A stretch of DNA of 54,403 nucleotides from Nocardioidaceae bacterium (GTDB lineage Bacteria > Actinomycetota > Actinomycetes > Propionibacteriales > Nocardioidaceae): NCBI GenBank assembly GCA_029266455.1, contig JAQSWV010000013.1, positions 1 to 54,403 on the forward strand. Reading direction: 5' to 3'. The notes below the pieces were generated by a model. That model saw nothing but the letters and a program-made list of their open reading frames with translations, made no database searches and was not told the origin of the DNA. Positions 1-54,403 of the stretch are shown here, in pieces; within the stretch, counting starts at the first letter, position 1, and every line of letters begins with the position of its first letter. The position numbers and the translations under genes were made by a program.

Positions 1-363
<363 letters not shown>

Positions 364-585
364 ATCTACGAACTGCGTCCCCAAGGGAACCTGCGTCCGT
401 CAACAGTTGACCCTGACAAGTTGATCACTTGTCAAAGGAATCCGTCGTCGTCCGGGCCGAGACCCGGGCGTCGACGGGGCGTTATCTGTTCGTCGTCGAC
501 TTTTGGCACACTGTTGAGTTCTCAAGGATCACGCGCGCACCGTCTCGGTCAGCCGTGAGGCATCCCGCTCCGGGGCAACTGTCTT
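364..585 (-). other. rRNA operon leader with antitermination/processing signals
   Basis: Transcribed spacer between promoter P2 and mature 16S. It carries the TTGAGAACTCAACAGTGTGC block (505-525) typical of actinobacterial rRNA leaders, which is linked in that group to boxA-type antitermination and processing. Closer to the 16S are two clean inverted repeats: TGACAAGT/ACTTGTCA around a 5-base loop (414-434) and GTCAAC-A-GTTGAC (399-411). These are likely RNase processing stems. No gene is expected here; the open frames across it are chance. Confidence 0.75.
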
Positions 586-614
586 ACCTTACCGAGCACG
601 GGCCAGCCGGTCAA
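586..614 (-). promoter_or_regulatory. rRNA promoter P2 (near)
   Basis: Minus-strand -35 TTGACC (609-614), 17-base spacer, -10 TAAGGT (586-591). It is a near-consensus housekeeping sigma promoter about 220 bases upstream of mature 16S, a usual distance for rRNA promoters. Confidence 0.8.
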
Positions 615-756
615 ACCCGGCCACATGACACCTGCTCTGGCCTGATCCTGGGATCCGTCTCGGGAGCTGCTGCTCCCTCGCGGTCAGATCAGGCTCCACC
701 GGAGTCGAGCACCCGGCCTGAGACCTTGTGCTCCGCCACATCCAGCGCCGACCAAA

Positions 757-785
757 ACTCTAGGCAGGGTTCGAACCTGAGTCAA
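757..785 (-). promoter_or_regulatory. rRNA promoter P1 (distal)
   Basis: Minus-strand -35 TTGACT (780-785), exactly 17 bases, then -10 TAGAGT (757-762). Together with P2 it forms the tandem-promoter arrangement common for actinobacterial rRNA operons. It lies about 135 bases downstream of the tyrS stop codon. Confidence 0.75.
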
Positions 786-799
786 ATCTTCCATGGTGT

Positions 800-820
800 G
801 GGGCGGGCCACGCCTGCCCC
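800..820 (-). terminator. possible tyrS terminator hairpin
   Basis: GGGGC-A-GGC stem, GTG loop and matching arm, with one mismatch in nine pairs, placed about 100 bases after the tyrS stop and just before rRNA promoter P1. There is no U tract, which is usual for high-GC actinobacterial terminators but leaves the call tentative. Confidence 0.4.
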
Positions 821-920
821 ACGGCGCGTCGGCTTGTCAGCCGTCGACAATCCGTGCGATGGGTCGCTCCGAGTCACCGCGTCCACTCCTGGCCGCTCGT
901 GCCCACGTCACGCGCCGACG

Positions 921-2195
921 TCACGCCCCCAGGACATCGACGACACCCACCGAGCGCTTGCCCTTGCGGACGACAAGAAAGCGGTCGTGCAGGAGGGCAG
1001 CCGGGGGCAGCGGGTCGTCGGGCGCGGTCACCCGCTCGTTGTTGACGTAGGCCCCACCCTCCTGAACGGCGCGCCGGGCCTGGCTGCGGCTGGCGGCGAG
1101 ACCGGTGGCGACGAGGGCGTCGACGACGCTCGGCAGTCCTTGTCCGCGCTCCACGCTGGCATGCGGCGCCTCCGCGAGGGCAGCGGCGAGTGTGGCCTCC
1201 GGCAGGGCGGCCAGGTCCCCGCGGCCGAACAGCGCCTGCGCGGCCTGTTCGGCGTGCAGCCGCTCGGCGTCCCCGTGCACCAGAGCGGTCACGTCGGCGG
1301 CGAGAACGCGCTGGGCCAGCCGGGCCGAGGGGCGCTGCTCGTGGTCGGCCATCACCTGGTCGATCTCCTCCAGCGACCGGAACGAGAAGATGCGCAGATA
1401 CGTGCCCACCATGGAGTCCTCGGCGTGCAGCCAGAACTGGTGGAAGGCGTACGGGCTCATCAGCTCCGGGTCCAGCCACAGGGTCCCGGTCTCGGTCTTG
1501 CCGTACTTGGTCCCGTCCGCCTTGGTGACCAGTGGCGTCGCCAGGGCATGCACCTGGGCACCCTCGGCCCGACGGATCAGCTCAACGCCGGCAGTGATGT
1601 TCCCCCACTGGTCGCTGCCGCCGCTCTGCAGCCGGCAGCCGTGCCGGCGGAACAGCTCGAGATAGTCCATCGACTGCAGCAGCACGTAGCTGAACTCCGT
1701 GTAGCTGATGCCCGCCTCCAGGCGGGATCGGACGACGTCGCGCCCGAGCATCCGGTTGACCGGGAAGTGCTTGCCGATGTCGCGGAGGAAGTCCAGGGTC
1801 GAGAGCGAGGCGGTCCAGTCCAGGTTGTTGACCACGCGGGCGGCGTTGTCGCCGTCCAGGTCCACCAGCCGCGAGACCTGCCCCCGGATTCGTTCCACCC
1901 AGCCGGCGACGACCTCGGCGCTGTTCAGTGTGCGCTCACCGGTCGCCTTGGGGTCGCCGATGAGTCCGGTGGCGCCTCCCACCAGGATCAAGGGACGATG
2001 GCCGGCCTGCTGCAGCCGTTTCGCGGTGACCAGCTGGACGAGGTTTCCCATGTGCAGGCTCGGCGCCGTCGGGTCGAAGCCCACGTAGAACGTCACCGGT
2101 CCCCGGTCCAGCTCGGCACGCAGCGCGTCGCGATCGGTCGTGTGCGCGAGCAGTCCGCGCCCGTCGAGATCGTCCAGCACGTGCGTGGGCACCAC
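921..2195 (-). CDS. tyrS: tyrosyl-tRNA synthetase
   Basis: Charges tRNA-Tyr with tyrosine in the cytoplasm. The protein is 424 residues, normal for bacterial class I TyrRS. The HIGH motif appears as HMGN at residues 48-51 within the PSLHMGNL context, and the KMSKS loop as KYGKT near residue 230, as in the TyrRS-S subfamily. The last ~70 residues form an S4 RNA-binding domain (the RRAVQEGGAYVNNERV region). The GTG start at 2195 has a good upstream AGGAGG-type site. It follows mpg and the arginine operon on the same strand and lies just upstream of the rRNA operon, a common actinobacterial arrangement. No T-box-like leader was seen. Confidence 0.97.
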   Translation of the reverse strand: MVPTHVLDDLDGRGLLAHTTDRDALRAELDRGPVTFYVGFDPTAPSLHMGNLVQLVTAKRLQQAGHRPLILVGGATGLIGDPKATGERTLNSAEVVAGWVERIRGQVSRLVDLDGDNAARVVNNLDWTASLSTLDFLRDIGKHFPVNRMLGRDVVRSRLEAGISYTEFSYVLLQSMDYLELFRRHGCRLQSGGSDQWGNITAGVELIRRAEGAQVHALATPLVTKADGTKYGKTETGTLWLDPELMSPYAFHQFWLHAEDSMVGTYLRIFSFRSLEEIDQVMADHEQRPSARLAQRVLAADVTALVHGDAERLHAEQAAQALFGRGDLAALPEATLAAALAEAPHASVERGQGLPSVVDALVATGLAASRSQARRAVQEGGAYVNNERVTAPDDPLPPAALLHDRFLVVRKGKRSVGVVDVLGA

Positions 2196-2408
2196 GGCCT
2201 CCTGCCTGGTGGGAACGGTTGATGCCCCCCAGCCTGCCCGACGCCCTCCCGGGCGGGCGAACCCGGCACTCCGCAGGTCGACGGTCTGACCGCCGGCGGC
2301 TTTCCCGCGACCCCCCGCAGGATCGGGCCGTTCCTGGCGGGCAGCTCAGCGGGGGCTGAGGGGGAAGCGCGAGGGAGGAGCGGAGGAGCGGGCGGACTGC
2401 GGCGGCAG

Positions 2409-8456
<6,048 letters not shown>

Positions 8457-8460
<4 letters not shown>

Positions 8461-9421
8461 GGCTGCCTCCGAGAGCCGGTCCGGAGCGCGGTGCGGATAC
8501 GGGTCTCCGCCCCGGGCAGCACCTGCGTGCCCACGCCGTCGTCGGTGAAGATCTCGAGCAGCACCGAGTGGGGTTCCCGGCCGTCGACCACCGTGGCCCG
8601 GGCCACACCGCCCCGGACGGCGTTCAGCACGGCGGCCATCTTGGGAAGCATGCCGGTCGAGAGCGTCGGCATGAGCTCGGCCAGCGCCTCCGGCGCGATG
8701 GTGCCCACGACGTCGTCGCTCTCGGGCCAGTTCACGTACAGGCCCTCGACATCGGTGAGCACGATGAGCTTCTCCGCATCAAGCGCCACGGCGAGGGCGG
8801 CCGCCGCGGTGTCGGCGTTGATGTTGAGCACCTGACCGTCGGCGTCGGGTGCCACGCCGGACACCACCGGGATCCGCCCGGCTTCGATGAGGTCGAGCAC
8901 CGCCTCCGGGCGCACGCCGACGACCTCGCCGACGAGCCCGAGGTCGACCTCCTCACCGTCGACGGCAACCGACGTGCGCTCTGCGGTGAACAGGCCGGCG
9001 TCCTCCCCCGACAGCCCGACCGCGAGGGATCCGTGCTGGTTGAGCAGGCCCACGAGCTCGCGGCCCACCTGCCCCACCAGCACCATCCGGACCACCTCGA
9101 GCGCCTCGGGCGTCGTGACCCGCAGCCCGGCACGGAACTGCGACTCGATACCGAGCCGCGACAGCATCGTCGAGATCTGCGGGCCGCCACCGTGCACGAC
9201 GACGGGGCGGAACCCGGCGTAGCGCAGGAACACGATGTCCTCCGCGAAGGCCCGGCGCAGGTCGTCGTCGACCATGGCGTTCCCGCCGTACTTCACCACG
9301 ATCGTCTTGCCGTGGTAGCGCTTCATCCATGGCAGCGCCTCCGCGAGCGTGGCTGCCTTCGCGGTGGCGAGCTCCCACTCGGCCGGCGACTTGCCCCTGG
9401 TGGGTGCCGGCATCTGGACGC

Positions 9422-9425
<4 letters not shown>
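8457..9425 (-). CDS. argB: acetylglutamate kinase
   Basis: Phosphorylates N-acetylglutamate, usually the arginine-feedback-controlled step. It has 322 residues. The amino-acid kinase signatures are intact: VVKYGGNAM (nucleotide site), [10 protein letters not shown] (substrate-binding glycines) and the C-terminal [12 protein letters not shown] segment. The ~30-residue N-terminal stretch before the first strand includes a helix ([20 protein letters not shown]) like the N-terminal helix of hexameric, arginine-inhibited NAGKs. Feedback inhibition is therefore likely by inference. ATG start and stop both sit in 4-base overlaps. Confidence 0.97.
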
Positions 9426-11676
<2,251 letters not shown>

Positions 11677-11710
11677 ACCAGGCATGCGAGCACGGGATAC
11701 CGTCCACGCC

Positions 11711-12523
11711 ATGACCGCTTCGCTTCGCCTGCCGAGTCGCGACTACCTTGCCTTCCTCGACTCGGAGTCGGCGCGCTTCACCGACATGCTGACGCGGGCC
11801 GACCCTGCCGGGACGGTGCCCTCGTGCCCGGACTGGAGTGCCGCCGACCTGCTCTGGCACCTCACCGAGGTGCAGTGGTTCTGGGGGTCGATCGTGGGCC
11901 GTGAGCTGCACGACCCGGCCGATGCCGAGTCCGACAAGCCGCAACGCCCGGCGAGCTACGAGGCACTGCTGGGCCTTCAGCTCGAGGCGACCGAACGCCT
12001 GCTGACCGCACTCGGCGCCGGCGACGACGGCGACCCGGTGTGGACCTGGCTCGACGACGACCAGACCCGGGGCTTCGTCCGGCGGCGGCAGGCCCACGAG
12101 GTGCTGATCCACCGGCTCGACGCCGAGCAGCTCGTGGGTGCCGTGACGCCGCTGGACGAGGCACTGGCAGCCGACGGCGTCGACGAGGCGCTGCGCATCA
12201 TGTTCGGCGGCACGCCGGCCTGGGCGGAGTTCCGCCGGCAGGCCGGGCCGGTGACCGTGGTGTGTACCGACACCGGAGCGCGCTGGTCCACCGAGGTCGG
12301 CCGGCTGGTCGGCACCAGTCCCAGCAGCGGCGCGCAGATCGACGAGCTGTCCCTGCAGGTGCACGACGGCCGAGCGGCCGACCCGGTGGCCCAGATCGCC
12401 GGCCTGGCGGAGGCCGTGGACGCGTGGCTGTGGGGGCGGCTGCCTGCCGCGGCGGTGGACATGAGCGGCGACCCGGCCGCACTGGGTGCGTTCACCGCCG
12501 TGGTGTCAGCCGGCATCGAGTGA
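11711..12523 (+). CDS. maleylpyruvate isomerase (MDMPI/DinB-like) family protein, probably mycothiol-dependent
   Basis: 270 residues. The N-terminal half has the MDMPI/DinB four-helix pattern: SCPDWSAADLLWHLTEVQWFW with a candidate metal His near residue 51, and RRRQAHEVLIHRLDAEQ supplying an H-E-xxx-H metal pair near residue 140. The C-terminal ~90 residues resemble the MDMPI C-terminal domain. Members of this family include mycothiol-dependent isomerases and thiol transferases, but the substrate of this one cannot be told. The start is placed at ATG 11711, where family similarity begins; in-frame ATGs lie at 11651 and 11690. It is divergent from argC and shares the ARG-box region. Confidence 0.85.
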   Translation: MTASLRLPSRDYLAFLDSESARFTDMLTRADPAGTVPSCPDWSAADLLWHLTEVQWFWGSIVGRELHDPADAESDKPQRPASYEALLGLQLEATERLLTALGAGDDGDPVWTWLDDDQTRGFVRRRQAHEVLIHRLDAEQLVGAVTPLDEALAADGVDEALRIMFGGTPAWAEFRRQAGPVTVVCTDTGARWSTEVGRLVGTSPSSGAQIDELSLQVHDGRAADPVAQIAGLAEAVDAWLWGRLPAAAVDMSGDPAALGAFTAVVSAGIE

Positions 12524-12612
12524 GACCGGCACCGCCGTGCCTGTCAACGGACGCGTCATGGGGCCAGGCTTGGGACCGCGCCGTGACCGCCGAATGGGCC
12601 CACCGGAGACCT

Positions 12613-12630
12613 TGCGCCCGTGCAGGCGCA
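12613..12630. terminator. hairpin between convergent genes
   Basis: TGCGCC/GGCGCA six-pair stem with a six-base loop, ten bases beyond the pheT stop and in the only gap between the convergent MDMPI-family gene and pheT. It could serve both strands. There is no U tract. Confidence 0.35.
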
Positions 12631-12640
12631 GTCCCCGAGG

Positions 12641-15232
12641 TCAGTCGCGCAGCGTGGCGCCGAGCTGCTCTGCCGCAGCCGCGACCGCTGCCTGGCGGGC
12701 GGCCGCCACCTCGTCGTCGGTGAGCGTGCGGTCCGGTGCCCGGAACCGCAGCGCGTACGCCAGCGACTTCCGCCCGGATGGCACCTGCTCGCCGGTGTAG
12801 ACGTCGAACAGCCTGATCGACTCCAGCAGGGGTCCGGCACCCTGCCGCAGCGCCGCCTCGACATCGCCGGCGGGCACCGCGGTATCGACCACCAGAGCGA
12901 CGTCGGCCTTGGCCACCGGCATGGTCGAGAAGACGGGGGCGGGACGCACCTCCGGCGCGGCGGCCACCAGCCGGTCGACGTCGACCTCGGCGTACGCCGT
13001 GCGCTCCGGGAGCCCGAACGACCGGCACACCCGCGGATGCAGCTCGCCGGCGTGCCCCACGACCACCTCGTCGCCGGTCCCCGGGATCGCGATGCTGGCG
13101 CACCGCCCGGGATGCCAGGGGGCGGCCACGTCGGCGGCGACCGTCGCCTGCAGCCCCAGCAGGCGGGCCACCTCGCGCACCGCACCGACCGCCTCGGCCC
13201 ATTGCCCCGCCTGTGCACCGACCGGAGCGGCCGAGGTGCCGGGGTGACCGCTCACCACGACGGCGAGGTGGTACGGCTGGTGCGGGACGGCGGCGTCGAG
13301 GGCTGCCAGCTCGGCGGCCGTGGGCGCCCGGTCCACCGGCAGCACGGGCGCAGGAGGCGGTGGCCAGGCGTCGGGCCGGAACACCCGCGCGAGCAGGAAG
13401 AGCCGGCTGTCGGGGAAGCCGCGCCCGACGTTGCGCGCCAGCACCTTGAGCAGGGCCGGGGCCAACGTGGTGTGCAGGAGAGGTTCGCGTTCGGACAGCG
13501 GGTTGGCCACGCGGGCGGCCGTACGACGCGGGTCGTCGGCGGGCAGACCCAGGGCGTCGAGGTCGGCGTCGCCGACGAACGGGTACGCCACCACCTCGGT
13601 GAACCCGGCTCCGGCGAGACCGCTCCCGACGCGGCGACGCAGTCGCTGCGCGGTCGTCAGGCCGCGGCCGGCCGGCGCCGTCGGCAGCACCGACGGCACC
13701 CGGTCGTACCCGACCACCCGGGCGACCTCCTCGACCAGGTCGTAGGGGTCGGTGACGTCGGAGCGCCAGCTCGGTGGGGTGACCTTGAGGATCCCGGCCG
13801 GCGCGGCGGGGTGGCCGCCGGTGTCCCGCCCGGTGTCCGCGGTGTCGCCGGTCTCGGCGCTGCCGTCGTCGACGGCGCAGCCGACATCGCGCAGCGCCTC
13901 GACCGTCGTGGGCACGTCGACATCGATGCCCGTCACCCGCGCCGGCAGGTCGGCCGAGATGGCGATCGGAGACCGGGGCGGCACGCTGCCGACGACGGTC
14001 ATGCCCGGCTCGGTCCGGCCACCACCCAGGGCCACCAGCAGGTCGGCGACCCGCTGAGCGGCGACCGGGGGCAGACAGGGATCGACGCCGCGCTCGAAGC
14101 GCCGCGACGCCTCCGAGACCAGCTTGTGCCGCCGGGCCGCCCGGGCCGTCGTCACCGGGTCGAACGCCGCCGCCTCGATCACGACCGCGGTGGTGGCCGG
14201 CGAGATCTCGGTGGACTCGCCGCCCATCACGCCCGCCAGGCCGATCGGGCCGCGGTCATCGGTGATGAGCAGGTCCTCGTCGTCGAGTCGGCGGTCCTGT
14301 CCGTCGAGCGTGCGCAGCGTCTCGCCGGGCTGTGCCCGACGCACCACGATCGCGCCCCTGAGCCGATCCCGGTCGTACCCGTGGATGGGCTGGCCGAGCT
14401 CGAGCATCACGTAGTTGGTGACGTCGACGGCCAGCGAGATCGGCCGCATACCGGCCAGCTGGAGCCTCCGCGCGAGCCAGCGCGGTGTCGGCGCTGTCGG
14501 GTCGAAGCCGGTGACCGTGCGGGTGACGAACAGCGGACACGCATCCGGATCGGTCACCTGCACGGGGTACGAGCCGTCGTCGCCCGCCTGGACCGCCAGC
14601 CCGGCCGGGTCGCTGAACGGCACCCGGTAGCCCAGGGCGGCATCCCTCGCGACGCCGCGCAGCGACAGCGCGTAGGCCCGGTCGGGGTTGATCTCCATCT
14701 CGATGACGTGGTCGCGGATGTGCAGCAGGGCGGCGGCGTCGTCGCCGGGCTCCGCCTCGCCCGGCGTCAGCACGATGATCTCGGCAGCGTCGTCACCGAG
14801 GCCGAGCTCGGCCGCCGAGCAGATCATCCCGTCGGACACGTGGCCGTACGTCTTGCGGGCCGAGATCGTGAACCCGCCCGGCAGCACCGCACCCGGCAGG
14901 GCCACCACGACGAGGTCACCGGTGTCGAAGTTGTGGGCGCCGCAGACGATGCCGCGCCCGGCGGCACCGTCCTCACCGGACTCGACGGCAGGAGGGTTGT
15001 GCTCGGGACCGACGTCGACCCGGCACCAGTTGATGGCCTTGCCGTTCCTGTGCTCCTCCTTGTCGCGCGCCAGCACCCGTCCGACCACCAACGGCCCGGT
15101 CAGGTCGGCGCCCGGCGTGCTGAGCGCCTCGAGCTTGAGGCCGAGGCCGGTGAGCCGGGCGGCCAGCTGCGCCGGGGCGACGTCGGCGGGCAGGGCGGCG
15201 TAGTCGCGGATCCACGAGACCGGGGCGCGCAT
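12641..15232 (-). CDS. pheT: phenylalanyl-tRNA synthetase beta subunit
   Basis: Large subunit of the (alpha-beta)2 PheRS. It has 863 residues, slightly long for the family. Domains in order: N-terminal segment ([15 protein letters not shown]), EMAP-like tRNA-binding domain (~40-150, VVGRVLARDKEE...), B3/B4 editing domain (~210-390), B5 domain (~410-500, with a Gly/Asp/Thr-rich insert DDGSAETGDTADTGRDTGGH near 460), catalytic-like core, and the C-terminal FDX-ACB domain (FSTMPVAKADVALVVDTAV). ATG 15232 shares its A with the pheS stop (TGATG), so the two are translationally coupled. Confidence 0.97.
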   Translation of the reverse strand: MRAPVSWIRDYAALPADVAPAQLAARLTGLGLKLEALSTPGADLTGPLVVGRVLARDKEEHRNGKAINWCRVDVGPEHNPPAVESGEDGAAGRGIVCGAHNFDTGDLVVVALPGAVLPGGFTISARKTYGHVSDGMICSAAELGLGDDAAEIIVLTPGEAEPGDDAAALLHIRDHVIEMEINPDRAYALSLRGVARDAALGYRVPFSDPAGLAVQAGDDGSYPVQVTDPDACPLFVTRTVTGFDPTAPTPRWLARRLQLAGMRPISLAVDVTNYVMLELGQPIHGYDRDRLRGAIVVRRAQPGETLRTLDGQDRRLDDEDLLITDDRGPIGLAGVMGGESTEISPATTAVVIEAAAFDPVTTARAARRHKLVSEASRRFERGVDPCLPPVAAQRVADLLVALGGGRTEPGMTVVGSVPPRSPIAISADLPARVTGIDVDVPTTVEALRDVGCAVDDGSAETGDTADTGRDTGGHPAAPAGILKVTPPSWRSDVTDPYDLVEEVARVVGYDRVPSVLPTAPAGRGLTTAQRLRRRVGSGLAGAGFTEVVAYPFVGDADLDALGLPADDPRRTAARVANPLSEREPLLHTTLAPALLKVLARNVGRGFPDSRLFLLARVFRPDAWPPPPAPVLPVDRAPTAAELAALDAAVPHQPYHLAVVVSGHPGTSAAPVGAQAGQWAEAVGAVREVARLLGLQATVAADVAAPWHPGRCASIAIPGTGDEVVVGHAGELHPRVCRSFGLPERTAYAEVDVDRLVAAAPEVRPAPVFSTMPVAKADVALVVDTAVPAGDVEAALRQGAGPLLESIRLFDVYTGEQVPSGRKSLAYALRFRAPDRTLTDDEVAAARQAAVAAAAEQLGATLRD

Positions 15233-16335
15233 CAGACGTCAACCCCGAACGCGCGGGTGAAGCGGACGTCACCCTCGGCCATGTCACGCACGTCCTCGAT
15301 CCCGTGCCGGAACATCAGCGTACGGTCGATGCCCATCCCGAACGCGAAGCCGGTGAACTCCTCAGGGTCGACGCCGCACGCGATGAGGACGCGCGGGTTC
15401 ACCACCCCGCAGCCACCCCACTCGATCCAGCCCTCGCCCTTGCAGGTGCGGCAGCTGTCCACGGCAGGCGGCCGTGCCAGGCAGACGAAGCAGCGCAGGT
15501 CCACCTCGGCGCTCGGCTCGGTGAAGGGGAAGTACGACGGCCGGAACCGGGTGTCCACATCGGCGCCGAACATCGACCGGGCGAAGTGGTCAAGGGTGCC
15601 CTTCAGGTGCGCCATGGTGATGCCCCGGTCCACCGCGAGCCCCTCGACCTGGTGGAACACCGGCGAGTGAGTGGCGTCCGGCTCATCGGTGCGGAACACG
15701 CGACCGGGCGCCAGCACGTACACCGGCAGCGGTCGGGTCAGCAGGGCCCGCGCCTGCACCGGGGACGTGTGCGTGCGCAACAGCAGGTGCGCCTCGGGTG
15801 GATCGAGGAAGAAGGTGTCCTGCATGCTCCGGGCGGGGTGGTCGGGCCCCAGGTTGAGGGCATCGAAGTTCAGCCACTCGGCCTCGACCTCCGGGCCCTC
15901 GGCGATCTCCCAGCCCATGGCCACGAACATGTCGCCGATGCGCTCCTGGAGTGTCGTCAGCGGATGCCGGGAGCCGGGGGGCGGATCACCCAGCGTCGCC
16001 GTGACGTCGACGACCTCGTCGACCAGCATCTGCTCCTCGGCTGCGGCCTCGAGCTCGGCCAGTCGCCGGTCGAGGGCTGACCGGACCTCGGACCGTGCCT
16101 GGCCGACGCGCATCCCAGCCTGCTTGCGTGCCTGCGGGGGAAGGGAGCCGATCTCCCGGTTGGCCAGCGCCAGCGGCGAGCGATCACCGGCGTGCGCCAG
16201 CCGCACCTGCTTGAGGGCGTCCAGGGAGGTGGCCGCGGCGATCGCCGCCAGCGCCTCGTCGCGGCGACGATCGACCTCGTCGGCGTGCAGCGGGGTGACC
16301 TCGACCGGGTCGTAGTCGGTGTTCGGGCCGGACAT
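15232..16335 (-). CDS. pheS: phenylalanyl-tRNA synthetase alpha subunit
   Basis: Catalytic subunit of PheRS. It has 367 residues. The N-terminal ~100 residues form a coiled coil that contacts tRNA ([15 protein letters not shown]..., [23 protein letters not shown]). Class II motif 2 is visible as [21 protein letters not shown], and motif 3 as [17 protein letters not shown]. The ATG at 16335 has only a weak ribosome site. A TAGACT -10 lies about 45 bases upstream. Confidence 0.97.
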
Positions 16336-16378
16336 CGCTGCCTTCGGGTAGGGACACCCGGGTCCCCCGGGCTCCCGC

Positions 16379-16384
16379 AGTCTA
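16379..16384 (-). promoter_or_regulatory. candidate pheS -10 element
   Basis: TAGACT on the minus strand about 44 bases upstream of the pheS start, in the only gap before it. No convincing -35 is present at 17 bases. A CCCGGG-GGA-CCCGGG hairpin follows in the short leader. There is no attenuator peptide or T-box. Confidence 0.35.
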
Positions 16385-16445
16385 GGAAGGCCGCCGCGTG
16401 AACCGCGAACCAGTAACGCGGTGCCGCCCGGCTGTCGCGGCCCGG

Positions 16446-17501
16446 TCAGGTGTCGCGCAGGCTCTCGGGCTCGGACACCGGGAGCCAGACCCGGACCCTG
16501 GCCCCACCGGCGGCGTTGTCGAGGATGGTCACCTCACCCGCGTGGGCCTCCACGAGCCCGCGCACGATGTACAGACCCAGGCCGCTGCCGTCCTGGGCAC
16601 CCGACCGCCAGAACCGGGTGAACGCCCGGTCACGGACCGCGGTCGGCACGCCGTCGCCCTCGTCGTCGACCAGCAGGAAGACTCCGGGCGTCCCGTCGGC
16701 GGCCGGCTCCGGACCGAGGGCGACGTCGATCACGCCCTGACCGTGCCGCTGACCGTTGTCGATCAGGTTGGTCACCACCTGACTGAGCTTGTCGGCGTCG
16801 CCCCACACCTGCTGCAGGCCCTCGTGCTCGAGCACCCTGATCTGCCGTCCGCCTGCTGCCTGTGAGCTCGCCACCACGCGACCGACCAGCTGGCCCATGT
16901 CGACCGGCTCGGTACGCAGAGCCAGCCGGCCGGCGTCGATGCGTGCGGTGTCGAGCAGCTCGGTGATCAGCCTGGCCAGCCTGTCGGCGTCGGCGTCGAC
17001 CGTCTCGAGCATCAGCCGGCGCTGCTGGTCGGTGAAGCGGTCCCACTTGGCCAGCAGCGTCGCCGTGAAGCCCTTGACGCCGGTCAGCGGCGAGCGCAGC
17101 TCATGCGCCACCGTGGCCACCAGGTCGGAGCGGTCCCGGTCGAGCCGCTCGCGCCCGCGGACGTTGCGGATCCCGACGGTCACCCGGCTGACGGCACCCG
17201 ACGGCCCGCGGCGGATGATCCGACCGGTGACCAGGAGCTCGTGGCCGTCCGGGCGGTACCAGGGTCGCTCGACCAGCCGGCTACGCGTGCTCAGCCCGTC
17301 GTAGGGGCGCAGGCAGTCGTACCAGGTGTGGCCGTCGAGGTCGTCGAGGGTGACGACGTCGGCGAGGGACTGACCGACCACCCTGTCGGGGTCGCACAGG
17401 AGCATGGAGACAGCCCGGTCGTTCGCAGCGACGACGGTGCCCTGCTCGTCGGCGACGACCACCCCGTCGGGGAGATCGTGGATCTCGACCTCGTCCTGCA
17501 C
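16446..17501 (-). CDS. soluble PAS-domain sensor histidine kinase
   Basis: About 351 residues with no membrane segment. Residues ~5-115 form a PAS domain ([22 protein letters not shown]...). The HisKA dimerisation helix has the phospho-accepting His at about 133 in [11 protein letters not shown]. The HATPase domain shows the N box ([13 protein letters not shown]), G1 (DEGDGVP) and G2 (GSGLGLYIV). I prefer GTG 17501, which follows a GGTGAGG site; GTG 17528 would add nine residues. No response regulator gene is nearby, so the partner is unknown. It has its own promoter overlapping the trmH stop. The signal sensed is unknown; a small ligand or cofactor is possible. Confidence 0.9.
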
Positions 17502-17585
17502 GGCTCTGTCCTCACCGGCCCTTGCCACGCGTCGACCGCCTCACCCCGTCGTCGTCCCGGCTCGACGACCGGGTCCACCCGCTGG

Positions 17586-17614
17586 AGGTTAGTCCCCGGG
17601 CAGAGGGCTGTCAG
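17586..17614 (-). promoter_or_regulatory. promoter of the histidine kinase gene
   Basis: -35 CTGACA (17609-17614), 17-base spacer, -10 TAACCT (17586-17591). The -35 contains the TGA stop of the upstream methyltransferase gene. The match to consensus is good and the leader would be about 75-80 bases. Confidence 0.65.
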
Positions 17615-18495
17615 GCTCGGCCGTCTCCGGCGGCAGGGACCCGGCGCTGCACGCGTGCGGAGGCGTACAGGCAGACCGCCGCAGCGGCGGCGAGGTTGAG
17701 GCTCTCGGCCCGCCCGTACAGCGGGACGGCCACCGCGGAGTCGGCCAGCTCCAGCACCGCGGACCCGAGCCCGTGCGCCTCGTTGCCGAACAGCCACGCA
17801 GTGGGGGCGGCGAGCAGCCCGCTCGCCTCCGCGTCGTCGAGATCGAGCCCGGCCGTGCCGTCGGCGGCCAGCACCTGCAGCCCGGCTGTCCGGGCGGCCG
17901 CGACGGCGAGCGCGGGATCGGCCTCGAGGACCAGCGGCACGTGGAACAACGATCCGACGCTCGCGCGGACCGCCTTCGGGTTGTACGGGTCGACGCCGTC
18001 GCCGCAGAAGACCACGGCATCGGCGCCGGCCGCATCGGCGCAGCGCACCACCGTGCCGGCGTTGCCGGGGTCGCTCACGTGCACGCCGACGGCCACCAGC
18101 CGCGGCCCGCGAGCCGGCGTGGCGGAGAGTGCGGTGGCCAGCGGGACGTCGACGGTGCGGCAGACGGCCACGAGTCCCTGCGGGTGCACGGTGGCAGAGA
18201 TCGTCCGAACCACGTCGTCGCTGGTCTCATGCCAACTGACCCGCGCGGCGTCGGCCCGGCGGCGCAGCCCGTCATGCCGGGCGGAGGCGTCAGCGGTGGC
18301 GTAGACCTCGACGACCAGGCCCGGACTGCCCAGCGCCTCGCGCACCGCCTGTGGTCCCTCGGCGAGGAAGCGGCCGGCGGCGGTGCGCTGGGCACGGGTC
18401 CTGAGCCGGCGAGCCGCCCTGACCCTCCCGGTGCGAGGGGTCAGCGGCGGCTCGGCGCGGCCAGCGGGTCCGGTGTGCTCCGGCGTGGAGCTCAG
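17611..18495 (-). CDS. TrmH/SpoU family RNA 2'-O-methyltransferase
   Basis: SAM-dependent ribose methyltransferase of the SPOUT (knotted) superfamily. The N-terminal substrate-binding domain ([31 protein letters not shown]) is followed by the knot motifs [20 protein letters not shown], the [11 protein letters not shown] segment, LFGNEAHGL and [13 protein letters not shown]. All signatures are complete. The frame has no ATG, GTG or TTG between the rplT stop and the conserved N-terminus; the best start is CTG 18495, which overlaps the rplT stop as CTGA with GAGG seven bases upstream, giving 294 residues. A second CTG is at 18444. Whether the target is 23S rRNA or tRNA cannot be told. Confidence 0.9.
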
Positions 18496-18890
18496 GCGGC
18501 TGCCTCGCCGTCCGCGCGCGGGGCGTTGACATCCGCGGGCAGCGCCTGCCTCGCCACCTCGACCAGTGCGGCGAATGCCGCCGGGTCGTTGACGGCGAGG
18601 TCGGCGAGCACCTTGCGGTCGACCTCGACCTCCGCGTGCCGCAGGCCCTGCACGAACCGGTTGTAGGTCAGGCCGTGCTGACGGGTGGCGGCGTTGATGC
18701 GGGTGATCCACAGCCGGCGGAAGTCACCCTTGCGCGCCTTCCGGTCGCGGTAGCTGTAGACCATGGAGTGGGTGACCTGCTCCTTGGCCTTGCGGTACAG
18801 CCGGGAGCGCTGCCCGCGATAGCCGGAGGCGCGCTCCAGGGTGGTACGCCGCTTCTTGGTCGCGTTGACGGACCGCTTGACGCGTGCCAC
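18492..18890 (-). CDS. rplT: 50S ribosomal protein L20
   Basis: Large-subunit assembly protein. The 132 residues have the typical basic N-terminus ([42 protein letters not shown]... family pattern) and a compact C-terminal globular domain, plus a short acidic/Ala tail (RADGEAAA). It starts with GTG 18890. It is third in the conserved infC-rpmI-rplT unit. In firmicutes and E. coli, L20 represses this operon; whether it does so here is unknown. Confidence 0.98.
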
Positions 18891-18961
18891 TTCGGACTCC
18901 TCTTCTTCCTGGGTGGGACGCCGCGCGGAGGCGCGACGTACCGGGACGTGTCAGGCGGTGG

Positions 18962-19156
18962 TCAGAGCCCGAGCAGCTTCTTGACCTTGCTGGTGTCGGA
19001 CTTGGCGACCTCGGTGGTGCCCTCGAGTCGCCGGGTCCGGGTGGACGGCTTGTGCTCGAAGTTGTGACGTCGGTTCGCCTTCTGCCTGCGCAGCTTTCCG
19101 GTGCCGGTGATCTTCACCCGCTTCTTGGTCCCTCGGTGCGGCTTCATCTTCGGCAT
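18962..19156 (-). CDS. rpmI: 50S ribosomal protein L35
   Basis: Small basic ribosomal protein of 64 residues, starting [20 protein letters not shown], the normal length and start for L35. The ATG at 19156 has an AGGAAGG-type site upstream. The longer open frame reaching 19375 is an artefact overlapping infC. It lies between infC and rplT, as in nearly all bacteria. Confidence 0.98.
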
Positions 19157-19223
19157 CGGTGTGCCTTCCTGTGCTGGCGGTTGGTGCGTGGTCCTGGGGC
19201 GGTTCGTGCCCGAAGGCGTGGTG

Positions 19224-19898
19224 TCAGGCGTTGGGGTCCATGTCGGAGTCGATGTTCTCCGAGCGCTTGCGCGGCTTCGCCTCGGTCGACGCCGGCGCCC
19301 GGTCGGCGCGTTCGGCGCGCCGCTCGGCGCGTCGCCCCTCGGCCTCGCGGGCACGCTCCTCGCGCACCTCGGCACGCGCTTCGGCCTTCTTGCGGTGGGG
19401 CCCGATGACCATGGTCATGTTGCGGCCGTCCTGGCGCGGGGTCGACTCCACGAACCCCAGCTCCTCGACGTCGCCGGCCAGTCGCTGCAGCAGCCGGAAG
19501 CCCAGCTCGGGACGGTGCTGCTCGCGGCCGCGGAACATGATCGTGATCTTGACCTTGTCGCCCTGGCGGAGGAACCGCACGACGTGACCCTTCTTGGTCT
19601 CGTAGTCGTGCTTGTCGATCTTGGGCCGCAGCTTCATCTCTTTGATGACCGTGTGGGTCTGGTTCCGCCGGGACTCGCGCGCCTTCTGAGCGGTCTCGTA
19701 CTTGAACTTGCCGTAGTCCATGAGCTTGGCGACCGGTGGCCGGGCCGTCGGTGCCACCTCGACCAGGTCGAGGTCGGACTCCTGGGCGAGTCGAAGGGCG
19801 TCGTCGATCCGGACGATGCCGACCTGTTCGCCGTTGGGTCCGACGAGCCTCACCTCGGGTACGCGGATGCGCTCGTTGATGCGCAGCTCAGTGCTGAT
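19224..19898 (-). CDS. infC: translation initiation factor IF-3, ATC start codon
   Basis: Binds the 30S subunit and monitors start-codon selection. The N-domain ([20 protein letters not shown]), linker helix and C-domain ([17 protein letters not shown]) are complete. A ~45-residue Arg/Glu/Ala-rich tail follows, as in other actinobacteria. No ATG/GTG/TTG lies in frame near the conserved N-terminus. AGGAGG (19903-19908) sits four bases before an ATC codon (19896-19898), so translation very likely starts at ATC, giving 224 residues. Rare starts in infC are known to give IF-3 autoregulation in E. coli (AUU). Confidence 0.95.
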
Positions 19899-19902
19899 GG
19901 GT

Positions 19903-19908
19903 CCTCCT
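19903..19908 (-). promoter_or_regulatory. infC ribosome binding site fixing an ATC start
   Basis: Perfect AGGAGG with a four-base spacer to ATC at 19896-19898. No other initiator is available at a workable distance, which decides the start. Confidence 0.8.
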
Positions 19909-19951
19909 GGATGTCCGGTGACGGGGTGGTGACCATGACCCGGGAACCACG

Positions 19952-19983
19952 AAAAAGGCTCCCGCGCCGCACGCACGGAAGCC
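19952..19983 (-). terminator. attenuator-like terminator in the infC leader
   Basis: GGCTTCC (19977-19983) pairs with GGGAGCC (19957-19963), seven pairs with one G-U, and is followed at once by five Us (19952-19956). This is an intrinsic terminator shape located 54 bases upstream of infC and about 150-180 bases downstream of a plausible -10 (TAGCCT, 20141-20146). The intervening leader has further stems, such as TCCGCT-CACA-AGCGGA. It could be a regulated attenuator for infC-rpmI-rplT. Confidence 0.55.
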
Positions 19984-20140
19984 ACCTGGCACGACAGACG
20001 CGCCCGCGGACCGCCCTCACCGGAGCGAGGTGCGGTCCAGCCGTACCCGACGACCCGGAGGTCGTGGCGGGTGGGAGGTGACTCCGCTTGTGAGCGGACC
20101 TGCCGTGAGTTGCGCACGTCGGGCCCGCTGGCTGGCCCCA

Positions 20141-20146
20141 AGGCTA
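20141..20146 (-). promoter_or_regulatory. candidate -10 of the infC operon
   Basis: TAGCCT on the minus strand; the -35 region (CGTGCC at 17 bases) is weak. It would give a leader of about 235 bases ahead of infC, which contains the attenuator-like hairpin. Confidence 0.35.
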
Positions 20147-20252
20147 CCAGCAGCAGATGTCGGGGCACGACCCGTCGCTCTCCGCCGTCCGGAACGACCG
20201 TGCACCCCGTCGCCGTTCGTGGTCAGGGCGCATCGTGGGACATCATGGGAAC

Positions 20253-20684
20253 GTGTCCGAGTACACGCTGACGTCGCTGCCCTGGGTGATCGTGCTCTCC
20301 GCCTTGGCGGGGTGGCTCGCGCTGCGCGCGTGGCGACGCTCTGACGGCATCGGGGCGCTGCGCTGGTCGGGGTGGGCGCTGGTGCCCCCGGCGCTGCTGC
20401 TGACCGGCACGATCCGCCTGGCCGGCCAGGTCGCCGGCGAGGTGGTCGCCTGGGGCGCCAACGTGGTGTTCAACCCGGCGATGTGGATCGGCTGCGTCGT
20501 CGCGACTGTCGCGGTAGCCATGATCGCGGGTGCGGCGGCGCTGCGCCGCCGGGCCGGGCCCGCGGCCGTCGACCGGCGGTCGGGGAAGCCGACCGCGGTC
20601 GAGCGGTCGTCGTCCTCCCGTGCGGCCCCGGTCGACGACGACATGGCCGAGATCGAGGAGATCCTGCGCCGCCGGGGGATCTGA
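20253..20684 (+). CDS. small membrane protein of unknown function
   Basis: 143 residues from GTG 20253 (GGGA upstream). Three hydrophobic segments are visible: ~8-28 (PWVIVLSALAGWLALRAW), ~42-65 and ~70-93 (WIGCVVATVAVAMIAGAAAL). A polar, Ser/Arg-rich linker leads to an acidic amphipathic end, DDDMAEIEEILRRRGI. I do not recognise a named family. Topology suggests a cytoplasmic C-terminal tail, because positive charges follow the third segment. It is divergent from infC and convergent with the PH-domain gene. Confidence 0.75.
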   Translation: MSEYTLTSLPWVIVLSALAGWLALRAWRRSDGIGALRWSGWALVPPALLLTGTIRLAGQVAGEVVAWGANVVFNPAMWIGCVVATVAVAMIAGAAALRRRAGPAAVDRRSGKPTAVERSSSSRAAPVDDDMAEIEEILRRRGI

Positions 20685-20685
20685 G

Positions 20686-20775
20686 CCCCGCCCCCCTTAG
20701 GGCCGCGATCCGCGACTTGTGCAGGCGCCCGAGACCCCCGCCCCCCTTTTGGCCGCGATCCGCGACTTGTGCAGG
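20686..20775. repeat. two-copy 40-base direct repeat, 50-base period
   Basis: CCCCGCCCCCCTT, two variable bases, then GGCCGCGATCCGCGACTTGT and CAGG-ending remainder: copy 1 at 20686-20725, copy 2 at 20736-20775. The last 25 bases are identical between copies. They begin two bases after the stop of the plus-strand membrane protein and lie between it and the convergent PH-domain gene. Confidence 0.95.
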
Positions 20776-20820
20776 GGCCACCAGCCCCCTGTCCCTCCCG
20801 TGATCGACGGTGGAGGCGGG

Positions 20821-21252
20821 TCAGTGGTCGCGAGGGCTGTGCCGGTCGAGCTGGGCCCTAAGCTCGCGTAACGCCGCCACCGCGCGCTCGCCGTCGGCTC
20901 GCTGGATCGCCATCAGCTGCACGGTGGTGCCGTGGCTCGTGTCCAGCACCGCCCACGGCGCGCCACGCCCCATGCCGACATGCACCACCTCCGCCCAGGT
21001 CAGGTGGTGGTGCCGGTAGCCGTTGAGGATGTGGATCCCGTCGTCGTCGGTGCTCACCCGGGTGCGCCCGATCCCGTACAGGACTGCCAGGGCTGCGAGC
21101 AGGAAGATGGCCATCGTGACGTCCTCGGCGATGCTGAACTGGGCTCGCACCTCCGCCGGTAGCGCCACCGCCACGACGACGAGCACGGCGACGAGGCTGG
21201 CCGCCGCTGCGGCGGCGACGAGCAGGGCGCTGATCGGGCGGTACGTCGTCAC
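20821..21252 (-). CDS. PH-domain (bPH2-like) membrane protein
   Basis: 143 residues from GTG 21252 (GTGA overlap with the hisG stop). Two membrane helices (~7-30, ISALLVAAAAAASLVAVLVVVAVAL, and ~43-62, TMAIFLLAALAVLYGIG) are followed by a cytoplasmic domain with the short bacterial PH pattern: TRVSTDDDGIHILNGYRHHHLTWAEVVHV and a C-terminal helix. Such proteins commonly follow hisG in actinobacteria, but their role is unknown. I infer no histidine function from position alone. Confidence 0.8.
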   Translation of the reverse strand: MTTYRPISALLVAAAAAASLVAVLVVVAVALPAEVRAQFSIAEDVTMAIFLLAALAVLYGIGRTRVSTDDDGIHILNGYRHHHLTWAEVVHVGMGRGAPWAVLDTSHGTTVQLMAIQRADGERAVAALRELRAQLDRHSPRDH

Positions 21253-22142
21253 AGCCGGCAGGCGTGGATGTCGGTGACGAGGATGCCCCGGGCGCCCAGG
21301 TCCCACAGCTCGTCCATCACCGCCTGCGCACGGTGACGGCGCACCATGGCGCGCACGGCGGACCAGCCCTCCCGATGCAGCGGCGACACGGTCGGGGACT
21401 CGATCCCGGGGGTCACCGCGGACGCCGCCTCGACACGGTCGTTCGGGATGTCGTAGTCCATCATCACGTACGTCCGGGCGACCAGGACGCCCTGCAGCCG
21501 GCGCACGAAGACCGCGAGACCCGGCGGGTCAGGCTCGCCCGAACGGCCCACCAGCACCGCCTCCGACTCGAGGATGATGTCGCCGATGATCTCCAGGCCG
21601 GCCTGGCGCAGCGTGCTGCCCGTGTCGACCACGTCCGCGATCACGTCGGCCACACCGAGGCGTACGGCCGACTCGACCGCTCCGTCGAGACGGATCACGG
21701 TGGCCTCGACGCCCTGCTCCTCGAGGTAGCGGCGCACCACACCCGGATAGGACGTGGCGATCCTCAGCCCGGCAAGGTCCGCGGTCGAGCCGACTGTGCC
21801 GGTGGGCGCCGCGAACCTGAACCGCGACCCGCCGAAGCCCAGACCCAGCATCTCGTCGGCGCTCGCGGCCGAGTCGAGCAGCAGGTCACGCCCGGTGATC
21901 CCGAGATCGAGGGTCCCCTCACCCACGTACAGGGCGATGTCGCGCGGACGCAGGTAGAAGAACTCCACGCCGTTCTCGGGGTCGGCCAGCACCAGCTCCC
22001 GGTTCTCCGCGCGCTGGCGGTAGCCGGCCTCGCGCAGGATCTCGCGCGCCGGCTCGGCCAGCGAGCCCTTGTTCGGGACGGCGATGCGCAGGCAGGCACC
22101 ACCGCTACTCCGGCCGTCGCTCGTCGTCATCGGGCGGCTCAC
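21249..22142 (-). CDS. hisG: ATP phosphoribosyltransferase, long form
   Basis: First committed step of histidine synthesis: ATP + PRPP to phosphoribosyl-ATP. The ~297 residues include the N-terminal catalytic lobes ([15 protein letters not shown], the GITGRDLL segment and the PRPP loop [16 protein letters not shown]) and the C-terminal ACT-like regulatory domain of the long HisG class ([29 protein letters not shown]). No HisZ partner is therefore needed and histidine feedback is likely. The start is GTG 22142, which overlaps the hisE stop; ATG 22130 is possible. Confidence 0.96.
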
Positions 22143-22402
22143 AGGTGGGCGTAGACGTCGTCGGTGGTCAGGCCGCACGCGAGCATGAGCACCTGGGCGT
22201 GGTACAGCAGCTGGCTGATCTCCTCGGCCGCCCGGGCACTCCCCTCGTGCTCGGCCGCCATCCAGGACTCGGCGGCCTCCTCGACCAGCTTCTTGCCGAT
22301 CGCGTGCACGCCGGCGTCCAGCGCCGCGACGGTGCCGGACCCTGCCGGGCGCTCGGCGGCCTTGGTCGCGAGCTCGGCGAACAGCTGGTCGAAGGTCTTC
22401 AC
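22139..22402 (-). CDS. hisE: phosphoribosyl-ATP pyrophosphatase
   Basis: Second step of histidine synthesis; converts PR-ATP to PR-AMP. It has 87 residues, the normal size for a stand-alone HisE. The all-alpha NTP-pyrophosphatase motif is present as [19 protein letters not shown]...[14 protein letters not shown]. The start is GTG 22402. There is no good ribosome site; instead TAGGCT lies only eight bases upstream, suggesting a leaderless mRNA. It is coupled to hisG. The rest of the his pathway is outside the window. Confidence 0.96.
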
Positions 22403-22410
22403 GACCAGTC

Positions 22411-22416
22411 AGCCTA
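22411..22416 (-). promoter_or_regulatory. -10 element consistent with leaderless hisE transcription
   Basis: TAGGCT (consensus TAnnnT) ends eight bases before the GTG of hisE, so the transcript would begin at or next to the start codon. The -35 is weak. Leaderless mRNAs of this geometry are common in actinobacteria. Confidence 0.5.
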
Positions 22417-22487
22417 CGGCGGCTGGCCCTACGCAGCCCGACCTCCTCGCCCCGGCCACCGCCCTGGCCGCCCGCACTGCCGCCGCC

Positions 22488-22964
22488 TCAGCGGAGCGTT
22501 CGCAGCAAGACGGCGGTACGCACCGCCGCATCCGCGGCCTCGGCTCCCTTGTCCTCGCTGGAGCCGGGCAGCCCGGCCCGGTCCAACGCCTGCTCGTCGG
22601 TGTCGCAGGTCAGCAGGCCGAAGCCCACGGCGACGCCGGAGTCGAGCCCGACCCGCACCAAGCCGTCGGTGGCGGCCCGGCAGACGTAGTCGAAGTGTGG
22701 AGTGCCTCCCCGGATCACCACCCCGAGAGCGACCACGGCGTCGGAGGACGCGGCCAGCGTGGCGGCGACCACGGGGAGCTCGAACGATCCTGGCACCCGG
22801 ACGAGCCGGGGCTCGAGCCGTAGCCGACCCAGGGTCGAGAGTGCTCCCGCGACCAGGCCGTCCATCACCTGCTGGTGCCACGACGCCGCCACGACCGCTA
22901 CCCGGAGGCCGGCCACCTCTTCCGGGTCGAGTGGCGTCGCGGACACCGCCCCGGTGCCGCTCAC
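22488..22964 (-). CDS. ribH: 6,7-dimethyl-8-ribityllumazine synthase
   Basis: Condenses the ribityl-aminopyrimidine with dihydroxybutanone phosphate, the penultimate riboflavin step. It has 158 residues. The VPGSFELP substrate site, the [13 protein letters not shown] signature with the catalytic His, and the [13 protein letters not shown] segment are all present. GTG 22964 overlaps the ribBA stop (GTGA). It is the last gene of the FMN-riboswitch operon. Confidence 0.97.
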
Positions 22965-24187
22965 AACGTGCCTTCGAGCACGTGCGACAGGTCGTGCCCC
23001 ATCCGCGCCGCCTTCGTCCGCAGGTACGCGAGGTTCTGCTCGGTCGGCAGCACGACGACCGGGACCCGCTCGGTGACCTCGATGCCGTACCGGGTCAGCT
23101 GCTCGGACTTCGCCGGGTTGTTGGTCAGCAGCCGTACGGACCGCACCCCGAGGTCGGTGAGGACCTGCGCACCGGTGCCGTAGTCGCGCGCGTCGGACGG
23201 CAGGCCGAGGTCCAGGTTCGCGTCGACGGTGTCGCGTCCGGCGTCCTGCAGCGCGTAGGCACGCAGCTTGTGCAGCAGGCCGATGCCCCGGCCCTCGTGG
23301 CCGCGCAGGTAGACGGCCACTCCCCCGCCGGCGGCCATGATCGCTGCCAGCGACGCCTGCAGCTGCGGACCGCAGTCACACCGCCTCGAGCCCAGTACGT
23401 CGCCGGTCAGGCACTCCGAGTGCAGCCGGGTCAGCACCGGTCTGCCGTCCCCGACGTCGCCGTGCACCAGCGCCACGTGCTCGACACCGTCGATGGTGCT
23501 GCGGTAGCCGTAGGCCGTGAACGTGCCGAACTCCGTCGGCAGGGTGGTCACCGCCACCCGCTCGACCAGCCGCTCGTGCCGGCGCCGCCAGGTGATGAGG
23601 TCCGCGATGCTGATCATCGCCAGGCCGTGCTCGTCGGCGAAGGCCCGCAGGGCGGGACCACGCATCATGGTCCCGTCGTCGGCGGCGACCTCGCACAGCA
23701 CGCCGGCTGGTGTCAGGCCGGCCAGGCGGGCCAGGTCGACGGCCGCCTCGGTGTGGCCGGGACGAGCGAGCACACCGCCGGCGCGGTAGCGCAGGGGGAA
23801 CACGTGGCCGGGCTGGACCAGGTCGCTCGGCTCGGTGGCCGAGTCGACCAGGGTGCGCACCGTGCGTGCCCGGTCGGCGGCGCTGATGCCGGTGCTGATG
23901 CCCTCTCGCGCGTCGACGCTCACCGTGTACGCCGTACGCATCCGTTCGCGGTTGTGCGGCGTCATCAGCGGGATCGCGAGGCGGTCGAGCAGCTGGCCCT
24001 CCACGCCCACGCAGACGACACCGCTGCCATGGCGGACGGTGAAGGCCATGAGCTGGGCGGTGGCCTTGCTGGCCGCGAAGATCAGGTCGCCCTCGTTCTC
24101 GCGGTCCTCGTCGTCGATAACGACCACGCTCCGGCCCGCCGCGATCTCGGCCACCGCGTGCTCGACCGTGTCGAGCCGAACGTTCAT
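22961..24187 (-). CDS. ribBA: bifunctional DHBP synthase / GTP cyclohydrolase II
   Basis: Supplies both riboflavin precursors. It has 408 residues. The N-terminal RibB domain shows the metal site [15 protein letters not shown] near residue 26 and [13 protein letters not shown]. The C-terminal RibA domain carries the zinc cysteines in [15 protein letters not shown] near 255 and the [13 protein letters not shown] catalytic loop. The start is ATG 24187, overlapping the ribM stop; the longer upstream frame is inside ribM and is rejected. Both active sites look intact. Confidence 0.97.
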
Positions 24188-24879
24188 GCGCCGACCTGTT
24201 GGATCTCGGGACCCCGGGGGTCGACCGGCCGGGCGCGCTCCGCGCGAAGCCAGGTGATGAAGCCGACGACGCAGAACAGCCCGTAGAAGCCGTAGAGCAC
24301 GGCAGACGGGTAGAAGCCGGCGTTGACGAGGGTGGGCACCCCGACCGCGTCGACGGCGAGCCAGATCAGCCAGAACTCGACCCAACCGCGGGCCATGCCG
24401 TAGGTCGCCAGGATGCTGCCGGTGAGGATCCATGCCTCGGTCAGCCGACCGTACGAGCCGATGATGCCGAAGATCCACCAGAACACCGCGGTGCCGACGG
24501 CGTACAGGACGACCAGCTGGGCGCGCTCGGCCCAGGTCGCCCATCGCGGCGTGATCGCGGCCCCACCTCCGGCACCGCCGGCGTCCCGGGCCTGCTTCCA
24601 GCGGTACCACCCCCACAGCGAGACGGCGATGAAGAAGATCTGGCGGCCCGCCTGGCCCCAGAGGTTCTGGTCCTGCGGGGTGTCGAAGACGGCGCCGACG
24701 AACACCGTGAAGAGCAGCACGTTGCCGACGATGCCGACCGGCCACGCCCAGACGCGGCGCCGCATTCCCCCGAGGGCGGACAGCAGCCCGAACAGGTTGC
24801 CGATGATCTCCCGCCACAGGATCGCCTGGCCACCGATGTGCAGCTCGGCACCGAAGAGCCAGCCGAGGGGGTCGTTCAT
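24184..24879 (-). CDS. ribM: riboflavin transporter RibM/PnuX (PnuC-family)
   Basis: 231 residues of the PnuC fold, with seven or so hydrophobic segments; NMN/riboside transporter hallmarks include ITWLRAERA-like ends, [21 protein letters not shown] and [27 protein letters not shown]. PnuC homologues inside FMN-riboswitch rib operons of actinobacteria (PnuX/RibM) take up riboflavin rather than nicotinamide riboside, so I assign that role from context. The ATG at 24879 overlaps the ribE stop and its stop overlaps ribBA. Confidence 0.88.
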
Positions 24880-25496
24880 CGCGGGATCTCCTCTGTCGCG
24901 GGATGGATCAGCAGCCGCTCGACGTACTTGGCCACGACGTCGACCTCGAGGTTGACCGCGGCACCGACCGCCACCGCACCGAGCGTGGTGGAGGTGAGAG
25001 TGGCCGGAATCAGTGACACCGTGAAGGCCGTCGGCGGCCCGTCCACGACGTCCACGACGGTGAGTGAGACACCGTCGACCGCGACCGAGCCCTTGGGCGC
25101 CAGGTACCGGGCAAGCTCCGGCGGCACATCGATGCGCAGCAGGTCCCAGTGCGTGGAGCGGTCGCGGGACCCGACCGTGCCGATGCCGTCGACGTGGCCC
25201 TGCACGAGGTGGCCGCCCATCCGGCCGGAGGCGGTGACGGCACGCTCGAGGTTGACCGGGGTGCCGGGCGCTGCGGCGGACAGCGACGTGCGGCGCAGCG
25301 ACTCGAGCATGACGTCGGCGGTGAAGACCCCGTCCGAGTGTGCGACCACGGTCAGGCAACAGCCGTTGACGGCGATCGAGTCACCGGTGCTCACGTCGCT
25401 CGTGACCAACGGGCCGAGCACGCTGAGGCGTACGGAGTCGCCGAGATCGTCGACTCCGACGACCTTGCCGCGTTCTTCCACGATGCCGGTGAACAT
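24876..25496 (-). CDS. ribE: riboflavin synthase alpha chain
   Basis: Dismutates two lumazines to riboflavin. It has 206 residues, built as the usual tandem of two homologous barrels: [13 protein letters not shown]...[14 protein letters not shown] and [13 protein letters not shown]...[16 protein letters not shown] 25496 has a GAGGAGA site. It is the first gene after the FMN riboswitch. The open frame extends into the riboswitch, but that part is not coding. No ribD lies between the riboswitch and ribE, unlike in many relatives. Confidence 0.97.
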
Positions 25497-25595
25497 CGTC
25501 TCCGTGTCTCCTCGTCGTCCGGTCGGACTCCGGGGACGCGGGAATCGCCGGCGCACCAGGCGGCGCGCCCGAGCGGGCACGGACGCCGACGCGCT

Positions 25596-25733
25596 GCTCC
25601 TCCCATCCGGACTCTCACCGTCGGTCCCGGATTTCCACCGGGTCAACCGGTCACCTCGACGTCATCTCGACGCGTCGGCGACCGGGTCGCGGACTGTCAC
25701 CGCCGGCTCGGAATTTCACCGACCCCGGAGCGC
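25596..25733 (-). promoter_or_regulatory. FMN riboswitch (RFN element)
   Basis: Minus-strand conserved blocks in order: GGTGAAATTCCGAGCCGGCGG, the GTGACAGTCCGCGAC block, a variable stem, GGTTGACCCGGTGGAAATCCGGGACCGACGG (in parts) and GTGAGAGTCCGGATGGGAG. This is the full RFN core. It lies 100 bases upstream of ribE and ends only ~14 bases after the rpe stop, so its promoter must lie within rpe or it relies on readthrough. It should turn off ribE-ribM-ribBA-ribH when FMN is high. Confidence 0.95.
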
Positions 25734-25747
25734 GCGAGCACTGCTGC

Positions 25748-26419
25748 TCAGCGGCGAGTATGCCACGCCGCCTCGGCCTGGCGACGCAGTCCGTCCACAG
25801 CGCGATCCGGCTCGTCGGCACCGAAGACGGCGGAGCCGGCCACGAACATGTCGGCACCGGCGTCCGCGCAGCGTTCGATCGTGTCGGCGCTCACCCCACC
25901 GTCGACCTGCAGCCAGACGTCGCCACCATGCTTGTCCAGGAGCTCTCTTGCCCGCTTGATCTTCGGCAGGCAGGCGGCAAGGAACTCCTGACCCCCGAAT
26001 CCCGGCTCAACGGTCATGACCAGCAGCATGTCCAACTCGGGCAGCAGGTCCTCGTACGGCTCCACCGCGGTGGCGGGTCGCAGCGCGAGGCCGGCACGCG
26101 CGCCGAGCCCGCGCAGCTCGCGGGACAGCCGGTACGGGGCACGGACCGCCTCGGCGTGGAAGGTGACGCTGGCGGCGCCGGCCTCGGCGTAGCCGGGCGC
26201 CCACCGGTCCGGGTCCTCGATCATCAGGTGGCAGTCGAGCGGCTGGTCGGCCGCAGCGGCCAGCGCCTCCACGACGGGCGCGCCGAGGGTGAGGTTGGGC
26301 ACGAAATGGTTGTCCATCACGTCGACGTGCAGCCAGTCGGCGCTCCCCACCGACGCCGCAGCCCCCCGGAGGTCGGCGTAGTCGGCGGCGAGGATGCTCG
26401 GCGCGATCTGGATGGCCAC
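25748..26419 (-). CDS. rpe: ribulose-phosphate 3-epimerase
   Basis: Interconverts ribulose-5-P and xylulose-5-P in the pentose phosphate pathway; ribulose-5-P is also the RibB substrate, so the neighbourhood to rib genes makes sense. It has 223 residues. TIM-barrel motifs are [27 protein letters not shown] (metal His/Asp), HLMIEDP and [10 protein letters not shown]. The start is GTG 26419, just before the conserved beta-1. The much longer open frame upstream covers a repeat region and rsmB and is rejected. Confidence 0.96.
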
Positions 26420-26453
26420 GGCGTCGAAGTCTAGGGCTCCCTGCCGGCTGGAG

Positions 26454-26539
26454 TTTTCGCAGCCCACCCAGCGAAAGTGGCGCCTCCAGGGCGCTGTAGC
26501 GCTGTGGGAGTGCAGGTTTCGCAGCCCACCCTGCGAAAA
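26454..26539. repeat. pair of palindromic repeats between rsmB and rpe
   Basis: Copy 1 at 26455-26476 and copy 2 at 26517-26538, 62 bases apart, each TTTCGC...GCGAAA around a CCCACC core. Copy 2 has a perfect eight-pair stem (TTTCGCAG/CTGCGAAA). Copy 2 lies about 11 bases beyond the rsmB stop. It could act as a terminator, but the two-copy layout also suits a dispersed repeat. Confidence 0.9.
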
Positions 26540-26549
26540 CTCGCCCGCC

Positions 26550-27923
26550 TCAGGTCCGGCGCAGCAACGCCACGAACATGGCGTCGGTGCCGTGCAGATG
26601 GGGCCACAGCTGCAGGTACGGGGCCCGCTGGCCGGGGATGTCGGGCAGTAGGGACGGGGCGTCCAGCGGAGCGGCGTCCGGCCGGGCGGCAAGCACGTCG
26701 GACACGACCGCCTGGGTCTCGGCCAGGTGTGGCGAGCAGGTCGCGTAGGCCACCACGCCGCCGGGTCGGGTGGCGTCCACGGCCGCGGTGAGCAGCTCGC
26801 GCTGCAGGCGGCCGAGCGCCTCGAGGTCGGACGGCTGACGGCGCCAGCGCGCCTCGGGGCGCCGCCGCAGCGCCCCCAGCCCGGTGCATGGCGCGTCGAC
26901 CAGCACCCGGTCGTAGCCGGCCGGCTGCGCTTCTCCCACCGCGCGCCCGTCGCCGATGCGCACCTCGACCGCTTCGCCGAGCGGTGCGACCGTGCGCCGC
27001 ACCAGCGCCGCCCGGTGGGGCGCCACCTCGTTGGCCACCACCCGCGCGCCTCGCTCGGCGGCCAGCGCCCCGAGCAGCGCCGCCTTGCCCCCCGGCCCGG
27101 CGCACAGGTCGAGCCAGCGCTCGTCGCGTCCGTCGACAGGTGCTGCCGCCACCAACAGCGCCACCAGCTGGCTGCCCTCGTCCTGCACACCGGCCCGGCC
27201 GTCCCGTACGACGGCCAACGCTCCCGGGTCACCGCTGCTCAGGACCGCGGCGTACGGAGACCAGCGACCCGGCCACGCACCCGCGGCATGTAGGTCGTCG
27301 ACGCTGCTCAGTCCGGGACGCGCCACCAGGGTGACCCCGGGTGCCACGTTGTCGGCGGCGAGCAGCGCCACCAGGGCTGCGTCCGCCGGTTCACCCGTCG
27401 ACGGGAAACCATGACCGGCGAGGGCGTCGCGGAACGCCCGCACGATCCACAGCGGGTGACTGTGCATGACCGCGAGGTGCAGATCAGGATCGGTGGACGC
27501 GTCCGGCGCAACGCTGGCCAGCCAGTCGTCCAGCTCCCTGGTCGCGACCCGGCGCAGCACAGCGTTGGCCAGCCGCGCCGCTCCCTGTCCCCGCGCCTGA
27601 CGCGCCAGCGCCACGCTGGTCGACACGGCCGCGTGCGGCGGGGTGCGCAGCACCAGCAGCTGGTGGCAGCCCAGCCGCAGGATGTCCAGCAGGTCGGGAT
27701 CGGTCCGCGCGATCGGCCGGGTCAGGCAGGCGGCCAGCACGGCGTCGTAAGTGCCCTGTCGGCGGATGGTCCCGGCGGTGAGCTCGGTGGCGAACGCCGC
27801 ATCCCGCGCGGACAATCCGCGCTCACCCAGCAGGCGGGGCAGCTCGAGGTTGACATACGCGTCCCGCTCACGGACCGCGCGCAGCACGGCGAGCGCGGTG
27901 GCGCGGGCCCGGTCGGTGCTCAT
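26550..27923 (-). CDS. rsmB: 16S rRNA (cytosine-967-C5) methyltransferase (RsmB/NOL1 family)
   Basis: 457 residues. Residues ~1-140 are a NusB-like RNA-binding domain. The Rossmann methyltransferase core shows SAM motif [14 protein letters not shown] near 262, motif IV DAPCTG near 330 and the catalytic-Cys motif [14 protein letters not shown] near 400. This domain set is that of RsmB/Sun. ATG 27923 follows fmt by eight bases, an association (fmt-rsmB-rpe) conserved across bacteria. Confidence 0.96.
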
Positions 27924-27931
27924 GCGCGGGC

Positions 27932-28891
27932 TCAGCCGCCCAACCGGGCATCTTCCGGCAGCCGCGCACCGCGGGCCCAGTCCGCGGCCGGCATCGGCCG
28001 CTTGCCCTGCGGCTGGACCTCGCCGAGCAGGACCGGGTCGGTGGAGGTGCCCACCAGCACCGCGTGCCTGTCCACCCGCAGCGCCCCCGGCGCCAGCCGG
28101 TCCGCCGCTGCTCGAGCGGCAGCCTCGTCTGAGGCAGCCGGCAGGACGGGGCCGAGCTTGATCCGCTCCCCGGCCAGCGTGGTCCAGGGCCCGGGTGCCG
28201 GCGTACAGGCGCGGATGCGACGGTCGACGGCGAAGGCAGGCGCGTCCCAGCGCACCCGGGCGTCGTCGACCTGCAGCCGCGGAGCGTACGACACCCCCTC
28301 CACCGGCTGCGGCACCGCCACCACCCGGCCGGCAGCCAGGCCGTCGAGGGTGCCGGCGAGAAGGTCGGCGCCGCTCCGCGCGAGCCGGGCGAGCAGGTCA
28401 CCGGCGGTGTCCCGCGGCCGGATCACCTCGGTGGTGGTGCCGTACACCGGGCCGGCATCGAGCTCGCGCACGAGCCGGAACGTCGTCGCCCCCGTCACCT
28501 CGTCGCCCGCCAGCAGCGCGTGCTGGACGGGCGCGGCACCCCGCCAGGCGGGGAGCAGCGAGAAGTGCAGGTTCACCCAGCCGGCGGAGGGCACCTCCAG
28601 CGCGACCTCGGGCACCAGTGCGCCGTACGCCACCACCGGCACGCAGTCGGGCGCGAGGTCGACCAGCCGCCGCTGGAACGCCGGGTCGCGGGGGCCGGCG
28701 GGCCGCAGCACCTCGACACCCACCTCGTCGGCGAGCTCGGCGACCGGGCTGGGTCGGGTACGCCGGCCGCGACCGGCCGCCGCATCCGGCCGGGTGAGAA
28801 CGGCCAGCACCTCATGGGGGCCGGCCAGCAAGGCTCTGAGCGCGGGCAGGGCGACGGTCGGGGTGCCGGCGAACAGGAGCCGCAGGGGCAT
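27932..28891 (-). CDS. fmt: methionyl-tRNA formyltransferase
   Basis: Formylates initiator Met-tRNA. It has 319 residues. The formyltransferase domain has [18 protein letters not shown] at the start, the catalytic Asn/His in [23 protein letters not shown] (read in two parts) near 110-125, and an Asp-containing loop further on. The C-terminal OB-like tRNA-binding domain follows from ~205. ATG 28891. It lies between priA and rsmB on the same strand. Confidence 0.97.
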
Positions 28892-28971
28892 ACCGACCTC
28901 CTCGTCGCCGCCGATGCCCGGCGCCGGCCAGTGTAGGGAGCACGGGCGTCCTGCCCCTCGTCCTCAGGCGC

Positions 28972-31011
28972 TCAGCCGAGAGCGGGTGGGTCGAGCTGCA
29001 CCCGAACCGGGGGCTGCTTGTGTGCACTGCGCGTCGCCTGCACCGCCCGCAGTGCTCCAGCCAGCGCTGGGCCCTGCGCCCGCGGCACCCGCACCACCAG
29101 GCGCGTACGGTCAGGACCGATCGGGACCGGACCCAGCACCTCGCAGGGCGGGGGCCAGCGGTCGTGACTCGCCATGCCGGCAACCTCGTCGGGCGGGCCC
29201 TCGAGGGTGGCCAGCCGAGCGGCCGGGGGCAACCGGGCAGCGAGCCGCTCGGCGAGCTCCCGGGAGGCGAACCCCTCCGGATCGGCCCGGACCAGCGCCT
29301 GCACGGGTGCGGGCGTCGCGTCCCCGACCACCAGGAGGCGGCCGCCGTCACCGGCCGGACGTACGAGCGCGGCGACGGCAAGCCACCGGCGCAGACACTC
29401 CTCACCGGTGCGCAGATCGGCGCGCGCCAGCAGCAGTCCGGTGTCGAGCAGGACCGCAGCGGCGTACCCACCCGTGGCTGGTGGCTCCGCACCCGGCGTC
29501 GCCACCACCAGCGCCGGCTCTGCGGGCACGTCGGCAAGCACCGCCTCGCCCGCCGAGCGGCGCACCGCAACGCCGGGGAAGGCTCGTCCCAGCTCCTCAG
29601 CCGTCCGCTCGGCGCCCACGACCGGTGCCCGCAGCCGCGCGGATCCGCAGTGTGCGCACGTCCAGTCGTCGTCGGGGCGCCCGCACCAGGCGCAGGAGGG
29701 GGACGCGCCGCGGCCGGACTGGCGCAACGGGCCCGAGCACTGTCCGCAGGTGGCCGGGGCGCGACAGTCCTGGCATGCCAGCGCGGGTCGGTACCCCGCA
29801 CGCGGCACCTGCAGCAGAACCGGGCCGTGCTTCAGCCCCGCACGTACCACGGTGAAGGCGTCGTGCGGGAGCCGCGCCGCCCTGGCGGCCGGGTCGCCCG
29901 CAGGACCACTGCTCGGGCCGGTCCGGGAACCACTTCCCTCGCTGCCGGTGACGAGCACCCGGGGCCACCGGGCCCGGACGCGCTCGCGCGTCGACCCGAG
30001 CGGCGCCAGCCACCCCGAGTCGACCAGCAGCTGCGTCTCCGGGGTGCGGGCGTGCCCGGCGAAGACGGCGGCCGCCCCGGTGAGGTGGGCGCGGTGCACC
30101 AGGATCTCGCGCACGTGCGGGTACGGCGCCCTCGGCTCGGCGTGCGTGTCGTCGCCGTCGTCCCAGCACGCGACCAGGCCGAGGTCCCGCACGGGGGCGA
30201 AAGCCGCTGCTCTCGTGCCCACCACCACCTGCACCCTGCCCCTGAGCGCGGCCAGAAAGGCGCGGTAGCGCGCCGCGGGACCGAGGTCGGCGGTCAGGAC
30301 CACGTGGCGCCCCGTTCCCAGCGCTGCCGTGAGGGCGGCGTCGATCCGCGCGACGTCGCGGGCGTCAGGCACGCAGAGGACGCTGCCCCGACCGCTGCGC
30401 AGGCAGGCCGCGGCGGCGGAGGCGAGCGCCGCAGCCGTGTCGTCGCCGGGCAGGGCGGTCCAGGCAGCACGCGGCGAGCCGTCCGCGGCCAGCCGGTCGA
30501 GCAGTGCGGGACCGCCGTCGACCTCTGCCCAGTCACCGAGCCCGGGATCCGGCTGCGGCCCGGCGTCCGCGGCCGGCGCTGCCTCCTTCTCGACGCGGGC
30601 GTGTCGAGGGGGCACGGCAAGCCTGAGCACGTCGGACAGAGTGCCGGCGTAGTGGTCGGCCACGGCCCGGCACAGGCGGGCGACCGGCGCGGTGAGGACC
30701 GGCTCCGGCGAGACGACCCGGCGCAGCCGCTGCAGCGCACCAGGGTGCTCGCTGGCGTCGACACGCTCGAGGACGAACCCCGCCACCTGCTGGCCGGCGA
30801 AGCGCACCGTCACCCGGCAGCCCGGCACCGCTCGCTCGTGCTGGTCGGCCGTCACGCTGTAGTCGAACGGACGGTCCAGATGAGCCAGGCCGACGTCGAC
30901 GGCGACCCGCGCGACCGGATGGTCGGGTGCGGGGGTCTGCGGTGCCGGAAGGCGGGCGCGCCGCACCTGGGCACGCGCCCGGCCCAGCTGCTGCGCCATG
31001 GCCTCGCTCAC
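28972..31011 (-). CDS. priA: PriA-like primosomal protein N', probably without helicase activity
   Basis: Replication restart protein, 679 residues. The N-terminal 3'-DNA-binding domain (VARVAVDVGLAHLDRPFDYSV, ~30-130) and the central zinc-binding cysteines (CQDCRAPATCGQCSG...CAWCG...CAHCG, ~400-450) are present. The helicase core is degenerate: no GKT Walker A is seen (the region reads AAWTALPGDDTAAAL) and the DEAH box is replaced by CWDDGDDTHAEP. This is the known actinobacterial state, where PriA is annotated as lacking helicase domains. It starts GTG 31011; ATG 30999 is also possible. Confidence 0.93.
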   Translation of the reverse strand: MSEAMAQQLGRARAQVRRARLPAPQTPAPDHPVARVAVDVGLAHLDRPFDYSVTADQHERAVPGCRVTVRFAGQQVAGFVLERVDASEHPGALQRLRRVVSPEPVLTAPVARLCRAVADHYAGTLSDVLRLAVPPRHARVEKEAAPAADAGPQPDPGLGDWAEVDGGPALLDRLAADGSPRAAWTALPGDDTAAALASAAAACLRSGRGSVLCVPDARDVARIDAALTAALGTGRHVVLTADLGPAARYRAFLAALRGRVQVVVGTRAAAFAPVRDLGLVACWDDGDDTHAEPRAPYPHVREILVHRAHLTGAAAVFAGHARTPETQLLVDSGWLAPLGSTRERVRARWPRVLVTGSEGSGSRTGPSSGPAGDPAARAARLPHDAFTVVRAGLKHGPVLLQVPRAGYRPALACQDCRAPATCGQCSGPLRQSGRGASPSCAWCGRPDDDWTCAHCGSARLRAPVVGAERTAEELGRAFPGVAVRRSAGEAVLADVPAEPALVVATPGAEPPATGGYAAAVLLDTGLLLARADLRTGEECLRRWLAVAALVRPAGDGGRLLVVGDATPAPVQALVRADPEGFASRELAERLAARLPPAARLATLEGPPDEVAGMASHDRWPPPCEVLGPVPIGPDRTRLVVRVPRAQGPALAGALRAVQATRSAHKQPPVRVQLDPPALG

Positions 31012-31086
31012 CCAGTGGTTCTACCAGCCGCCGCCCGCACCCGGTCCGCGCGCCCACCTCCCCGACTCCTCCGCGACGCACTACCC

Positions 31087-31190
31087 GATCATCCGCGCGT
31101 TACGACGATGCAGTGATCGTCGTACTGCACGGATGAGCACAGGGTGGTGGGGCCGCGGCGTCAGCGCGATCGTCGTACTGCGCGGATGAT
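31087..31190. repeat. three copies of the ATCATCCGCG intergenic repeat (locus 1)
   Basis: Copies at 31088-31108 (plus orientation, divergent: ATCATCCGCGCGTTACGACGA-like), 31116-31136 and 31169-31190 (both reversed; the last reads ATCGTCGTACTGCGCGGATG on the plus strand). The consensus is ATCATCCGCGCAGTACG followed by RCGA. They fill the gap between metK and priA. The same family occurs at 47.5 kb. The first and second copies are inverted 8 bases apart and could form a hairpin. Confidence 0.92.
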
Positions 31191-31207
31191 TGCTCAGGGG
31201 GGAGACG

Positions 31208-32404
31208 TCAGACGGCGGCGGCGGAGCGGAGAGCGTCGACCCGGTCGAGACGCTCCCAGGTGAACTCGGGCAGCTCACGGCCGAAGTGTCCGTACGCCGC
31301 CGTCGTCGCATAGATCGGGCGCAGCAGGTCGAGGTCGCGGATGAGCGCGGCCGGGCGCAGGTCGAACACCTCGAGCACGGCGTCGGCGATGCGCCCGACC
31401 GGCAGGGTCTCGGTGCCGAAGCAGTCGACGTAGAACCCGACCGGCTGCGCCTTGCCGATCGCGTAGGCGACCTGGACCTCGCAGCGGCGCGCCATGCCGG
31501 CGGCGACGACGTTCTTGGCCACCCAGCGCATGGCGTAGGCGGCGGACCGGTCGACCTTGCTGGGGTCTTTGCCGCTGAACGCGCCACCGCCATGGCGGGC
31601 CATCCCGCCGTAGGTGTCGATGATGATCTTGCGGCCGGTGAGGCCGGCGTCACCCATCGGACCGCCGACCTCGAAGCGCCCGGTCGGGTTGACCAGCAGC
31701 CGGTAGTCGCTGTGCTCGATGTCGAAGCGGTCGAGCACCTCGTCGACGACGTGCTTGCGCACGTCAGGCGCCAGCATCGCCTCCAGGTCGATGTCGGGGG
31801 CGTGCTGGCTGGACACGACGACGGTGTCGATGCGCTGCGGGGTGCCAGCGGCGTCGTACTCGACTGTCACCTGCGTCTTCCCGTCGGGGCGCAGGTACGC
31901 CATGGTGGCGTCCCGCCGGACCTGGGACAGCTGCTCGGCCATGCGGTGCGCGATCGTGATGGGCAGGGGCATGAGCTCCGGCGTGTCGTCGCAGGCGTAC
32001 CCGAACATCAGCCCCTGGTCGCCCGCCCCCTGGGAGTCCAGGGGGTCGGAGGACCCTTCCTTGCGGTCCTCGTGGGCGGTGTCGACGCCCTGGGCGATGT
32101 CGCCGGACTGGGCCCCGATCGCGATGGTCACGCCGCACGAGTGACCGTCGAAGCCCTTGCGGGACGAGTCGTAGCCGATCGCCAGCACCCGGTCGCGCAC
32201 GATCTTCGGGATGTTGGCCCAGCCGGTCGTCGTGACCTCGCCCGCGACCACCACGAGGCCGGTGGTGAGCATCGTCTCGACCGCCACCCTGCTGGCCGGG
32301 TCCTGGGTCAGCAGGGCGTCCAGGACGCTGTCGCTGATCTGGTCGGCGATCTTGTCCGGGTGTCCCTCGGTCACGGACTCAGACGTGAAGAGGCGGCGGC
32401 TCAA
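31208..32404 (-). CDS. metK: S-adenosylmethionine synthetase
   Basis: Makes SAM from methionine and ATP. It has 398 residues. The signature sequences are [19 protein letters not shown] (residues 14-32, ATP His), [12 protein letters not shown] and [16 protein letters not shown], which closes the P-loop. It starts at TTG 32404, with GGGAGAAG upstream; the first residues ([17 protein letters not shown]) match the family, so TTG is well supported. A -10 TAGGCT lies 53-58 bases upstream. No SAM riboswitch is seen in the 74-base gap. Confidence 0.98.
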
Positions 32405-32456
32405 GGCTTCTCCCGGGTCGTCGGTGCAGGCGATTCTGCTGGGTGCCGGAGCTCGC

Positions 32457-32462
32457 AGCCTA
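32457..32462 (-). promoter_or_regulatory. candidate metK -10 element
   Basis: TAGGCT on the minus strand in the 74-base coaBC-metK gap. The -35 (CCACTG at 17 bases) is weak and lies across the coaBC stop region. metK could therefore be transcribed separately from the mihF-gmk-rpoZ-coaBC unit. Confidence 0.4.
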
Positions 32463-32478
32463 CCGCTGGCCCATCTGG

Positions 32479-33762
32479 TCAGTGGGTGTCCGGCTCCGGC
32501 GCGGCGACGATCCTGGCGACCACCGCGTCCCAGACGACCTCCGCCAGCGCCGCCTTCGAGCCGGCCGGCACGGAGGTGCTGGTGCCGTCAGAGGCGAGCA
32601 GCACCGCCTCGGTGTCCTCGCGGCCGAAGACCTTGCCGGCGCTGACGTCGTTGACCACCAGCAGGTCACACCCCTTGCGGGCGAGCTTGGCGCGGCCGTA
32701 CTCGAGCACATCGGCCCCGTCGTCCCCGGTCTCGGCGGCGAAACCGACGATCACCGGCAGGGCGGCCCCTGCCCGCACCGCGACCAGCTCAGCCAGGATG
32801 TCGGGATTCTGCTCCAGCTCGACGACCGGTGCCGAGCCGTCGGCCGCCTTCTTGATCTTGTCGCGGCTGGCCGCGACCGGACGGAAGTCTGACGGGGCGG
32901 CGGCCATCACCAGCGCGTCTGCTCCCGCAGCGGCGGCGAGCATCGACTCGCGCAGCTCGGCGGTGCTGCCCACGGGTACCACGTCGACGCCCGCAGGCGC
33001 GGCAAGCGACACGTTGGCGGCCACCAGGGTGACCTTGGCCCCGCGTGCGGCGGCGGCTCCCGCCAGGGCGTAGCCCATCCGTCCGGAGGAGCGGTTGCCG
33101 AGGAAGCGGACCGGGTCGAGCGGCTCGCGGGTGCCGCCGGCGCTCACGACCAGCCGGCGCCCGGCCAGGTCGAGACCCGCCCCGGTGATCCCACGGGCGA
33201 GCACCGAGGTGACCACCTGCATGATCTGCTCGGGTTCGGGAAGCCGCCCCTTGCCGCTGTCGGCACCGGTGAGCCGGCCGACCGCCGGCTCGACCACCAG
33301 CGCTCCGCGCGCGCGGAGAGTGGCCACATTGGCCTGCGTCGCGGGGTGGTCCCACATCTCGGTGTGCATGGCCGGCACGAACACCACCGGGCAGCGGGCC
33401 GTCAGCAGCGTGGAGGTGAGCAGGTCGTCGGCAAGGCCGTGCGCCGCCCGTGCCATCAGGTCGGCAGTGGCGGGTGCGACCACCACGAGATCGGCAGAAC
33501 GGCCGATCCGCACATGCGGGACGCCGGGAACATCGGTGAAGACATCGGTGGACACCGGCCGACCGGACAACGCCTCCCACGTGGGCGCCCCCACGAAGCG
33601 CAGCGCCGCCGCGGTGGGGACCACAGTGACCTCGTGGCCGGACTCGGTGAGGCGGCGCAGGACTTCGCACACCTTGTACGCGGCGATGCCGCCCCCGACG
33701 CCGAGGACCACCGACGAGCCCGGCTGCGGTCCGGCACCAGCGCCGGAGCGGGAGGGGGTCAC
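32479..33762 (-). CDS. coaBC: bifunctional phosphopantothenoylcysteine synthetase/decarboxylase
   Basis: Two steps of coenzyme A synthesis. It has 427 residues. The N-terminal CoaC flavodomain shows [21 protein letters not shown] (in part the FMN/His site), [16 protein letters not shown] and [12 protein letters not shown]. The C-terminal CoaB domain shows [25 protein letters not shown] and [15 protein letters not shown] 33762 overlaps the rpoZ stop (GTGA). Actinobacterial gene order gmk-rpoZ-coaBC-metK-priA is conserved. Confidence 0.97.
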
Positions 33763-34031
33763 TCCTCGACGGGTTCGATGTCCTCGCACACCAGCAGGTC
33801 CTGCTCGATCTCTCGCAGCGCGATGGAGAGCGGCTTCTCCTGCACGTGGGTGTCGACCAGCGGTCCGACGTACTCGAGCAGGCCCTCACCGAGCTGGGAG
33901 TAGTACGCGTTGATCTGACGGGCCCGCTTGGCGCTGAAAAGCACGAGCTTGTACTTGGAGTCGGCCTTCTCCAGCAAGGAGTCGATCGGGGGGTTGGTGA
34001 TTCCCTCGGCGGTGGCGGGAGTACCGGACAC
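33759..34031 (-). CDS. rpoZ: RNA polymerase omega subunit
   Basis: 90 residues. It helps assemble RNA polymerase and binds beta'. The [31 protein letters not shown] block (residues ~11-41, in family pattern) and [22 protein letters not shown] are typical of actinobacterial omega. It starts GTG 34031 with GAGG upstream and is coupled to coaBC. Confidence 0.97.
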
Positions 34032-34094
34032 GGAGTGCGCCTCGCAATGGTTCGACAGCAGATCAGGACAGCGTCGGCCCGCGTGACACGGCGC

Positions 34095-34679
34095 CTAACC
34101 CCACAAGGCTACCAACTCGTCGGCCGCCGTCCGAACGTCGACGTTGACGATGCTCACGTCGAACTCGGTCGCCGCTCCCAGCTCGGCGCGCGCCGTCTCC
34201 AGCCGCCGCTCCTGCTGCTGCGGCGTCTCGGTCCCCCTGCCCACCAGCCGGCGGACCAGCTCGTCCCAGCTCGGCGGTGCCAGGAAGACGAACAGCGCCT
34301 CCGGCATGGAGGCCCGCAGCTGACGCGCTCCTTGGAGGTCGATCTCGAGCAGCGCGCGGCGCCCCGCCGCGAGCGCCCGCACCAGTGGCTCACGCGGAGT
34401 GCCGTAGCGGGCCCGTCCGTGGACCACTGCCCATTCCAGCAGCGCTCCCTCAGCGATCATGCGGTCGAACTCGTCATCACTGACGAACAGGTAGTGCTCA
34501 CCGTGTCTCTCGCCGGGCCGCGGCGGCCGGGTGGTCGCCGACACGGACACCCAGACATCGGGGTGGCGGGCGCGGACCTGCCGGACCACGGTGCCCTTGC
34601 CCACGGCGGTCGGTCCGGCCAGAACGATCGGGCGTGGCGCTGCTGCCTCCGCCTGGTCAGGCGGAGCCGGTGAACTCAC
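34095..34679 (-). CDS. gmk: guanylate kinase
   Basis: Phosphorylates GMP to GDP. It has 194 residues. Walker A reads [13 protein letters not shown], slightly off the usual GPSGVGKGT; the GMP-binding segment is [23 protein letters not shown]. Catalytic and lid regions ([12 protein letters not shown], ...[18 protein letters not shown]) are intact. I choose GTG 34679, overlapping the mihF end by 23 bases; an upstream ATG at 34706 is possible but adds a non-conserved stretch. Confidence 0.96.
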
Positions 34680-34986
34680 GTTCCAGCGCGGCGATCTGGT
34701 TGGCACCGAGGCCTCGGACCCGCCTGGTGGGTGCGATGCCGATCCGCGCCATCAGCGCCTGGGCCCGCACCTTGCCCACCCCCGGCATGGACTGCAGCAG
34801 GTCGAGCACCTTCATCTTGCCGATGACGTCGTTGCTGTGCCCGTCGCGCAGCACCTGGCTCAGCGAGCCCCCGGCGTGCTTGAGCCGGTTCTTGACCTCG
34901 GCCCGCTCCCGTCGAACCGCCGCCGCCTTGACCAGCGCAGCCTGCCGCTGCTCGGGCGTCAGGGGCGGCAGGGGCACGGGGGTCAC
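34657..34986 (-). CDS. mihF: actinobacterial integration host factor
   Basis: DNA-bending, nucleoid-associated protein of the actinobacterial mIHF/sIHF family, unrelated to E. coli IHF. It has 109 residues. A helical N-terminal half ([28 protein letters not shown] pattern) is followed by the helix-two-turn-helix DNA-binding part [25 protein letters not shown]. It is essential in mycobacteria, in which it lies next to gmk as here. GTG 34986. A strong promoter lies 55 bases upstream, so this is the first gene of mihF-gmk-rpoZ-coaBC. Confidence 0.97.
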
Positions 34987-35040
34987 CTCATCACGGTTCG
35001 GGCCACGGGTCGAGACACAAGGTGCCGGCGCGCGGGTGGA

Positions 35041-35069
35041 AACCTAGCGACGTCGACCGGACCGGGCAA
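35041..35069 (-). promoter_or_regulatory. mihF promoter
   Basis: -35 TTGCCC (35064-35069), exactly 17 bases, -10 TAGGTT (35041-35046). It lies between the second lipoprotein gene and mihF, leaving a ~50-base leader. A short GCCGC/GCGGC hairpin at 35099-35112 just upstream may end the lipoprotein transcript. Confidence 0.7.
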
Positions 35070-35114
35070 CAGATGAGGCGGTCGGCACTCGAACAGGCGC
35101 CGCCCTTGCGGCAC

Positions 35115-35675
35115 TCAGCCGCCGGAACCGCCACCCGAACCGCCGAGGTCGACACCGCACTCCTGCTCGGCGTGCTCGCTGATGGAGGTGAGCGCGTCGT
35201 CGAACTGTGGGGTGTCGAGGCTCTGCAGCTCCTGCTGCAGCTGCTGGATGGTCTGCTGGTCGAGCTCCAACAGCGTCTGGGGGTTGCTGAGGTCATCGAA
35301 GGTCAGCCCGGCGTCCGCCAGCGCCTGCTCCACTCTGTCGAAGCCGGCCCGCACCACGTCCCAGTCTCCGGCAACCTGCTCGGGGGCGTCGGTGCCGAGC
35401 GACTGCAAGGTGTTGAACGCCTCGTCGATCTGCGTGGGGTCGGCCTGGCTGAGCGAGTCGAACTCCGTCTGGGCGGCCGCCAGCTCGTCGCAGTACGACG
35501 CGCTGCTGGCGTCCCCACCCGTGTCCCCACCCGTGTCGCTGCTGCTGTTCTCGCTGGTGCCCCCGCCGGCGTCCCCGCCCCCACTGTCGTCACCGCTGCA
35601 GGCCGCGAGCGACCCGAACACCAGCACCACACCGGCGAGGCCGGTCGCCAGCCGTCGTCCACCCGGTCGTGTCAC
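35115..35675 (-). CDS. predicted lipoprotein, second of a tandem paralogous pair
   Basis: 186 residues with a lipoprotein signal peptide: Arg-containing N-terminus, hydrophobic stretch and lipobox LAAC with Cys26. A Ser/Gly/Asp-rich linker (~27-58) leads to a ~115-residue domain starting YCDELAAAQTEF. The domain shares GDWxVxxxGFDxxxQALxxAG, DLSxPQ, QLQQxLxSLD and SISEHAxxECGxDL with the product of the adjacent upstream gene. It ends in a Gly/Ser tail. Start GTG 35675 overlaps the upstream stop. Function unknown; anchored outside the membrane by prediction. Confidence 0.88.
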   Translation of the reverse strand: MTRPGGRRLATGLAGVVLVFGSLAACSGDDSGGGDAGGGTSENSSSDTGGDTGGDASSASYCDELAAAQTEFDSLSQADPTQIDEAFNTLQSLGTDAPEQVAGDWDVVRAGFDRVEQALADAGLTFDDLSNPQTLLELDQQTIQQLQQELQSLDTPQFDDALTSISEHAEQECGVDLGGSGGGSGG

Positions 35676-36283
35676 TGGACCTCACTTCCCTCCAGGTCGA
35701 AGCCGCACTCGCTGCGAGCGTGTTCGGAGATGCTGCTGCCTGCGCGCTGGAACCTCTTGCTGTCCAGGCTTCCGAGCTTCTGCTGGAGCTGCTGCAGCTC
35801 CTGCGGCTTGATGTCGCTCATCGCCTGCGGGTCGGAGAGGTCCTCGAGGCTCACCCCGGCCTCGTCCAGCGCCTGCACGAACGTGTCGAAGCCGTCGAGG
35901 AGCACCCGCCAGTCGCCGGCGACGTTCGCGGGGGCTTCGTCGCTGACGCTGCGCAGCGCGCCGATCGCCTGCTCGAACGAGGCGGTGTCACCACCCTGGC
36001 CCTCCAGTGCCTGCAGCCTGTCCCTGGCATCCTTCAGTGCCTCGCAGTAGGGACCGTCGGCGCCGTCGGCTGAGCCGTCCGTGGGCCCATCCGCCGGCCC
36101 GTCTGTCTGCTCGCCCCCCGAGTCGCCCCCCGAGTCCTCCGTCGGCTCGTCGGCCGACTCCGAGCTGGAGTCGCTCCCGGAGTCGGAGGCACTCCCCGCC
36201 TCGTCTCCTCCGCAGGCGGTGAGCGTCGCCAGCATCAGCAGCACGCCGGCCAGGCACGCCACGAGTCGTGTCATAAGCGTCAT
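35672..36283 (-). CDS. predicted lipoprotein, first of a tandem paralogous pair
   Basis: 203 residues. Signal peptide with lipobox LTAC (Cys24), then a ~50-residue Ser/Asp/Glu/Gly-rich linker (SESADEPTEDSGGDSGGEQ and following), then the same Cys-containing domain as its neighbour (YCEALKDARDRLQALEG...GDWRVLLDGFD...SISEHARSECGFDL). Two cysteines, one at the domain start and one near its end, are conserved between the copies and may form a disulphide. I choose ATG 36283; in-frame ATGs at 36274 and further upstream exist. I recognise no named family. Confidence 0.87.
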   Translation of the reverse strand: MTLMTRLVACLAGVLLMLATLTACGGDEAGSASDSGSDSSSESADEPTEDSGGDSGGEQTDGPADGPTDGSADGADGPYCEALKDARDRLQALEGQGGDTASFEQAIGALRSVSDEAPANVAGDWRVLLDGFDTFVQALDEAGVSLEDLSDPQAMSDIKPQELQQLQQKLGSLDSKRFQRAGSSISEHARSECGFDLEGSEVQ

Positions 36284-36450
36284 TGCGAAATGTCCCCTTC
36301 GAGTGGCCCCCATGAGCCGTTTCACCAGCATGTCACGCGCGCCGGACCAGCCCAACGACCCGGCGGGAAGGCGGTGCGAAACCGTGATGGTTCCGTGCTG
36401 AGGTCGGTACGGACGCAGGACAGCCAGCGCAACAGGGGTCAGCCCTGGGG

Positions 36451-37395
36451 TCAGCCCGCCGCCAGAGCCGACAGGAGCTCGTCCCGCTGGTGCAGTGCGG
36501 CCGCGCGCAACGCTGCCGCGCTGGGACCCGCCGCCAGCACACTGCGGGAGACCGACGGCACCACCCGGTCGAGCAGTCCGGGGAACAACCGGCGCACGTC
36601 GGCGGCTGTGCCGCCCTGGGTGCCCAGCCCGGGCACGAGCAGTGGCCCTCCGCAGTCGAGGTCCTCCCCCGCGTGGTCCAGCGTGGCACCGACGACGGCC
36701 CCGACCGACCCGAGGGCACGGCGACCGGTGGCGGGGTCGGACGCGTTGTGGTCTGCCACGGCGGCGAGGAGGGTGCCGGCAACGGTGCGCCCGGAGGAGG
36801 TCACCGCCCGCTGCACCTCGGCCCCCTCCGGGTTGGAGGTCAGCGTGACCACGAACACACCGGCACCGGACCCGGCCGCAGCGTCCAGGAACGGACGCAG
36901 GGAGCCGAAGCCGAGGTAGGCGTTCACCGTCAGTGCGTCCGCCGCCAGCGGTGCGCCGGGGCGCAGGTAGGCGTCGGCGTAGCCCTGCACGGTGGAGCCC
37001 AGGTCGCCCCGCTTGGCGTCGAGGATCACCAGTGCCCCCGCAGCGCGCGCCCCGGCGATGGTGCGCTCGAGCACCCCGATCCCGGCCGCACCGTGCCGCT
37101 CGAAGAAGGCGGACTGCGGCTTCAGCACGGCGACCTCGCCCGCAAGAGCGGTGACGACCGCGGTCGCGAACCGGTCCAGGCCGTCGGCGTCGTCGGACAG
37201 ACCCCACTGGCCGAGCAGACCCGGATGGGGATCGATCCCGACGCACAGCGGCCCGCGGGCCTGCAGCGCCGAGTGCAGCCGCGGCCCGAACGCCGACTCG
37301 GACCCGCGCGAGCTGCGGGTCCGGTCGTAGGGGTCCGGCCGGCCGGACCGGGCCGGCGGGCTTGCCGGCATGGACGGCGTCGGCGGCATCGACAT
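36451..37395 (-). CDS. pyrF: orotidine-5'-phosphate decarboxylase, type 2
   Basis: Final step of UMP synthesis. It has 314 residues. The first ~35 residues are a Pro/Ser/Arg-rich extension. The core starts LCVGIDPHPGLLGQWG; the catalytic lysine motif is LDAKRGDLGST near 130, the long-type (PyrF type 2) pattern. GLGTQGGTAADV binds phosphate. ATG 37395 has a GAGGAG site and is ten bases from the pyrD stop. It ends the pyrimidine operon. Confidence 0.96.
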   Translation of the reverse strand: MSMPPTPSMPASPPARSGRPDPYDRTRSSRGSESAFGPRLHSALQARGPLCVGIDPHPGLLGQWGLSDDADGLDRFATAVVTALAGEVAVLKPQSAFFERHGAAGIGVLERTIAGARAAGALVILDAKRGDLGSTVQGYADAYLRPGAPLAADALTVNAYLGFGSLRPFLDAAAGSGAGVFVVTLTSNPEGAEVQRAVTSSGRTVAGTLLAAVADHNASDPATGRRALGSVGAVVGATLDHAGEDLDCGGPLLVPGLGTQGGTAADVRRLFPGLLDRVVPSVSRSVLAAGPSAAALRAAALHQRDELLSALAAG

Positions 37396-37405
37396 GGCGT
37401 GCTCC

Positions 37406-38389
37406 TCAGCTGGGGGCTGCTGCTGGTGGCCGGTGCGCCAGGCCCACGACCTCGGACGGTGACCGGAACCCGCGCTGGGAAAGCTCCGCGCGGAGCTCCT
37501 CGGCCACCCGGTGCGGGGCGGACGGGTCGTTGAACAGCACCGTTCCGATCTGGACTGCGTGAGCACCGGCGAGCAGGAACTCGAGGGCGTCCCGGCCCGT
37601 GCGTACCCCGCCCACGCCGACCACGGGGACGTCCGGCATCGCCGCGTGCACCTGCCACACACACCGCACGGCCATCGGCCTGATGGCGGGGCCGGACAGG
37701 CCACCGGTGACCCCCCCGAGCACTGGCGCAAGCGTGTCGGGATCGATGGCGAGCCCCAGGGTGGTGTTGATCATGGTCAGCCCACTCGCGCCTGCCTCCA
37801 TGACCGAGGCCGCGACGGTGACGATGTCGGTGACGTCGGGAGACAGCTTGGCGAGCAGGGGGAGGTCTCGCGGGATCCCGCGGCGCACCGCGGAGACCGC
37901 GCGGGCGGCCTGGACGGGGTCACAGGCGAAGACCTGCCCCCGATCCTCGACGTTGGGGCAGGAGATGTTGACCTCGACGGCGGCGACGCCGGGGCTGGCA
38001 CCGAGCCGACGGCCCAGCTCGGCGTACTCGCCCAGTGAGCCGCCCGCGATCGAGACCACGGCGCGGGCACCGCGCTCGACCAGCCACGGCAGGTCGCGGG
38101 CGAGGAAGGCGTCGATGCCCGGCCCCTGGAGGCCGATCGAGTTGAGCATTCCCGACGGCGTCTCCACCATGCGCGGCGTCGGGCGCCCGGACCGGGCGTC
38201 GAGCATGACCGACTTGGTGACGACGGCTCCGATCGCGGACAGGTCGAGGAACGGTGACAGCTCGCGACCGGCGGCGGCACACCCCGACGCCGTCATCACC
38301 GGCGTGGGGAGGTAGACGCCCGCCAGGGTGACGCCGAGGTCGACGTCCGATCCGGTGGTGGGCCCGCCCGCCGACTCCACCGTGGTCAT
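37406..38389 (-). CDS. pyrD: dihydroorotate dehydrogenase, class 1B catalytic subunit
   Basis: Oxidises dihydroorotate to orotate using FMN. It has 327 residues. The catalytic Cys of class 1 enzymes is in VEVNISCPNVEDRG near residue 135, and the FMN-binding GVGGVRTGRDALEFLLAGA region is near 265. With PyrK next to it (ATGA overlap at 38386-38389), it should form the NAD-linked 1B heterotetramer. Many actinobacteria have the quinone-linked class 2 PyrD instead, so this lineage differs. Confidence 0.96.
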   Translation of the reverse strand: MTTVESAGGPTTGSDVDLGVTLAGVYLPTPVMTASGCAAAGRELSPFLDLSAIGAVVTKSVMLDARSGRPTPRMVETPSGMLNSIGLQGPGIDAFLARDLPWLVERGARAVVSIAGGSLGEYAELGRRLGASPGVAAVEVNISCPNVEDRGQVFACDPVQAARAVSAVRRGIPRDLPLLAKLSPDVTDIVTVAASVMEAGASGLTMINTTLGLAIDPDTLAPVLGGVTGGLSGPAIRPMAVRCVWQVHAAMPDVPVVGVGGVRTGRDALEFLLAGAHAVQIGTVLFNDPSAPHRVAEELRAELSQRGFRSPSEVVGLAHRPPAAAPS

Positions 38390-39252
38390 CGTCCCGGCCC
38401 CACCCGCGGTGCGCCGACGGTGCCGGCGGGCACGGTCCCGACGGCATCCCACAGCACCCGCTCACCACGGAACACCGGTCCCTCGACACATGAGCGGACC
38501 ATCCTGACCAGCCCGTCGTCGTCGCGCACCGGCAGGACGCACGTCATGCAGACGCCCACCCCGCACGCCATCGACTCCTCCACGGCGCACTGGCTCCAGA
38601 CGCCGTGCTCGGCCGCCAGCCCGGCGACCGCACGCAGCATGCCCATCGGGCCGCAGGCGTACACGACGGGCGCGCCGGTCCTGGCCAGCACCTCCGGGAG
38701 TACGTCGATGACCCGCCCGGTGGTCCCCGCCGAGCCGTCCTCCGTGGTCACTGCCACCGTCTGCGCCGAGCGTCGCGCCTCGAGCACGCCGAACAGCCGC
38801 CGCTCGGTGGCGCCTCCGAGGACCATGTGCACCGGACACCCACGCTCGCGCAGCCGTTCGGCCAGGGCGAAGAGCGGTGCACTGCCGTAGCCGCCTCCGA
38901 CCAGTACGCACGGGACGGGCTCGGTGGGCAGGGTGAAGGGACGGCCCAGCGGCCCGACGACGTCCACCTCGTCTGCGGCCCGGCGGTCGGCCAGCCACGC
39001 CGTGCCGCTGCCGTGCACGGCGAAGACGACCTCGACGGTGTCGCCGTAGACCCCCGATGCCTTCGCCCGATAGATCGAGAACGCCCGTCGCAGCAGCATC
39101 GCCGACGTCTCGCCGCCCACAGCTAGCGCGACGAAGGCGCCCGGTCGGGTCCGCTCCGCGACTCCCGGGGCCACCAGGGTCAGGTGGTGGTACTCGCCGG
39201 CCCGGTCCACCGAGAGCACACGCCCCCGCACCTGCAGCGGTTCCCGGTTCAC
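38386..39252 (-). CDS. pyrK: dihydroorotate dehydrogenase electron transfer subunit
   Basis: Passes electrons from PyrD to NAD via FAD and a 2Fe-2S cluster. It has ~288 residues. FAD domain: [13 protein letters not shown] (RxFS motif). NAD domain: [20 protein letters not shown]-terminal iron-sulphur cysteines: [21 protein letters not shown], plus a later Cys in [12 protein letters not shown] 39252 overlaps the carB stop; ATG 39264 would add four residues. Confidence 0.95.
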
Positions 39253-42200
39253 GGGCCGGTCCATGCATCGACGGCATCGACGGCGCGGTTCCCGCGCACC
39301 GACGTCGCCCAGTCCTGCAGGGACCGCACCCCGACCTCGCCGGCCAGCAGCGCCTCGATCCCCTGCACCGCTGCCGCCAGGCCCTGCACCGTGGTGATGC
39401 ACGGAACGTTGCGGGCCACGGCCGCGCTGCGGATCGCGTAACCGTCGAGCCGGGGGCTTCCTCCGGCGGTGGTGCCGTGCGGGGTATTGACCACCAGCCC
39501 GACCTCGCCGCCGCGGATCAGCGCCACGATGCTCGAGCCTCTCGGCTGACCCTCGAGGTCCGGCTCATCGGCGGCCGGCAGGAGTTCGTGTGACTCAGTG
39601 CTGTCGTCGACCGGACCGCGCCCAGCCCGCTCCGACAGCTTGGGAACCACGGTGGCAGCGACTCCGTTGCGTCGCAGCACGGCCGCCGTGCCACTGGTCG
39701 CCAGGATCTCGAAGCCGAGGTCGGCCAGCCGCTTGACCGGGAAGATCATGTGCCGCTTGTCCCGGTTGGCCATCGACACGAAGACCCTGCCCGTGGTGGG
39801 CAGCGGCCCGAACGCCCCGGCCTGGGCCTTGGCGAAGGCGGTCCCGAAGCCGGCGTCGATGCCCATCACCTCGCCGGTCGAACGCATCTCCGGGCCCAGC
39901 ACGGTGTCGACGCTGCGACCGTCGACGGTGCGGAACCGGTTGAACGGCATCACCGCCTCCTTGACGGCGATGGGGGCGCTCGGGGGCAGCGAGCCGCCGT
40001 CGCCCTGGTCGGGCAGAAGCCCCTCGCGCCGCAGCTGGGCGATGCTCGTGCCCAGCATGACCCGCGCCGCCGCCTTGGCCAGTGGCACCGCGGTGGCCTT
40101 GGAGACGAAAGGCACCGTTCTGGACGCCCGTGGGTTGGCCTCCAGCACGTACAGCACGTCACCGCTCAGCGCGTACTGGACGTTGAGCAGGCCGCGCACG
40201 CCCACCCCGCGTGCGATCGCCTCGGTCGAGGTACGGATACGGTCGATCTCCTCGCGCCCCAGGGTCATCGGCGGAAGCGCGCAGGCGGAATCGCCGGAGT
40301 GGATGCCCGCCTCCTCGATGTGCTCCATCACGCCACCGAGGTAGAGCTGCTCCCCGTCGAAGAGCGCGTCCACGTCGATCTCGACGGCGTCATCGAGGAA
40401 GCGGTCCACCAGCACGGGATGCTCCGGCGAGACCTGGGTGGCCCGTCCGATGTACGAGGCCAGCGCCTCGTCGTCGTAGACGATCTCCATGCCGCGGCCA
40501 CCCAGCACGTACGAGGGGCGCACCAGCACCGGGTACCCCACCGAGTCGGCCACCCGCTTGGCGCCCTCGAAGGAGGTCGCCGTGCCGTGCTTGGGAGCCG
40601 GCAGCCCGGCCTCGGCCAGCACCTCACCGAACGACCCACGGTCCTCGGCCAGGTGGATCGCCCGCGGCGTCGTGCCGACGATGGGCACGCCCTCGTCGGC
40701 CAGGGACTGCGCCAGCCCGAGCGGCGTCTGCCCGCCCAGCTGGACCACCACGCCGGCAACGGGCCCCGCCTGCTGCTCGGCGTGCACGACCTCGAGCACG
40801 TCCTCGAGGGTGAGCGGCTCGAAGTAGAGCCGGTCGGAGGTGTCGTAGTCGGTCGAGACCGTCTCAGGGTTGCAGTTGACCATGACCGTCTCGTAGCCCG
40901 CGTCGCCGAGCGCAAGGCTCGCGTGCACGCACGAGTAGTCGAACTCGATGCCTTGGCCGATCCGGTTCGGCCCACTTCCCAGGATGAGGACGGCGGGCCG
41001 GGACCGTGGTGGCACCTCGGTCTCCTCGTCGTACGACGAGTAGTGGTACGGGGTGCGCGCGGCGAACTCCGCCGCGCAGGTGTCGACCGTCTTGTAGACC
41101 GGCCGGATGCCCAGCGCGTGCCGGACACCGCGGACGACGTCCGGCCGCAGCTCGCGCAGCTGGCCCACCTGTGCGTCGGACAGCCCGTGCCGCTTGGCTG
41201 CGCGCAGCAGCTCGGGGGTGAGGGCAGGCGCAGCACGAACGGCGCCTGCCAGCTCGTTGATCAGGGCGAGCTGGTCGAGGAACCACGGATCGATGCCGGT
41301 GGCCTCGTGCAACTGCTCGACGGTCGCGCCGACGCGCATGGCGTCCATCACCAGCCGCAGCCGGCCGTCGTGCGGTATTCGGATCCGCTCGAGCAGGTCG
41401 TCGAGGGTGCCCGGGTCGCCCCTCCAGCCGAACGGCGCATCCGGGCTCTCGAGGGAGCGCAACGCCTTGTTGAGCGCCTCGGTGAAGTTGCGACCGATGG
41501 CCATCGCCTCACCGACCGACTTCATGTGCGTGGTCAGCTTCGGGTCGGCGGCCGGGAACTTCTCGAAGGCGAACCTCGGCACCTTGACCACCACGTAGTC
41601 CAGCGTCGGCTCGAAGCTGGCCGGGGTCTCCGCCGTGATGTCGTTGGGGATCTCGTCGAGGGTGTAGCCGATGGCGACCTTGGCGGCGATCTTGGCGATC
41701 GGGAAGCCGGTCGCCTTGCTGGCAAGGGCACTGGAGCGTGACACGCGCGGATTCATCTCGATGACGACCATGCGGCCGTCGGCCGGGTCCACCGCGAACT
41801 GGATGTTGCAGCCGCCGGTGTCGACGCCGACCGCGCGGATGACACCGATCGCGACGTCACGCATGCGCTGGTACTCGCGGTCGGTCAGCGTCATGGCAGG
41901 CGCCACCGTGATCGAGTCACCGGTGTGCACGCCCATCGGGTCGAGATTCTCGATCGAGCAGACGATGACGACGTTGTCGGCGCAGTCGCGCATCACCTCG
42001 AGCTCGTACTCCTTCCAGCCGAGGATCGACTCCTCCAGCAGGACTTCGGTGGTGGGGCTCGCGGCGAGCCCGGCACCGGCGATCCGGTACAGGTCCGACT
42101 CGTCATAGGCCATGCCTGACCCGACGCCGCCCATCGTGTACGACGGGCGCACCACCACCGGATAGCCCAGTTCGTCCACCGCCTCCAGGCAGTCCGACAT

Positions 42201-42665
42201 CGAGTGGCAGATCGCCGACCGCGCCACCTCGGCCGCCCACTCGGCCGGCAGCGCCTCCACGACCGCCTTGAAGGACTCGCGGTTCTCGCCCTTCTGGATG
42301 GCATCGATCGATGCGCCGATCAGCTCGACGTCGTACTTGTCGAGCACTCCGCCCTCGGCCAGCGCCACCGCGCAGTTGAGCGCGGTCTGACCTCCCAGCG
42401 TGGCCAGCAAGGCATCCGGGCGCTCCTTGGCGATCACCTTCTCGACGAACTCCGGCGTGATGGGTTCGACGTACGTGGCGTCGGCGAACTCCGGGTCGGT
42501 CATGATCGTGGCCGGGTTGGAGTTCACCAGCACCACGCGCAGCCCCTCGGAGCGCAGCACCCTGCACGCCTGGGTTCCGGAGTAGTCGAACTCGCAGGCC
42601 TGTCCGATGACGATCGGACCCGAACCGATGACCAGCACCGACTGGATGTCGTCGCGGCGTGGCAT
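39249..42665 (-). CDS. carB: carbamoyl phosphate synthase large subunit
   Basis: Makes carbamoyl phosphate for both pyrimidines and arginine (ArgF in this window). It has 1138 residues. Two homologous ATP-grasp halves are present: [21 protein letters not shown] near the start and [21 protein letters not shown] near residue 580. The oligomerisation domain lies between them, and the C-terminal MGS-like allosteric domain is present ([30 protein letters not shown]). Full length with both metal sites. ATG 42665 shares its A with the carA stop (TGATG). Confidence 0.98.
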
Positions 42666-43798
42666 CAGGGGCGCCCCTCCATCAGGTCGGTGAAGCGGTC
42701 GAACAGGTACGCCGAGTCGTGCGGGCCCGCGGCCGCCTCCGGGTGGTACTGCACGCTGAACGCCGGGGCGTCCAGCAGCGCCAGCCCCTCGACCACGTCG
42801 TCGTTCAGGCATACGTGGGTCACCCGTGCGCGCCCGAAGTCGGTGTCGGCCGTCGCATCCGTCGAAGCACCGCCGCCCGGCCAGGCGACGGCGAAGCCAT
42901 GGTTGTGCGCCGTCACCTCGACCCTGCCGGTCGTCAGATCCACGACCGGCTGGTTGATCCCGCGGTGGCCGTACTTGAGCTTGTACGTCTCGAAGCCGAG
43001 CGCCCGGCCGAACAGCTGGTTGCCGAAGCAGATGCCGAAGAACGGGAGCCTCCGCTCGAGAACGTCGCGCAGCAGGCCGACCACGTGCGGGTTGGCGCTG
43101 GGATCGCCGGGTCCGTTGGAGAAGAACACCCCGTCGGCGCCGAGCTCCTCGATGTCGGCGATCGAGCTGGTCGCCGGCAGGACGTGGGTCTCGACGCCGC
43201 GCTCGGCGAGCCGGTAGGGGGTCATGGTCTTGATGCCGAGGTCGAGCGCGGCGACGGTGAGCCGTCGTGGCCCGTGGGCGGGGACGACGTACCGCTCGCC
43301 GGTGGTGACCTCACCGGCGAGAGCGGCCCCCGACATGGCCGGTGCCGCGCGTACCGCTGCCAGCAGGGCGTCGACATCGGTCGACACCGAGGAGATCCCG
43401 ATGCGCATGGCGCCGCGGTCGCGCAGGTGCCGGGTCAGCGCCCGGGTGTCGACGCCGCTGATGCCGACGACCTGCTGGTCCCGGAGCTCGTCGCCGAGGG
43501 TTCGGCGGGACCTCCAGCTGCTCGGGCGCGGCGAGGGGTCCCGGACGACGTATCCCGCCACCCAGATGCGCTCGGACTCCGCGTCCTCGTCGTTGACGCC
43601 GGTGTTGCCGATGTGCGGCGCCGTCATCACCACCACTTGGCGACGGTAGGACGGGTCGGTGAGCGTCTCCTGGTAGCCGGTCATGCCGGTCGAGAAGACC
43701 GCCTCCCCGACGGTCTGCCCGATGGCCCCGAAGGCCTCGCCGTGGAAGGCGCGGCCGTCCTCGAGCACCAGCACCGCCGCCGGGTTGCCGCCGCTCAC
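42665..43798 (-). CDS. carA: carbamoyl phosphate synthase small (glutaminase) subunit
   Basis: Hydrolyses glutamine and feeds ammonia to CarB. It has 377 residues. N-terminal domain [16 protein letters not shown]...[15 protein letters not shown]. The class I glutaminase nucleophile Cys is in [16 protein letters not shown] near 250, the actinobacterial variant of GICLGHQ; the catalytic His/Glu are in [17 protein letters not shown] 43798 overlaps pyrC (GTGA); GTG 43800 is out of frame. Confidence 0.97.
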
Positions 43799-45089
43799 AC
43801 CAGCTCTCCGTCCAGCACGGTGGGCCGTCCGCGCAGCACGGTCGAGATGACCCGCCCGGGCAGCTCGGTCCCGGCGTACGGGGTGTTCCGCGAGAGGGAG
43901 GCCGACTGCCCCGGTCGTATCGTTCGGCGGGCCGCGGGGTCGACCAGCACGAGGTTGGCCGGCTCGCCCACGGCGAGGGGACGACCCTGGTCGCCGACGC
44001 GGCCGATCCGCGCCGGCCTGCCAGCCATCCGGTCGGCCACCCCGGCCCAGTCGAGGAGCCCCGTCTCCACCATGGCTTCCTGTACCACCGACAGGGCGGT
44101 GTCGAGACCGAGCATCCCGAACGCGGCGGCCGCCCACTCGCACTCCTTGTCCTCGACCGGGTGCGGCGCGTGGTCGGTGGCGACCGCGTCGATGGTGCCG
44201 TCGGCCAAGCCCTCACGCACGGCCTCGACGTCGGCCTTGGTGCGCAGCGGTGGGTTGACCTTGAACAGGGGGTCGTACGACTCCGCCAGCTGGTCGGTGA
44301 GCAGCAGGTGGTGCGGGGTGACCTCGGCGGTGACGTCCCACCCCTTGCTCTTGGCCCAGCGGATGATCTCGACCGAGCCGGCCGTCGAGACGTGGCAGAC
44401 GTGCAGGCGTGAGCCGACATGGGCCGCCAGCAGGCAGTCACGGGCGATGATCGCCTCCTCGGCGACTGCCGGCCAGCCGGCCAGCCCCAGCCGGCCGGAC
44501 AGCTCGCCTTCGTTCATCTGCGCGCCGGCGGTGAGGCCGGGCTCCTGCGCGTGCTGCGCCACGACACCGTCGAAGGCCTTGACGTACTCGAGCGCGCGCC
44601 GCATGAGCACGGCGTCGGACACGCAGTGCCCGTCGTCGGAGAAGACACGTACCCGGGCGGCGGAGTCTGCCATCGCGCCGAGCTCGGCGAGCCGCACGCC
44701 CTCGAGCCCGACCGACACCGCCCCCACCGGGTGCACGTCGCAGTGACCCGCCTCCGCACCCAGCCGCCAGACCTGCTCGACGACTCCGGCGGTGTCCGCG
44801 ACCGGATCGGTGTTGGCCATGGCATGGACGGCGGTGAAGCCACCCGCCGCCGCAGCCCGGGTGCCGGTGCTGACGGTCTCGGCGTCCTCCCGACCCGGTT
44901 CACGCAGGTGGGTGTGCAGATCCACGAGACCGGGTAGGGCCACCAGGCCGTCGGCCTCGATCACCAGCGCCCCGGGCGCGTCGAGGCGGGGACCGACGTC
45001 GGCCACCGCCGCGTCGCGTAGCAGGAGGTCGGCGGGCTCGGCACCGAGCACCCTGGCGCCGCGGACGAGGATCTCGGTCGCACCGTCGC

Positions 45090-45093
<4 letters not shown>
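43795..45093 (-). CDS. pyrC: dihydroorotase
   Basis: Cyclises carbamoyl aspartate to dihydroorotate. It has 432 residues, class I type. The metal-binding motif is [17 protein letters not shown] near 55; further His ligands are in [13 protein letters not shown] and TPHHLLLT; the catalytic Asp is in VATDHAPH near 305. ATG 45093 overlaps the pyrB stop and its own stop overlaps carA. Confidence 0.97.
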
Positions 45094-46741
<1,648 letters not shown>

Positions 46742-46750
46742 TCAGAGGGG

Positions 46751-46779
46751 ACGCTATCAGCCCGCCGGGACACGGTCGC
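46751..46779 (-). promoter_or_regulatory. pyr operon promoter
   Basis: -10 TAGCGT (46751-46756), 17-base spacer, weak -35 GCGACC (46774-46779). Transcription would start ~46744, leaving only the PyrR hairpin as leader. The -35 is four bases from the 16-base palindrome at 46783-46798. Confidence 0.5.
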
Positions 46780-46782
46780 CAC

Positions 46783-46798
46783 CAGTTCCGCGGAACTG
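46783..46798. promoter_or_regulatory. perfect 16-base palindrome (putative operator)
   Basis: CAGTTCCGCGGAACTG, fully self-complementary, in the ~200-base pyrR/bldD intergenic region. It overlaps the likely -35 of bldD and abuts the -35 of pyrR, so a dimeric regulator bound here would affect both. It does not match the BldD consensus (AGTGA...TCACC). Binding protein unknown. Confidence 0.7.
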
Positions 46799-46841
46799 AC
46801 AGAAAGTGACCCTGCTCGGGATAGGATTGCGGAGAGTCACC
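46796..46841 (+). promoter_or_regulatory. bldD promoter with BldD-box half-sites
   Basis: Plus-strand CTGACA (46796-46801) and TAGGAT/GGATAG (46819-46827) form a plausible -35/-10 (17 bases to GGATAG, 20 to TAGGAT). AGTGAC at 46805-46810 and TCACC at 46837-46841 match the two halves of the BldD consensus AGTGA(n)TCACC and flank the -10, so autorepression by BldD is likely. Confidence 0.6.
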
Positions 46842-46892
46842 GGGGAGGCAGACGCCACGGGTACTCATCAACAGGCTCACAGGGAGGCCGCG

Positions 46893-47468
46893 GTGACGAA
46901 CGAGTACGCACATGCGCTGGGCGCACGATTGCGTTCGATCCGCCAGCAGCAAGGCATGTCCCTGCAGGCTGTCGAGGAGAAGTCGCAGGGCCGCTGGAAG
47001 GCGGTCGTGATCGGCTCCTACGAGCGCGGCGACCGTGCCGTGACCGTGCACAAGCTCTCCGAGCTGGCCCGGTTCTACGGCGTACCTGTTGAGGAGCTGC
47101 TGCCGGGCGGGAGCCAGACGGCACCCGCGGCGATGGAGCCCCCGGAGCGACTCATCCTGGATCTCACCCAGCTGCACAACCTCGACGAGCACGACGCCGC
47201 GCCGCTGGCCCGGTACGCGCAGTCGATCCAGTCCCAGCGTGGCGACTACAACGGCAGGGTGCTGTCCATCCGCCAGGAGGACCTGCGCACGCTGGCAGTC
47301 ATCTACGAGGAGCAGCCGAGCGTGCTGGCCGCACGGCTGACCGCATGGGGCGTGCTGCGGCCCGCGGCGCGACCGGAGCCGACCGACAGCCCGTCGGAGA
47401 GCGACGACGCGCCGATCACCACCGCCGCCGGCGGAGCCGAGTGGGCCTCGCCCGCCCACCCCGCCTGA
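46893..47468 (+). CDS. bldD: BldD-family developmental regulator, c-di-GMP responsive
   Basis: Global DNA-binding regulator. It has 191 residues from GTG 46893 (AGGGAGG upstream). Residues ~8-70 are an XRE-type helix-turn-helix (LGARLRSIRQQQGMSLQAVEEK...). The C-terminal domain has the cyclic-di-GMP signature RxD-x8-RxxD, seen as R116-G-D118 and R127-Q-E-D130, so tetramer control by c-di-GMP should be retained. A ~45-residue disordered Pro/Ser/Ala tail follows. Divergent from pyrR, as in Streptomyces and relatives. Confidence 0.95.
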   Translation: MTNEYAHALGARLRSIRQQQGMSLQAVEEKSQGRWKAVVIGSYERGDRAVTVHKLSELARFYGVPVEELLPGGSQTAPAAMEPPERLILDLTQLHNLDEHDAAPLARYAQSIQSQRGDYNGRVLSIRQEDLRTLAVIYEEQPSVLAARLTAWGVLRPAARPEPTDSPSESDDAPITTAAGGAEWASPAHPA

Positions 47469-47470
47469 CC

Positions 47471-47697
47471 GATCATCCGCGCAGTACGGCGACCGGCGGA
47501 GGCGTGGAATCGCTGCGCCTCGCCTCCCTGACCCATCATCCGCGCAGTACGGCGACCGGCGGGGGCGTCCACTGTCGTCGAGCCTCGCCGTAGTGCGCGG
47601 ATGATCGACGTGGTGGCTATGGTGCGTCGCCGTAGTGCGCGGATGATCGACGTGGTGGCTCTGGTGCGTCGCCGTAGTGCGCGGATGATCGACGTGG
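47471..47697. repeat. five copies of the ATCATCCGCG intergenic repeat (locus 2), partly in 42-base tandem
   Basis: Two copies in plus orientation begin at 47472 and 47535 (ATCATCCGCGCAGTACG then GCGACCGGCGG). Three reversed copies begin at 47585, 47627 and 47669; these three are embedded in an almost exact 42-base tandem unit. The array starts two bases after the bldD stop. The consensus is the same as at 31.1 kb. Confidence 0.95.
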
Positions 47698-47752
47698 GGG
47701 CTCCGCGCGGCAGTGGGTCCCACGGGGCAGTGGGCTCGCCCCACACAGGGAA

Positions 47753-47784
47753 TCGCCCGGCCCGACGTGGGTCGGACCGGGCGA
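47753..47784. terminator. strong bidirectional terminator hairpin
   Basis: 14-pair stem (TCGCCCGG-CCCGAC against GTCGG-ACCGGGCGA, one G-U) with a four-base GTGG loop, between the convergent bldD and osmoprotectant transporter genes and about 40 bases beyond the stop of the binding-protein gene. On the minus strand TTCCCTGTG follows. Confidence 0.75.
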
Positions 47785-47821
47785 CTCGCTCATGCTGGGT
47801 GGTGCTGATGACCTGCCGCGG

Positions 47822-48781
47822 TCACTCGATGAAGCCCTCTTCCTTGAGGTAGTCGCTGGCCACCTGCTCGGGGGGAAGCCCCTCGGAGCTGACCTGCGCG
47901 TTGAGCTCGGACATCACCTCGGTGGTGAGGGTCTCGCTGAGCGGCTGCAGGACCTCGAGGATCGCCTCGCCGTTCTCGTTCTCCTCCTGGACGATCGGCG
48001 CCCCGTTGTACAGCGGGAAGAAGCCCTTGTCGTCCTCGAGTGGGATCAGCCCGAGTGTGGCGATACGTCCGTCGGTGGTGAACACCTCACCGAAGTCGCA
48101 CTCGCCCTGGTCGACCTGCTGATAGATGACACCGGTGCCGAGCGACTGGATGCTCGACGAGGGAATGTCCATGTTGTACGCCTTCTGCATACCCGGCAGG
48201 CCGTCGGGACGGGCGGCGAACTCGCTCTCGACGCACACCGTGGCATCGGGGTTGTCGCTCATGTACGTCGCCATGTCCGACAGCGTCTCCAAGTCGTTGT
48301 CCTCGGCGAACTCCTCGGTCACCGCCATCGCGTACGTGTTGTTGAACGGAGCGGGCTCGCCCCAGACGAGACCGTTCTTCTGCAGGTCCTCCTCCTTGAC
48401 CGCCTGGTACAGCTCCTGCGGGTCGGCGATGTTCTCGGTGTGCTTGAGGTAGGTGATCCAGCCGGTACCCGTGTAGTCGTAGTAGACGTCGATCTCACCC
48501 CGTAGCAGCGCCTGCCGGGTGGCAGTGCTGCCCTGGATGTTCGTCTCGTCCGTGACGTCGGCTCCCGCGGCCGAGAGCATCTGGATGGTCAGCTGGCCGA
48601 GCAGCAGCTGCTCGTCGAAGTCCTTGGAGCCCACGCTCAGGGAGGCGCCTTCGAGTGCGCTGGAGTCGACGGAACCGGCCGCGACCTCCTCGGTGGTGCC
48701 TTCGTCCTCGGACAGGCCACAGGCCGACAGCAGGAGGGCGCTGGCGCTGAGGGCGGCGACCCCGCTCATAGTGCGATTCAT
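47822..48781 (-). CDS. osmoprotectant ABC transporter substrate-binding lipoprotein
   Basis: 319 residues, OpuAC/ProX (type 2 glycine betaine/choline-binding) family. Lipobox LLLSAC with Cys21; then LSVGSKDFDEQLLLGQLTIQML, DVYYDYTGTGWITYL (aromatic binding residues) and FGEVFTTDGRIATLGLIPLEDDKGFFP (in parts), typical of betaine/choline/carnitine binders. Last gene of a four-gene operon: permease, ATPase, permease, binding protein. ATG 48781 with AAGGGAC upstream. The exact ligand cannot be told. Confidence 0.93.
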   Translation of the reverse strand: MNRTMSGVAALSASALLLSACGLSEDEGTTEEVAAGSVDSSALEGASLSVGSKDFDEQLLLGQLTIQMLSAAGADVTDETNIQGSTATRQALLRGEIDVYYDYTGTGWITYLKHTENIADPQELYQAVKEEDLQKNGLVWGEPAPFNNTYAMAVTEEFAEDNDLETLSDMATYMSDNPDATVCVESEFAARPDGLPGMQKAYNMDIPSSSIQSLGTGVIYQQVDQGECDFGEVFTTDGRIATLGLIPLEDDKGFFPLYNGAPIVQEENENGEAILEVLQPLSETLTTEVMSELNAQVSSEGLPPEQVASDYLKEEGFIE

Positions 48782-48855
48782 GGTGTCCCTTCGTGGGAGG
48801 TAGGTCGTGTTCAGGTAAGGGCGATAGACAGTCGGGCGGTGGACGGCAGTTGGAG

Positions 48856-49638
48856 TCAGCGGATCCCTTCCGGCGTGAGCAGTCGCTGAGCGAGCCCGCC
48901 GAGCCAGTCGATCATCAGGGCCAGCACGGCGATCATCAGCGCCCCCGCCACCAGCGACGAGATGCGGTCGAGCTTGATCGCCGGGAACACGATGCGCCCG
49001 AGGCCACCGGCGTTGAGGTCGGTGCCAAGGGGCACGACCGCGACGGCGAGCACCAGCGAGGTACGCGCACCGGCCGCGATGATCGGGACCGCGAGGGGCA
49101 GCTCGACGCCGAAGAGGATCCCCCGCGGGGACATGCCCATGCCTCTGGCGGCGTCGATCACCCCGTCGTCGACCTGCTGGATGCCGACGATGGTGTTCCG
49201 GAGCACCGGCAGGATGCTGTACGCCGCGATGATCAGCACCACCGGCCAGAACCCGATGAAGAACGAGCCGACGATGGCGATCAGGCCGACGATAGGGGCT
49301 GCTTGGCCGACGTTGCCGAACGCCAGCACGAACGGGGCGATCCATGCGGTGCGGCGTCGGGTGATCAGCACGCCGAGCGGAACCGCCACCGCGAGCACGA
49401 GCACGACGATGACGAACGTGATCTGGATGTGCTCGCGGGTGTACTCCCAGATCTTGTCCCCGGAGACCAGATCACGCTCGATCGGGTCGAGGGGCGCCTG
49501 GGACAGGTAGAACAGCTCCGCCACCACCACCGCGGTACACAGCGCCGGGATGATCAGGTCTTGCCAGCCGAACACGCGGCCGCGGCGTGCGCCGAGCGGC
49601 TCGACGGGGTCAAGCTGCTCTGTCCCTGCGGCAGTCAC
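48856..49638 (-). CDS. osmoprotectant ABC transporter permease
   Basis: 260 residues, about six membrane segments, binding-protein-dependent inner membrane component of the OpuC (OpuCB/D) type. The coupling loop EAA motif appears as DAARGMGMSPRGILFGVELPLAVP. N-terminal ~25 residues are cytoplasmic. GTG 49638 overlaps the ATPase stop (GTGA). It pairs with the second permease gene to form the transmembrane heterodimer. Confidence 0.93.
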   Translation of the reverse strand: MTAAGTEQLDPVEPLGARRGRVFGWQDLIIPALCTAVVVAELFYLSQAPLDPIERDLVSGDKIWEYTREHIQITFVIVVLVLAVAVPLGVLITRRRTAWIAPFVLAFGNVGQAAPIVGLIAIVGSFFIGFWPVVLIIAAYSILPVLRNTIVGIQQVDDGVIDAARGMGMSPRGILFGVELPLAVPIIAAGARTSLVLAVAVVPLGTDLNAGGLGRIVFPAIKLDRISSLVAGALMIAVLALMIDWLGGLAQRLLTPEGIR

Positions 49639-50759
49639 TCCTGCCTACCCTGGTGCGTGCCCGCCTCTAGCTCCGGGTCAGGAGTGGTGCCCGGCGTCGC
49701 ACCCGGGCGGGACCCGGTTGAGCCGCCGGTGCGGGCGTCGGCCTCCGCACGCAGCTCCCGCACCCGACCGAGCAGGTCCTCGAGGGTCACGGTGCCGATG
49801 ACCTGTCCGTCACGGGCGACCGGTACGGCATCGAGGCCGTCCGCGATCATCGCGTCCAGCACGTCGTGCAGGGTGGAGCGGATGGAGAGTGGCTCGATCC
49901 CCGCTTCCGCCTCCTCGGCCGGGTGCAGGTCCAGACTGTCGAGGCGCTCGAGCTGCAGCCGCTTGAGCGTGGCACCGTGACCGACGAATCCGGCAACGAA
50001 GTCGTCGGCCGGACTGGTGAGGATCTCCTCCGGGGTGGCGTACTGAGCAATGCGGGAACCCTTGTCGAGGACCGCGATCCTGTCGCCCATCTTCACGGCC
50101 TCGTCGAAGTCGTGCGTGACGAAGACGATGGTCTTCTTGAGCCGTTGCTGCAGGTTGAGGAACTCGTCCTGCAGCTTCGTCCGGGTGATGGGGTCGACGG
50201 CACCGAACGGCTCGTCCATGAGCATGATCGGCGGGTCGGCCGCCAGTGCCCTGGCCACCCCGACACGCTGTTGCTGGCCGCCGGACAGCTGACGCGGGTA
50301 CCGGTGACCGAACTCGTCCGGGTCGAGACCGACAACGCCGAGCATCTCCGCTACCCGCTTCGACGTCCGCGACCTGTCCCAGCCGAGCAGCTTGGGAACC
50401 ATGGCGACGTTGCTCTCGATGGTGAGGTGCGGGAACAGGCCGATCTGCTGGATGACATAGCCGATCGTGCGACGGAGCTTCACGTCGTTGAGCGACAGCA
50501 CGTCCTCGCCGTCGATCAGGATCCGCCCGGAGGTCGGCTCGATCAGCCGATTGATCATCCGCATGGTGGTGGTCTTGCCACAGCCCGACGGCCCGACCAG
50601 CATCACGATGTCACCCGGGGCGATGTCGAGATGGATGTCGTCGACGGCGGCGCTGTCGGTCCCGGGGTACCTCTTCGTGACACCGTCGAGCACGATCGGC
50701 ACCCCACCGCCCTCGGTCTGGCGGGACGCCCCGGCGTTGGTGGTGGCTGACTCAGACAC
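49635..50759 (-). CDS. osmoprotectant ABC transporter ATP-binding protein with CBS domain
   Basis: 374 residues. Walker A GPSGCGKTT at ~56-64, Q-loop IGYVIQQIGLFPHLT, signature LSGGQQQRV near 160, Walker B IMLMDEPFGAVD near 180 and H-loop FVTHDFDEA. A single clear CBS motif (IRSTLHDVLDAMIADGLDAVPVARDGQVIGTV...) follows; in OpuA/OpuC the CBS pair senses ionic strength. A Gly/Thr/Pro tail ends the protein. GTG 50759 overlaps the upstream permease end by eight bases. Confidence 0.95.
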   Translation of the reverse strand: MSESATTNAGASRQTEGGGVPIVLDGVTKRYPGTDSAAVDDIHLDIAPGDIVMLVGPSGCGKTTTMRMINRLIEPTSGRILIDGEDVLSLNDVKLRRTIGYVIQQIGLFPHLTIESNVAMVPKLLGWDRSRTSKRVAEMLGVVGLDPDEFGHRYPRQLSGGQQQRVGVARALAADPPIMLMDEPFGAVDPITRTKLQDEFLNLQQRLKKTIVFVTHDFDEAVKMGDRIAVLDKGSRIAQYATPEEILTSPADDFVAGFVGHGATLKRLQLERLDSLDLHPAEEAEAGIEPLSIRSTLHDVLDAMIADGLDAVPVARDGQVIGTVTLEDLLGRVRELRAEADARTGGSTGSRPGATPGTTPDPELEAGTHQGRQE

Positions 50760-51408
50760 GGATCCCCTTCGGGGTCGAGAAGCGGCGGATCAGAACGAAT
50801 GCCGCGTCGAGGAGCAGGGCGATGACGGCGATCAGCAGGGTGCCGGCCAGAGCCTGGTTGAACGTGTTCACCGAGCCCAGGTTCTGGAGTGCGCTGAACA
50901 GCATCTCCCCCAGACCGGTGACGCCCACGTAGGCGCCGATGGCGACGAGTCCCACGATGAGCTGGCCCGAGACCCGGATGCCGGCGAGGATCACCGGCCA
51001 CGCCAGCGGCAGCTCGATCTGCCACAGGATGCGGAACCGGCCCATCCCAATGCCTCGCGCGGCGTCCAGGGTGGGCGCGTCGACGCTGTTGAGGCCGGCG
51101 ATCGTGTTGCGGAGCACGGGCAGCAGCCCGTACATGGTGATGACTGGGTAGCCGGTGGCGAGCCCGAAACCGAAAATGGGGACAAAGAGCCCGAACAGAG
51201 CGATGCTCGGAATCGTGAACCACACAGCCAGCGCACCGATCGACGCCGCGGCTGCCAGCTTGTTGCGGTAGACCAGCATCCCCAGCACCACGCCGACCAA
51301 GGTTGCGATGACCAACACGTAGACGGACAGGAGGAAATGGCGCTGGAAGCCACCGATGAGCTCTTCGCTGTAGGCGGAGAGGTACTCACCAAAAGGTAGT
51401 CCGGTCAA
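50752..51408 (-). CDS. osmoprotectant ABC transporter permease
   Basis: 218 residues with five to six membrane segments. EAA loop: DAARGIGMGRFRILWQIELPLAWP. First gene of the operon. It starts with TTG at 51408; GAGG is about nine bases upstream and no other start is in frame before the first membrane segment. About 45% similar by eye to the other permease in the key loop. Confidence 0.92.
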   Translation of the reverse strand: MTGLPFGEYLSAYSEELIGGFQRHFLLSVYVLVIATLVGVVLGMLVYRNKLAAAASIGALAVWFTIPSIALFGLFVPIFGFGLATGYPVITMYGLLPVLRNTIAGLNSVDAPTLDAARGIGMGRFRILWQIELPLAWPVILAGIRVSGQLIVGLVAIGAYVGVTGLGEMLFSALQNLGSVNTFNQALAGTLLIAVIALLLDAAFVLIRRFSTPKGIRV

Positions 51409-51447
51409 TATCCGATCCTCTCCATGTGGCGCATGGGACGAAACCGG

Positions 51448-51453
51448 ACCCTA
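51448..51453 (-). promoter_or_regulatory. candidate -10 of the osmoprotectant transporter operon
   Basis: TAGGGT on the minus strand, 40 bases upstream of the first permease gene; TTAACC lies 19 bases further upstream as a poorly spaced -35. Confidence 0.35.
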
Positions 51454-51561
51454 CGCGAGTCGCGGACTCCGGGGTTAACGGACGCGGCTGTGGCAGCCTC
51501 ACTGTGACCCGGCTGTGACCTTTGGCCGTCGCCCGAGCCCATCGTCGGGTCGCCTGCCACC

Positions 51562-51657
51562 GGCCGTGTGACCGGCTCTATGACTGGCCGTGTGACCGGC
51601 CCTATGACTGGCCGTGCGACCGGCCCTATGGCTGGCCGTGTGCCTGGCCGTGGAGCT
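51562..51657. repeat. 24-base tandem repeat overlapping the nusB 3' end
   Basis: Three good 24-base units at 51562, 51586 and 51610 (GGCCGTGTGACCGGCCCTAT then GACT, with one to three changes) and a degenerate fourth at 51634-51657. The third and fourth units encode the last residues of NusB and its TAG stop. The rest lies in the gap before the transporter operon. Confidence 0.95.
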
Positions 51658-52057
51658 GGCGCTGGGAGACGCGCGCCAACAGACCGTTGACGAATCTCGG
51701 TGACTCCTCGGTCGACAGCTGCCGTGCCAGCGCGACCGCCTCGCTGATGGCCACCTCGTCGGGGACGTCGTCGACGTGCAGGATCTCGAATGCGCCGATA
51801 CGGAGGAGGTTCCGGTCGATGGCCGGCATGCGGTCCAGCGTCCACCCGACGGCATAGTCCTCGATCAGTGCGTCGATCTCCGCCTGGTGCGCCAGGACGC
51901 CTTGGACGAGGCGAGCCGTGTACGGGTTGAGTGCGGTGCCCTCGGCGGCGCGTTCGTCCGTCCGCTGTGCGAGCGTGCCGTCGAGCCGGAGACCGCGCAG
52001 CTCGGACTCGAAGCAGATGTCGAGCGCCCGCTTGCGCGCCTTGCTGCGGGCGCTCAC
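51626..52057 (-). CDS. nusB: transcription antitermination factor NusB
   Basis: Binds boxA RNA with NusE (S10) in rRNA antitermination. It has 143 residues, all-helical, with [21 protein letters not shown] at the start, [28 protein letters not shown] and the [21 protein letters not shown] block. The last ~10 residues ([10 protein letters not shown]) come from a 24-base repeat and are probably not conserved. GTG 52057 overlaps the efp stop (GTGA). Its target leader lies at the left end of the window. Confidence 0.95.
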
Positions 52058-52617
52058 CCGGTGACGCGTCCGAGGTAGCTGCCGTCGCGGGTGTCGACCT
52101 TGACCCTCTCGCCGGTGGTGATGAACAGCGGGACCTGGACCTCGAACCCGGTCTCCAGGCGGGCCGGCTTCGTGCCGCCGGTGGACCGGTCACCCTGCAT
52201 GCCCGGCTCGGTGTACTCGACGCTGAGCTCGACCGAGGCGGGCAGCTCGATGTACAGCGGAACCCCCTCGTGCAGTGCGACGACGGCTTCCTGATTGTCG
52301 AGAAGGAAGTTCGCGGCATCGCCCACGATGTCGTTGCCCAGTGGCAGCTGGTCGTAGGACTGCGAGTCCATGAACACGTAGGAGTCGCCGTCGTGGTACA
52401 GGTAGGTCATCGGTCGCTTGTCGACGCTGGCGATGTCCACCTTGACGTCGGCGTTGAACGTCTTGTCGACGACCTTTCCGGACAGCACGCTCTTGAGCTT
52501 CGTCTTCACCATGGCGCCGCCCTTGCCGGGCTTGTGGTGCTGGAACCAGATCACCGACCACAGCTGGCCGTCGAGGTTCAGCACCATGCCGTTCTTGAGG
52601 TCGTTGGTTGTGGCCAT
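52054..52617 (-). CDS. efp: elongation factor P
   Basis: Relieves ribosome stalling at polyproline. It has 187 residues with three OB/KOW-type domains. The tip loop is [11 protein letters not shown] with Lys32, where other bacteria attach a modification; the actinobacterial loop is often unmodified, stiffened by the adjacent Pro. The signature at the C-terminus ([23 protein letters not shown]) is intact. ATG 52617. Confidence 0.98.
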
Positions 52618-52693
52618 GTCTCGTCGCGTCCTGTCGTCGGTGTCGTCGGTCGGCTGGATGCGTAGGCCCCGGCCGACCTCGTCGGGCTGCGCG

Positions 52694-53773
52694 TCAGCCG
52701 ACGACGAGAAGCTCCCGGGGGGCATCGGTCAGCACCTGCGGCGTGCCGGTCCCTACGACCAGGGTGTCCTCGATCCGCACTCCGCCACGGCCGGGCAGGT
52801 AGATACCTGGCTCCATCGTGACCGGGGTGCGATCCATCAGTCTACCGGGGTGACGTGGCCCCACGAACGGGTCCTCGTGGATCTGCAGCCCGACCCCGTG
52901 CCCGATGCCGGTCGTGAACCGCTCCAGCCACCCCGCCTCGTCGAGGACCTGGCGTGCCACTGCGTCCGGTCGCACCACGGCCGCACCGGCCACCATCGCG
53001 TCAACGCCAGCCTGCTGAGCGCTGCGTACGGCGGCGTGGATCTCGCGTTGCCAGTCGGCTGGCTCGCCAAGCACCGACGTACGGGTGCAGTCGGCGTGGT
53101 AACCGTCTACGCGCGCCCCGAAGTCGATCTTCAGCAGGTCGCCCCGGGCAAGCGGCCGTTCCGTGGGCATGTGATGCGGGACGGCGCTGTTGGGCCCCCC
53201 GGCGACGATGGTGTCGAAGGCGATCGCCTCCGCACCGAGGGCGAACATGCGCCACTCGAGGTCGCGTGCCACCTCGCGCTCTGACCGTCCCTTGAGCGGA
53301 CCGGCGAGGACCTGCTGCAGCGCCTCGGTCGAGATGGCACAGGCTCGCTGCAGGGCGGCGATCTCGCCGTCGTCCTTGACCACGCGGAGCGTCTCGACGG
53401 CACGGTCCAGGGACACCACCGTGGTGCCGGGATCGGCGGTGGCAGACAGGGCGGCGTACGCGTCGACGGTGAGCGAGTGCGTCTCCACAGCGAGTCGGCC
53501 GATCCGGCCCGCCGTCTGCAGGAGGTCGGCGCAGAGTCTCCTCGTGGTGGTGATCGGCAGGTCGGGGCACTGCAGCGCGGCCTGGCCGGTGTAGCGACCG
53601 TCGGTGGCGAACACCGCGGCACCGGACGCCTGCACGAGCAGGGCTCCGTTGGAGCCGGTGAAGCCCGTCAGGTAGCGCACGTTGACCATATCGGTCACCA
53701 GGGCCGCGTCGATGTCTCGGGCCGCCAGCTGCGCCGCGAGCCGGTCGCGTCGTCCGGTCTCCACCTCTGGCAC
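52694..53773 (-). CDS. pepQ: M24-family Xaa-Pro aminopeptidase
   Basis: Metallopeptidase that cleaves N-terminal or dipeptide X-Pro bonds. It has ~359 residues. The N-terminal creatinase-like domain ([25 protein letters not shown]) is followed by the pita-bread domain with all five metal ligands: Asp pair in [18 protein letters not shown], His in [13 protein letters not shown], Glu in TMEPGIYLP and Glu in [10 protein letters not shown]. The start is uncertain: GTG 53773, GTG 53764 or ATG 53803. Gene order aroB-pepQ-efp-nusB is usual for actinobacteria. Confidence 0.94.
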
Positions 53774-53855
53774 GTCCTCACCATAGGCCGATCCGGCCGT
53801 CATCCGGCGGCTGACAAGTGCCCGGGCCGCCGGATTCATCACTCGAGACGCTGGG

Positions 53856-54403
<548 letters not shown>

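Follow-up and report, generated by a model that had tools for sequence, protein, structure and literature searches.

The array of short repeats behind bldD in the window (the whole 54,403-nucleotide stretch of Nocardioidaceae DNA analysed here) belongs to a family dispersed through its genome, and this family, which we call A, brackets in facing orientation a gene for a protein with AbiEi domains and a putative nuclease domain. Family A probably consists of DNA sites cognate to that one AbiEi-nuclease, spread by cutting and repair, with the arrays beside the gene also serving as its operators. The evidence, taken together, suggests a REPIN/RAYT-like system that works with an unrelated AbiEi-nuclease and has not been described before.

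The bldD array and its family across the genome

The sequence-only reading had reported five copies of one element behind bldD, two plus and three minus, with the reversed three in a 42-base tandem; the copies are real, at 47472-47689, and the 42-bp tandem is seen at 47586-47689 (Table 1). The gene was also named correctly, since its product matches the BldD-like C-terminal domain (E 1e-32). The two plus copies lie 63 bp apart in similar surroundings, and a 17-mer of the family has 8 matches in the window at ≤3 mismatches, against 0.19 expected. The element had been noticed again 16 kb away and taken for a dispersed family, which it is: three copies occur there, between metK and priA as read from the translations, and the whole-genome search then proposed gives 98 matches at ≤3 mismatches, with one match for the reversed pattern; the core of the family is ATCATCCGCGCANTACGNCG. 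The genome of the window, G000, is a draft of 3.43 Mb in 128 contigs, 97% complete. The matches group into about 38 clusters, mostly intergenic. When all copies are aligned with 40-bp flanks, different loci agree in nothing but the 20-bp core, in which inspection shows no stem of note; neighbouring copies of one locus often have similar flanks, which implies that arrays grow locally.

Copies on the same strand are spaced at about 31, 42, 53, 63 and 73 bp, and 32 independent spacings give a best period of 10.5-10.6 bp (R 0.76, p~1e-8; the p-values for phasing here and below presuppose independent arrays). Measured between ATCCGCG anchors, a plus copy and the minus copy after it stand apart by distances of the same series (31, 42-43, 52 and 64). 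Plus precedes minus at 25 junctions, against 3 in the reverse order, in the two-strand clusters of families A and B pooled, and many clusters carry one orientation only. With genes called by our own gene caller, 29 of 68 placed clusters lie between convergent genes, gaps that make up 15% of the sampled intergenic bases, and 13 lie between divergent genes. Two identities were rejected: a coding repeat, because spacings of 42, 53 and 63 bp do not as a set preserve frame and nearly all clusters are intergenic, and a directional 3'-UTR element, because sense and antisense placements do not differ significantly (37 against 25 copies and 14 against 9 clusters, by hand count). Viral contigs contained no copies of the repeat and no confirmed relatives of the protein, and matches to the family A pattern in the wider set of genome contigs were single and scattered and were taken as chance.

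Several G000 contigs start or end inside repeat arrays (C2:1-121, C80:1-153, C8, C9, C15, C18, C61, C91, C92 and C98). The end of C2 overlaps that of C80 in reverse complement, and the two together make one +++ -- array between convergent genes. Arrays thus interrupted the short-read assembly, and the genome may contain more copies than were counted.

Further families were found by counting 14-mers in 450 kb. Family B (GATCCGCGANTTGTGCAGG) has 158 copies in G000 at ≤3 mismatches (control 8); its phasing is weak (R 0.33, p~0.005) and its plus-minus pairs are unphased. Family D is a 22-bp tandem, GCAACCNNNAGCCGCTGANNG, with 38 copies in G000, 56 in G007, a second species of the same genus, and background numbers elsewhere. 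Family F is dispersed and REPIN-like, and consists of TTTCGCAGCCCACCCTGCGAAA together with a GGGCGCTGCAGCGCCC palindrome. Families C, E and H7, perfect local tandems of 23, 24 and 12 bp, were also seen, at L115:8092-8226, L122:10661-10797 and L095:8968-9024, and no dispersed copies of them were noticed in the same counting.

Table 1. Positions of repeat copies, partner genes and associated loci. Bare numbers are positions in the window.
Feature	Location	Strand	Remark
Family A copy 1	47472..47491	+	begins 3 bp past bldD stop codon
Family A copy 2	47535..47554	+	
Family A copy 3	47586..47605	-	part of 42-bp tandem
Family A copy 4	47628..47647	-	part of 42-bp tandem
Family A copy 5	47670..47689	-	part of 42-bp tandem
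Family A copy, second window cluster	31088..31107	+	
Family A copy, second window cluster	31118..31137	-	2 mismatches
Family A copy, second window cluster	31171..31190	-	
Family B copy (GATCCGCGANTTGTGCAGG)	20707..20725	+	
Family B copy	20757..20775	+	
Two family F copies, TTTCGCAGCCCACCC and palindromic surroundings	26453..26541		same sequence brackets AbiEi-type gene at G000:C115
bldD, 5' neighbour of array	46893..47468	+	BldD-like C-terminal domain
Hairpin past array	47750..47790		likely native terminator
Family A partner gene	G000:C98:~258-1220 (homology match 312-1217)		between two facing family A arrays
Family B partner gene	G000:C55:27627-28544		facing family B arrays
Family D partner gene	G000:C5:22883-23782		facing family D arrays
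Family D partner gene in G007	G007:C229:358-1260		facing family D arrays
Family F partner gene	G000:C115:6268-7014		more distant homologue, bracketed by family F
Family F sites	window 26453-26541; L115:4655; L115:7142; L125:4622; L178		
Loci with CTGTGGA/TTGTGGA element upstream of gene	L173, L174, L175, L177, L180-L207, L228-L233		
Loci with home position relA/DUF349	L174, L177, L180, L181, L183, L190, L198, L200, L204, L228-L231		gene often there
DUF559 loci of Tsukamurella tyrosinosolvens NCTC13231	L249:2334-3347; L252:21620-23000		

Genes between facing arrays

The hint that an associated gene might be found, as in REP/RAYT systems, proved fruitful. Listing the G000 genes that lie between facing arrays led to two AbiEi-domain paralogues, and family A brackets an AbiEi-nuclease gene. 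A search of G000 and G007 with one partner protein gave four close homologues, and each of them lies between arrays of one family that face each other. G000 has four paralogues and four repeat families, one each, in facing orientation, and in the two species of the genus the presence of families A, B and D matches the presence of their own paralogue.

The partner proteins carry AbiEi_4/AbiEi_1 domains, followed at the C terminus by a weak match to the MTES_1575 restriction fold (best E 2.5e-5, below the curated cut-off). The AbiEi matches (PF13338/PF09407 and PADLOC AbiEi) are strongest in the B protein and lie below the Pfam cut-off in the D proteins. PD-(D/E)XK nucleases (DUF559/MTES_1575) are marked by E...D...ExD-type residues; in the partner proteins GES, D231, EYDG and H are invariant. 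A maximum-likelihood tree makes the A and B proteins sisters and sets D apart. The protein sequences matched no solved structure and no NCBIfam model. The genes read beside the partners include relA, DUF349, ispD and ispF, among others, and no AbiEii was noticed in this reading of neighbours. A protein with one weak DUF559 match (PF04480), at G000:C83, was considered as a partner and rejected, being without flanking repeats.

As a separate observation, a CTGTGGA/TTGTGGA element stands 41-66 bp before the first model position of the AbiEi-nuclease gene in all 38 close homologues, downstream in none of the 38, and in 2.8% of random 250-bp windows. It often reads TGTGGAC/T and resembles the actinobacterial DnaA box.

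Turnover within the genus and occurrence in other genera

G007 lacks families A and B, and the other genomes searched show them at background level. The gap after bldD measures about 90 bp in G007, against about 350 bp in G000, and holds a terminator-like hairpin directly after the gene; the other orthologous loci compared in G007 carry no family A copies either. Behind the RNase J gene, G007 has a family D array where G000 has family A. An otsB-type gene lying between two facing family A arrays (L059:2033-3199) is inverted relative to its neighbours in G007 (L088), as if the facing arrays had recombined. The sequence-only reading had looked to relatives for conservation: the letters of the repeat are not conserved, but the system is, with other letters.

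A survey took in 246 genomes of the same taxonomic family, spread over 26 genera; a homologue at 1e-30 or better is present in 185 of them. We compared the 450-bp flanks of 34 close homologues outside the genus, with at least three shared 11-mers as the criterion. Inverted flank repeats were found in 30 and direct ones in none, against 5% and 6% of random segments; among more distant homologues, inverted flank repeats occur in 7 of 14. The flank motifs vary between genera, with periods mostly of 20-22 bp. One of them flanks the gene in two genomes and occurs there 90 and 97 times (controls 1), and in 400 kb of a third genome no 14-mer is repeated more often than the flank motif. The more alike two proteins are, the more often they share a motif: none of 522 pairs does so below 40% identity, and 5 of 7 pairs do above 80% (Mantel p 0.001). 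Paralogues within one genome share no motif in 9 cases out of 9. Part of this co-divergence could reflect shared ancestry of the flanks, but as a sole cause such ancestry is opposed by the different motifs of paralogues in the same genome.

In several genera the gene often occupies one home position, with relA and a DUF349 gene on its two sides as we read the neighbourhoods, which suggests that it has long been inherited vertically. Farther afield, Tsukamurella tyrosinosolvens NCTC13231 has two DUF559 genes, each between two copies of its own palindromic element, the first of which occurs in 8 records of NCTC13231 and in no other plasmid record. No convergent arrays were found at a Nonomuraea homologue.

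Proposed mode of spread, competing explanations and known systems

From the sequences we infer DNA binding, cleavage, copying by repair, autoregulation and mobility in the following manner. The N-terminal winged helix of the A protein would bind the ~20-bp core, with several protein molecules on one helix face per array, which would give the whole-turn spacings. The C-terminal restriction-fold nuclease would then nick or cut in or beside bound arrays, and repair would copy repeats into new intergenic places and expand arrays locally. Selection against damage would leave many arrays between convergent genes, as behind bldD, and the arrays flanking the nuclease gene probably double as its operators. 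Binding of the protein to its repeat is the most likely link, given that each family pairs with its own gene, that motifs and proteins diverge together and that spacings are phased. A spread through cutting and repair is more tentative, because the flanks are uncopied and each species is represented by one genome. At the promoters of AbiEi genes, the AbiEi proteins are known to occupy inverted repeats of 23 bp (PMC7319586), and a comparable proposal of spread by a cognate enzyme has been made for REPINs with RAYTs (PMC3116915). Since flanks are not copied with the core, no transposition unit is visible. The weak phasing of family B, its unphased plus-minus pairs and the 7 of 14 distant homologues without bracketing repeats count against this explanation, and members of the set could be conserved for a host function and not be mobile.

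Taken further, that last idea would make the AbiEi-nuclease a domesticated DNA-organising or transcription-blocking factor and the arrays selected chromosomal sites at the ends of transcription units, without self-copying. The whole-turn spacing of family A, the excess of clusters between convergent genes and the conserved relA/DUF349 home locus in several genera agree with it, but motifs and positions are wholly replaced between species of one genus and 13 of 68 clusters lie between divergent genes, so that we regard it as unlikely. We find it harder still to believe in addiction or a decoy, where arrays keep a harmful nuclease bound and inactive and repress its gene, loss of arrays frees the nuclease, and arrays accumulate as protection; to our knowledge this protein family has no toxin-like effect, which counts against the idea. 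Arrays on either side of each gene, the repression by AbiEi proteins of their own promoters (PMC7319586) and a nuclease motif intact in sequence would all suit such a role, but some 100 sites are more than repression needs.

Transcription terminators or structured RNA between convergent genes seem very improbable to us. The bldD array does fold strongly as RNA (z -5.3), clusters are enriched between convergent genes, and the earlier claim that inverted copies can pair into long stems stands to the extent that such stems are possible. However, the many clusters of one orientation cannot make a stem, so pairing is not a common feature; a separate hairpin persists past the bldD array, Rfam gave no match, and whole-turn spacing is a property of duplex DNA. 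The features common to clusters are phased spacing and convergent order, not pairing. The idea of standard REP/REPIN elements mobilised by a RAYT (Y1) transposase, the kind of associated gene that the sequence-only reading suggested looking for, can be dismissed with little hesitation: copy number, intergenic sites, inverted pairs and one flavour per cognate gene are as in REPIN-RAYT (PMC3116915), but the Y1_Tnp search (PF01797) gave no match in the 97% complete G000 and was positive in five control genomes, and the bracketed gene encodes a putative AbiEi-nuclease. The sequence-only reading was also right that the repeat matches no named class.

Our preferred reading, sites cognate to an AbiEi-nuclease, nevertheless has a close parallel in REPIN-RAYT systems, which comprise short dispersed intergenic inverted pairs at about 100 copies per genome, a single-copy cognate gene and fast turnover between species (PMC3116915). 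Here too there are about 100 dispersed intergenic copies, inverted pairs and fast turnover between species, and each flavour (A, B, D, F) stands beside its own single-copy cognate gene, of the AbiEi-nuclease kind. The differences lie in the cognate protein, which joins an AbiEi winged helix to a putative restriction-fold nuclease, with no Y1 gene found, and in the tandem arrays, set in whole turns and facing each other on either side of the gene. The REP core is a palindrome or hairpin, usually GTAG- or CGTC-tagged, whereas the family A core of about 20 bp is not a hairpin; palindromes do occur in family F and in the elements of Tsukamurella. Mycobacterial MIRU and other VNTRs likewise form tandem copies in intergenic regions of actinobacteria, but the present repeats have another unit, face each other and bracket a cognate gene in each family. 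With the AbiE type IV toxin-antitoxin system (AbiEi, Rv2827c) the partners share AbiEi DNA-binding and C-terminal domains and a similar repeat length, the 23 bp at AbiEi's own promoter being protein-bound there (PMC7319586); they differ in an extra C-terminal putative nuclease domain, in arrays on both sides and about 100 further genomic sites, and in that no AbiEii partner was noticed beside the genes read. E. coli BIME/REP elements (PMC2817692) also form intergenic mosaic clusters near gene ends, with alternating orientation and REP hairpins there, in contrast to the facing phased arrays and non-palindromic core here.

The system is not REP/RAYT, given that the Y1 gene was not found and the family A core lacks a hairpin; a REPIN-RAYT-like partnership working with a non-homologous enzyme would make it a new kind of system, though not a new way of life. 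Open-access full texts yielded no description of repeats paired with AbiEi-DUF559 proteins; subscription papers and preprints fell mostly outside this search, and an earlier description is possible. We are evenly divided on the broader proposal of a widespread actinobacterial class, selfish or domesticated, of AbiEi-nuclease genes, each with genome-wide convergent, phased sites of ~20 bp spread by site-specific cleavage and repair. It would then be the second partnership of this kind beside REPIN-RAYT, of independent origin and with a restriction-fold nuclease at its centre. A large group of actinobacterial AbiEi/DUF559-type proteins, all uncharacterised, acquires a cognate repeat population and with it a function that can be tested, and ready pairs of protein and site (A, B and D in one cell) become available for studies of DNA recognition. 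Repeat arrays may account for some short-read assembly breaks and small inversions, and for the question of how short non-autonomous repeats survive and multiply in bacterial genomes the system is a second case, independent of the first.
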